DNA of 64,000 nt from the NCBI GenBank assembly GCA_030272585.1, contig BSYQ01000010.1:3472001-3536000 (forward strand), written 5' to 3'. The translations under genes and the position numbers were made by a program. This stretch comes from Bryopsis sp. KO-2023. Its lineage: Eukaryota > Chlorophyta > Ulvophyceae > Bryopsidales > Bryopsidaceae. The notes beneath the pieces were generated by a model. The model made no database searches. It was not told the origin of the DNA and worked only from the letters and a program-made list of their open reading frames with translations. Each line of letters opens with the position of its first letter. Position 1 is the stretch's first letter. Below, one piece after another: positions 1 to 64,000 of this stretch.

Positions 1-899
1 ATAAAACGCAACATCTACGAAATGCTCTCCCTATTATCATCGTTAAAAGACGTTCGAACCGGAGTTCTCTTCCCACAATCGCTCAGCTACAAATTACTAT
101 ATTTGAAAAAAATGACGACTCCGAAGTGTACAAAACAAATTTATGATATTCAAGCAAAACATGCTTCCGAAAGAAAGAAATCCCCTCCGTTTGATACCAA
201 GAACTCCCCCCCACACACGCTTGGATTATTTTTCTAAAAGGAAAAGTGCCAGAAAGAGAAGGAGCACATGAGTGCAAAAAATAGGAGAATGAGATGGAGG
301 TCATGCGTCCGCCAAAACGACTATCCCACCAAAGACTTGACCAAATTCGGTCCCCTTTTTTATGCCCTTTCCCAGAAAATAAGTATACACCATGCCCTGC
401 TAGTCCTCAACTTCCCATCAGCTTCTTGTTTGTTTTTTGTTTTTTTCTCCCAAAAAAATAAAAAAAAAGAATCTCAAGCAGCAATCATGTGGGCCAAAAA
501 AGCAGACCAGTTCGGCCAATGTCTTTGGTGTGATATTTTTTCGTTTTGGCAAGCGACGTACCTGCACATGGAAAGAGTAGGAACACTGTCAAAACAAAGT
601 CAAAATACAACAAAATTGGACAGAAACCAGGAACACCACCAGCATTTCCAACAGCGCAGTTGCTATTAGAAACAATTTGACCCCCCCCCCCCCCCCCCCT
701 CTCTTTCAAAATTACACAATTGATCCCAAGCTCAATAACTCGAAAAATTCCAATGCTCACCAAGGTCCATGTTTAAGTATATAGTCTTGAGAAAAAAGAA
801 AAGGTCCATAAGAAAAAAAAAAAGATAAGTGATTTGCGGGAAATACACACCTCGAAAACTCCAAAAAAATCGTGCAAGGTGCCTGGAGGGTGGCTGGTT
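1..899. other. left-edge stretch without a supported gene
   Basis: No reading frame here shows a family signature or plausible splice structure. The stretch is A/T-rich with homopolymer runs, including a run of 19 C at 681-699. Its right part is probably the 3' untranslated region of the minus-strand gene ending at 900. Confidence 0.5.
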
Positions 900-3406
900 T
901 CACCGACCACTTTTCTCCATCCATTTCGGCGAAAGTCTCCACAAGGGGGGTTGTTTCTTGCCCATCACCATTTTCTCCAGAACGCCATTTGGGTGCAGTT
1001 TGAGCACAAAAATTTGACTCACCTGAACACAGGGAAAACAAACAGTGGTTGAGAAGTGCATATCAGACTATTCATTGAAACAAATATATATAAAAACAGA
1101 TGGCCAGGGAAATTGGCTCGAAAGCAATTTCTTATTTTGTAGTATGCTGGTTTTGCTTCAAAACAAAATATAAAAATATAAAAAATTAAATGCGTTTAAT
1201 TTCTACACAATTTAAGAAAAATACGTACATATTTTAAACATATCTAAGTGATCGAGGCTGTGTCTAATATCCAATGTTACAAAAAAAAACTCATGAAAAT
1301 TATGAAGACACTTGCTTTGCTTTGCTTTTTTTTTTTTTCTTCCCCCCAAAACTCTACCTGCTCCCTCTCAAGTCCTACAGCATCCGATAAAATTCCAATG
1401 GTGGTTGCATTGGGATAAATTTTCGTCAAAACCTCCATCAGCATTTTTTCGACCTGAAACGTTCACAACACAAGTACAGTGAGACAGCCGCCGCCAGAAA
1501 ATTCAATCAAAACATAATATTTTTTTATTTTCTTGAAAGGGTGGACTCACCTTGTCATGCGAATGTTTTCTGCCAGACTGACCCACCAGCGCTCGCGGCT
1601 TTGCTTGTGGAATGACCTCCGGCTTGGGAGCTTTTTTCGATTCAGCGTTTCGCTCGCCTTTCGACAAGGATTGGGCTTTAAACAACGACAGGGCTTCGTT
1701 TTTTGCTTGCTTTTGCCATTCGTCCATTGATATTCGACTTTTCTTGATTGTCTTGACATAATCGATGCTGATTTCCTTGCCGGCCAGCGACATGGCCAGA
1801 TCGTGGAATTTCTCAGAAGTGTGAAAATCATCTTCATTCCTGAGCATTTGTAGAAACAAAATGAAAAAAGGTGGAGCAAAAAAACGAACAAAAACAAAAA
1901 CATAAAATGACTTGATGAACATTGACCCCTTCCCACAGCATCCTTCTCTAAACACCACTGGTTGATCAGGGAGGCTGTTTTTTTTGTCACTCTTCCTTGA
2001 AATATGGCTGTGTCTCGACTTTAAACCTTGTAACGCTAAAAATAGACTGGGTTTGTTTGCGTAAAGAAAAAAAAGAAAGAAAAAAACGTCTTGTTGTTTC
2101 CATATGAGTAGGAAATCTAATAATAAGACTCCTTTTGAAATAACATATTGAAAATATTGGTGTCGATTTATTACTTGGTCCAGATTTTGACAACAAGAAA
2201 ACCTCCCTTTGCTTCCGAGGCAAAACAATTGCATGCGTTGAAAGAACCTTTCAAATTTTGCTTCGTTCCAAAATCAAAGAGCAGCAATATATGCCATCCA
2301 AAACTTGACCTTTTCGAACGATATATATTTTTGGTGCTCACCGTTGATGAAATTGCTTTTGCTTTCCACCTCGGTCACACCCAGATTCCCCCCGAAAGGA
2401 AGGAGCTGCAGAGGAGGGCTTATCCACTCGAATGGTGGAGGTCTCTCTTTGAACCACTTCGCTGTAACCCCATTCTTGCCCATCCCCAAAACCTTTCTGA
2501 CCAGATTTACTCACATGGGATCCCTCCTTCCCTTCCCTCTGGCTGACTAAACCCAGCACCGGAGAACCAGCTCGTTTGATGGGCTTCTTTTCCACCGACT
2601 CCCCCCCAACTTCTTCTCGAAACTGCTTGTGCGTCATGGGTTTGATGGAGCCGAAGGCTTTTCTGGGTGAGCAGGTGTCCTCCGGCTCTCCCCTCCATGA
2701 GGAAAACAAGGGCTCCGGGTTGTTCGCCAAAACAGGAGCTTGAAATCCGGAAAACTCGTCCGATTTATCACACGGTCTCGAAATCAGGAAATACTCTGGA
2801 ATGACGGCATTCGCGTCAGACACACCGGCCAGACCCAACCTGATCAGCTTGGAAAGCGCGGAATCCACCTGTCGCACAGGACCCCCTTTTCTTAATCAAC
2901 TGGTGTTTGAAGGAATTGGCCAAAGAACAAAGGGTTTTTTTGGTTTGAGAATCAGGGGTGCAGCCCGCTTTCTCATCTCGGAGGAACTATCTAGAATGAA
3001 GGATTAATATTGACCTGTTGTGACTTTTCGGAAAAAAAGGTCATGCTAGGTGTTTCGTGGAGTGTTTTTTGTTCTGTCCTTCTCCTCCCAGCCCCCCAAA
3101 AAAACATATTTCAAGCTTTTTTTTCTTTAGGAATTCCTATCTACTCCTCGACATTCATTATGGATAGTTTAATTAAATTCATCCATCTATTTCTGGGTGC
3201 TTTGTTTGAGCTGCATTTTTTTTTGGGGGGGGGGGACTGCTAAGGGCAGGGAGTGGTTTTGAGAAACTCACCAGTTTCCTCTGAGTCACAAAAACTCCGG
3301 TTTGCTCCAGAATAGTGAGCATACTGAGCCCATGGGGCTGAGCACACTGCAAAGCAGCCAGTATCCTCTCCTCAAGCGAGCCTGGCACAACGAATTTGTC
3401 AAACAT
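900..3406 (-). CDS. protein with two Z-alpha-like winged-helix domains
   Basis: Five exons in minus order: 3406-3272, 2868-2342, 1839-1551, 1453-1358, 1022-900. All phases match and give 389 aa. The start MFDKFVVPG has an in-frame stop upstream. Exons 1-2 encode a first winged helix (about residues 10-80, from LEERILAALQ through SALSKLIRLGLAG to PEYFLIS). Exons 4-5 encode a second (about 320-380, from VEKMLMEVLTKI through ATTIGILSDAVGL to GVLEKM and a wing ending PPLWRLS). The PPLW wing and overall spacing are typical of Z-alpha domains (ADAR1, ZBP1, PKZ family). The Asn and Tyr that contact Z-form nucleic acid in ADAR1 appear replaced (Ser/Val in domain 2), so Z-specific binding is uncertain. 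The ~240 residues between are charged and low-complexity. It could instead be an ordinary DNA- or RNA-binding winged-helix protein. Gene model good, function tentative. Confidence 0.6.
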
Positions 3407-6400
3407 CTTTTTCTTAACTCGAAGTCACGAACGGCTTCTTTCCTCTTCAAAAGGACCCTCAGCTTTCGCGTATGCTGGTGTCAGAATCGAATTCTCGCGG
3501 GCTCAGGAAGAAAGAGTTGTGGTTAGCGTCAAAAGACAGAAACTGGTGTCCTTGAATGTCTTGTCGCTTTGATTCGTTGACCGGCGTAACCGTCGCTTGA
3601 ATACATCGTCGCCGGGAAGGGCCTTTTTCGTTTTGGTCGCGCGCGGTGAAGGTTGCACAACACACCAGAAATTCGAACTCAAACTTTTCCAGCGACTTTC
3701 GGCGTTCCCCCAAACCCATCGGTGAAACATTCGCTGCGCGAGGTGACGGCGGGGACGAAATGGTTTCGGCAGCGTAAAACGCAGTTTAGGTGCATTCGGG
3801 CCCAACCTGACTGATTTGGTCGTCCCTCCATCGCTTAATGCCCGTTTCAACAAAACGAGGCAAGAAAATGAAATTTCTGGCCAGCAGCCGTGAACAATCC
3901 ATGCTAAAATAACGGAATTCGCCCATTGGGGATACGTTTTCTGGTCAGGTTGAGACTTTCGTCACCCTCCGAGAGTCGGCGTTTTGCTCATGTCGTTTCT
4001 TGACGCCGATCAGTGGGAGGAAGTCGTGGGTTCGAGTCAGGATCGGGAGAATCAACCCGCGGGCGGCGGACGAAATTCAGCAACTCCGGATGCACCGCAA
4101 CATCGTGCCAGAAACATGCCAGAAACTCGCAAGGACGTCATTCGTCGATATCAAGATATCCACAGTTCGGGTGTCATTTCGGGTCAAGAGCCACCACCAC
4201 CACCCGCACGTTGACCCATCGAGTCGTCAAGCGCGCGCGATAGTCGTCAAGCGTTCCCCATGACGCACCTCAACAGGAAGGAGGGAGGGAGCGCGCGTGT
4301 GTGTGGGGGGGAGGGTCTTTCCTCGCTGGTGAGGCGGATATCTTACCTACGCCGTGACCTACAGTCCGCATCGCCTCGACCTTAGTGGAAACTTCTGGTT
4401 GTTTTCCGTCGTTCTAGGTACCAGGTCTCGAGAAAGGTCTTGCAAGAGCCGATATCACCACGAAAAAGTAAAGTCACCCACGGCGTCCCCCACAGGTTCT
4501 CGGTTGCAAGCAAGAACCTGTCCAGCCACCCAATAGCACACAAAAGAGGTCGTCGGGGAAAGGTGGTGCTAGGTCCGCGAGTTTTTTCTCGATGCTCTTG
4601 CAACCTCGTTCAAACTTTTTTGTTCCAGAAAGGGCACAATGATGCTGGTCTCATCATGCGAATTTAAAGCTCCCGTAACCGCCATTACCCACCCACGCCA
4701 ACACCGTTGACCGTTTCTTTCCATTTCGCTTATTTTGGTTGAGAAACCAAAACAGCGAACAACGATCAGGTCTGTGTAAGGCAGGTTTCGAAGCCAGTTA
4801 TCGTGTAACACAGCTTGGCGTGTTTTTTCTTTAATTTTTTTCTATTGGTGCCAGTGCAATGTACGATTCAGACAAAAGCCAGCTTTCCTGCTGAGCAACG
4901 ACTGACACACTCACAACCAACCCCTCCCCTCCCTTTTTCCAAGATATCTTTCAGTCAAGCAGCTTATTCTCGACACAACATTTGATCCCAGCACAAACCC
5001 ACCGTTTACAATCGCAATACATCCATCAAAGAATTTTATTTCGAGCGACGGCAGCCCGTTTGAAAGGGAAAAAAAAAACGCAACCAGCCAGCCGCCCGAA
5101 AACGTGGAAAGGTAAAATCCCCCCCCCCCACATAATTGTCAATATATGTGTGTCCTTATTTTAGTGACCGCTATTCAATTTCACCTATCAACAAGAAAAC
5201 CAACATCTACACTCCAATATATTTATATATGTGTGCATATACCTCCACCAAAACCAAAGATTTAGCCAAAATAAGTAAAGAAAAAAAACAAATGCTGTGA
5301 AGCAACGAAAAGGCTAACAGTAAAAAGTTTCTCTTTCGTTTTTTTTTTTTTATTGGGAACACGTTTCTGTCCCTATATTTAGCATGCACTCCCAAACATC
5401 TCTCAGCTCATTTTTCTTTTTTTTTTAACAAATTCTCTATCTTTTTTTTTTCGAGGGGCTGCTCGTTGTTCGGGCATCTGAAACTTATCCAAGCTTTTCG
5501 CTGTCTTCTCCTCGAAAATATTTATGCATTCAATTTTTCCCTATTCCGAAACACGACTTTATGGGTAGATGCAATACATTAGAAATGTATGCACCGCAAG
5601 GCAAGGGTACCAACCCTGACCTGGCACCAACAGTATTTTACCTGAACCGAAAATTAATCTTTGCTTTTTTGGTCATGAGCCAACTTCTCATTTAAATTCT
5701 CTCTCCACCCCCACCCACCCCAAAATAAAAAGTCCTCTTTGTACGTCAACGGCGGCAGAAAATCGACTTTGTGAAACGAATTCCGTTTTCGAGCGGTTTT
5801 TTTCGCCCCAGGTCGATCGATCAATGCAGAGAAAAGAGAAAGAAAGAAAAAAAATCAACTCAGAAAAAGGAAAAAAAAACAACGCCGCAAAATCCCCCCC
5901 CCCCCCAAACCCGTTCGAAAAATAAGACCCCCAGCTAGTCCAAACTTCGCTTTCTTCCTCGACTTTGTTGATTATTGATATTATTTTTTTCAAGTGCTGC
6001 TGATGAACGCGCACGACTTCCTAAATCCTCCTATTTTCACTCTATATTGTGCAGCATCATTTTGAAATTAAATCATTTAAGGATAGGAGCGCACGCATGT
6101 CACACACACACACTTTCCCGATAAAGACCGCCAATCCTTGCTTCTTTTCTTTTTTTTTTTCTTCGTTTTTTTTTTTTAAGACCCTTTTCATTTTTTTTCC
6201 CTTCTTGTTTCATGATTCCTGAGAATCTTTCACCACCATGCAATTCACATTTTTTTTTCAAATATGCATCCGTGGGTGCGTTGCTCACGGATTAATCTTG
6301 ACGGTTTTGAAATAAAAAAAAAGAGAGAACAGAAAAAAAAAAACAAAAAAAAACATTCCAGTCTTATCATCTGCTTACAAAAAAAAAAGAAGGGTTCACG

Positions 6401-8503
6401 AGTCTTTCTCAAAACATATATGTGTGTGACTACATATAAATATATTAAAAAAAACGACATATATATACCTATATGTATTCACATTTCTCGAAGCCATGTG
6501 TCCAGCTGGTTTGATGGAGGACGAAAGCAAAAGGCAGAAAGCAAAAAGCGAAAAAAAAACAATACCGAACTCTCGTCCCAGGGTCCTTATTAGGAGAGCT
6601 GAAACACATCCCCCTCTCTCCCCTCCCCCACCCCCCCCCTTCCCATAAAAAAAAGAAAAAAGAAACAGAAACTAAAAAGGATCAAAACATAAGAAGAAAA
6701 AAAACTGGGAAGGAAGCGAATGAACCAAAAAAAGAGACAGAGAGAAAAAAAAAAAAAAAAAAGAGAGAGAGTATGAGCGTATGAGACAAAACATGGGGAC
6801 ATAAATAAATAAAAACGCTCTCTTTTTTTTTTTTTCCTCTCCCTCTCCCCCTGTCTTCATTTCCACCACCTTTCCAATTTTTCCCATTCACCCCCCCACT
6901 TTTTTCTTCATTTATCCTGGGTCGCCAGAGAAGAAAATTGCACTGTGCTTTGCTTTATATCATCTCCAGCCATCTATTCTTTTTTTTTCTTCTTTTTTTT
7001 TCCTCTTCTAGCAATTTTTTTTTGTTTTTTGGTTCATTTTCTTCTTTCTTTCCTTTTTTTCTTTTCCTTTTTTGCCTTGCGTTGTTTCCCCACCCACCAC
7101 CACTAACTCTTTCCTATTGTTTCCCAATGGTAGCCTAAATTTATATATATAGATATATATATTTACATATATATGTTTAGACATACAAAGCAGAACGAAG
7201 TCAAACATCGACTCCAGACCTTTTCCTCTACACCTATCCCCCCAAGATCCCATTTCCTTTTTTTTTTTATAAGCCCTCATAGCTTGCATTATCGCTCAAT
7301 ATTTTTCACAAGACATGCTTCTAACATAAGTCTCGCTACTGAATGTCTCCCCTCCCCCCTTTCCCCTTTCAAACATAGATAACCCCCACCCCCCAAAATA
7401 GTTTTTTTGTTTTTCGTTGTGCAACACAAAAATCCCCCGATATCACACAGCATTTTTTTTTTCCTTGTTTTTTTTTTCTTCTCTTGCCTGTCTACATTTG
7501 AATCAACAATATTTTGTTTTGTTTTTTTTTTTCTTTTTATCCCTTGGTTTGTTTTTTTTGCCTTTCTGGTAAAGTTTTAACTTTTTTTTTCCTTGAAACA
7601 TCAAAGATACATCCCCTCTTCAAATTTTTTGCATTTTTTTTTCCTTCTTTTTTTGGCAAAATCATGTCCATTACTCCGTTCCCTGCAATTAAAAGCTATT
7701 TTCCTTTTTAACATTTTTTTTGGGGGTAATGGCATGCGAATGCAAAGGGATCGACGCGGTCATTTATCTTATCCTTGCATCCTTTATTTTTTGATGCTGC
7801 AGTTTCCCTTCATTTCCAAAAAAAAAAAAGAGTCCATACATTCTTTTTCTTTCTTTTTTTTTTTCCTCGTCTCTTTTTTCCTAAATTCGTTAATTTAAAA
7901 TTAAAAAAAAAAAAAGAAAACCCCTATCCACAACACAGCTACCTCCAAAAACCCATCTATCAATTTCCTTTTTTCCTTTTTTTCTCTCTTTTCTGATATT
8001 TCGTCAAAGTCCTTCGGAGGTGGTCACAGCAAGAATTAACCCCGCAACAGTTGTACAATTTTTATTAGCGGATGTGGTATATAAAAACCCAAAACCCCCC
8101 CAAAAAAGCTGAACAATAATAAAGAAAAGAAAACGCAAACCCCCCCCCCCCAAAAAAAAAGCACATGACGAAGCGAAAAACAAGCGGATGCTTCAAAAAG
8201 AGAAATCCACACTCAAAGTGAATTGGCTTTTTTTTTCTTCTTTCCCATCTTTTTTTTTTTCCCTTCGAGAAAAAAAAAAGGAAAAGTAGGAGGGGGGAGG
8301 TTGAAACGTGCCAACAAAAAAGGAGGACACGGCTGGAAGAATCCTCAGTTTTTTTTCCCCAACCCAAGAAATAAAAAATCATCTTCCACACTTTGCTTCC
8401 AGTTCGATATCCTCTTGCTTCCACCCCCCCCATATTCCCCGAAACAAAAAGATCGAAATTTAAAAAACCAGTTCGCTGAACCTTCCAAGTTGATGGAGAG
8501 AGC
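3407..8503. other. homopolymer-rich intergenic DNA, no gene supported
   Basis: About 5 kb without an ORF I can assign. From roughly 5.1 to 8.4 kb the plus strand is dominated by T- and A-runs, poly-C tracts and short TATA repeats (for example 7139-7172). ORFs here translate to Phe/Ser/Lys-rich low-complexity strings. The GC-richer part at 3500-4300 has open frames on both strands but no recognisable domain; it may hold the promoter and 5' UTR of the gene starting at 3406. Confidence 0.5.
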
Positions 8504-11500
8504 TCATATGAGTCTTACTTGTTTTCCGAAGTGGTCGAGGCCACAATGCGAAAGAAAATCGGAAACCGGACCCTCATCCAGCATCCAATGGAGCGCATCC
8601 CATCGAGTGACACCCGAGGGATGAATCACCCCAAGCATTGCTTTCGAGGAAATCGCCGTGGGGAGATACTTAATGGTCAGCAGCATCGCAGCCACCACCA
8701 CCGCCACATCAACCCCAGCCGCCACCTCGGCACCTGTCACACACGCCACACCGAGAGTTCATTTCATGTGGGAATTTCTATTTCCAAGGAATAGATTTGC
8801 TCACCACCTCCTGTAGCAAAAGACACCAACAAAACTGCAACTAGAACAGTCATTCGTTGTTGTTTTTTTATAAATCCTTATCTCTCAGAAAAGTACTTCT
8901 CATACGCAGATTCTATCGAGTTTTTGGAATCGTTTTGGGTAACCCACCGATGCCGACGTGGAGGAATGGGGGGGCCTCAGGGTTCCGGTCGATGTCCAAC
9001 CTGTCCATTTCTGCATAGAACCAAGCCTCGAAATCGTTCGGGTCTTGATTCCCCAGCACCACTCTTGCCACAGGCTTGCCAGCATCAATACTATCCTACA
9101 TTACCAAATGAACTGCATCAGCGTATCCCATATTGACCTCGTCAACACCATTCTCCCTTGCATTTTGATCCGAGATTGATTGGAGGACTTTGCCTTTCTG
9201 TGAAAACTACCAATGCCCCCAAACCTCTGTTAAAAAAGAAACTTTCGACTTCCAGAACCAGATAAGTCAGGCAATTTATTTTTTAAATCGTGGTAATTGT
9301 GCTAAATTCATGGCATTCTATTTGTCAAAAGAACTCCTGACACTACTGAGTTGCTACTGCATTTTTTTGTTAAACATTCCATGCAATGGGCATCAAAAAA
9401 ATGGCAGTACCCGGCCAAAGTAGATTGGGATCGTTGGTTCTCCAGGTTCAATCATGACCAGCAACTCCATTTCCTTTCGCGGCCCTTCGCTGGTGCAAAA
9501 CAGCATTGCAAGTCTGAACAATGTACCTGCAAATGCATCCAATCACCAAACTGCTCTCAGCAAATGAAAGAAAACATATGAAACGGAACCCTTGCCTTGG
9601 CCTGGGGTGGTCAAAACTGAATCTCACTTCAGACGTCAGCATTTTCAGAAGAAAAAAAAACATGGACCAAAAACTGCACATCAAAACCCTCCCAGTTACC
9701 GCCTCTGTTTTAATTTCAAACTGGAAAAAAGAAAACTGAGAAATCGATGCCGATCGTACCATCCCCAGCAGAGCTCGTGAACGACATGTCCACGATCCGA
9801 TTGGCCTCCGTGATGCCTTGGACTCTGAAAGAGCCGTTGGGCACTTCAAAAACAGGCCTCCCCCTGGTGTTGGTGAACAGACCATGCCGGTCGCAATACA
9901 AATAACTCTTCCCGGTCGCATCCAAAACGGTGACGTGGTCCTTCTCCACAGCAAAAGCGATCACCGTCCCAGATTCAGTAACGAACTTGTTGCCAAATCC
10001 CAGAGGTGGTGATTTCACAAGGGGGGACAATGGCAACTCTGAGGGTGGGGTCGACGACTTCCCTCTCTGCAACAAAATGATAATTTGAGAAAAGGTCGAC
10101 ATGACTACTCACCCTAGGATTCAGTAATAAAATCTTGGTTTTTAAAGAAAATGAGAAAACGCCGATAAATACATAGCCTGTCGAATCTATATTTTTTTCT
10201 TGTTTTTGATTCAGAGGAAAGAAAAGTAAAAGATTGAAAAGCAGCCAATTTGGATTTGGAGGTGCAGTTACGTTTCCAGCAACTAATAAAAGGTGATAAA
10301 ATGCTGGGGGAAAAATATATATATATACTTCAGTGGTTTGTTTTGTTCGGTTGCCGGCCCAGTTGAGAACCCCCTGTTTAACCCTAGATGTTATTATTAT
10401 TATACCTCATCGATCGCCAAGGCAAGCGCTACAATGAGGGCTGCATCGACCCCAGCTGGAATTTCCAACACATAACAATCGATTTTTCCTCCAGCGAGGG
10501 GCTCCGTGCCACAGGCTGCCGCCACCACCCTCCCTTCCGACAATCGATCCTCGCACCAGGAAACCCCAAACAGCCGTTTTCCCAACAGTCCAGATGCTTT
10601 CACCAGTGCTCTGGGCCCGGAGAAGCCACCCTTCCCTGGAATTATGCTCCCCCGTAGCTCCTCCTTGCAATCTCGTTTCGAACGCCGTTTGAAGGAACGC
10701 CGTAATTTCAGGTTGCCCACCAGTTGAGGCTCCGAATGAACTTGGGAAAAGATTTTGAATGCCCTGCCCTGGTGATCAGCCCGATATTCAACCACTGGTG
10801 AAAGGGAAAGTCGTGCAACTCACGAAAATATATATAGAGGTTCCAAAAAATCATCTATCAGCGACCGCCATTCGGAGTTTTCCGTCATTTCCCTTCATAT
10901 TTGGCTGGATCAATCACAAAGCTTCTTCTGGATATTGCTTCAACGTAAGTTTAAGCATGGTTGCATGTGGAAAGAGTCATTGATCAGGCACCTTCGGATT
11001 TCGCTCAATTGAACATATAGGGTCTCCTTCCGCAGTTAGCACCGTCCTGGTGTTCCAATTCTGGATGGATTTCCTCTCCACTGTAAACCATGGTCTGCCA
11101 TCCAAACTTCGAATGCAAAATCCCTCGAGGCCAGCTTCAACCTGCGCAATGCAGAGCACCGGTCATCGGCAATATGAGTCGACTGACCATCGATAGCGTG
11201 ATCGAATCCGACCGACGACATCGAGTCGATCGTCCTGGCCTTGATCAAGCAGATCGAATCCTCCAGTTCTGTCGAAGTGTGCGTTGCGGGGCAGCGGAGA
11301 GCGTCCGGCGACGAACTGGTCCGTTGAATGCACGATCGAGCGCTCGAGGAAAAGCAACGGTGCAGTCTGCCAACCGCGCGCGACAGAGGCAAGAAAAACT
11401 GACGTCCGAGGGTTTCCCCCCAACCCACACCTTGATCACCAGCTCCAGTTTCTCTGTCGTGCAAAAATCCCTCCCAAAGACTATCAGGGGCTTCCCCGTG

Positions 11501-12606
11501 TGTGGCAACAGGGGTTTATTCGGGTAGTTCTTGACGGCACGCTCGCCCCCCAAGCAGAAGCACGTCCTCCTCTTGGACCTTTGCAGGATTTGCTGCCTCT
11601 GCATTCCCCTGAGCAACGAGGGATGGGTGGAATCGCGCTAGTCTCCGGTGAACAAAAGACCCCCTCGTCACTCCGCTCACCGTTTCGTGGCTTACGCGAT
11701 ATCACCCCCTATCGAACGAGCAGTGGCAAATTGTAGGGGTGAGGGGAAAAAGAGTGGATTTCGGTGTTCCGAAAGAATGAAACGGTGGCGGGGTGTATTG
11801 GATAACGCACGAAATTGTATTGCAGACTAAAAAAGTTCGAAGCGGCAACTCCCTGAGTTCCACCAGTACTCCCAGTTCATGGGTTGAAGTTGAGGTACTG
11901 AAAAACGAACAGAAATAAGACTGAAATGCCGGAGACGGCGAGGGGGACGGGTGCTCTCGCGAATTTGCCGTTGGGCGTGGGACGTTGCATCACTCCCGAC
12001 AGAAATTATCCAACCGCACCCCGTCGATCGGGAGCAGACGAGCGCGAAAGAAAGGACCCATCGGATCCCAAGGTCCGATTGACGCAATACCACAGGGCCA
12101 CGTGTGCGGGAAACGCCCGCCGCCTCAGAAAACGCCTGCCCTCGTTGACTTCGTTATGTATGTGCTCAACGATCACCACACCGAACCTCCCAACGTCCCT
12201 TCAACCCCCAAATGGGGTGCGTTTTTGCACATTTTGTTGGGTTTTCCCAACTGTGCCTTGGTGGGCTTGCAGAGGGCATCATTGCCTGTGCCCTGTGTGA
12301 AGTAATGGATGGTTCAGAGAGAATGAACATTGGGGAGCTTTCACTTCGCTCTTATAAAAATCAAAAACAGGGCCGACAAATTGATCTTTTCTCAATGATT
12401 CAATTCGTTTTTCCCGCCTCCAGTTCTGTGTCCAGCAGAAAAGTACGGCCAGTGGCACATTTTTCTCTCACGCTCCACAAATCAACCTCATTCCTTACCT
12501 TGTAAAATGTTCCAATTGGAATATCGTGAGGGCAGAAAATGAATGAAAAAACGATCGACGAAAGGGATACAATCGTCGCTGGCACAGGCTTGGACGCAAT
12601 CAATGC
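8504..12606 (-). CDS. tandem double LURP-one-related (LOR / tubby-like C-terminal) protein
   Basis: Exons in minus order: 11141-10992, 10768-10406, 10066-9760, 9526-9411, 9095-8948, 8733-8504, with matching phases. A likely upstream coding exon is 12606-12499 (contains SKPVPATIVS and PIGTFYK, phase 0). The start codon was not found. Domain 1 runs from EGFCIRSLDGRPWFTVE and TRTVLTAEGDPICSIE to the hydrophobic tail helix IPAGVDAALIVALALAIDE. Domain 2 repeats the plan: VIAFAVEKDHVTVLDATGK, then AAGVDVAVVVAAMLLTIKYL near the end. The hydrophobic C-terminal helix after a GVD motif and the '.F.V.D.DG...F.V' start are typical of the LOR family (plant LURP1, phospholipid-scramblase-like fold). The biochemical role is unknown; the fold suggests membrane or lipid association. 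The last exon reads through a possible donor to a stop at 8504; an extra downstream exon cannot be excluded. Confidence 0.6.
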
Positions 12607-13980
12607 CTCCGTTTACAGACACTTCTCTGGCACCGGGTTGCAAACAAACAAACAAACAAACAAAAATCATTTACATAGAATAAATGTTGCACCCCCCGAC
12701 TGATATGAACGAGGTTAGATTGAATGTTTGAATGGGACTGGGAATGATGTGACTAGGTAGGAGTTCAGCCTAGAACACTGTTACTACATATTCGAAATTC
12801 GGAGACGAGGTTGCAAGTGTTTTATCGTGAATCTGTGGGGGGTTGGGAATCCGAGCGTCCAGGAATAACACCAAAGTGTTGGTGCGTATTAACAACGGGT
12901 GCAATTCTTATGGACAGGGTTTAGTTTCAGGCCGATGGTGATCGATTGCAGCCCAATCTCGCATGGAAATAGACGTCGACGTCTATGCGGGTCAACCCTT
13001 TGCTGTTGGTTCTCTCGTTGTATCAAATTTCGACACACATGGCTGGTCCCCCGGGTACAGTGCTGGCGTGCGATGCAAGTGGCTCGCCTATCCGACGAAC
13101 CAGAATTCAACGGTCGACTTTCATTCCAGTTTTGTCTGTCATTGGCCAACACGTTGTTCAGACCTCGTAACTCCCAAAACTTATGTATCTTCGTATAATC
13201 TCGTTGCAAAAAAACCTCCGTATGGACAAGAGCGTGGAAGACTATGTCTCTTTGACCTATTGGGTGACCCAGAGATCAAAAACCTTCAACCAACAGATCA
13301 AGTTATTTGCAAAATTCGCTGCAAATGTGACTTGAATCGTTCACGTTCTGCAAGCGTCTCTTGACTAGCGATTTCTAAAACTCTCCAGTTGCCTATGGGC
13401 CTTTTGTTGCAGAGTTCGAAGGATGATTGTTGGTTCTGTTTTTGTGGCAAGCAAACTATTCCCCCATTACTCAATTGCAATACTTGGCCAAAAATTGGCT
13501 TCTTATTGTCTTGATGTTCGTGGACCACTTAATCAACATAGCCTACACACTGTCTTGATGTCTGATCCTTTTGAATGGGATGTTCAAACATGTGGATGTG
13601 GCCTTTGATCTCAGCCTCTCTGTTGAATATGATTGTGACATTTAACGGGAAATCGGTGGAGCTCTTTTGTGTGTGGAAATAAATCAAGATTGCATATATC
13701 GTTCCACAGAAACATTCCTGCAGACAGGGTTGTTTTCGACACTCCAGTTTCTGCCCCCATCAGTGCCCCCCGACTTCCAAAAAGCCATGACGATCAAATA
13801 CAATCCTAAACTACTGTACCAACACCAGCTCCAGGTTGTGTCACTGGTTTTTGAGTTGCAGTTCTGTTCATTTTTTTCCTGTTGCGATGAAAAAGATACT
13901 CCAATTGTCCAAGTTGGTTTTCTGACGCAAAACACCATTCCTTACAAGATGCACACACACACACACTCTCTCTCTCCTGT
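12607..13980. other. intergenic or 5' region, unassigned
   Basis: Between the first recognisable LOR exon and the SWC5 stop I see no ORF with a known domain. Several minus-strand ORFs of 70-140 aa exist, and one could hold the missing LOR start exon, but none shows a clear start plus donor in the needed phase. A short (CAAA)n/(CAAACAAA) tract lies at 12640-12664. Confidence 0.4.
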
Positions 13981-16025
13981 TCACAACCTCCCCCTTGTCC
14001 GCATGTCACTCGCAAGCCTATTGTCCCGTTCTTTTTCGTACTGCTTGGCAGTCGACCTCTCCAGAAAATCGACTTTATCCAAGTACTGGTCGTTGCTCCT
14101 TTTGTGGACCTCCAGCTCCTCCTCCAGACCGGTGTCCGTTTTCTTGTGATCTTGCCAATCGCTTCGACTTTTGTCCAAGACGTTGACCTGTGAAAAAGCA
14201 CAATCAAATTCATGAACAACAATGGTTGAATTTAGAGTACTTGGCTGGTGAGGCTGTTTTTTTTTCCGCTGGGAAATGGGACGAAAGTTTAATTAGCTGT
14301 GGGTTGTGTCGGCGCACTTCACCGAATGGTTCACTCGGGTTGGTCGATTTTTGTGAAAAGGCAGGCTGTCGTATTTTGGATGTGTGAAAGCAGAAATGTA
14401 ACGAGCAGAATTCAACATCTCATCTAGAGCACCTTCTTTTTCCCATCGATGGACTCCAGGAATGCATCAAATCCAGCAGTTGCTGTTGGCCGAGAAGCTT
14501 TCTCTGCTTCGGCTGACCCCTCGGCCACAACTTTTTTCACCTGAGCACTCACCATCAATAACCATCAGCCACGATCAACGCCTGAAACCACCACATCAAA
14601 CTAACCCCCCCCCCCAAAAAAAAAAAAAAAGATAAAGACTCACTTCTACGCTCTGACCCCCAAGCTTTTTGGTTTCGGTGACCAGAACTTTTCCATGCAT
14701 TTGGGCAGCTGTGATCGACCTAGCCTCTTTGACGGCTGCGAGTGCCGATTTCGCGATGGAAATGATAGAACCGTCTTTTCCGCTGAGCTCCTTTGCTCCG
14801 CTCTGCTACTGCAGCACAATTTGAAAGACCCCACGATACAAGCAAATGAAAACTAACTCCCAGATTCAATGCACCACATGGAAGAGCAATTAAAATAATA
14901 TTAAAAAAAAAACGGGAAAGGATATGAAAAGAAAGAGCGAACGAAAGGAGGAGAATTGTGCATTCTCACCTTGGAGCTGCTTTTCGTCGACAGCATCGAT
15001 TTCCAGAACTGAAAAAAAAAACACAAGAAATTGAGGAGCTGCTTCAAAAACCAGGTTCCCTAAAGAGTTGATAGACTGTTGGGCTTCAGCCAGCCCTTTG
15101 GCAAAAAAGTTACTTTTGGGGGGCAAAAAACGGTGTATTTCTGAGGAGCCACAGAAATCAGGGATGAAGTCTCAGATCCTTCTGAAATTCGAACGATTCA
15201 TTTTCCATATATTGAAAGATTTTCCAAAGAAAAATCTGTGGAGACCAAAATACATAGTCAAGCGAACGTTTCTCTTCCTTCTGATTAATTTGCTAATTCA
15301 CAATTGAATATTCCATCCACTGAAAGCGTAAAGGCATACACCCATCGTCAATCACCAATATCAGACTGAACACCATGACGCATACCCTGTCTGGATCTGC
15401 CTTGGTACTCTTTTCTTCCCTGCCAAGCCCCGGCACAGCCCCAATCCCTTTCGATTTCCTCACGTTCGATTTTTCGTTTAATTTCATCCATATGGCATCC
15501 ACCTTTGCCTTCTTGGCGATCTGTTCGGGTGATGGCTCATTTTTTACGGGGTTGGGAGGTTGGATTTCCACACTTTCCTCTAATGCCCGTCTGAATGAAA
15601 CATACAAGAAACGGTACGTCTCCACTCAACCACCAACTCACTTGCTTCTGGCATCCTTTCCAAATCACAAGAAATCAGGATTAACAAAAAGTTGGGTGCG
15701 GTCGTGTCAGGAGCCCCACAGTCGGGGTGTTCTGGCACCGATCAAATGACCGGTTGAAGGAATAATGAGCCGTACCGCACCCAGTCACTATGTCACACCA
15801 AACCGTCATCACGTGACTAACCCAACTGGGCGCGTTCTGCTTTTCGCTCGTTTCCGAGCCCGCCAAGCAAATGCACCGAGGGCGGTTTCTCGCGAAAAAG
15901 AGGTTTCAACCCAACACTTGCACATACTTTTGCCCCTTCTCCTTCAGCTTGTCAGCTCTTCCCGGGTCGTAATCTTCGTCCCCTTCGTCGTCGGAAGGTA
16001 GGTTCGCTGTCAAAATTGAAGCCAT
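13981..16025 (-). CDS. SWC5: SWC5 / CFDP1 (BCNT-domain subunit of the SWR1 H2A.Z-deposition complex)
   Basis: Six exons in minus order: 16025-15928, 15590-15386, 15008-14970, 14790-14644, 14540-14433, 14187-13981. Phases match and give 267 aa. The N-terminus is acidic (MASILTANLPSDDEGDEDYD), as in the family, where this region contacts histones. The middle contains a proline/lysine-rich stretch (PPNPVKNEPSPEQ) and AKVDAIWMKLNEK. The last exon is the diagnostic BCNT-C domain: VLDKSRSDWQDHK, then EELEVHKRSNDQYLDKVDFL and QYEKERDNRLASDM. The family acts in the nucleus with the SWR1/SRCAP remodeller, exchanging H2A for H2A.Z. The start lies only 176 bp from the divergent start of the dienelactone hydrolase, suggesting a shared promoter region. 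Confidence 0.85.
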
Positions 16026-16200
16026 CAGGGGTCCTTGGCTTGTTAAGGTCGGAACAGAGAACGCTTCGGGGACTCTTAAGACGAGTGCTGGAGGGCTTTG
16101 CCCGACATGAACAAAAATAGAACAATCATGTACGAACTGTACGACACCATCACCAAAGAGTGACCTTTGCGTTTCTGTCGTTTGCAGAAGCCAGGGCTCG

Positions 16201-19200
16201 ATGGTCAGTCCCTGTGTTGTTGCCAGAAGCAGGATTTTTCCACTAGTTGATAGAGTCTTTGTAAACCATCCTACGAGGGTACCAAGGCGCCGAGATTTTT
16301 TCACAAAAAGCGCTGCGGACGGGTTAGCTGTCGTTACGGCTGGCCTGGGGTTGGTGCCTCTCACGATAGCGATCGACGAGATCGCAGATAGGATCGCCGG
16401 TCGAGTACAGAAGATCACAAACGCTGACGCTAACGGAACTGCTTGCTACGTGGCGTTTCCAAAAGACTTCGACGAGGGAGATCGCAACACCTGCTATCCT
16501 GTGGTGGTGCTAGTTCACACTCGCGTAACGGCACTTTTACCCAAATCGTACCCACAACATACCCAAGTACCCAAACAATACCCATCAGATACCCAAACCG
16601 TACCCAACATTGGGTACGTTTTGGGTAATTACCCACCTCACTACCCAAACTGTACCCAAACCATACCCAATCCATGCCCAATAGTGGGTAGAATTGGGTA
16701 AGTACCGCACACATACCACAGGCCTATGGTAAGCGAGATATGCTTGGTATGTCGTGGGTACGCTTTGGGTAGTACCCAATGTTTCCCAAAAGAATTATAG
16801 GGATGGGTACGTGTTGGGTAAAGATTGGGTACTTTTTGGCAGAACTACTTGTTGGGTACCCAAACTTTACCCAAATATACCCGGAGCATACCCACATGTG
16901 GTACGTATTTGGTACGTTGTGGGTAGTACCCAATATTGACCCAAACTATGCAAAAGCATGGGTACGTTTTGGGTATTGTTTGGGTACTTTTTGGCATAAC
17001 TACCACATGTACCCATACATTACCTAGATTCGACCAAAACGTGCCCAAAACATACCCAAAACGTGCCCAAAACGTGTCAAAATGTGACACGTAATGGGTA
17101 CAATGTGGGCAATACCCAGCCCTACTCCTTTAGAGTAAGTCACACAATTGCGGCGCAGAAGCCACATGACGGACTCATTAAACTTGCCGAAGATCTCTGT
17201 CTGCGTTGTTGAACAACGACAACGTTTCTGTTCGCGCAGCTTGCTCGCCCCGCTTCAGAGTCGCGCTTGTGATGCGACCTACAAGCTCGCCATCCCCGCT
17301 TCAGAGTCGCGCCTGCGATGCGACCTGGAAGCATTGGACGGTGCCTTGGGCCTCTGATGAAAACGCTGGTATCACCCTGAGGATCTATCGCTGACATGCG
17401 TCAATGGGCACAGGCTATGATGCTTTCGTGGAGGCGGTCGGCTTCCTCCCTATGTCGAGGCTTCACCCACGTGGTCGGTGATGTTCCACTTCTCTGCCCA
17501 GCATGTGCAATATTCTAGGTCAGGTAACATAATAAAACTGCACAAGGTTTAAGCAGCAACATGAATAGGGATATTTCATCTAAAAAAAGTATTATGATGT
17601 TGTTGCCTTTCTGATTTTTTTTTGGCCCTAAAGAGAGGCCTGTGAACGTTTTTTACAGGGGGAGGGAGGGCTCCTTAGAATGAAATTTGTTTCAGGTGTT
17701 TGTAAGGCGAGCATATGTGCTTGCTTTGGTTAAGAAAAAGCCTTTTTCAGGACAGATTGGAATTGAGAGGATGAACCTGCATTCTGTGTGGCCCTGTACA
17801 CGAGAAAATAACATATAAGAAGGGACAAGGTGACATCAACATTTGGGCTGCCCGGTTCTTGTTCTTGTGTGAAAGTGTATTCACACATACGGTGAAAAAC
17901 AGAGTTCTTTGATTTTCCAGGTATTTGTATCCATGTTCCTACTTTAAGCATATAATTTATTAGGCCTCACAGAAATCTATTCTTGCAGAAACTTTGCTGA
18001 AACAGCGTGTTTCATAGGGGGGATCTAATCAGATCCCAGTAATGCCAGTTGGAAATCTCTTGTCAGAAAAAGAATAAACAAAAGATTGAAAAAAATGCAT
18101 CAGCTGAAGCGTGCCAAACCTTGTATGTGCATTTCCTCTGATGCAGAAAAGAAGAGTCAGAGGATTGGGTTCAAGATATTGAAAATCCAAGGCTAGCAAT
18201 CTCCGAAAAGAACTGAGGGGGACAAGGTGGTTGAAGACTCTTCAAAGGGAATTAGACTCGACACCCCTTTTTGAGAATTGAGGTCCCAAACAAATTTGAA
18301 TGAGGGATGTTGCTTGTTTTGATGTGCACAAATAGATGCACTTGTATGCATTTGGAGGTTGAGGGCTGGATGTGAATGAAGGAACAAGTGTTCTTGTAAA
18401 TTATTTCTTTTTTGTCACTTTTGTTGTTCTTGGCAGATTAGGTTTGAACTAGACACCACCCGATTTGTACCTGATCTATAACAAATGATTGATAGCGGGT
18501 GGCTGCCCAAAGCGTACCCAATACATACCCACTATGCGTTTATGGGTAAATATAGGGTACTTTCTGTATAATACCCAATTCATACCCATACAATGTGGTA
18601 AGGATTGGGTAGGACCCAGTACATACCCACCGACTTTGGGTATCTTTTGGGTACTACCCAATGCATACCCGTCTCGTTGTGGGTATGTATCGGGTACTAC
18701 CCAGTCCTTACCCACATTGAATGGGTATGAATTGGGTAGTACCCAATTCCTACCCACCAAGTCCGGGTATCGTTTGGGTAGTACCCAATTCATACCCACC
18801 AAGTTCGGGTATCGTTTGGGTACTACCCAATTCATACCCACCAACTTTGGGTATCGTTTGGGTACTACCCGATCCGTACCAAGCAACTCCGATAACTTCC
18901 CAAATCGTACCCAAATCTACCCAAATCGTACCCATAGAATACCCAAACTAGGGTATACCCAAATATACCCAAAATTACCCAATTCATGCCATTAAAAAAC
19001 GGGTAGTCCGCGGGTAGTTTTGGGTACGAATTGGGTAATTTTCGTAACGTGAGTGTCACCAGATTTTTGGACTGCAGAAGCGCGAGGTTGACCTCTGCGA
19101 CGAGCTCGCCGGTCAAGGGTACATCGCTGTGGCGGTCGACACTTTCGATGGAAAGTCGTCGACCTGGATCCCACGGGCGATCACTTTCGTGTATCAGAAA

Positions 19201-19650
19201 GCTTTGACGGAAGAGGGCGACTATGGAGTTCCCCAGGTTGATGCCGCCGTGAGATGGATACGTTCACAGGAGTGGGGTCAAACAGCCAGGATGGCTGTTG
19301 CTGGCTTTTGTTACGGGGGAGGGTGCAGCATCCGTTATGCAGTCCAGCATCCTGACGACTTACAAGCGGCGGTGGTGTTCTATGGGAGGCCTGTGAATGC
19401 CGAACAGGCTCGACAACTTCGCTGCCCTGTGTTAGGGATCTACGGAACATCCGATTCTCAGTTTCCCAAGGAAACTGTCGACGCCTTTGAAACGGCGCTG
19501 AGCACGCTTCTGGTGGACACAAAAGTCGAGCGTTACTTGGACCAAAAGCATGCGTTTGTTACTGATTTAGAAGCCATCAAGAAAGGGGGCCCACCAGCGG
19601 CGGCGTGGAACAGTTTTTTGGACTTTCTGGATGTCCATATGAAACCGTAG
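16201..19650 (+). CDS. dienelactone hydrolase family protein with Tat-like leader, coding exon interrupted by a CACTA-like element
   Basis: Coding parts are 16201-16517 and 19059-19650. Removing the element plus one TCA duplication gives 302 aa in one frame. The N-terminal part has RRRDFFTK followed by a hydrophobic Ala/Gly/Val/Leu segment, a twin-arginine (Tat) type signal near residues 28-55. Next come ADANGTACYVAFPKDF and PVVVLVHQIFGL (the last created by joining the halves; it matches the family 'HEIFGL' segment), then GYIAVAVDTF, the nucleophile elbow AGFCYGGG with the family's cysteine nucleophile, and a C-terminal KHAFV histidine motif. The family hydrolyses lactones and related esters. 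An alternative reading splices the insert out: donor CGC|GTAACG inside the left terminal repeat and acceptor ACCAG|ATTTTT give an in-frame product in which Thr-Arg replaces one Gln. The Tat-like leader suggests bacterial ancestry or thylakoid-lumen targeting; that is inference. Confidence 0.8.
16530..17110. repeat. left subterminal TACCCAA/TTGGGTA repeat array
   Basis: Dozens of short TACCCAA, GTACCC and reverse-complement GGGTAC motifs at irregular spacing and in both orientations. They lie just inside the left end of the CACTA-like element, as expected for transposase-binding subterminal repeats. Confidence 0.75.
18500..19045. repeat. right subterminal TACCCAA/TTGGGTA repeat array
   Basis: The counterpart of the left array. 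It includes near-regular units of about 30-40 bp built on ATTCATACCCACCAA and GGGTATCGTTTGGGTA (for example 18735-18860). It ends inside the right terminal repeat of the element. Confidence 0.75.
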
Positions 19651-19867
19651 TAGTTTTCTGAAATGGTTCAGAAGCTTCTTGTCTTTTCTGTGCACTGGTG
19701 TCTGATACGGTAACGGCCGTTATTCGGGGGGGTATGCCTTGCCCATACCCAAGCAAGCCAGCTGTGTGCAGGGTTGATTCTGATTCCTGTAAGGAGGAGG
19801 ATGATTGTACGACATTGTTGCAACTGACCCCCCCCCCCTCCCCAAAGTCTTGGTTAACACAATTTGT

Positions 19868-20934
19868 TTAATTGCTGCTGCAAATATCAGTGTTTGAATT
19901 CTCCAGCTCGTTCAGCATGTCTCTGGCTGTTTTCCCATAACGATCCTTCAGATCAAGGCAGGCAGGAAATTTCGCAATCAATATTCTTGCAGTGTCCAGG
20001 TGACCCTTCAATCCAACACCGAACCCACAGTCAATCACTGCATGTGAAGTTTGATTTTCCAATTTCTGCCTTGCATGCCAGGTGTTGCGAAAGATGCACA
20101 CCTGAGCTAGAGCTTTGTGCAGTGGGGTTTCGCCATCAAAGTCTTGGATAGAACCATCCGACTTGTACGCACACCTGCACATCCAACCATTTATGCTGTC
20201 AGCATGCCTGTCGAAAGGGCAATATTTGCACTATGTTTAGGGATAGAAAAAATCTCACAGTGTATTCACAATCGAAGCGTGGCCCATGTGTGCCGCCCTG
20301 TGTAAACTTGTTGCTCCACCAGCGGTTGTCCTTCTGTCGACATCGGCACCTGAAAAATCGAAGGACATCCTCAGCTTACCAGCGAAATTAGCGAAAGTGT
20401 CTGTTTTACTCGATTCCGGATTATAAGCATGAGCATGCGAACATTTACCACTTTGTAGCAGCAGGAGGACACAGTCCTGGTGTCCGGATCGGGATGCATA
20501 GTGGAGAGGGGTGTAGCCGCTGTGACCTTGAGAAAAAAAGCACAAATTTAGTCATCAAATTTCGACTGCTTGCAGCCACCACATCACAACAAAAAGGAAA
20601 TGATCCTGTGAAGATCAATCATGCAATCTGAAGGATGTCAGTCATCCAAACAATCCCCCCCCTCCCAATAGTGCAAAGCACAACAAACACAACGGAGATT
20701 CAGTTGGGGGAAAAAAGTTTCCGAGGGAAAATTTGACTGACCATCGACTCCATCGCCGTCCACAGCGTCTGGCCTTTTTCTGAGGATCGTCCTCAATCGG
20801 TCGATGTGGCCGCTCTTTGCGGCAGCACATGCGCTGCGCATGAAGTCGACCTCATCGAGCGATTGCTGCGTCGAGCTCCACGTCTTTGCACAATTGCATC
20901 CTTCGGCATGCGCTTCGCATACGTTAGAATTCAT
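19868..20934 (-). CDS. ANKRD39: ankyrin repeat domain protein 39 (ANKRD39-like)
   Basis: Five exons in minus order: 20934-20742, 20526-20449, 20349-20259, 20174-20102, 20005-19868. Phases match and give 190 aa, close to the 183-aa human protein. The Cys-containing N-terminus (CEAHAEGCNCAKTW) leads to QQSLDEVDFMRSA, which parallels the ANKRD39 'QTLEEMDFE' start. Ankyrin repeats follow: GYTPLHYASRSGHQDCVLLL, GGATSLHRAAHMGHASIV, GETPLHKALAQGHLDTARIL. The C-terminus DLKDRYGKTARDML matches the family end. Ankyrin repeats mediate protein-protein contacts; the specific partner is not known from sequence. The 3' end is 216 bp from the stop of the dienelactone hydrolase on the other strand (convergent). 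Confidence 0.85.
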
Positions 20935-21163
20935 CCCGAAATCTCAGACCCTCCACTCGCCATTCCTGTCCTCAGCAATTGCTACGATTGCCCGTCGTGG
21001 TCCAATTTGACATCCCATTGAAACAAGTCGGACGTTACCCTCATCAGAAAATCACGTGGTTCATCCAGACGCATTTTTGGTTGGATTCTTGAATCTTGGA
21101 TCAAGTCACTTTCCACCAGCTGGTAAAAAAAAGAATGAAAAATATTTTACAGGATATTTCCCA

Positions 21164-23715
21164 CTATAACATCGATGGCAGCATCATCTCTATAAGCCCC
21201 CTTGGATTGTCCACATGCAACCAGTGACCTGCATTTTCCAACACCAAACTTCGAGTGCTGCCAGGCAGAGCCTGAGCAAAAAGTCCAAAACAAAAAACAC
21301 TCTCAAAAGTGGTTGGCAAAACTACCAAAAAATTGAAAAAAATAAATCAAAAAAATAAAATTACAAAGAAAAATAAAAGGGAAGTATCTGAAGTGGACAA
21401 TTTGAACACTGAAATCAATAGTTGACATGGAAAAAATGACGCGATTGATGTTTTGTGGAAGGGTGCACCTGTGTTTGCTTCGCTATTTGCTCCAATTCCT
21501 GAATCATGGCATCGTCCCACCTGTCTGACTTCCCAGCCCTCACAACGTTTATCGTTGTGCCTGGTGGTGGTGCTTTCAATATCGAATAGCAATCCGTCAT
21601 TCTGGACAAAACAGAAACACCTTCTCAAAAAAACACACAAGCAAATATCGTGAACATTGGCGGCTGCAATTTTGATACAACCTACTTGTAACTTTCATAC
21701 ATATCGCTTGCCCCTGCGACATTAAACATCCATCTCAGCGGATGGTCAGCTTTTCCGTGTAGATTGCTGCCTAGCCATTGAGCCAGACCCAAGGAAAATC
21801 CTTGTCCCTGCATGTGTTTATACAGCCAGTCCCGCGAATCCACCGGTTCAGGAATCCCCTGGACAAAATATCGAACAGCCCATATCCCTCATGTACACAG
21901 CGCCAGGTGAAGCTTGTCTTCTGATGTGGGAGTGTTTTTCCTTTGTTTTTTTTTGTATTTTTCCGGTTTCTTTTAGCCAAGATCCAGAGCCACAAGCAGA
22001 GCAGGCAGGGTATTAATTGCAAGGTGGTGGTGTGGAGTTCTTTTTTGCAAAATAAAGATTGTCAGTTCGACTACCTTGACAGCATCAAGAACTTTGTCCA
22101 CATCGCTCGTTGCAGTAAATTCTGCTGGCACTTTTCCAGGCTGGGAGTCCAAAACCCACACCTTGAAAGGAAAAAATAAAATAAAACAATTAGACAGAAT
22201 CTGACGTGCATCGAAGCAAGTCTGTCAGTTCATCCCCTCCCCACAAAAACATACACACCAAAAAAAAAAGCGCTTTGGTCGAAACGAAACAAAACTAATT
22301 GTACGATTTTGTCAAATTTCTGTTTTGTGGATTTTGGTTGTATTGCGTATAGACCAGTGTATTCCTTTCTTACCTGCTTTGGCATCGAAACCGATTCACC
22401 AGGCTGCCCTAAGATTCTGGTATATTCCAGCACAACCTTCCCCCCCATGGAGTGCCCAACGACCATCTTTGGAGAAGCCCTAGACAAAAGAAAATCCCAT
22501 ATGCAAAATAAAACGAACGCTGCAGCTTTTTTTGCACCGGATATTATCAATGTCAGTACCCATTGTCTGACAAGATTTATAAAAGTGTGAATCACCCGAT
22601 TTCTTTTTGAACGAAATGCACGAGGTCTCCGGCTGCTGCTTGAATGGAGTGGGGCGACCGAAAGCCTTCAAGTTTGGCAGACTGTCCATGGTTTCTGAGA
22701 TCCACAAGAAACAGCCTCCACTCCCTGAAAAAGAAATATACAAAAACAACAGAACATTTAACGAAATAATCTCCAATAAATTTTGTTGCTAAAATTTCCA
22801 CATCAAATTTTTTTAAACCGACCAGGAAGTGCAGACAAACTGAAGCATGATGCATTTGAAATGTTTTTTGGGAAAAAAAAACAAAAAACGAAACAAGGAA
22901 CCTTACCTCCCACTTTCAACAGCTGCTTGCTTAGCTAATTGTGTTGATACTGATCTCCTGGCATCACAACCAAATTAAAAACAATTAATTAAAAAAATTC
23001 GTCCGCACTTAACTTCATGTAGCTGTTGACATGGCACCAGGGAAATGGAAAAAAAAAAATCTCACCAATTTCTTCCAGCTCCCAGCAACCCGTGCACAAT
23101 CAATCCAACACATGGATCCTCCTATATTATCAAAAGTTGCTGTTATTATTTCTTGAATTGTCTTAAAATGCAGGAGCCTTCAGTTTGCTTTTTTTTCCTT
23201 TTTCACTCCTTTGGACAGTTGGATGGGCTGAACAAAACTCACGAACACCTAATCATTGATGCTGTACCATGTATCGATTTCGACCAATACACTCATCGAT
23301 ATATCATCACAAAGTGGATTTATATGGAGTGTGCAATACACAATCGCTGATCAATTCCCCCAATTTTATGATCCGAAAAAAAACACACAAAAAAAAACAA
23401 AATTTCTTGCAAAAATTTACCACGCTGAAAGTTTCAGAATTTCACCTTGGATGGTGTCTTTGGTATTCCCTTGATTTCCTCGAAGGCTAATGTTGATTGC
23501 AATCTTGCTTTACTGATGGATTCCAGTCCCTTGACAATCGAAACATGATCCTCCTCACCACATGTTATCAAATTGGATGGCCATAAACACACCCAAGAAC
23601 ACCCAACCAAGCACAAGAGCATCGCTCCCCTCACCTCCTTGGTGTGGTTGCTTCGGCGAATTGTGGATTCGATCACCCTTCTCCACATCGTGCAGCGAAC
23701 CCCAGCCTGGTTCAA
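21164..23715 (-). CDS. alpha/beta hydrolase, ABHD11-like
   Basis: Nine exons in minus order: 23715-23446, 23121-23066, 22957-22907, 22724-22596, 22479-22374, 22161-22075, 21858-21686, 21601-21469, 21271-21164. All phases match and give 370 aa from the first ATG; an internal start at MWRRVIES (about 23688) is also possible. Motifs in order: oxyanion segment GLIVHGLLGAGRNW, FLVDLRNHGQS (strand-4 Asp region), nucleophile elbow VVGHSMGGK (Ser about 179), and catalytic His in AGHWLHVDNPRG (about 351). This order and spacing match ABHD11/YbfF-type esterase-lipases. The N-terminus is basic then hydrophobic, compatible with mitochondrial or plastid targeting or a membrane anchor. The start is 160 bp from the divergent GRXS16 start. 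Confidence 0.85.
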
Positions 23716-23874
23716 TCGATCGCTGATGGGGGCAAATCAAACCTGTTCATTACCAAAAGTAGATGCAGGTCACTGCATTTCGCGCCAACCCATTTCTGGC
23801 ACAGGATTCCTGTGTTCATCCCTTCTTTTCCGTATTTTCCTCTTGGGTCACCAAAACCCAGCACAAGCGCACCC

Positions 23875-25549
23875 ATGCATCGAATTCCCGTCTGCTTGAA
23901 CTCGTCGGCGGGCTTCCGAGTCCGTGCCTCCAGAACTCGGCCTGGCGGGAGCTCTTGTTTCAGAAAATCCGTCAACCCGTCCCGCGAGGCGAGCAGTTTT
24001 GACGTCCGGCGTCAGAGATGTGTCGCGGCTCGCGCCGCCGCTTTGAGCGATATCGAGGCCCAGGAGGCGGTGGTGGATGGTGACGTCGCGAAGGTTCCAG
24101 CGACGCCAGGCGTCTATGCGGTTTACGACGAGAACAATGACTTGCAGTACATTGGGCTCTCCAGGAAGGTGAGGAATTGACGCAAGCGTTTTTTCAACAA
24201 ACAGCTCAAAAGACCAACGGCCAGGGAGAAATTCTATTTTGCGGGAAATAACCCACAAAGATGAAGTTTTTTTTAGTTTGTCTTCCTTGGACCTTGTGGA
24301 AGCTAGGAAGAGTGATGCTTAATGGGCTGTTTCCGGTTTTGCCCAGTTTTAGCCAGTTTTACAATTTGCTCAATGGACTTGAGCTTTTTATTTTCTTCCC
24401 CTTTTCATATATATATATAACCTGGAATCCTGGTGTTGAACAGATTTCGATGAGTATTGCCTACCATGCTCGAGAACTTCCTGAGTTGACCAAGAAAGTG
24501 AAAATATTGGAGATACCCGATGGAACTCGAGAATCCCTCACGGCAGCTTGGAAGGAGTGGCTTCAAGAGCACGGTGCGTCTTGTTGCTGCATGTTCAAAA
24601 TTCGCCAAAATTTACTCAGTAAAAGAAAAAAAAGGGTACATATCACTAATTTAGAACGTGTGAATAGGAAATATGAGCATCTCGGTGTTCATGGATCCAT
24701 ATATTCATTTGACGTAGCACATCGATCGTCGGAAAAGAGTGGATTCACGAGGGTTTTCCATTTGTTGTTCGACTGAGAAAGACGGATTCTGGTGTAGTAA
24801 AGGAGGCCGGTTCCGTTCCTCCGGGCAATGTTCAAGGTGAAAAAAAATGGCAGCCAAGAAAGGTCAAGAGAGCGCCCCCAGAGCTCAAGCTGACCCCTGG
24901 AAAAGGGGTGGAAGATTTGACTTGCCCAATCGAGGACCTCATCGATATGGTGGTTAAAGAGAACGAGGTGGGGTGCTAAATTGTGACGTGACGTAATGGT
25001 GGTAATGGTAACGTACGGTAGCGTTGCTGTTGACTGACTCGTGATGATGCTCAATTTTTGAAGGTGTTGGCCATCATCAAGGGAACCCGAATGGAGCCGC
25101 AGTGTGGTTTTTCTTACAAGCTGCTGTCCATCTTGAATCAACAAGGTGCTGACTACAGAGTTTTGAACGTTTTGGACGAGGTCTACAATCCAGGGCTCCG
25201 GGAAGCTATCAAAGTGTACAGCCAGTGGCCAACGATTCCTCAGGTAGCTATAGACATCTTTTAATTTGACAGTGAAATGTGAAAATTTTCCACGCTGCAA
25301 GAGATTTGTCAAGTGGAGCCTTTCTCACCACACGGAAATGTGGTTTTGCCTACTTGAGTTGGTACGTATCACTAAAGCTTTTGGGCCACACAACCCTGCT
25401 GCATGTGCATCTGGGGATCCTTTCCCTGAGTCTATTTTCTCTGTCTTTGTCATTGTCAGCTGTATGTAAAAGGGGAGTTCGTCGGAGGCTCTGATATTGT
25501 GGACGAAATGAATGAAAACGGGGAACTAGGGAAGCTCCTGAAGGCATAA
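23875..25549 (+). CDS. GRXS16: GRXS16-type plastid glutaredoxin: GIY-YIG-like domain fused to a CGFS monothiol glutaredoxin
   Basis: Five exons: 23875-24168, 24444-24573, 24738-24967, 25064-25243, 25460-25549. Phases match and give 307 aa, near the size of the plant protein. An Arg/Ser/Ala-rich transit-like N-terminus (about 60 residues) precedes a GIY-YIG-like domain: [20 protein letters not shown], then [12 protein letters not shown] and VPPGN. The glutaredoxin domain follows: VLAIIKGTR, active site PQCGFS (Cys about 232), [25 protein letters not shown] and [11 protein letters not shown]. This fusion is the hallmark of chloroplast GRXS16, which binds Fe-S clusters via CGFS and glutathione. 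Exon 3's start uses acceptor AAAAG|AG, the only phase-compatible site I found. The frame is open upstream of the chosen ATG, so the N-terminus could be longer. Confidence 0.87.
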
Positions 25550-26132
25550 GCTATGAGGATGCAGTTTTTGATGACATGGAATCCAGATTTTGATTTTCTG
25601 AGCTCGAATTCTGATGATTTCACGAGATGAACTATGTTTCATGTTGGGGTGGGGAGAAATCCCATGAACCCAGGAGTTGTCTCAGCATACTTCCATTGCA
25701 CAGATTTCGAAAGGAAAAGCGCATTGCAACACATTTTCAAATTGCACCCTCCAAAAAAGGGTTTCCAAAAACAAACATCTGATCGGCCGTCCCTCACAGT
25801 ACAGCCATCAGTCTCTACCAGGCGAAATGTAGCATTTTGGTGTGGAGGTTCCACACATGTCCTCCCTACCTCACTCCAGTCAATATATATATGTGTAGAG
25901 AGAGAGATATCCGTAGGGTTTCCACAAAAAGCAGCCATGCCATTTCTTTAGGTATCTTTGAAGCAAACCACACACAGCTTTCCAAAAACTGAGAGCTTGG
26001 CAATGATAGGCATTGTCTGTTCCCAGAAAAGCCATCTCGATTTTCCACAAAAGAAAGAAGAAGGTTCATGTACATATCCATTGGCATTTTTGATGACTCT
26101 CCTGCACCACCAACATAAAAGAGGGGAACCCC
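25550..26132. other. convergent intergenic region
   Basis: Lies between the GRXS16 stop and the stop of the minus-strand uL29m gene, so it holds two 3' regions. No coding signature is seen. A short GA/TA repeat occurs near 25887-25910. Confidence 0.6.
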
Positions 26133-26558
26133 CTACACTGCATTTATCATTTGGAGCATCTGTTTTTTTCTGACGGGGTCCTCCTGAGCGTGCGCCCTCT
26201 CGCTCAACACCTGCTTGATTCGGTTCATCGATTTTCTGCACTTGGTTATTCGGCGGGGGTTCGGCATCATCTGGCCTTGCGACTTGAAGCGCAACTGCTC
26301 CGACTTCAACATGAGCCTCTCTTTCAGCAACACATGCCAGAGCTTGTGCAAGTCGTCCCAATTTTTCAACCGCAATTCGCTTGCTTTCCAGTCGCGCCCA
26401 ACTGCCGCAGGTTTCCCGTCCTTAATGGTCAGGTCCAAAAATTCTCTCAAGTCGCACGCCTTGGGCGTTGCGGAGATCCCCCTGGAGTGGATGGCGCTGG
26501 GTTCGCTGACGCTGCTGGCGAACCGAGAGAAACTCCAAGCTATTCGTCTCAATAGCAT
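26133..26558 (-). CDS. MRPL47: mitochondrial large-subunit ribosomal protein uL29m (MRPL47 type)
   Basis: Single exon, 141 aa, starting MLLRRIAWSFSRFASSV, a basic amphipathic mitochondrial presequence. The core matches the MRP-L47/uL29m family: GRDWKASELRLKNWDDLHKL, then WHVLLKERLMLKSEQ, and after a short loop RRITKCRKSMNRIKQVLSER. It forms part of the mitoribosome large subunit near the exit tunnel. It is intronless, unlike most of its neighbours. Its start is about 700 bp from the divergent RNA-binding protein gene at 27260. Confidence 0.85.
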   Translation of the reverse strand: MLLRRIAWSFSRFASSVSEPSAIHSRGISATPKACDLREFLDLTIKDGKPAAVGRDWKASELRLKNWDDLHKLWHVLLKERLMLKSEQLRFKSQGQMMPNPRRITKCRKSMNRIKQVLSERAHAQEDPVRKKQMLQMINAV

Positions 26559-27259
26559 TGCTGCCTGCCGGCTCTCTCACTCTCGCTCTCACTCTTTCTT
26601 TTTCTGGCTCGCTCCCACCCCTTTCCTTCTCTCTCTCTCTTTTTCTTATCCGTCCAGAAAAGAAACATACGCCGGAGTGCCAGAATTCCGTTCAGGCGTC
26701 AAAGCTCCCGTTTTACAGATTGAAGCTGTGAGTCATATCGGTACGAATCCAACCAGCAATTGCCACGTCATTAGATTTCTGATTTGGCTCCAAACCGAAA
26801 AAAAAAAAAGGGACGAGACGCAGCTCTCTTCAAATCTTCGTTTCGTAGTTTTCAGGACGCGAGGTCTGCGAGGGAAGAAAAGAAAAAACGAACAGCGGAG
26901 CAATAAGCGCCTTGCAAAAGGGGATTGCTTTCGCAGCTGTTTGTCGAACGAGAAAGAAAAAAAAGGGAAAAAGAAAAAAAAGCCGGGGGTCGCGAAAAGG
27001 ACCGAAGCGAAATAGTGTTACAGTGCGCGACTGTCTTGGAGGGTACACCTCGAGTTGTTGGCGCTTGGCGAAACGCTGGAGAGGAAGCATCGCTTATATT
27101 TGTTCCTTTTTTTTAGATTTCGAACGTGTTTTTTTGTTCAGCACAGTCCGGCATCAATCATCGCCTTTTCTCTCGACAAAGCGGTGTTTGCCTGACTAGT
27201 TTTTTGGGGAAAGAATATATATAGAATTCATCAAGCTGGCAACTAGCGAGTGGAGAACG
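26559..27259. other. divergent promoter region
   Basis: Separates two divergent starts (26558 minus and 27260 plus). It has CT-rich microsatellite-like sequence (26575-26645) and A-rich runs. No gene is supported, although a spurious plus-strand frame runs through it. Confidence 0.5.
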
Positions 27260-30200
27260 ATGGCCAAGGTTTGCGGAGAGCCCAAAGTGTTCATCGGACA
27301 GATTCCGATGGACGGAGCGAAGGACGATGTCTTGCGCGTGTTCGGGCGGTTTGGAAAGATCAAGAGCGCAAGCTTGATGACGCACCCTGATGGCCGAAGC
27401 AAGGGCTGCGCGATGGTCCTGTACGAGAAGTGGTCCGAGGCGGAGGCAGCGATGGAGGAGTGCAACGGTAACCCCTGTCTTGGCGGTGACCGAGCCCTGG
27501 TTGTCAATTTCGCTGACCCCCCGAAGAGAGGGGGGGGAGTGCCGCCGATCGCGCCCAAGACGTTGTTTGTCGGACAGGTGTTGTGTCCCGTCTTTCTGGT
27601 GCCCCTGTGTGTGACAGTATGGTATTGTATGTGTCGTGCTCTGGTGTGTGTTTTGTTAATTGTCCCGATACAGCCCCTCTCGCGCTAGGCGCTCGAAAAA
27701 GACGGGAATCGTGGCGATGGTGCGGTGAAAGTGACGTGTTGCGGAAAGGATGGTAAAAAGAGCGGGTGGGTTGTGCGTGGAGTGGAGGTGTCGGAGTTAC
27801 CCGGGGGAGTCTTTTGGCAGCGACGATGGTTCGCAACGATGATGCGAAAGAGATGTCTTTCGTCGTTCGATGTCGCCTTGCCAGTCTGTCGAGTATGGTC
27901 GCGTTTGTCGGTCGGGCGAACGGGTCACAGAATTGACGCGCTGTTTGGCCGTCATCGTGTTGTTTTCTGCCGTTCCAGAAGCTCGGTTGGACGTCAGACG
28001 ACCCCGGCTCTTAGTGCCCCTGTCGAATCGTCGGAGAGGAAAACACCCCGCTTCGCCGTGTAACTCTGCCCTGAGGCTGGCAGGCATCGGATCGGCGGGA
28101 TAGTTAGGTGGCGAGGGCGGTAGTGTGGCGTTTATTTTGGACGTTTTAACTGTCACGTGACTGGTTGGTTTTTGCTCGTTGGTTTAGTGGGGGGGGAGGG
28201 GTGACTAAGCGTGGTCGATTTGGATTAGTAATGTCTGAAGGGCTCTTGTGGCTTCCAGGTACCCAAAGAGGCAGACGAAAATGAAGTCCAGGCATTGTTT
28301 GCCCCTTTTGGTGAAATCGTTGAGTTCCATGTCTCCCGGAAAGGGTCTGGATCAGGTACAATCATTTCTTCACTAGAAATACTTATTCAGCAGAAATTGC
28401 AGGCAGTGGTGCTCCCAGAAATAGACCCTGTCTATTTTTTGCTTCAAGAAACTAAGGGAGCAACTCCCCACCCAAACCATCCACTAGTTATGGATTACTT
28501 GTGCATGATTCCTGTTGGGTTGAAAGGGTTCTGTGTTTTTGTATGGGTGAGCAGCTGGATGTGCTTTTGTCAAGTACAACCTTTGGGCTGAAGCCGAAAG
28601 GGCGATGGAACGGCTGCATGGCAAGCAAACCATGACGGGTGCCAAAAATCCTCTGGTTGTCAAATTCGCTGACGCGAAAAACAAAGAGTCCAGCGATTCA
28701 CAGGTACAGAGGGCAAATTTGTCCCTGTGCCTTATATAGATATTTGGCAAAACACTACACGTTTTTTCCATCATGTGTTTTTCTTTTCACAATATATATT
28801 TGTGGGTTCACTTTCCACAACTGGAGACGATAAGCAGAAAAGTTAATCGACTGAACAAAGTATGAATGGCAGCACAAGTTTCAAGGGGGAAATTCCCCAT
28901 TTATTTGCAAAAATTATCAAAGAGCCACAGCTCTGATTGTTTGACACCCTCCCATAAGAATATGTTTGCTCGGCAGGTCGGTGCTAAGCGTCCGATTGGA
29001 GAGGATCCTTGGCTGAACAACACGAAACGACCATTTCAAGGGCAAGCAAACGGGAACTCTTCTGCAATGACAGGGTATGGGTATCAGGGGTCAGTGGGTA
29101 TGGGGTCTGGGTGGCCTCAGACCCCTGTGCAAATGGGTTCTTTTGGGTATGCCAACATGGGGCGTGGAATGGGGTTCGGCAATATGATGGGAAGCATGGG
29201 TGGGATGCCAATGGTGAGCTTTTCCCTTCGTTCCCCCCATTTTTTGGCTTTTTTTGTATCCTTTCGAAACTGTTGCTTCATGTATTGACACTCCATGTTT
29301 CGAGTGTGTTGAGAAACTTGAGGGGTTCTTTGGTTTCCTCTTGCTTCATGTTTTAAACACTCCATCCATTTTTTCCAAGTTTGTTGAAAATATCGAGGGG
29401 TTCCCGCAGACAGAATTGGGCCTAATTTTTTTTTCTTGTAATGAATCAGGGTGGGATGGGTTCACCAGCAACACCTGCATATGGAATGGGTAGTGGACCG
29501 TACGGCGGTGGGTATAGCTCATCTGGAGGCAGCCCCTATAACAACAGCGCTCCCTACGGGATGATGAGCTCCCCCAACATGATGAACAGTGGTATGGGGT
29601 CGATGGGCGGCGGTGTAATGAATATGACCAGCAATCTTGGTATGAATGGTTCCCCAGCTGCAAGCGTTCCAGCCTCTGGACCTAACGGCCGCCTCGGCCC
29701 AGGAATCACCGACCCTCGTGCAAACGAATGGAAGCTTTTCGTTGGGCAAGTTCCTTTCGATTGCGCCGAGCGTGACCTGTGGCCGATGTTTGCTGAATTG
29801 GGAGAAATCCTGGAGCTTGTCATTCTGAGGTATGTTGTGTGTGTGTGTGGTTGTGCTGTGTTACGTATCGATGCGAATTTTCCAAAAATGCGCTTCTGGT
29901 ATTGCATTGTTTTTTAAACCTCGGTGAAACAAAAAAGTATGCATCCCACTGGAAAATTCCAAATCTTAGGGGGAAGGCTATTCTCGCTGCTGGTTTCTGA
30001 ATTGTGTTGGATATAGCTGGAGTTTCAATAAAAGAAACATGTGTTGGTGGTGGTGTTTTTTTGAACAGGATTGATGGTCGCAGTAGAGGATGTGCTTTCG
30101 TGACCTATGCCGACAGGTCAGCTGCCGAAAGAGCCATTGGGCGTTTCAACGGCCAGGTGCAGGCTCCTGGTGATACGCGTGGTAAGAAACTTGTCGTTCG

Positions 30201-30273
30201 CTTTGCTGAAAGGAAGAAGGAGCCGAACTGGAACGGGGGCTCTCAGGGGCAGCAAATCAAGGCCGAAGCATAA
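27260..30273 (+). CDS. three-RRM RNA-binding protein, CELF/Bruno-like
   Basis: Six exons: 27260-27577, 28259-28355, 28555-28703, 28977-29213, 29450-29829, 30069-30273. Phases match and give 461 aa. RRM1 (about residues 8-88) has RNP2 VFIGQIP and RNP1 SKGCAMVLYE. RRM2 (about 100-185) has TLFVGQVP and GCAFVKYN. A Gly/Met/Ser/Asn-rich linker (about 200-350) follows. RRM3 (about 360-440) has KLFVGQVP and RSRGCAFVTY. The order RRM1-RRM2-long linker-RRM3 is that of CELF/Bruno proteins, which regulate alternative splicing, translation and mRNA decay in nucleus and cytoplasm. Intron 1 (27578-28258) is GC-rich, unlike the other introns. The low-complexity linker could support condensate formation; that is inference. 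Confidence 0.87.
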
Positions 30274-31260
30274 AACAAGAAGACGAAAAAAAACAAAAAC
30301 AATCACCAAAAGTTAAAGAACAGAAAACTTGCAGTTATTACTTTTACAAGCAATGTGCTTTTCATATTTGGGACAGAGGTGTGGATTTTCTCTCTCTGTC
30401 GCTTTGTTTGGTTTTGGGTTTTTTTGGGGGGGGGAAGAAAACAAGAACATGACAAGGGGGGGGGGGAGCGGCAGGAGATTTTCCACAGTTAGCTGCTGGA
30501 GCGATTGCAGGGGTCGTTTTAGTGTCCAGTTACAAAAAAATCCAAAACGTTATAAAAACATTGGCTGGGGGATATGGGTAGATGCTGGAAAGATGGGTTA
30601 CGTCGGAATCGCATTCATTTACATGTGTGCCTGTGACCTTGTACGATGCTTACTGTAAGTTGTGAGTGTGTGGGCAAGAGAATGGCAGTTTGTATGATCA
30701 TTAAAACAAAAAAAAACATTCGATCATTCAGTAATATTCAGTAGTGGATTGTTCTGGATGGGGGAGATGCATCTTTTAGAGGGGATTGTGTGTTGGGGAT
30801 TTCTTGGAAGAGGAAAGAGAGAGAGAACTGAGAAAAGAAAAAAAACTGATTTTCTGTGGGGCATGTATCTGTTCAGTATCAGGATCATGTCGTGTGGTGG
30901 ATCTCGTGATTAGCTGTGGCAATCGAGCAGCTTTGTGGATTTGTAAGCTTTGTTGTAACTACATGAAAGGGATAATCTAGCTGGCTCTTTCAACCACGAG
31001 TCGGTGGGCAGCCTTTTTCCCTGCAAGGGGAATCCTGCATCAAACAAACAAACAAACGACAAACATACGAGAATGATGAAACTACTAAAGTATTGATAAG
31101 TGCCTTATCCAGTAGACCATCTGAGTGAGTGATTGAATAGATCGATTAAACACTGTTTTAGCGATCCCATCCAGTGTCGGCCCACAACACCATCTGGCAG
31201 AGGAAGGAAAATCCGGATAAGAAATCGCGAGACAATTCCGCGCAAGACAAGCTTTTGCAG
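30274..31260. other. convergent intergenic region
   Basis: Holds the 3' regions of the RRM protein gene and of glutamate dehydrogenase. Poly-G and poly-A runs are present (30427-30470). No coding signature is seen. Confidence 0.6.
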
Positions 31261-33257
<1,997 letters not shown>

Positions 33258-34602
33258 CGAACCCACTCAATTGATTCAAGAAACGTATGCGTGTTGCGTT
33301 AGAGGCGGTGCGGGAAGTACCTGGTGTCGGGGCTCTTGGTAAAGGTTTGGGGACGTACGTCTGACTGTAACACTGTCAGAAACTTGAATCGAGGCGTCGC
33401 CGCTGAGAACTTGAGCGGGATTCGCACTCGGAGCAAGATTCAAAAGTAGGCTGCGAGACATTGCGGCGGGGCCTACTATGCTCTGTAGGATGTTGCCGTT
33501 GAGGGGGTGGGTGGGTGTCACACACAGCTGCGATCGCGCTCCAATTGTGGAGATGCGAAACTCGATTTCGAACCGCGGCGTCAAGTTGACGACTCTGTCC
33601 AAGGCGTTGTGTGGCCTGGTTCCAAAACCCCATTATCCACAATATCGATAAGATTCAGATGAAAGGTATCCTTTGCAGGAGCGTACACTCCGTGCGCTTT
33701 TCTGTAGAACAGTGAACCACCAAACTTTGTAATTCAGTCGGAAAAACATACTATCCGGTGGAACGCCCATGTACATGCAACAAAGAAAGAGAAAGTGAGC
33801 GACGCCTTGCTTGGGAATAATCACACCGATCCCACAACAACTGACGTGTTTGCAAATTGAAAGCGTTTTCTTCCCCAAAACAATTTTTTTGCACCTTCGG
33901 TGGACAAGCAAGTCAGGAAAACAAACAGATAAAGAGGGTCCTTTTTCTCCCCAATCTGGTTTGCTTTCGGAATCGAATTGCAACGAAGGGGGCAGCTCTT
34001 TTGATTGTTGGCATGCCAATGGGGTGACTGATCAAATGCAGATGTCACTGAATCAAAACACTCTCACCACAATTGTACAATTGACAAATTTTTTCTTGCA
34101 CTACCTTGTGAGTCCCTAACTTGCAAGGTCAATCCAAAATGACTGAAACTACTGACTTTATTTGGAAAAATCCAACAATCTGCAATACTATTTTTCTTTC
34201 CAACATGAAAATAGCATCGGGTGCAATAACAGCATTTTGCTTTGGTATATTCCGGTTGGAAGCTTTAGCTGTATTTGCTTTTGTTGTCCAAAAAGAAAAA
34301 TTGAAAAGAAAATTACTGTTTATCAACACACACTCAAGTTCCAATCAAAAAGCAGAATGGAAAAGGGGGAACGAAGAGCCCAACCAGAAAACGATTGCTA
34401 TAAATCTGGTTGATTTTTTTTTTTATTTCGTTTTCCAATTGTTGTTTTCCGATTGAAGGGAAAATGATGGCCAAAAAAGGGATATCAATATATTGTAAAC
34501 TTATTCCTGATTCCTGATATCAATATCCAGCCAATGGCTGGGGTCGAAGAAAACACAGCCTAGGTCTTTTCTTGGCTCCACCCGGGGGAAGTTTCGTTCC
34601 CA
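33258..34602. other. divergent intergenic region
   Basis: Lies between the start of glutamate dehydrogenase and the putative first exon of the DHHC gene. A minus-strand open frame at 33276-33602 has no domain or matching splice signals and is probably 5' UTR. The rest is A/T-rich. Confidence 0.5.
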
Positions 34603-37189
34603 ATGTGGACCCCAAAAAAGGCTGTGACACTTCAAGGGCTCCGTCGTACGTTGAGAAAAAAAGGTAAATCGATCGACAGCAGGGTCGTCGCTCGAAATCA
34701 GACCGTGGAAAAGAAAAGAAAAGAAAAAAAAACGTTCCCAGAAAATTCTCGCCGCTTTTGTGTTGGATGTCGTTTTGGAGGGCCATTGCCAAGGTTCTTG
34801 GGTTCGGCGGTTCTTGCCTCGGGGGTGAGGGGCTGTTTCTTCCTTTTTTTATGGTTTCGTTTTACGTTTTTTCCTTCTTTTCATGTTTCGGGAACACGTG
34901 CGTGTTCAGACCCACGTTTAATTCGCTCGTTCGCATCCTGTTGAGACGAATCAGTCGACGTTTTGCGTTGGAAGGCACGGGTAGCCGGGAATCCTTGTCT
35001 TTTTTTTCTGGAGATTGTCGTTGACGCTGTTTCTGTGACGCTTTCGTAGGTTGTCACGAGTGCTGCGGGGACGACCGACCGCACTTGGGTACACCGCCTT
35101 TTCTCTCGACCCAATCTGTGACGTTCTTTCCATTCCACTGTCGAAACTGTCCCTGTTGGTTTTCAAACCCTGGCGAACCTGCCAAGAAGCTGATATTCTT
35201 GTCTTGTTTACATTAACGGACGATGACTAATTGTAAAAAAAGAGAAGGGGGGGGGGAGCCAAAAACATGTGTGTCATGGTGAAACAAGGGTTTTGAATTT
35301 GACAGGCGGGGGAAGGTGTGGGGGGGCAATCAACAGCCTAGTGGATTTTGTGGTGAAGCATGTGTGTTTTTGAAAAAGTTCATGGTGGTGTGAATTTTGT
35401 TTTTTCCAACTGGATGTCCAGGATTTGCTGTGAGGTTTGGTGGGAAAATATTATGGGTTTTTCTTCATGTGGTGGTTTTGTCGGTGGTTTTCACAACCGA
35501 TACGGATTTGGGAAGGGATCTCAAAAAATTCGACGCTAGGTAAGGTGTGGAACCCATTCCAGTAGTTTTTTTTCCCAATAACTTCGATTTGAATCCACAG
35601 AAAGAATTGTTCAATTTTTTATTTTTTTGTTTGGGGGGGGGGGTAATTTTAAAACGTACGAAGAAATGTCGCAGTAATATTGGGATTGCAAATTGATAAG
35701 AAAACACTTGAATGCTCGTCCCTTCCCATCTGCTCAGGGATATACATGGTTTTGCTTTTCTATGGATAATCTACACATCCAGGAATTCTGTGTCGATCCA
35801 AGACCGTCAAAAAAGTGGAGCTAGATTTTGAACATAATAGTATTTGCACACATTGGATTTTTGAAGTATTGTTTTTTTTTTTCTGATGTCTGCCTTGCAG
35901 TTCCCTTCTTCGTGAAATTCCTTTTTTCGTTCTTCTTGTGATTAACCTGGTCTTGTTTTTGTGGCTCTGCACATCAAATCCTGGTAAGGATCCCAAAAAA
36001 ATTCCAAGAAATCTGCTCGATCGAAAAAAAAATCCCTCGAAACAGAAATGATAATCATAAAGAGGAGGTCTATTCCAGGGTTGTGTGATTCAGCAGTTGT
36101 CTGCTTTTTTTTTTTGGTAGGCTACATCCTTTCTGAATCGCCCTTACTGAACGGCATTCGATCGCTGGACTCTCAATTCTTCGACGACCCTGACATAGAG
36201 TCCATGGGATTGCTGCAAAGAACGGCCGGATTCAGCGACCGATCCCTTCTGGACGACAACCAACGGCAAGCATTATTCGCCGATAGAAAATTGAACGACA
36301 GTCCGAATAACTCATCCGGCAGAGACTCAGGTAATTCTATTTTTCTTTTTGATTCTTTTCCGTGGTAATGTTTTTTCAATTATTTTCCTTCAAACCCACC
36401 TTTACAACAACAGGTTCCTAGCTTCACAGACGTTTCAAGCTTGTGAATCATTTCTTTGGTTTTTCTGTTCCCCCCCCCCCCCCATCAGATGATGCTTGGC
36501 AATTGGGTAGCGGCACAGGGATCGAACTTCAACGCAACCCCTCAGGGAGGGGCAATCGAAGGGCCCAGGTCCGCTTGGAAAATCCAGGTCAGGAATGGTA
36601 CCAGGGGCCCAACCCCGGCCGAACATGCCGAGCATGCGGTGCATGGCAAACCCTCAGGGCCCGGCATTGCTACGACTGCAATCGATGCGTCGAAAAGTTC
36701 GACCACCACTGTAATTGGATAGGGAAATGCATCGGGAGGGGCAACCACCACATATTCTGGGGGTTCCTGGTCGCTCAAACGACGTTAGTAGTTTGGGTTT
36801 TGATTTCCACCGTTGTTGGGATTGCGATGCTGGACAGCCACCAGGGGAGTTCGTCAGGAGGGTGGGGGTACCCTCTGATGATGGCCGTCATGGTGCCTCT
36901 GGTGTTTCTTCTCATTTTCGTGGGGGGGTTGCTGTTTTTTCACACGTATTTGATCAGCACGAATCAAACCACGTTCGAGGTGGCTGCGAGGTGGAAGGTG
37001 GATTACTTGAAGGACCTGCCGGGGAACACCAACCCGTTTGGTAGGGGTTTGGCTTCGAATCTCTGGGATGGGTTTTGCTTGAGGGTGGGGCATGAGTACG
37101 TGCTGCCTTCGAGGGATGTTGCTTTGCCGGTTTATCAAGGGACCTGTCCTCAGGGGTGTACTTGTTGCGAAAGATTGAACTGTTGCTAG
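34603..37189 (+). CDS. DHHC-type protein S-acyltransferase (palmitoyltransferase)
   Basis: Five exons: 34603-34663 (tentative), 35422-35539, 35901-35983, 36121-36330, 36489-37189. Phases match and give 390 aa. Two membrane segments (ILWVFLHVVVLSVVF; FFVLLVINLVLFLWL) precede an acidic, Ser/Asp-rich loop. The zinc-binding cysteine-rich domain follows: TCRACGAWQTLRARHCYDCN, RCVEKFDHHCNWIGKCIGRG, with the catalytic DHHC about residue 227. Two more membrane segments follow (FLVAQTTLVVWVLISTVVGI; VPLVFLLIFVGGLLFF), then the family TTxE motif (QTTFEVA) and NPFGRG. It palmitoylates cytosolic-side cysteines of membrane proteins at Golgi, plasma membrane or vacuole. The C-terminus CTCCERLNCC may itself be acylated. 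Exon 1 is supported only by start, donor and phase. Confidence 0.88.
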
Positions 37190-38371
37190 GGTTTGGAAAA
37201 ACAAAAAATAGAAAGAAAGAATTGTGCATGGCGAAAGAATAGCGGCCAATTGGGTTTCTGGCCATTCCTTTCTTTTTTTTAATATATTTTGTCCCCTTCA
37301 CGAACAAAAAAAAAAAGAAAAATGCACGATGTGAACGGGCAGAAATAGGTTGGGGGGCGAACAGGCTAAGCAACGGCCGCTTTTATTATTGGAATGTGTG
37401 TGTTATGATTCTTTGTCAGAAAGGGGTTCTCAGGGAAATAATCAAGTTTGGGGGGAAACCCTGTTGTTTTTGTTTCAATTACCGAACGGGGGAAAAAAAT
37501 TCGACTTTGAATGACTGCTAGTGGTCACGATCGCAAGTAGGGAAGGGAGGGGGGGGTGGGGGGTAGGACACATTAGGAAGAACACTTTTTTTTAGAATTT
37601 GGAGTGTTGTTTTTTGCCTCTTTTCGTGAGATTGGGCCAAGCATTGGCTGGGTTAGGGAGTGCACGTGTGAAGGACTTTTTTTTCAGTTTTTTTTTTTTT
37701 TTGGTTGATGAGTTCATGGGAGATGTTTGTGATAAGGAGTGAGAAACAGCAAAGTTTTCAGGTTTTAAACGATCGGGATCGAAGCCTTTCCCCTTTCTTT
37801 CATGTGTCAAGTATGGCTGTTTTTTTATTCTGTGCGGTTTGGACTCTACCCTGATTTCTAAATTCCCCCAACCCAAAAAACACACGTTGAAAATTTGGAG
37901 CCACCTGAGCACAAGCATGTGGCGAATTTCTGTCACATATCTCCAGTCTATGTCGAGTTGAAACCTGCACACTCTCGGGGCATGACCCCAAGGAGAATTG
38001 AGTTGAACAGAGCAGACGCACGAATGACAGATTCTGTATCTCATCGAACTGGGTTGCTGAGGAAAAAAGCATCTATTTTTCAGAGTAAGGAATCGACAAA
38101 TGCAAAATTACAAACAGAAGGCAGCTCCCACAGAAATGTGCAGCAACCCACTCAGTTTAGTCAGGCATCGAACTCAGCTACATGTCGCAAGCAAATTCGT
38201 GCTTTGCATCTGAAAGGAAGGAAAAAGCCAAAAACACCTTCACACTTTCAGCAAAAATACATACATTCTCTTTTCTTTGCACCCCAACCTTTCCCATAAC
38301 CCCCCCTAAACCTATTTTCAGGCACCTATCGATAAAACAACCGTGCCGAGGTTTCTGCACGAACTCTCGTT
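37190..38371. other. intergenic region
   Basis: 3' region of the DHHC gene, then A/T- and homopolymer-rich DNA (poly-G at 37547-37562, poly-T at 37676-37702). ORFs here have no recognisable domain. Confidence 0.5.
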
Positions 38372-38545
38372 TCAACTCGGCTGGTTTGGAGGGGGCGTAT
38401 GGGGCGATTTCTGCTGAGAAACTACAGAAGCCATCCCACCGCCAACCGCGAGAGCGCCGAATCCTTTCGCGAGCGTACCCGCCCCTCCAGCCCCTTTGGC
38501 GATGCTCACCGCTTTCGATCCCAAGCCAACGACGCCAGCTAACAT
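38372..38545 (-). CDS. possible small Gly/Ala-rich protein, unknown
   Basis: An open frame of 57 aa starting MLAGVVGLGSKAVSIAK and ending PPPNQPS. It has a Gly/Ala/Val-rich hydrophobic middle (LAKGFGALAVGGGMASVV), and the frame is open further upstream. GC content and codon use resemble neighbouring exons more than the surrounding A/T-rich DNA. I recognise no family. It may be a terminal exon of a gene whose other exons I could not find, or chance. Confidence 0.25.
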   Translation of the reverse strand: MLAGVVGLGSKAVSIAKGAGGAGTLAKGFGALAVGGGMASVVSQQKSPHTPPPNQPS

Positions 38546-38906
38546 CGCTCTGCGCGCATCGGAACACACTCCCGCCTTGAGACCGCTATTTCTTTCACAC
38601 GGAGGGGATAGGATTGGGCGATACGATGGAGGCAAAGGAGCCTACCTGAGGACCATTCCTGAATTCGCCATAGTTTCTATTTTTTTTTGCTGGTGTGAGC
38701 GTGGGTTTGGATAATGACGAGTTTGAAAGTCGTCAGTCGCCAAACCCCAGGAGCGACATGACATGACTCATTGGCGATGAGTCATCGTTTTTCTCACACT
38801 TGGGATCCGCGTTCGTACGGAGCGCAGACAAAATCGAGAAGGACGCCTTCACGAACCCTTTTTGCTGTTTTCCGTGTTCGGTCGTTCGTCGATTGGGTCG
38901 ATCAAT

Positions 38907-41900
38907 ATGGTTTCGCGCAAGTCGAGGAAGGGGAAGAAGGCGTGGCGGAAAAACATCTCGGACGACAAGGTGTGGATCTATTCGACCGCTGCTTTTTTTT
39001 TGCCTGGAGTTTCTTCTCGTGCGGGTGTGGGATCCCAACACACAGGTTGGATGAAAGGATCGCGTCTTGGTTCACTGCTTGCTCCGTTGGTGTTCGTAGG
39101 AGGTGGAAGGGATAAAGAGGTCTAATGAGCGAGCGGAGGTGGCGGCACTGAAAGATGCCGAGCTTTTTCAGCTGGACACGGTGAGGAGGCGTTGGTTTTT
39201 GTTGTGGCTCGTCGAAATCATTGGCGCGTCTTCGCGAGCCAAAGATATCGCATTCTTGAAAGGATGGCGGAAGTAGTTTCAGTCGTCATTCTTCAACCCA
39301 CCTTCAAATTATATTTTTACTCTTTTTTACTTTTTATCTTTCCTCCTTGTTTCAAAAATGAGTTTGAACTGAATGGAAAATTTCTGCTCAAAAAACAAAA
39401 CAAAAAGAAACACTCAACTCTTTAAATTGATTGTAGTTCTGATATGTTTTTTTTTAATTTTATTTTTACTTTTATTTTTTCAAGAGCCGGGATGATCGAA
39501 CCGCAGATGCGGTGATCCAAGGTGCAAGGAAAGCTGCCGAAAGCGTTCCTCTGGTTGTGAAAAAATACTCGGTGCTGAAAGCCATTAAGGAGAGCAAAAG
39601 GCAGCAATGGTTGGAGGCCCTCAAAAAAAAGGAACTGGAGATGCCGCGCAAAAAAGTGCCAATCAGAAAAACAACCAAGCGAAAACCCAATGCAGGTGAT
39701 CGTGGGGGGGGACTGCTGCTACCTCTAATAATAATTATTAAAAAAAAAGAAAAAAAAGAAAAACGAATGAAACAACTGAACTGTTGCGTGAGGGCATTCC
39801 CTCCCTCACGCAACAGTTCAAAAATTTGGATCTTTTCAATTTCTGGGATGACTGCCAGTGAACCCTTCCCATTGAAACAGAATGCTGCTTTCCTGATAAC
39901 TAACTACAGCAGGGAATATGATCTGGGCTGACATGGGAGTTTTCCTGGGTTTTTACGTTTAATCTTCTGGAAATAGGTGTGCGGTATGTTGACCCTTGGG
40001 TGGAGGAAAAGATATCTGGAGAGGAGGATGGATGGAATGTGCCGAGAAGCACCAAAGACTTGCGTCCAGGGAATGGCCACAGGTATGGATGTCCCCCCCC
40101 CCCCCAAAAAAAAAAAGAAAAGAAAAGTATTGAAAATAAATAATGAAAATAAAGCAGTGAAAAAATCGAGCATGTGCTTCATCTCAGCTATCAATTTATC
40201 AGCCAAAGAAAAATTAGGAACTGGAACTTTCAAACGTTCGATATTAAACAAAGTTGGCGAAAGGATCGTTCCGTTTTTCCATAGCGGGATTATGTTGATC
40301 GTGACAGGCGCAGGGCGTCATTCCAAACAGAATTTGCCAGAATTTAACTTTCCATTCAGCCGATCAGATGTTTCGTATGTACTGGAAGGAAGAGGATTGC
40401 CCGTGCTCTGCGAAGGACCGATTCCAAGAAAACTGCCGTTTCGATCGACGAACCTGGGTGTTCCTACAATCCAGAATACGTGCAGCACCAGGTGATCCAG
40501 GACTGACATCAAGACAGTCCTGCTTTCAAAGGAAAGAAAAAAAAAATGTTAATGGCAAAAGGAAATCCTGCATCCGTTTCCAGTCTTTTTTGTTTTTTTT
40601 TATAACTGAAACCTGGCTGCTCTCTTGATGGACCCCATTGTATCGGCACATGCATTGCAACTCATTCAATTATTCATTTTACAAGCACTTGATTAGTTGA
40701 CTGTTAAATTGAAAACACAAGAAATACTGTTAATTATATACAAAAGGTCTTACTTATACCCTTTTTTTTTTTGGCCCCCTCCAGGCATCTCTCGGGGAAG
40801 CTGTGGCAGTTGAACAGGCCAAGGAAATCAAAAAGGCAATGGCTCCGAAACTGCTGGATGGATTCGACCCCACCGCGGTTGCTGATGAACCTGACATGAT
40901 TATGGTGAGAATGGCCTAAATCCCAGCACTATTTCCAGCAAGTATTTGTTGTGGAAACTGATAGGATGCGGTGAGGACATGCTACCTCTCCTCCAGTACT
41001 GTTGTGCGCTTACTTGGATGCAAAGCAAGCATCTAAGCACAACCTATGCTGTCATTCTTTTGTGGATTTGCTGTAGTTTTTTTGAATGTGTAAAAAGCCC
41101 GCTTTTTGCTCTGTTCAGGTTGATTCTGGAGGGTCAGACATGGAAGAAGAGGATTTGGATGAGCCGGGTGAGCCCGTTCCGATCAGGAAACCCACTACGA
41201 CGGAGAAACGAAAATCTAAGGCAGATCGTAACAGAGAGGTGTGTGTGCGTACGTACATGATAACGAAGCTTTTTACTACTTCCCTGTTAGTTCCTCCTAT
41301 TCTCGATTAATGCAGAACACCTGTTAGTTCCTCCTATTCTCGATTAATGCAGAACACCTCTCATGGTCCTGTAATATGAACCAAGCAAGTGTTTCATTCA
41401 AAAAGAGTGTCCATTTGTTTGAAGCTGTATTGTGGGTGATGTCAGCTTCGAGTGAAAAAAATGGAGAAGGAGCTCTCCAGCCGCCGAAAGACGGAGCGGA
41501 TGTTGAAGCAGATCAATAACGTCAAAGCCATCGTGAAGGAAATAGAAGGAGAGGAGCAACTGTCCGCAAACATGCAAAAACGTCGACAGGTGCTCGGGGG
41601 GTGCATATTTTGTTTAATTCTTTTTGTACTTTTTTTTTTTGGGGGGGGGGGGGTGGAAGGGGTGGATTTTTCCCAAGAATAATTTTCTGCTCGACCAGTT
41701 TTTTTTTTTTTAAGTTTATTTCTTTTCAGTTTTCTCGACTGAAGCATCGTGCTTGTCGATGTTCAGATCGACAGACTGATCAAATCCAAAATCGTTCCCC
41801 CAACGTTGGGAAAGTACAAGTACAGGGCTGCATCCCTGCCTGTGCTGTGCTCGGATGAGGTGACTGGGAGTCTGAGGAAGTTGAAGCCTGCTGTCATGCT

Positions 41901-42491
41901 TTGCAAAGATTTGACCAAAGGCTACGAGCGTGTCGGAGCGGTGGAAGCTGCCCCGAGTCATATCGTCAAGAAACAGGCTCCAAAGTAAGCAAACAAGATC
42001 GCGAACCAGGCACTTTTCATTGATTGTTCCACCTTTTCCCTGCGACGGAAAGAAAAAAGGAGCAAAAAAAATCCCTGTGCTGATACAATGTGGAATACTA
42101 TTTTGAGAAGAAGAAAAAAAATTGGAATAAATTTCTATCGTTTTGACCCCTGTCTGTCATGGGGGCGATGCCTATTTATAGTTTTATTCCGTATAAACAC
42201 TATGATGCTATTATTATAGTGTTATTAATGTATCATTACTATTATTTAATGATAGTAATTATTGTTATTCAGCAAGAAGGGATTGGTCTTATTTTTTTGA
42301 TGCTAACGTTATTATTAAAATTAAAATTACTCTTATTCTGACTTCTTTTTGTTTTTTTCAGGGGTGTGGAATTTAGAACTGGGCAACGCACAGAAAGGAT
42401 GACCGAAGTGATGGAGGATTTCCGCACTCTCAACACCAGGGTGAAAGACTTGCAGAAACAATTGCACACCCAGAAGAAAGCGTCGGGATGA
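38907..42491 (+). CDS. NOP53: NOP53 (GLTSCR2/PICT1) ribosome biogenesis protein
   Basis: Ten exons: 38907-38969, 39100-39180, 39485-39695, 39977-40082, 40389-40491, 40785-40904, 41119-41238, 41446-41589, 41767-41984, 42362-42491. All phases match and give 431 aa. The start MVSRKSRKGKKAWRKNIS is the conserved NOP53 N-terminal motif. DELF-type helix (KDAELFQLDT), DPWVEEKI, SIDEPGCSYNPEYVQHQ and, near the C-terminus, SKIVPPTLGKYKYRA with SLRKLKPAVMLCKDL are all family blocks. In yeast the protein recruits the nuclear exosome (Mtr4) to pre-60S particles for 5.8S/ITS2 processing in the nucleolus. Exon 1 is short and followed by a 130-nt intron. Introns contain a perfect hairpin and a 37-bp tandem duplication, listed separately. 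Confidence 0.9.
39777..39820. repeat. perfect 18-bp inverted repeat in NOP53 intron 3
   Basis: TGAACTGTTGCGTGAGGG, an 8-nt loop, then the exact reverse complement. It lies in an intron in A-rich surroundings. It could form a hairpin in DNA or RNA, or be a relic of a foldback element. Confidence 0.8.
41286..41359 (+). repeat. 37-bp tandem duplication in NOP53 intron 7
   Basis: Two identical adjacent copies (41286-41322 and 41323-41359) of a unit beginning GTTAGTTCCTCC and ending GCAGAACACCT. This is a replication-slippage type duplication with no coding effect. Confidence 0.85.
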
Positions 42492-44631
42492 AAAAGAAGA
42501 AACAGGGAAAACACAGATAGATAGATCGCAAGGGCACGATTCCAAGTCGGTCAATTCTTGAGATTGGGGAGGGGAGGGTGGGGGTCACTTAGGAAAAAAA
42601 ATTGATCAATTTGTTAATGTTATATCGCTTGTGTGCGTGTGGTTCTTACAAGACAGATACAAGATCCAATTTTCACACATAAAATTGAAAATTCGGGTAG
42701 ATGCTTTGGTTCGTTGTCCAGCATCAAAGTTACAGAAGCAAAAATAAACAAGCAAGATCCAGAGAAAAAATCACCCTGCTTTTGAACATTAAATAGATGT
42801 TTTTCATGGCAAGTCATGGCCGTCTTTGCCGCAAGATACAAACGAAAATAGAAAAAAAAAACTGCCAAAAAGAAATACAAAAAAGTAAAAAGAGTAACCC
42901 ATAACTGCCCCATCTTTTCAGTAAGTAATGTCAACCACCAATACCCTCTTTGTTCGCTGCTGACCTCCACCCCCACCCCCCCAACCAGACATCGGTTCAA
43001 AAACATTCGAATTTGCATCATTTCCTGCCTAAATCTGTTTCTTTTTTTTTTTCAAATACTTCTTTTTTATCTTGATATTCTTTCTTATGATTTCGTCAAC
43101 ATTTTTTTTTTCATTTTTTGTTTTTATATTTATGTTGGCAAAGAGTGCCAATCGAACTTACTCAATGACACCACCATAAACGGATGTTATCAACTCCATC
43201 CCCAACATATCCTTGGCAACATATCCCCACTACTTCCCACTCTTTCTTTATTCTCACTTTTTTCCTTTTCTCACTCTTTTTGGTTTCAGGGGATCATTCT
43301 TACATTGTTCCCCTCTTCCCTTCTCCATTTTTTTTTCCCTTAAAAAAACCCCAAGGACCCTTGATATTTCTGGAAGACTCTTATCCAAAGCATTTTTCCC
43401 CTTATTCTCCCCACATTCTTTCAAAGAAAGGGGCTCCACTTCTTTCTTTAACACACACACACCCCTTTCGGCATTTTACATTCTTACAACAATGAGAGAT
43501 TGAACTTCTTTGTTTTTTTCACTCCTCTTCCTGTTCATTCGCTTCAATTCTTTTATCAAAAGCTGCTCGAAGTTTGCTTGAATTCACCACCTCCAGATTA
43601 TTGTCTTACGACACAACATACCAAGAAAAACTATGTACATCAACTCCTCCCCTGGAAATGATTGAACGTATCGATAATTTTCCCGAGATCTGAATTCAAA
43701 CATTATACCTTCTAGCTCCTGGTTTCCTTTTTTTTCAAAACCCCCAAAGAAAGGAGGAGAACAATTATTCCACCCCCCAAAAAAAACAATCGTCTTGAAT
43801 GTTAGATTTTTTTCTCGACAAAGATGGGCAGCAAGGTTTCGACTCTTGAAACCTATAAGATTGATTTCTCCTCCTGTTCATTTTTTTCTTCCCTCCCTCA
43901 ACACTTTTTTCTGTTTCTTCCTTTGAGGGAACCCCCTCTTTGACCTCCTTGGAAAAGTCATATCCTCTTGGTCTTGAACATGGAATACAAATGCTTATCA
44001 ATTCCATCAGCCCTACTTCCCCCCCTCCCCTCCAAATAATATTCAGATTTGAAACACACTAGCTCTCCACTCAGAAAACCCTCCATGTCTGACTACTTTT
44101 TTCCCAAAGAAAACCACATGATACTTCACTCCTGCCTTTTGTCCCTCTCTATTATCTCCTCGACAACTATTAAGAATAAATCGAATTTGGCATTTAAAAA
44201 AAAAAAAAAAATCAAAGTAAAGTAAAGTGTGAGACATCGGCCACTGAACAATAAAAAGTGAAAAAAAAAGAAAAAGAAAACAGAAAACAATAATGAATCC
44301 TCAGCGAAACAACATTTAAAACTATCTTTCGTCCTTTCTTTCTTTTTCCCCAAAATTGTTTTGCCTGCCATCAAAATCCTGTCAATTCTAGGATACCTTT
44401 CTTTTCGTACAAAGGTATTTTTTTTTTTTTGCTTGTTTCTCTTCCCTCCTTTCCCCCCCCCCCGTTTTAAAAAAACACCGATCGTCAGTGGAACAAGATT
44501 TCGAACAAGGAGACTTCTATACAAACTTTATAAACCGAAACACAGTAAGCGAGAAAAACAGCAAGGAATTAAACAAAACGAAACAGGAAGGAGCCCCCAG
44601 ACATCATTTTTGATCTTCCACCACTTTCAAT
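42492..44631. other. convergent intergenic region, homopolymer-rich
   Basis: About 2.1 kb between the NOP53 stop and the stop of a minus-strand gene. It is rich in T/C and A runs. ORFs translate to low-complexity Phe/Ser/Pro or Lys/Glu strings. No gene supported. Confidence 0.55.
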
Positions 44632-45483
44632 TTAAACCTGCTCCGAGCTGTTCGCACCGGACGACAGTCCCCGCCCAAACACCGGATTGGAATGTTCCCC
44701 ATTCTCATTGATCGATGCGTCCGACGACCCTCCACCTTTTCCTTGCCCCCCTTCCACATCTTGCTCAGAGGTGGCTCCAGAAGTCGGACTCGACGAAAAA
44801 GGAGCAGACAATGCATGGCCCAACTCATCCTCTGGGGAAGACCTCCTGGTTCTCCTTCTGCACAAAAGGACACACACCAAACAGAGGCACAAACCCACTA
44901 CCAAAGCAATGACCACCCACACGGTCCACATAGGAAATCCGGCCCCTCGAGTCGTTCCTTCCTCCTTGTTGTTCGTGCTGAACCCGACCACTGCAGGAGC
45001 TGATAAAAAGCCATCGCTCAACGATTCTGATTCCCCGACGACAGGAGCCGCCGACATGAATCCGATCTCATTGCTGGTTTCTGGGGATTCGGCGGGTGCT
45101 GCTGCTTGCTCTTCGACAGTTTCTTTGACAGCAGTTTCCTTCTCCTCAGAAGCAGCTTCCTTTGGTTCAGGTGCAGCTTTTTTCTCTTCTGGAGCAGCCT
45201 CTTTTGGTTCATCCTTAGTTTCAGGCTTTTCCTCCCCCTCGTTATCTTTCTTTTCAGCTTTTTTGGGGTCCGGTTTCTTTTCCTTCTCTGTCACTTTTGG
45301 CTCCGTCTCATCCACTTTTTCTTCTTCTGGTTCTTTTTTCTGTTGAGCAGGTTTGGACTGCTTCTCCGGCTCTGGTTTTTCAGGCTCCTTCTTCCCTTCG
45401 GTCGGTTTGGACTCCTTCTCGTCCTTCGCTGGAGGTTTCTTGTCTTGTGGCTTTTCGTCTTTTTTGGGGGTATCCTCCTTCAC
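44632..45483 (-). CDS. Lys/Glu/Pro-rich stalk plus transmembrane anchor; probable last exon of the ankyrin gene at 45882-47846
   Basis: Open exon of 284 codons including the stop. It begins after a strong polypyrimidine tract and acceptor GAAAAAG|GTG, so it is not a start exon. The first ~160 residues are almost wholly K/E/P/A (KEDTPKKDEKPQ, PAQQKKEPEEEKVDETEP). A single membrane segment follows (VWVVIALVVGLCLCLVCVLL), then a basic stop-transfer CRRRTRR and a ~65-residue Ser/Gly-rich acidic tail ending SGANSSEQV. The layout is that of a type I membrane protein lacking its own N-terminus. The nearest upstream coding exons on the strand are those of the ankyrin gene, whose donor GAGGAG|GTGCTG at 45924 is in phase with this exon. 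RNA evidence would decide whether this is one gene or two. Confidence 0.6.
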   Translation of the reverse strand: MKEDTPKKDEKPQDKKPPAKDEKESKPTEGKKEPEKPEPEKQSKPAQQKKEPEEEKVDETEPKVTEKEKKPDPKKAEKKDNEGEEKPETKDEPKEAAPEEKKAAPEPKEAASEEKETAVKETVEEQAAAPAESPETSNEIGFMSAAPVVGESESLSDGFLSAPAVVGFSTNNKEEGTTRGAGFPMWTVWVVIALVVGLCLCLVCVLLCRRRTRRSSPEDELGHALSAPFSSSPTSGATSEQDVEGGQGKGGGSSDASINENGEHSNPVFGRGLSSGANSSEQV

Positions 45484-45881
45484 CTTTTTCCAAGGAAAAA
45501 AAAAAGAGAAAATCCACCTCATTGGGAACACACCAGTCAACCCACATTGGTTACTAATGCAGTTGGCTGGCCACACATGAAGCATCCAACCGTAACCTCA
45601 CACCCATTCGAAATCACAAAAAAAACTAAAGATTCTCTTGAAGAAAATCTAAAAAAAAAATTATAACCCAAAATTGTTTGAGGTGATTTACACCAGTACA
45701 TTTACTAACTACAATTACAATTACAATGTTCTTTTTTTGTTAAATGATCGACATTTTGAATTGCCTTGAATTACCAACATTGACATTTTTGGAAAAACAT
45801 TATTGATAAACTAACCAACATTAGTAATTTTGGTATATCACTGTCACAAGAAAAAAAAATCAATCAAATAAAAAAATTACT

Positions 45882-47846
45882 CTAACTACTAAAAAATTCA
45901 TCTTCTTTTCTCATTTCCAGCACCTCCTCTGTTACAATGATCGTATCCGGAGACAAGGAAGAATCTTCTGGGTCGACCGTTCTGGACGGTTTAGTCACAT
46001 CAGTGGCCTCCTCGATCTCCACCTTCAACCCATCGTCCAAAAGCTTTTTGATCTCTTCCCGTTTCGCTGGAGACAAATCCCTTCCTTCGATTCCAATCAC
46101 ATCGATCGGCCGCCGTTTCTTGGCATCTCTCAGATTTTTATTGGCACCGCTTTCCAGCAGCAGTTGTGTTGCTCGTTTGTGGCCTAGCGCCGAAGCAGCG
46201 TGGAGGGGAGTCCAGTTGGTCGAGGAATAGGTGGGGTCAACCTCAGCACCACCCTCGAGAAGCTCCTCCATACATCCCACACAGTTCTTGATTGTCGCCA
46301 CATACAGGGGTGTGGATCCATCGTCAGCTTCCCTGCATGTGAAAACAGGGAAGAGTGTGTTTTAGCGAAACTGATACGAGAAAATGCACCCCCCTAAAAC
46401 TCAATTTTAATGAAAATTTTTCTTGAGAGAGTCCACACACCTTAAAACTCAATTCTAATTAAATGATTCTCGTGAAGAAGTTGGATCATATTGTACCTAT
46501 CAACATCTGCTTTCGCCTCGACAAGAAGCGCAGTGGTTTCCGGGTCAGACATGTACGCAGCGATCCACAACACCGTCTGTTGCGATCCGGGCTTCAACGT
46601 GTTAGGATTCGCGCCGCCGTCCAACAACAGTTTACAGATTTCCACGTGGTTTTCCTTGTTTTGTTTGTTGTACTGAACCGCGATCAACAGTGGGGAAGAT
46701 CCTTTCTTCGACGCTGCGTCCGCATCCGCCCCAGCATCGACGAGCAACCGAACGACCTCCACGTGACCTTCTTGGGTTGCCATCAGCAGGGCGGTCGCTC
46801 CGGATTTGCTGGTGGAAGTGGGTTCAGCGCCCGCATCCAAAAGCTGCTTCACGAGTTTGCCGTTTCCACGATACGACGCCCACCACAGTGCAGATAAGCC
46901 TGCAACGTCATAACCAACCTCACTCTCCCAAGCACCTTTGTAAAACTCCTCAAATCGGAAAGCCCTGTGGTTATTTTCACCCGGACCCGATTGATTGAGC
47001 GGCTGAGGAAAACTACCTGTGTTGCTCTCTTGCTTGACGTCTGCCTCCGCCTTGATCAATATTTCGCCCACCTTCTGGTGGTTTCCGCGAGCAGCGACCA
47101 CAAGCGGGCTGTAGCCGGATTCGATCGTTCCATTCACGTCCGCACCCAAATCGATCAGCTGTCTAACAAGCTCGTCCAATCCAGCGAACGCCGCCAACAC
47201 CAACGGCGTGTTTCCGCTCGTCCCCACTTTCGCATTCACATCGACACCGCTGTCGATGAGCAGCTTCAGCTCCGACTCGATACTGGCAAATTCCTGACCC
47301 ATCCGAAAAAACAGGATCAGAAAATGGCGACCGGCGTGGAAACATGACGACTGTCGTGACGCTTTTTTGCTACCTGCTTTTGCCGAGCCCGGTCCTCTGC
47401 CGTCTGCAGCAAATTCCTAGTGGACACCACTCTTGAATTTTTCCTTCGCAAACCATTCTCCTGCACCCCTGCATCGCTCATCAAACCTCTTGTCAAGCTA
47501 GCTTTCTAAACAATGCCGCAAAAAATGCGCAATATCCCGAATCGCAGGGTTTACGTTTCACGTCCAAAACCCAAGAAGATAAAGGATCGCAATCACACGA
47601 AGGCACAAAAGACAAAACGGCCGGAGCGGACCAAACCCAACCCCCAACCCCCCGCACCAACTGGACGATCGATCGACCAGCTTTACACCCACTTCTCGCA
47701 GTCGAAAATTAACCACCAAGGAACACAACACTCGATCTACCTTTCAAATTTCTCTCCGCTTGGACACCAACCCTCCATGTTGCAGTCGCCGCGAGCAGGA
47801 CTAGCACAGCGAACACTGGGGACGCTCGACGATGGCACCCCAACAT
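45882..47846 (-). CDS. ankyrin-repeat protein with predicted N-terminal signal peptide
   Basis: Main exons in minus order: 47468-47374, 47293-46497, 46332-45882. A signal-peptide exon lies at 47846-47741 (MLGCHRRASPVFAVLVLLAA, then GVQAERNLK), whose donor AAAG|GTAGAT joins in phase to acceptor GATGCAG|GG at 47468, giving 482 aa. Alternatively translation starts at ATG 47481 (MSDAGVQENGLRRK) without a leader, 451 aa. At least seven ankyrin repeats are visible: GNTPLVLAAFAGLDELVRQL, GYSPLVVAARGNHQKVG, GLSALWWASYRGNGKLVKQL, GATALLMATQEGHVEVVRLL, GSSPLLIAVQYNKQNKENHV, GSTPLYVATIKNC, NWTPLHAASALGHKRATQLL. The C-terminus is acidic. If it uses donor GAGGAG|GTGCTG at 45924 it continues into the transmembrane exon at 45483-44632 (752 aa total). 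Partner unknown. Confidence 0.75.
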
Positions 47847-48815
47847 TTTGTACACTCTTTGCCCACCAGCGCTGCCAGCAGTAAATGAATCAACGTTCAG
47901 CTTCTAGCTCCTCAGGGAGTCCCTGTGCAGCCCGTCGCGCAATCAGCCAAAATCGCGTATCAGCACCGTCTCGCACAGCACAAACTGTGGAGGTTTTCTG
48001 TCCTCGACGAACACCCAAACGCTCCATCTACCTTGGAATCCAACTGATTTTCTCCCCCATCATGTCTTTCTTCGGTTCGATCCAGTTCGACGTCCGTAAC
48101 TATCGCTTCAGGAACGGCCCTAACCTCGGACCGCTTTGTCGCACCCGTTGGAGCTTCAGGGGTGAAGTTGAGTGTGAGTTTGTCTCTAAACGTCTGCAAC
48201 ACACAGGAGGAGTGTAAAACACCACAAACATGGTGGTTTTGTTTGCTCCAGCCTCCAAACACCAGAAAACTTCTGATGAAACCTCTCCAAAACTCCGAGT
48301 TATGAGTCATGCTTAAGCCAGCGAAAGTACTGTTAATCTAGACGTCTCTCAGTATCTTTTGTTGTACAAATATACACCCTCAATCGTATTTAGTGTGGGT
48401 CTTTTAATAGTGTTACCTCAGTAATAGTGCAGGCCACACTAATTCATGGAAAACCGAAACGTTAACTAGAAGTGTAGATTTCGGAAATAGTGTGGCCCAC
48501 ACTGTTTTCTGTTTTCTAAAATTTCTGCCGTACACGGAAATAGTGTAGGCTACACTAAATACGATGAAGGGTGTAGTTACTCCCCTTCCAAACCGAGAAA
48601 TGTCACCAATCAAGATAAAAATAATTTTTTTCTTGTTGTCTGACATCGAAGCGCATGTGCACGACATCTGTGATGTGTACGAAACCTATCGAAATGTGTA
48701 CGAAATGTTTTGGAAACTACGCGACACGTCGATCAGTTACTGTGGAGGCACCGCTTTTCGTTTTTGTTTTAGTTTGAAGTTATCTCAAGAGTCGGGCACC
48801 AGTTATTGTATCGCT
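47847..48815. other. divergent intergenic region containing a MITE
   Basis: Between the ankyrin gene's signal-peptide exon and the RPN10 start. ORFs at 47885-48217 (+) and 47960-48310 (-) have no recognisable domain. A mariner-type MITE lies at 48373-48575. Confidence 0.5.
48373..48575. mobile_element. mariner/Stowaway-type MITE
   Basis: About 200 bp with terminal inverted repeats: left CACCCTCAATCGTATTTAGT, right (reverse complement) CACCCTTCATCGTATTTAGT, flanked by TA dinucleotides (48373-48374 and 48574-48575). Short internal copies of the AATAGTGT..CACACT palindrome occur. TA target duplication with ~24-bp inverted repeats and no ORF fits a Tc1/mariner-derived MITE about 240 bp upstream of RPN10. 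Confidence 0.7.
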
Positions 48816-51318
48816 ATGGAAGCAACTGTCGTTTGCGTGGATAACAGCGAGTGGACGCGTAACGGTGACTACATCCCAGATCGTTTCCAGGCTCAAGCGG
48901 ATGCTGTGAATCTATTGGCTGGGGCCAAGACTCAAGCCAATGCCGAAAGCGCTGTGGGAGTTCTGACAATGGCGGGTCGAGCGCCCAGGATGCTGGTCAC
49001 TCCCACTCCCGACTTGAGCAGAGTTTTAAACTGCATGGCTCAGATTTCGGTGGAAGGGGAAGCTGTGAATTTTTCTGCCAGCGTCCAGATTGCCCAGTTG
49101 GCGTTGAAGCATAGACCCAACAAAAATCAGAGACAAAGAATCGTTATTTTCGCTGGGAGTCCTCTCACTGAAGACAAGGTAAAGAAGGGTTCTCTCTGGT
49201 GAAACTCCTGATGCTAGCTGCCAAAAAAACTGTTGAGAAGATTTATTGGACCCTACTTGGAGAGGGAGATCTTGTGGCTTTGGGGGTTTGTAGTGGTTGG
49301 AACTCCTTTAAGCTCTGTTAGAAGCAGCGGGAAGCATTTTTTGGACATATTTAGTCTAAATGTATAAGCAGGTTGGTCCCTAAATTGTGGTTAGGTTGAA
49401 ATCTGACCACTACTCATTGATGTCATCATGGAGTGAGCATTTTTTTTCTCCCACAAATGGTGCCAAGAGAAGGACTTGATACACTGTTTCAATTTTTTCC
49501 AATTCCTATTTCAGACTAAAGCAACTCCCTGAATCATGCGACTCCATTCGTTGATTTTTTGTTTTCTTTTTTCCCCTCGTTTTTGTCCATACAGGACCAC
49601 TTGGTGAAAACCGCCAAAAAACTGAAGAAAAACAACGTTGCGGTGGATATCGTCAGCTTTGGCTGCGACGAGGAGAACAACGCAAAATTGCAAGCTTTCC
49701 ATAACGCTGTCCAGAGCTCCGACAATTCTCACTACGTCGTGGTGCCCACCAGCGTGGTCCTGTCAGACCATCTCATCGAAACCCCCGTCTTCCAAGGAGA
49801 AGGGGCTGCCTTTGGGGGAGCCGGACCATCGGCCGATGGCGAAAGCTTCGAATTTGGTGTTGATCCAAATTTGGATCCAGAGCTTGCTTTGGCTCTCAGG
49901 TAGGCACTTTTTTTTGGTTTTAATTCAACAAATATATTCTAACAATAGTTTGGCCATACCCGATATGACCTGGGTTATCTCGATGGGCTCTCCATTGATG
50001 AGAACCCTAAACCCTAAAAAAACCCATGCTTACAGATGTGAGGCGGAAGCTAGAAATGTGTGGGTGCATGTGTTGTGTAAGGCATATCTAAGTATTGGAA
50101 TGTCTTGAACAAGGGTGAACCATCGTTTAGGGAGCAAATATGTGTTTTGTTTTCACTTTGTTGGCTTAAGAGATGTTCAGCTTGGCTTTTCAACCCACTT
50201 TGAGAAACATCCGGGTTGCAGATTTGTGCTGGGTGAATGATTGTATGTAGGAATGAATGTAGTGGTATGAGGTGTCAATTTTGCCTTCCAGACAGGGGGT
50301 TCATAGAATGCCAACAAAGGTTATGTTATGATATAGGGTGTCTATGGAAGAGGAGCGAGCCAGGCAAAACAGGGCAGCAGAAGAGGCCACAGCAAAGACA
50401 GGTGGGGGAGAAGGCTCTGGTGCTGAGGCTGCCAAAGAGAGTGGGGCAAAAGATGGAGAGAAAGCCACCGGAGATGATATGGACGAGGATGACCCCGAAC
50501 TCCTGCAGAAGGCACTCGCCATTTCAATGCAGGTATGTCTTACTTTTCTTAATGGGGAACGGTGGGTTTGGTGGGGGTTTTTTTGAGGGGAGGGGCACTG
50601 CTTTTCTGGGGGAAAGAAAAAGCAAATGGTGGGAAGCTGTTGCTAGCCCAGTTGGGCTTGGACATCACGGAGATGTTGATTTTTTTTTTCAAGTGGCAAA
50701 AAAATCAAAATCTTGGATTGAACTCAATGGGAGTGTGTCGCTCAGGCTATGGGGGGTGAGGGAGCTTCCACCGCTCAAGGCAGTGGAGAGGGTGATGTGA
50801 CCATGGTGGATGACCCAGATTTGGCCTTAGCTCTCCAAATGTCCATGCAAGATGCTGAAGAATCTGGCAAAGGGGGCATCGATCAAGTATGTGGGGTAGA
50901 CATGATGGGAAATAGTGGGGCATCTCGTTTGAATTTGATTGAGTGCAGCTGTTATTTGTTGTTGTGAGAAGATTTCGCACCGAACAAACCCTTGTACCAG
51001 GAATGCCACCTATTTTTTCATTGAAATAGATTTCAGGGGAAGACGATCAGAAACAAAGGGGTGGGGTGGACAGGTGCTGGGAGCGTTTTTGTTTCATCGA
51101 AGATAGCGAAATTTGTTCATTTTTGACATTTTTTTGTGAAATTTTGCTTGTTGCAGGTGGTGAAAGATGGGGACTATGTAAACCAAGTGCTGTCTGGTCT
51201 GCCTGGTGTCAATCCAGACGACCCAATGGTGAAGAATGCCGTCGCAAATCTGCAAGGGAAAAAGGACGATGAAAAAGACGACAGCAAAAAAGACGGAAAA
51301 GACAAAAAGGATGGATAG
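48816..51318 (+). CDS. RPN10: 26S proteasome regulatory subunit RPN10 / PSMD4 (S5a)
   Basis: Five exons: 48816-49178, 49595-49899, 50337-50532, 50746-50886, 51157-51318. Phases match and give 388 aa, close to human S5a (377). The von Willebrand A domain starts MEATVVCVDNSEWTRNGDY and includes FQAQADAVNLLAGAKTQAN and RIVIFAGSPL, up to about residue 190. Three ubiquitin-interacting motifs follow: DPELALALR with SMEEERAR (spanning exons 2-3), DPELLQKALAISMQ (end of exon 3), and DPDLALALQMSMQDAEES (exon 4). The C-terminus is Lys/Asp-rich. The protein docks in the proteasome lid/base hinge and captures polyubiquitinated substrates. Intron 2 contains a telomere-like ACCCTAAACCCTAA stretch. Confidence 0.93.
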
Positions 51319-52046
51319 ATATCGAATCGCATGGGGGAAAAGAAAAGGAAGTTTATGTACAGCCGTGAATGGCTGTGTTGGCTTCGTGCTGTTGGGTTTC
51401 AGGGACTCCTGGAGGTCGGGTTTCCTGAGTGGGGTAATGGACTTGGGCTGATTTGTAGAATTATGGTGGGCTTTTGGCGGGGGAAGCGTGTGGGGTCTTT
51501 TTTTCTGTTAAAAAAAAACTGAACCCGAAACAGACCAAAAAACCCTTTGTGTGCGACCTTCTGGCCAAGAAAAGCGAATTATCTTTTGGGCGAGGTGGAG
51601 TGGGTGTAAGCAAGAGAACTGGAATGTAACTGGGGATGGAATGATATCAACAGAAAATCAGTGGACAAGCCTCCCCCCCCCCCCAAAAAAAAGTAGAAAT
51701 ACGACAGTGTGTCGCGCTCGCACGGAACCACCAAATACATGAGTATCTTTGTGGGGTGTCCCCTTAGCTCACATACGCCCTTTTAATTCTGTCGCTCCTT
51801 TTTTTTCAGCTTCTCAGCTTCACGAAGCACTGATTCTCCTTATTCCACCCCACCTTGCTGCGAGCGATCCTGAAAAAGGAAGGCTGAGGGTTCGGTTGGT
51901 CCAGGAGAAGCGCACGACAAAAGTCGTCGCCAAGGACGTCGCTGAGACGTCGAAGCCGCTGGTGATCAAAACTGATCGAAAAATAGAAATCCTTTCGTGG
52001 GACGAGCAAAGGGCGTGGGGTGCAGGGGCGGGTCGAAATAAAAAAA
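51319..52046. other. intergenic region, 3' UTR of RPN10 and 5' UTR of the dynein light chain
   Basis: No domain-bearing ORF. A plus-strand open frame through 51810-52020 runs into the next gene's leader region and looks fortuitous. A poly-C then poly-A stretch lies at 51673-51693. Confidence 0.5.
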
Positions 52047-52608
52047 ATGACAGAGTCAAATCAACAAGAGCATCAGGGGGAAAAAGATGAAGGAAACTTG
52101 ACAAGAGTCGAAGTGGTGGACAGCCACATGACCAGTGAATTTGAACAGAGCGCTTTGGAAATTTGTATGGAGGCGGTGGGGAAATACAAGCATCTGAAGG
52201 ATATTGCTTTCCATGTGAAGCACTCTTATGACAAGAAGTATCCTGGGAGTGGGAAAGCCACGGAGGGGGTGTACCACTGCATCGTGGGGAAAAACTTTGC
52301 AAGTAAGGCAAAAAAAAATTGGAAGGGGTTATTTGCTCCTCACAGCTCCTGATTTCGTGCCTTTGTTCTCCCCCCAAAAAACTCTTGTCATTTTCTGAGA
52401 GATTGCATGACACATTCATGCTTCAATTTGCTTTTGTCCAAAATCTGGAGTAAAAATGATTGTTTCTGAAAAATACTACTTCATCTTGGCACTTTTTTTT
52501 GGGGGGGGGGATAAGTATATTTGTGCATTTGGTCATTTTTCCCAAGATATGCATGGAATTCCTTGAATCCAAAAAGCACCTGGAACGTTAATTTTAACAT
52601 GAAGACAA

Positions 52609-52658
<50 letters not shown>

Positions 52659-52792
52659 CTTCAATATTCGGTGTTGCTTTTCCAGGTGCTATCAGTCATG
52701 AAACCCGGCAATACATTAGGATGAAAATCGGAATCCTGCATGTCATACTGTGGAAATCTAAGGACTCACCATTCCACTTCAATGAGACATAG
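52047..52792 (+). CDS. dynein light chain, LC8/DYNLL family
   Basis: Two exons: 52047-52302 and 52686-52792, with matching phase, give 120 aa. After a ~28-residue acidic N-terminal extension (MTESNQQEHQGEKDEG...) the LC8 fold is clear: EQSALEICMEAVGKYKHLKD, AFHVKHSYDKKY, GVYHCIVGKNFAS, then in exon 2 AISHETRQYIRMKIGILHVI and LWKS. The HCIVGxNF signature and the HET motif are diagnostic. LC8 dimers bind short linear motifs and serve cytoplasmic or axonemal dynein and many other complexes. A ~12-residue C-terminal tail (KDSPFHFNET) extends beyond the usual end. The intron contains an (AT)n(GT)n microsatellite. Confidence 0.9.
52609..52657 (+). repeat. (AT)n(GT)n microsatellite
   Basis: A run of AT dinucleotides followed by about 17 GT dinucleotides in the single intron of the dynein light chain gene. 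Confidence 0.9.
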
Positions 52793-53346
52793 GGGACCAA
52801 AAAAAAGCACACACGCACGCCGGGCTGATTTTTTTTTTTTTCCGAATTTATACCTTAAAATTCTGCAAAACACCACCAAGGTAGCAACAACACCTCACTG
52901 TAACAAAAAAAAACTGGCTCCAAAAAGGAATGTTTGTGTGGAGACCAGGAGTCTAAAAACTCAATCATTTTCTCTAAACTTGAAGTTGAGAATTGAAAAC
53001 TGGAAATACTTCTTGTTCTTCTACCTCTTTTTTTCTCAGAAAAATGCAAATCAGTCCACAAAATGATCTCTCAAAAATGGATCAAGGATGCAACTGAAGA
53101 AGCAATCAAATGTTAAAAACTTGTCCAAAAAAAAAAAAAAAAAGCAATCACCTCACCCCACAGGTGAGCTACTAAGACTTTGAATTAAATCTCGTCTGCT
53201 AGGATTTTATGGTCAATGCAACCAACTACAACCCAAGCTTCAGAATTATTAATGAAATCTCCACTTTTACCCACAAAAACCGGATGGCTCAGAACCGGCG
53301 GGGAAAAGCGCACAAAATAAAATAAGCTAAAACAAACAACACAACT
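52793..53346. other. convergent intergenic region
   Basis: 3' regions of the dynein light chain gene (+) and serine racemase (-). A-rich runs (53129-53145). Nothing coding seen. Confidence 0.6.
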
Positions 53347-56300
53347 TCAAAGTGTAGGCCATTTGGTCATATCCCAGAACCCCTTTCCTTCCAAATCTAC
53401 ATTTCCCCCTGAAACCACCAAGCAAATTCTGGAGCAACACGCATAGGCCGGATTCGACTTGAACTCTCTCGACAAGACAGCAGCCAGGCTCACCGCTCCA
53501 CTTGGCTCCACTGCAACCTAATGTACAAATGTAAAACGTAATTTCACACAAATGATGTCTGACTGAACCAGCCGATGGGACAGAGCTGATTCCCACGATA
53601 CTCCTACATATCTCACAGGAATTGATTAGAAAAAGACAGCTGGGATTCACCCCTTTGCCTAATTTGAAAAGACGAAACAAAACCGAGAGGAGAATGGCCG
53701 CATATCACCTTGAGTTTTTCATAGCACAATTGAACTGCATGCAGAATTTCCTCCTCGCTGACTGTCACAACCCCATCCACCAGATCCCTGATGATTGGCC
53801 AGGTCAAATCTCCAGGTTTGCCTGATGTAATACAAAACAAAGCACTCTAAATCGATTAGGATGGAGCCTTAACCTCAAATCGTGGATGCGTTCCATTAAA
53901 GGGTTTACGGACTTCATTCCCTTACCCATTAAGCCGTCGGCTGCTGTTTTGGGAAAAGGGCAATCGACCAATTCGCCTGCTTGCATGCTCTTGGCCAGAT
54001 CAGCAGCATTGTTCGTCCCCGTTGGCTCAGCTGCTATGACTTTGATGTCGGGATGGATCGATTTTATGGCAATCAGAACTCCTGCTAACAAACCCCCTCC
54101 AGACACTGGCACCACCACAGCATCCACCCCGCTGGGAATCTAAAGAAACCATCCATCCCAAAAGAAGAAAAAATAATGAATGCAAGAAAGAAAAAAAACG
54201 GGGGTGGTGGGGGGGGGGGGCGGTTTTATGTTGAGCAGCGAACTACAAACTTGAATTTGACGTTATTGTTTTATCGTATGGTGTGGTGCCATCCCCGGCA
54301 AGGTTTGCATAAGGATTCCAGGCTTGTTCCAACAGATCTTAATTAGAAGAAGGAAATGCGTTTCTGACCTGATCCAATATCTCCAGCCCAATGGTGCCTT
54401 GTACGCTCATGACCGGCCCGAAATTGTATGAGGAAATCATATTGGCTTGCGTTTCACGCCGAACTTTTTCGCATGTTGCGGCTCGAGATTCCATGGAGCG
54501 ATCGGCATAAGTCACCAGCCCTGAAGAGCACACACACACACACCACGCACCGATTTTCGATCCTTTTTTCATCTTCAGTTTTATTCTGTTTTTGATTCTC
54601 ATACCCAAAGAATATGCCCACTGCTCAAAAGTGTCGGGAAGAGAGTCACAAGCTTAAAACCACCTGTTAGATTTTTTTTCTTTCTATTTATCGGGGTCTT
54701 CGGCTTTCCCCCACAGCATGGCCTCATATGATATCCCCACTTCTGAACGGAAATAGTCCATCCCTCATCAGTAAAACCACACAAGAAATTCGCTCATCTG
54801 AAAGTCGACAAATGAGCTAGAGATGGTACCTCCATGAGATTTGATCGCATGGACTTTGAATCTTGGAGTGCTTTTGGGGACGATCACAAATGCCGGAATC
54901 CTTCGAAGTTTTGCAGCCAAAGCAAGAGCACCCCCATGGTTGCCAGAACTGCAAAATAAAGAACATTTTGTTCAATTTCGAAACGCATCTTTTTTTTGGA
55001 GGCCAAAAAAAGATTGAGCAGAGGAAACATCAAATTTGTGTACCTGTGAGTTATGACTCCATTGGCAGCATCCTCATCGGAAAGAGAAAACACAGCATTG
55101 CAGGCTCCACGAAATTTGAACGCCCCCCTTCATTATTAACATTCGGTGTCAATTCGTGTTGGCAAGATGAAATAAATATGTATGTACTGTCCAATTGGTG
55201 TTTGTTTTACAGAAATGTTCATACAGACCCAAATCTGCCCGCGACTCTTCGCTTTCACATGTATGTACTGTATGTACGTATAGTTCGAGAGCTCAATCCG
55301 CAGTTTGGCTTTTCCGCTCGTGTCGAGACGTACCCTATTTGAAAAGTTTACTTGGTGGCGTTAGTCACCGTTATTATCAGTTAAACAGTTCGTATGGGTG
55401 GGTGTTTTGGTTGACTATTGCTGGCACCTGTCCAGTTAGTATTTAGAGAGCAGATGCAATTGAGCATTTGTATTTTCTTCTTTCGTCGTCTCTGAAAGAC
55501 CACCTTGCCCAGAAGTCGGGCGCACCCCTTCGGGGAGTATTCTGCATGGACAGAATTTCCGCAGACCTTGTCGAACTTTGTCTTCGTCTCACTGGTGAAC
55601 GCCCCACGCGTCCAGTGCAAACCTATTTTTTGGAAAACCCTGCGCACATTGCGCACGTTGCTGGTCGGAACCCTGTACCTCGTCCAGTGGGCGTGGAGTT
55701 CGGACGTTGGTTCGACATCACCGACACCACACCAGGAGCTCGTTTGGCGTCGCAATTGAAGGACGCCCCAGGCTTCCTCCAGGAATATATTTCGTGGGCA
55801 CCCACTGTATCTCTGCTGTTCGACTGGACAGCCAGGTTCGCCTCGCTGGTTGCGCATGACAACACGCACCCCAGTCTCAAGGAAGCCCTCTATCCTTTCC
55901 TCGCTGCTCTCTACCAAATCATTGAGTTGCAAACAACCCTGGTCAAAGTGCGTCAAACCCAAGCACAATACGCCAACACAGCTCACGCAGGCTACTGGAA
56001 AGTCTTGCAGACGAACCTCAGGCTCCAACACCACCTGGGCGAATTCGACAGCGCCCTCTCCAGGGAAACGTTTGACAAACTCAAAAAGGACCTCCTGGCT
56101 CAGCAACTCAAGCAGCTCGCCAAGGACGCCAACAAGTCGGGAAATCAGCGCGGCTCAGGAAACGGAAACAGAGGCTACCAGGGTCAAAACAGTCAACAGG
56201 GTCAACAGGGTCAACAGTCGGGTCAGTCGTCGAAGCGCGGGCCCAAGACCGAATAGTCCGTCAGAATGGCTCCAGACTCGCCCAAACGCACTCTACCACA

Positions 56301-59300
56301 GGGTGCGCGCGTCGTTGGCGACTTGGAGGCGCATCAACGCGCCACGCAAGGTCATGAATTGGATTTCCCGAGGTATTCGACTCCCATGGGTCAACCGCCC
56401 GCCACCTCCCTTTTTTCATGGGGCCTTTCGGGTCCCAGAGGAGAAGGCGACCGCGTGGAAAGCATCGATCCAGGACTACCTACAGAAGGGCGCGATCAAG
56501 GAAATCCCTTTCTCGGAAGCGACTCACCTTTCTCGTTGTTTCCTCGTCCCCAAACAGAATTCGACGGCGTGGCGGCTGATCGTGGATTTGCGTCACGTCA
56601 ACTCATACATCGAGAAGCGGCCGATCAAGTACGACTCCCTGCGTCAATTTTCTCATCAACTCAAACGCGGGATGTACCTCCTCCAGTTCGACCTCCAGGA
56701 TGCGTACCATATACTACACATCCAACCCCAGGACGCCAAGGTACTGCAGTTTTCGGCGATCATGCCCAACGAGTCACAACCTCGGGCCTATCAATGCATC
56801 GCCCTCCCGTTTGGGCTATCAGTCAGCCCTTACTACTACGTGACTACTATGAAACCCGTCACGAGGTTCCTACGCAGCCCCCAGGAAGCTACGAGTCACA
56901 CGATTCCGGCCTCTTTCCTTGGAGCCCTACACCAAGAAAACGCCCTACACGATTTCTGGAGATGGAACCCTACCACGGCACAGATCCCCTACATAGACGA
57001 TTTTCTGGTGGCGCAAGAGCGATTCAAGGATCTCCAACGCTGGGGATCCCTCGCTCGTCGGATTTTGGATCTCCTTGGATTGAAGGTACAGGAGGCCAAG
57101 AGCGACTGGACCCCCAGGCAACAGCGCGAGCACCTCGGGATCGTGATCGATACCCAACGTGGACTTTTTTTGGTTCCTCCTCGTCAGTGGGAGAAGATTC
57201 TCTGTTTGGGTCGCGAGCTCCTCAATATGCATCGAGAGGGCCGCAAGATCCCAATACGCATGGTGGCGCGCTTTTGTGGAAAATGTCAGTCCCTGTCACT
57301 GGCTATTCCTCACACTCCAGTTTTTCTAATCCCACTGCACCAACTGATCGCCCACAAGAAATCATGGTCGGATCGCATGCGTTTGGATGGGGACTCGGTG
57401 GAGGCGCTGAAGCTGTGGATCACTTTACCTCGTCGGTGGCGCAGCAGAGTTTGGTACCCGGATTTATGTCCTCTGATGGGGGATCTCGCGACAGACGCGT
57501 CCAATATTGGCTGGGGAGCGACCCTCACGCTCACACATCCTCAGGCGCAGCGGATTCACTCTTCGGCTATGGCACAGAGCTCGGACAGGATGTTTATCGC
57601 CCGGGGATTTTGGGATTGCCAGGACCAACTCCTCCACATCAACGTGAAGGAGTTCAAGGCTTTGCGACTCGCCCTCAAGGCTTTCGCTCAGCTCAATCTA
57701 TTTCCGGTGACGCACCCCACAGAGCACAACCAATTTATCCGTTTACTGACCACAGTGGATTCCACAGTTGTTTACCACCTCCTCCGCCGAGGTCACACAT
57801 TGGCCCCTGCGCTGAAGCGCGAACTACAGTCGGTTGTTTGGATGGCTCACTCTCTCGGAATCCTTCTCCAACCAGTTTGGATCCCGTCCCACGAGAATGT
57901 CCTCCCGGACCGCCTATCCCGCGATCTGCTGGGGCCCCCGATGCTGACATCGCAAGAGAAGTTGCATCCATCCCTCTTTCAACAGGCGCAACGCCAACTG
58001 GGGATGATCACAACAATCGACAGATTTGCGTCCTACCTCAACACGCAGCTCCCACGTTTCAACAGTTTGGAGATCGAACCCTACACGGAAGGAGTGGACG
58101 CCTTTCTACAGACGAACTGGCGGTCGGAGATCAACTGGATGAACCCGCCTTGGAGTGCCCTCCCCAAGCTGATAGGATTTCTCAGCCGCGACAAGCTGAT
58201 CCGGGGATTGCTGGTCACACCATTTTGGCCCCACTCGACCTGGTTCCGTATGCTGAGCAACATGGCAGTCAAGCGATGGATGATCAAGGCACGTCGGGTC
58301 CAGTTTGTGCCCCCTCGTCAATCTCCATCCCAGTGGGATCTGATCGTCTGGGCAGTCGGACGACCTCTGAAGCCACGGAACTAAGTGACGACACCTACTC
58401 AGCGGAAGAGGCTCTCTGGTTGCAGACATCTGTGATGGATTCGTCTGCCAATCCCATGGACATCTGTCGGAAATTCGCTAAGTTCCGCATATTTTGCGCG
58501 GACACACGTCGCCAGGCTTTCCCTGCATCCAAGGCTGCGATCTACATGTACCTGAGACATTTGAGAGAATCGGGGATCAAGAGCTCGTCGGGTCGCACAT
58601 ACCTCTCGGCCATCTCGACATATCACCAGATCCATGGCCTCCACAATTTTTCCGCCCATGACGCTCTCACCAAGAGACTGTTTCGTGCTTGGGAGAATAA
58701 CACCCCGGTGGACGCTTTCTCCCCACAGGAGAGAGACGTTCCGGTTCCAGTGTTTTGGGCTATTTTGGATGTGGGAATCACCTCGTCGGAGTTGAAGATT
58801 ATACGCGCGGCAGTTGAGACATGCCTCGCCTATGTATTTTTCTCGCGAAGCTCGTCGCATCACAAGATGCTCGTGGGGGATCTGCGGTGGGATCGGACCA
58901 ATATTTCGTTTCAGGAACGACATTTCAAAGGAAAGACGGCACAGACACAACGGATGAGGCAACGAACATTTGATGCGCGTGGAGTTCCCAGTTTGATTAC
59001 GCTGCTGGGTTTATATCGACAACACATGATTTCCGAATGGGGAGGCACCTGGCCTGATTCGGCGTCATTCTGGCAACTACCACAGGAAGCGCAACCTACA
59101 GCCGTGGGCATCTCGAAGATGTTCACTTTTCTCAAGGACTCGACACCATCCATTTGGCCCCCGGGTGACTGGCGGCACCACGATCTCCGCGCAGGAGGAG
59201 CTAGCAGCATGCTGGCATTGGGAATCGACGAGGATAAGGTGAAGTCGTGGGGAGGTTGGTCTCTCAGAAGCACGGCGTTTACTCGCTACATTAACCCCAG

Positions 59301-61016
59301 TCGCATTCCCACTGCGGGTGATTTTCGTTTGTTTGGCTGGTTACTCATGGGGGGACAGGATTTTATGGCTAGGCTGGGCCATTTATTTTCGTCAGTTCCG
59401 GATCCAGGGGTGTGATTTTCTCTTTTTTCATGTGAGGTCCAGTTCTCGGGTGTTGTATGCTGGGGATCTTGATTTTTTTTCGGGACAAACATGATTTTGG
59501 GATCTTTCAGTGACTCCGGTTTTTGATTATGGGCAATTGTATGCTCAAGTGGTTGCTCTCAGGGTTGGGAGTATCGATCTGTGTGTTTCGGATAATACTT
59601 GGTGGCGTTAGTCACCGTTATTATCAGTTAAACAGTTCGTATGGGTGGGTGTTTTGGTTGACTATTGCTGGCACCTGTCCAGTTAGTATTTAGAGAGCAG
59701 ATGCAATTGAGCATTTGTATTTTCTTCCCCACCCTGGCCCACCCTGTTATGTGAACACGTGTTTTATTGTAAGAGATGAAAGTTGAATGGCAATTGTATG
59801 CTCAAGTGGTTGCTCTCAGGGTTGGGAGTATCGATCTGTGTGTTTCGGATAATCGCACTTGAAGAACAGCCGCCGATTAGAAATATCGTCTAAGGACGGA
59901 CTGGTCAGCACCTGTAAGAAAAACAACGAATGAGGCCAGCAGATTCAGAAAGGAAACACCTTCTAAGGGCCTGTTCAGATTGAACGAACGAACGCGCAAA
60001 ACCGCCCACGTGCGGCGACACGTCGGAAATTTTACGTGTTTTCGAACGAACGCGCAAACGAATCTGCATCCCGTTCGTTCGTGTTTTTTGAACGAACGAA
60101 CGCGCAAATCTTACGTAATTTGGAACGAACGTGCAAACTCGCAGCCAAACCAAAACAGGGCCCCGTTCGCGCCGCCGCAGACGTTCGTCGCGTCTGAAAG
60201 AGCGTCAAGCGGCGGCAAGACCCATCCCGCGCGACCATCGCGAACTTTCGAGTTGACTCACTTGCTCGTTAATCACGAAAATGATCACACAACACCAAAA
60301 TTAGCGTCATCACCCGTTCGTTCGTGTGGTGTCGTTATTCGATCTGAACACGAACGCGCGTTCGTTAGTTCGTTAGTAAGCGCGCGTTCATTCAATCTGA
60401 ACAGCCCCTAAGGGCCTGTTCAGATTGAACGAACGAACGCGCAAAACCGCCCACGTGCGGCGACACGTCGGAAATTTTACGTGTTTTCGAACGAACGCGC
60501 AAACGAATCTGCATCCCGTTCGTTCGTGTTTTTTGAACGAACGAACGCGCAAATCTTACGTAATTTGGAACGAACGTGCAAACTCGCAGCCAAACCAAAA
60601 CAGGGCCCCGTTCGCGCCGCCGCAGACGTTCGTCGCGTCTGAAAGAGCGTCAAGCGGCGGCAAGACCCATCCCGCGCGACCATCGCGAACTTTCGAGTTG
60701 ACTCACTTGCTCGTTAATCACGAAAATGATCACACAACACCAAAATTAGCGTCATCACCCGTTCGTTCGTGTGGTGTCGTTATTCGATCTGAACACGAAC
60801 GCGCGTTCGTTAGTTCGTTAGTAAGCGCGCGTTCATTCAATCTGAACAGCCCCTAAGGACGGACTGACTGATCAGCGAGGATAGCAGATTCAGAAAGGAA
60901 ACACCGTCGAACTGGAGTTGGATTTGAGGGACCCTTACGGGAGTGACAATTGCATGTGAGGCGATCGTCTTTCTAGCTTTTTCGATAGCTTCCAAAGAGG
61001 TGGCGTAAGGGCTCAT
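53347..61016 (-). CDS. SRR: serine racemase / threonine dehydratase family (PLP fold-type II), exon 2 interrupted by a retrotransposon
   Basis: Exons in minus order: 61016-60939; exon 2 split into 59911-59854 and 55349-55334; 55127-55044; 54948-54830; 54520-54369; 54139-53926; 53821-53709; 53517-53347. With the 4,504-bp insert removed all phases match, giving 334 aa, normal for serine racemase. Exon 1 ends HAIVTP with donor GTAAGG; exon 2 starts VLTSPSLDD. Family blocks: LFFKCE, GGAFKFRGACNAVFSL with the PLP lysine (about 55), HSSGNHGGALALAAKL (phosphate loop), VPVSGGGLLAG (glycine-rich loop), GDLTWPIIRDLVDGVVTVSE and the C-terminal EPSGAVSLAAVL. The enzyme racemises or dehydrates serine/threonine using PLP. 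As sequenced the gene is broken in codon 46 (the Glu of KCE) unless the insert is removed from RNA. Intron 1 also contains two tandem MITEs and a duplicated exon-2 stub. Confidence 0.88.
55350..55480 (+). repeat. split direct repeat A1
   Basis: 131-bp left terminal repeat, starting ACTTGGTGGCG and ending GTATTTTCTTC. Identical by eye to A2 at 59597-59727. Confidence 0.9.
55546..56256 (+). CDS. retroelement ORF1 (gag-like)
   Basis: 236 aa from the first ATG after A1 (MDRISADLVELCLRLTGERP). A helical N-terminal part is followed by a charged helix (LKKDLLAQQLKQLAKDAN) and a Gly/Gln/Asn/Arg-rich tail (GNGNRGYQGQNSQQGQQG) ending RGPKTE. The position before RT and the nucleic-acid-binding-like tail fit a Gag of DIRS-order elements, which often lack zinc knuckles. 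No other family recognised. Confidence 0.7.
   Translation: MDRISADLVELCLRLTGERPTRPVQTYFLENPAHIAHVAGRNPVPRPVGVEFGRWFDITDTTPGARLASQLKDAPGFLQEYISWAPTVSLLFDWTARFASLVAHDNTHPSLKEALYPFLAALYQIIELQTTLVKVRQTQAQYANTAHAGYWKVLQTNLRLQHHLGEFDSALSRETFDKLKKDLLAQQLKQLAKDANKSGNQRGSGNGNRGYQGQNSQQGQQGQQSGQSSKRGPKTE
55850..58384 (+). CDS. retroelement ORF2: reverse transcriptase / RNase H
   Basis: 844-codon open frame. The part before about 56260 overlaps gag in another frame and may not be translated, so a frameshift or internal start is likely. RT blocks: LVPKQNSTAWRLIVDLRHVN, LLQFDLQDAYHILHI, IALPFGLSVSP, and the catalytic QIPYIDDFLVAQE; then a QQREHLGIVID block. RNase H follows (ATDASNIGWGATL, HINVKEFKALRLAL, TVDSTVVYHLLRRG, and SHENVLPDRLSRD). 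A C-terminal tail with FASYLNTQLPRFNSLE and WMNPPWSALPKL matches the region after RNase H in DIRS/PAT elements; its NPPW may be the remnant of a methyltransferase-like motif. No integrase or protease seen. Confidence 0.88.
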   Translation: MRMTTRTPVSRKPSILSSLLSTKSLSCKQPWSKCVKPKHNTPTQLTQATGKSCRRTSGSNTTWANSTAPSPGKRLTNSKRTSWLSNSSSSPRTPTSREISAAQETETEATRVKTVNRVNRVNSRVSRRSAGPRPNSPSEWLQTRPNALYHRVRASLATWRRINAPRKVMNWISRGIRLPWVNRPPPPFFHGAFRVPEEKATAWKASIQDYLQKGAIKEIPFSEATHLSRCFLVPKQNSTAWRLIVDLRHVNSYIEKRPIKYDSLRQFSHQLKRGMYLLQFDLQDAYHILHIQPQDAKVLQFSAIMPNESQPRAYQCIALPFGLSVSPYYYVTTMKPVTRFLRSPQEATSHTIPASFLGALHQENALHDFWRWNPTTAQIPYIDDFLVAQERFKDLQRWGSLARRILDLLGLKVQEAKSDWTPRQQREHLGIVIDTQRGLFLVPPRQWEKILCLGRELLNMHREGRKIPIRMVARFCGKCQSLSLAIPHTPVFLIPLHQLIAHKKSWSDRMRLDGDSVEALKLWITLPRRWRSRVWYPDLCPLMGDLATDASNIGWGATLTLTHPQAQRIHSSAMAQSSDRMFIARGFWDCQDQLLHINVKEFKALRLALKAFAQLNLFPVTHPTEHNQFIRLLTTVDSTVVYHLLRRGHTLAPALKRELQSVVWMAHSLGILLQPVWIPSHENVLPDRLSRDLLGPPMLTSQEKLHPSLFQQAQRQLGMITTIDRFASYLNTQLPRFNSLEIEPYTEGVDAFLQTNWRSEINWMNPPWSALPKLIGFLSRDKLIRGLLVTPFWPHSTWFRMLSNMAVKRWMIKARRVQFVPPRQSPSQWDLIVWAVGRPLKPRN
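56266..59415 (+). CDS. retroelement ORF3: tyrosine recombinase (C-terminal third of a 1,049-codon open frame)
   Basis: The recombinase domain occupies about 58,400-59,415 (residues about 710-1049 of the open frame). An SAM-like N-terminal part (FAKFRIFCADTRRQAF, YMYLRHLRESG, TYLSAISTYHQIHG) precedes the catalytic part, with an Arg in AYVFFSRSSSHHK, then HHDLRAGGASSMLALG (H-x-x-R), SWGGWSLRSTA and the nucleophile Tyr in FTRYINPS. This R-H-R-W-Y pattern is that of retroelement tyrosine recombinases. The frame is open without a stop back to 56266, overlapping the whole RT gene in another frame. The upstream ~700 codons are Pro/Ser/Gly-rich and probably an open shadow of RT; the true start is likely near the RT stop. 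Confidence 0.8.
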   Translation: MAPDSPKRTLPQGARVVGDLEAHQRATQGHELDFPRYSTPMGQPPATSLFSWGLSGPRGEGDRVESIDPGLPTEGRDQGNPFLGSDSPFSLFPRPQTEFDGVAADRGFASRQLIHREAADQVRLPASIFSSTQTRDVPPPVRPPGCVPYTTHPTPGRQGTAVFGDHAQRVTTSGLSMHRPPVWAISQPLLLRDYYETRHEVPTQPPGSYESHDSGLFPWSPTPRKRPTRFLEMEPYHGTDPLHRRFSGGARAIQGSPTLGIPRSSDFGSPWIEGTGGQERLDPQATARAPRDRDRYPTWTFFGSSSSVGEDSLFGSRAPQYASRGPQDPNTHGGALLWKMSVPVTGYSSHSSFSNPTAPTDRPQEIMVGSHAFGWGLGGGAEAVDHFTSSVAQQSLVPGFMSSDGGSRDRRVQYWLGSDPHAHTSSGAADSLFGYGTELGQDVYRPGILGLPGPTPPHQREGVQGFATRPQGFRSAQSISGDAPHRAQPIYPFTDHSGFHSCLPPPPPRSHIGPCAEARTTVGCLDGSLSRNPSPTSLDPVPRECPPGPPIPRSAGAPDADIAREVASIPLSTGATPTGDDHNNRQICVLPQHAAPTFQQFGDRTLHGRSGRLSTDELAVGDQLDEPALECPPQADRISQPRQADPGIAGHTILAPLDLVPYAEQHGSQAMDDQGTSGPVCAPSSISIPVGSDRLGSRTTSEATELSDDTYSAEEALWLQTSVMDSSANPMDICRKFAKFRIFCADTRRQAFPASKAAIYMYLRHLRESGIKSSSGRTYLSAISTYHQIHGLHNFSAHDALTKRLFRAWENNTPVDAFSPQERDVPVPVFWAILDVGITSSELKIIRAAVETCLAYVFFSRSSSHHKMLVGDLRWDRTNISFQERHFKGKTAQTQRMRQRTFDARGVPSLITLLGLYRQHMISEWGGTWPDSASFWQLPQEAQPTAVGISKMFTFLKDSTPSIWPPGDWRHHDLRAGGASSMLALGIDEDKVKSWGGWSLRSTAFTRYINPSRIPTAGDFRLFGWLLMGGQDFMARLGHLFSSVPDPGV
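59532..59596 (+). repeat. split direct repeat B1
   Basis: 65 bp from GGCAATTGTATG to TTTCGGATAAT, directly abutting A2. Identical by eye to B2. Confidence 0.9.
59597..59727 (+). repeat. split direct repeat A2
   Basis: 131-bp internal copy of A1. The B1-A2 junction reads GGATAAT|ACTTGG. Confidence 0.9.
59789..59853 (+). repeat. split direct repeat B2
   Basis: 65-bp right terminal copy of B1. It abuts serine racemase exon 2 (CGCACTTGAAGAAC on the plus strand). Confidence 0.9.
59967..60408. mobile_element. PIF/Harbinger-type MITE, copy 1
   Basis: 442 bp starting GGGCCTGTTCAGATTGAACG and ending with the imperfect inverted repeat ATTCAATCTGAACAGCCCC, flanked by TAA (59964-59966 and 60409-60411). 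Many GAACGAACG/CGTTCGTTC motifs occur inside. The TAA duplication and GGGCCTGTT ends are typical of Harbinger/Tourist elements. No transposase. It lies in intron 1 of serine racemase. Confidence 0.78.
60412..60853. mobile_element. PIF/Harbinger-type MITE, copy 2 (tandem, identical)
   Basis: Second 442-bp copy, same orientation, sharing the middle TAA with copy 1 and followed by TAA at 60854-60856. Both copies translate to identical 143-codon frames, indicating near or complete identity and a recent origin. Confidence 0.78.
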
Positions 61017-61494
61017 GGTGAGGCCGGAAAAAAAAAATCGCTTGGATTGAGCCAACTGTTGTTGAAACCACAGTATAAAAAACCACAGTTTTTACAGAGA
61101 GTCAAAGTTGTTCCCCACTCACTTCCTAAATACACAAACTTAAAACTCGACTAACATCCCTCAGCCAGGCGGCGCTTTGACTTGCGCGATCCACATGTCT
61201 CACTAAACAGCCCATTCGATCCCAATGGGTTTTACACTGTTGAGTTTCGAACACAGTCTCTTCCAACAGCCAAACGCATATAAAAAAATATATCGCCGAA
61301 CACAAAGCTTACAATGTGCAAACGGTGGAGTCCATTCGTCTCTTTATCCCGGACTGTGACTGTATCTTCCAGCGCTGCTGAGATACAACAAGACACAAAA
61401 AGCACCTTAGCACCTCAGCACGATCAAACCACCGCGGCCAAGACCGCGTGGACACAACTATGAAAGATACGCTGCTAGTCAATCCAAATGGAAC
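61017..61494. other. upstream region of serine racemase
   Basis: Probable promoter and 5' UTR; no ORF with a domain. GC-mixed sequence without obvious repeats. Confidence 0.4.
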
Positions 61495-61941
61495 CAGGGT
61501 TGCCAGAAACGTATTTTACTTTAATACGTTGACAATATTATACGAGTATTATACGTTCAAGGTATTTAATACGAGAAAAATACGCCAAAAATACATGAAT
61601 TTCAAATGTTGAAATAGAGACGAACAATGTCAAAAACCAGTTATAAAATAGACTCCACACAAAACCAAACACAAAAAAGGCGACGATACTTGATAACAGT
61701 TTGAGGTGGTACCAACAGTGTCTACACAACATCACCACCGACTTTTTCCAATGACCCAAGGCGTTGAAAAAAAGTCGCTCGCTCGAAAAAATCGACTTTT
61801 TTCAGCGCCTTGGGTCGCTCTGTCTCGATATCAAGGGATCACGTGATAGAATTCGCGTATTTAATCCGTATAATACGTTTGATAAAAATACGCGTATAAA
61901 CGTATCAAACTCGAGTTTCATACGCGTATTTTGCAACCCTG
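61495..61941. mobile_element. hAT-type MITE
   Basis: 447 bp beginning CAGGGTTGCCAGAAACGTAT and ending ACGCGTATTTTGCAACCCTG, flanked by a perfect 8-bp direct repeat AATGGAAC (61487-61494 and 61942-61949). CAGGG..CCCTG ends with an 8-bp duplication are the hAT hallmark. The interior is rich in TAATACG/CGTATTA palindromes. No transposase ORF. Confidence 0.85.
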
Positions 61942-61949
61942 AATGGAAC

Positions 61950-62947
61950 GAACAGAATATCTTACACGAATCACTGGGTCCATTCATCCCCCATGGGATT
62001 GCACCAGCTTACTGGCGACACACCATAACTTCCCAAATCCATGGTGTTTCTGGTGCGCATGTAATTTTTGGTTTGGTTTTGGTTTGGTGCTGCTTGGAGA
62101 AAAGATTGGGGAAGAAGAGGGAGTGGGTGAACTGTAAAGGCTTTCGAGTGCGAATTCACTAGCAGTACAGGAAGAGGTGGTGGTTTGTTGCAGGACAGGC
62201 GGTACAGGGAAGAGGAAGGATAATTTGTTGTTGGGGAACGATACGATTAAGTTCTTGTAAGTCCTTTCCAGGCGTAGTCCCAGTATGTTTGTTTGTGTGT
62301 ATCACCCAACTCGGAACCAAAACTCGGAACGATTGATTATTTGCAAATATTAGAATGAGGACAATGAGGACATTGTACTCATTTAAAGTGGCCTGGACAT
62401 GAGTGAAATCTCTCTCACATGATCGGGCGTTACATTGAGTGAGAACACAGTGGCCGTTCATTCCACATCCCATGGGGTTTTCCTTGGCGGCGCTAACAAT
62501 GGAGGAAAGTGTTGATTAGAAAACAAACTGAGATTGTGACGAATGCGGATTGTATGCTGCAAGAAGGTGCGATGTTCGCCTGTCCCTCTCTTGTCTCTTT
62601 TAGCTCCGCACGATGTCGTTCGCGCGTACTTTCAGTGGTCTCGGGCAACGACCCTGAAAATACATCAACGACACTTTGTTCGAGCTCCTTTTTTGCATCT
62701 CGCTTTTGAAAGGTGTGCTAGAGGGATGTTTTTTCACCATCAAACGGAAAATGGAGAACTCCGCTCATCGAAATACACCCAAATTTGGATGGTCATAGGA
62801 CCATGCAATGCTGTGCTATACATAACGTTTGGGTGGCGATGCATACCTTTTGTGCTGCTCGGCTCCTCTCCTTGTTTCTCACTTTGACCTGGGCCTTCAA
62901 AAAGAACAATTGTCAGGACCGTGTATGACTGAAGTCGTCGCGATCTT
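61950..62947. other. unassigned region
   Basis: Short ORFs on both strands, none with a recognisable domain or consistent splice structure. The right part is probably the 3' UTR of the minus-strand gene ending at 62948. Confidence 0.4.
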
Positions 62948-63969
62948 TCAGCGATGTGAGGAAAAATTTCGAAACCATAAGTCTGGTGCAGTACCACTCA
63001 ATCGCAAGTCCAGTGGGCCGGGTGTCGTTTTGTCTTCACGTTTCTTAGGCCTCTGAGCGGGTTTCTTCTTTTCAGGCGGAGCCTGTGGTTCAGGTGAGAC
63101 AAGTCCGACAGATTCCCCAGCCTCCACAAGCGCTTGGACAAGCTCTTCTTTAACGGTAGCTGCAAAGGTATGTCAAGACATAGGTGTTGGTCGCTTACGT
63201 CTGTCCGTAGGGTTGTGATCGAGTGGTTTAAACGCCACTGATGTATTTTCGAAAACTGACCTGGGGCTTGTGTCGGCGGCGGGGCGACTGACTGATCACG
63301 AGGGGTTTCGTTGGAAGGAATTGATATCTCAGGCGCAGCAGCAACGATTTTGTTGTCGATGAGCGGAGACGGATCTTCGTTCCCTTTCATAAGGTCGAGT
63401 GCAATTTCCAGCAGGTCGACTGAAGAAACGAGCACGCTTTAAGTTGAAACGCGATGTGAGAAATTCTAGCTCCCATCAGTAGCACGAAGGTGAATTCTCA
63501 TGTTTCACGAGTCGTAAAACACAACGGGAAAATCAGACCTTTTCCGATCTGATCATTGTCTTCTGATGTTGCGGAAAGAGTGGTGGAGGACTTCAGTCCA
63601 TCACTGGAGGAGGAGGAAGATGAAGCCGCCCTGCGAGTCCCTGTACCAATCGAGCAAGATTAAACCTTCGTTGCCACTCCTTGACACAAAAAAAATATTT
63701 ATTTGGCTGAAGTGTTCATTTGCCTACCTGAACTCCTTACCGCTCCTGCAATGGATGACGAGGAAATACCACCGATCTGAAAATCATCTCTGGATAGGCT
63801 TGATGAAGATCCTCCTGAACGATACAGAGACAGTCGTTGAAACAAGGATCCTTTCCTTGGTGCGGTTGCATTCCATTAAATTTGAGGTGGTGGTCAAACC
63901 TGTTAGTGTTTGCGCTTGGGACACACCGATCGAGGCCAATATTGCAAAAGTAAACATGAAATAAGGCAT
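62948..63969 (-). CDS. predicted secreted Ser-rich protein, unknown function
   Basis: Five exons in minus order: 63969-63900, 63814-63728, 63640-63539, 63419-63261, 63159-62948. Phases match and give 209 aa; an in-frame ATG at 63999 would add ten residues. The N-terminus MPYFMFTFAILASIGVSQA is a good signal peptide, with probable cleavage after SQA. Then come Ser-rich stretches (GGSSSSLSRDD, GGISSSSIAG, AASSSSSSSDGLKSS), KVDLLEIALDLMKGNEDPSP, a proline-rich APPPTQAP, a helix VKEELVQALVEAGESVGL and a basic PPEKKKPAQRPKKREDK before a short end. No family recognised. The signal peptide could mean secretion or, in algae with secondary plastids, the first part of a plastid leader. Confidence 0.6.
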
Positions 63970-64000
63970 TTTGCGCAGCGGTGTAACTTCGTTCGGCACA

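Follow-up and report, generated by a model that had tools for sequence, protein, structure and literature searches.

We describe a complete-looking tyrosine recombinase (YR) retrotransposon in the alga Bryopsis sp. KO-2023 that has recently inserted into, and splits, an exon of one of the two serine racemase genes of this genome. The element was found in the window—the whole 64,000-nucleotide stretch of DNA that was analyzed, positions 3472001-3536000 of contig C10 (BSYQ01000010.1) in a genome of 91.09 Mb on 28 contigs. On contig C28, two matches to photosystem reaction centres are strong and in keeping with an alga. The element most likely belongs to the PAT/TOC-like branch, with a cycle that would include the integration of a circle. 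Here we address its structure and coding capacity, its class, the gene that it interrupts, its junctions, its relatives in the genome, and an unusual reading frame that runs across its pol gene.

On the plus strand the element occupies 55349-59853 (4505 nt, with one shared T counted at both ends); if the left T is assigned to the target, it runs from 55350 to 59853. Split direct repeats are laid out as A1-B1-A2-B2: A1 (55349-55480) and A2 (59596-59727) are 132 nt long and 100% identical, as are the 65-nt B1 (59532-59596) and B2 (59789-59853), and the B1 and A2 matches overlap by one T at position 59596. The junction of the circle is predicted to correspond to the point where B1 meets A2. The first reading frame, a gag-like ORF of 236 aa from its first ATG (55546-56256), has one Cys, lacks a Cys/His zinc knuckle, and ends in a Gln/Gly-rich tail. 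The pol frame, taken from stop to stop (55760-58384), holds a reverse transcriptase (RT) domain (56546-57145; Pfam RVT_1, E 4.4e-13) with a Y-I-D-D motif, an RNase H domain (57494-57910), and a methyltransferase-like (Dam) domain (58010-58381) with an NPPW motif and weak matches that fall below the curated cut-off. The YR frame (56257-59415) lies in the +2 frame over all of pol, without a stop, and includes the tyrosine recombinase domain at 58435-59412.

An alignment of the element with 11 same-genome relatives shows no variation at the aspartates of YIDD or at the RNase H acids D408, E460, D496, and D546 (RT protein numbering), and RNase H families are matched among members of this set. Likewise, all 10 aligned YR proteins, two of which are near-identical copies, share R124, K165, H249-x-x-R252, W275, and Y285. 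We take these invariant RT, RNase H, and YR residues to be the catalytic sets. A profile of the 10 YR proteins matches Cre (E 2.5e-9), and a profile match to Ty3 (7q5b) was obtained at E 5.3e-29. On the element itself, the Pfam families Phage_integrase (E 0.0039) and Dam (E 0.0073) both score below their cut-offs; no rve-type integrase is among the Pfam families matched at E<=10 in the three element proteins scanned. Single-sequence AlphaFold2 models have a low mean pLDDT, at 44.1 for the methyltransferase-like segment and 37.2 for the YR segment. Between the window copy and a second copy, L010, synonymous codon changes outnumber nonsynonymous ones by 71:15 in gag, 185:76 in RT, and 37:5 in YR—all three are under purifying selection. 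The repeats, ORFs, and profile matches bear out the initial annotation, which had proposed a complete YR retrotransposon with A1-B1-A2-B2 repeats, gag, RT/RNase H, and a tyrosine recombinase.

The combination of RT/RNase H and a tyrosine recombinase, with no DDE integrase, is that of the DIRS order. We prefer a PAT/TOC-like assignment because pol and YR overlap, gag lacks a zinc knuckle, and a methyltransferase-like domain is weakly matched. The A1-B1-A2-B2 split direct repeats of PAT are present, as are two features of TOC3-like PAT elements, namely the absence of a gag zinc finger and a YR on the plus strand with pol. PAT elements without a zinc finger are described with the same A1-...-B1A2-B2 layout, the same gag/RT/RNase H/methyltransferase-like/YR order, a YR oriented as here, a gag that has no zinc finger, and an occurrence in algae (PMC4157794; PMC3266345); however, the methyltransferase match is weak here, and the likeness is one of described features. 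The original suggestion of PAT or Ngaro stands as far as a YR retroelement is concerned, with PAT/TOC-like as the better fit to published feature descriptions.

A Ngaro element would have the same repeats and the same cycle, with an RT of the Ngaro lineage and no real methyltransferase. Split direct repeats are common to Ngaro (PMC8547959) and PAT (PMC4157794), and Ngaro elements such as those of Cafeteria burkhardae also share the gag-RT/RNase H-YR arrangement and solo A-B remnants (PMC8547959). The Dam match of the isolated segment (58010-58381; E 0.0012) reaches 19 bits against a curated cut-off of 28.1, Dam is found at E<=1 in three of 10 isolated segments and not in the other seven, and the PDB profile search gave zero matches, all of which suits Ngaro; NCBIfam gave nothing relevant. 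Against it, at E<=0.1 the Dam family is matched by 4 of 12 RT proteins searched at full length (the best at 6.2e-5), and 3 of 11 members match a methyltransferase PHROG. DIRS methyltransferases are detectable with the same Pfam model (PMC3783388). Ngaro elements are also characterized, in the relevant part of PMC3266345, as lacking a methyltransferase and usually a pol/YR overlap, whereas the overlap here is complete. We consider a Ngaro identity unlikely.

Membership in two other groups was rejected. DIRS1 of Dictyostelium shares the pol/YR overlap, a circular intermediate model, and the lack of target duplication (PMC3266345; PMC5633606), but its terminal repeats are inverted and it carries internal complementary regions; in the present element none of the five inverted pairs listed lies at the ends, where split direct repeats stand instead. 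The DIRS1 circle junction is also of 3 bp, in contrast to the 1-bp shared base seen here (PMC3266345; PMC5633606). Kangaroo of Volvox likewise belongs to the PAT group, comes from an alga, and has no zinc finger (PMC4157794); however, the Kangaroo YR is inverted, whereas that of the element is on the plus strand. PAT and Ngaro elements had been called little studied in algae, which holds only in part—PAT-like elements have been reported in Chlamydomonas and relatives (PMC8226300), and both kinds, Ngaro as well as PAT-like, are on record from Ectocarpus (PMC12477816).

The serine racemase gene lies on the minus strand, with the element antisense to it. The gene model comprises exon 1 (60939-61016), exon 2 in two parts (5' part 59854-59911, continuous with the 3' part 55334-55349, after which the donor GTACGT follows), exon 3 (55044-55127), and exons 4-8 (54948-54830, 54520-54369, 54139-53926, 53821-53709, and 53517-53347). 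Joined at borders that are all AG/GT, the 8 exons give 1005 nt and 334 aa with zero internal stops. The best PDB match of the joined protein is serine racemase 5cvc (E 3.8e-99), and among the 60 PDB matches listed the top 6 all bear the name serine racemase, in some cases preceded by "probable". Exon 2 is the sole exon that is cut. The insertion point is at CDS position 136, after base 1 of codon 46, and the PLP lysine, Lys55 of GAFKF, follows nine codons later in exon 3.

A search of the genome with the left flank reached a second serine racemase gene on contig C8 (L029:5225-7309), which serves as an unoccupied counterpart; the 109-base right flank alone, as a genome query, matched nothing beyond the window itself, and a further, weaker match lies on C14. 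Exon by exon, the 8 exons of the C8 gene equal those of the C10 gene in length; its 334-aa frame is intact, and the two proteins are identical at 302 of 334 residues. Its unoccupied site reads GTTTCGCACTT and aligns without a gap over the join, where the window has GTT[T]–element–[T]CGCACTT. The joined frame and the gapless paralog confirm the proposed intra-exonic insertion, and the AG/GT gene model confirms that 59911-59854 and 55349-55334 form one minus-strand exon next to a GTACGT donor. The further claim that the split exon matches the active-site region is right as to serine racemase, but the GAFKF lysine is in the next exon.

Other repeats surround the element in this gene. Intron 1 contains a 442-nt element twice, in identical head-to-tail copies (59967-60408 and 60412-60853) spaced at a period of 445. 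The element has terminal inverted repeats of 24 nt, with 2 mismatches, and TAA stands on either side of the pair as well as between its members. This is a tandem pair of MITEs, presumably PIF/Harbinger-like, which is absent from the C8 paralog, where intron 1 measures 77 nt. Intron 2 holds an ~87-nt repeat at 55177-55263 that has at least 40 further genome matches of 88-100% identity and is missing from the C8 paralog; it is possibly a small mobile intronic repeat. Elsewhere in the window, 16538-18934 consists of arrays of imperfect TACCCAA-type tandem repeats.

The insertion would break the C10 gene copy and leave the intact paralog; its relevance to the host is softened because that second gene is intact. 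It is very unlikely that the gene still works with the insert tolerated, for example by being spliced out or bypassed. What speaks for tolerance is that every other exon of the C10 copy is intact and that the paralogs differ at a dN/dS of 0.32 (dS 0.143, dN 0.045); there is no clear sign of decay of the C10 copy, since of the 32 differing residues nine look derived in C10, seven in C8, and 16 are unclear. Against tolerance, the identical repeats suggest an element too young for decay to show, and the element is both intra-exonic and antisense; moreover, its ends are not GT-AG in gene orientation, on which ground splicing out was rejected. Although the insertion is known from assembled sequence, an assembly artefact or chimeric join is highly improbable, as the family recurs with the same ends but other flanks at L009, L010, and L011 (a copy with an internal deletion), the C8 paralog shows exactly the join that the two flanks make, and contig C10 is 5.1 Mb long.

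We now turn to the junctions, where one T is common to both ends. This shared T limits the precision of the boundaries to 1 bp: the ends given by the initial annotation are exact, up to that one T at both junctions. Similarly, its claim of no target duplication agrees with the C8 site in that nothing beyond one T is duplicated, but a 1-bp T duplication and a shared T look alike in sequence. The same T occurs at the left junction, the right junction, and the target in 6 of 6 both-ended insertions of the family (window, L009-L013), for which the chance expectation is 3.9e-4 (P(T)^6, with P(T)=0.27). Of the two bases before the shared T, the nearer is T in 5/6 and the farther is T in 6/6. The remnants L014 and L015, which have no left end, are outside this count; the right end of L015 does end in T, and that of L014 reads unlike the others.

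In other families, at least one base is shared at the junction in 11 of 12 sites (L017, L018, L020, L021, L022, L023, L024, L026, L034, L035, and L036), a count with no chance level attached and with same-family pairs, as judged by their ends, among the 12 (L017/L034, L018/L035, L020/L037, and L024/L026). Five elements in which the full A and B repeat set is not read (L016, L019, L025, L027, and L028) were left out of the 12. These families can evidently do without a strict core match, because L037 shares zero bases and L023, L024, and L036 have mismatches within the shared stretch. The B1/A2 join equals the right end plus the left end in the counted elements, with mismatches in L023, L024, L035, and L036.

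This junction pattern fits circle integration by the YR over a very short core. For DIRS1, a circle model with recombination at a 3-bp junction and no duplication left behind has been put forward (PMC3266345), and DIRS-1 circles are verified according to part of PMC5633606. In the cycle that we envisage, element RNA would be copied by RT/RNase H, with the internal B1-A2 join as the template from which both ends would be rebuilt. Joining of the B2 end to the A1 start would then give a circle in which a single T marks the junction, and the YR of the element would recombine this T with the T of a T-rich target—here exon 2 of the serine racemase gene. Such an exchange would leave one T per end and a target that is not duplicated.

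The family has four both-ended copies (window, L009, L010, and L011, the last with an internal deletion that removes part of pol) and the remnants L012-L015; A1/A2 and B1/B2 are identical in all four copies. L012 is a solo A-spacer-B remnant, a form expected from A1 x A2 recombination, and the Ngaro elements of Cafeteria are known to leave solo A-B remnants as well (PMC8547959). In 300-nt blocks the window copy and L009 are 97-100% alike, and L010 and L011 99-100%. Between these two subfamilies, similarity across the 15 blocks is 93-94% in the first, 94-99% in the last four, and 80-90% in the rest, so that window/L009 and L010/L011 are 10-20% apart over most of gag and pol and 1-6% apart in the final 1.2 kb, which covers YR and the 3' end. 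This mosaic similarity suggests recombination or template switching between the subfamilies.

More broadly, the element belongs to a large community of related elements in this genome: another 12 elements, from other families, have split direct repeats too, the YR protein has at least 123 genome matches at E<=0.001 (with some elements matched in several pieces), and at least 63 matches were scored for the RT among 1084 candidates. Outside the genome, a profile search of IMG/VR with the RT alignment gave zero relatives, and the YR search there gave one weak match (L032). The species genome set yielded one RT relative of 27% identity (L033, JAHDDY010000159.1) on a contig labelled as a Rhodobacteraceae MAG, possibly a eukaryotic contamination of a bacterial MAG.

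We next consider the reading frame across pol. In this family, the YR frame opens right after the gag stop (56256), in the same frame as gag, and is stop-free to 59415; over 56257-58384 it is thus a second frame across the whole RT/RNase H/methyltransferase-like gene with 0 stops. When the synonymous codons of pol were shuffled 1000 times, 19.6 stops were expected and 0 of 1000 shuffles were as low, while the third frame over the same pol has 25 stops versus 27.6 expected. Among 12 pol genes, 8 have 0 stops in the YR frame (window, L010, L018, L019, L021, L023, L024, and L026), window/L010 and L024/L026 being close relatives; the other four are below expectation but not at zero (L017, 21/34.0; L020, 19/30.5; L022, 5/23.4; and L016, 14/24.6).

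The amino acids of this frame behave differently from its stops. In window/L010, amino acid identity is 65.8% in the overlapped YR frame, 65.5% in the third frame, and 89.2% in pol; in L024/L026 the values are 78.1%, 77.9%, and 93.2%. These two pairs are the informative ones for frame drift, as window/L009 is too alike (98.4 and 98.4%). With zero stops and yet an identity no better than that of the third frame, the constraint appears to be on stops only: stops in the overlapped frame are selected against, and its residues seem not to be under selection. Weak blastp similarity of some overlapped frames between families (best 5e-14, L019/L021) may only mirror the conservation of pol.

A long pol/YR overlap is not new in itself, since 28 DIRS1-like elements have been surveyed and half of them show it (PMC3266345), but a constraint on stops alone finds no mention in the parts we consulted of the literature searched; what is new here is a stop-free YR frame through pol with apparently unconstrained amino acids. 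Simple readthrough from gag is opposed by the other families because their gag-like ORF is out of the YR frame: if the first long ORF is read as gag, it falls outside that frame in L018, L020-L024, L026, and L035-L037. Additionally, the open YR frame begins inside pol in L020, L022, and L037. We tentatively propose, at somewhat less than an even chance, that the YR is translated via an ~2.1-kb stop-free, disposable leader over pol that begins near the gag stop (by readthrough here and re-initiation elsewhere), combined with a family-specific core of about one base.

The occupied and unoccupied serine racemase genes form a natural before/after pair within one genome, which resolves the integration of a YR retrotransposon with split repeats at single-base precision. 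The many related elements in the same genome make the core rule testable. On the host side, the insertion is a fresh mutation in one of two serine racemase genes. For the family as a whole, the stop-free but otherwise seemingly unconstrained frame over pol offers a handle on how the recombinase is expressed.
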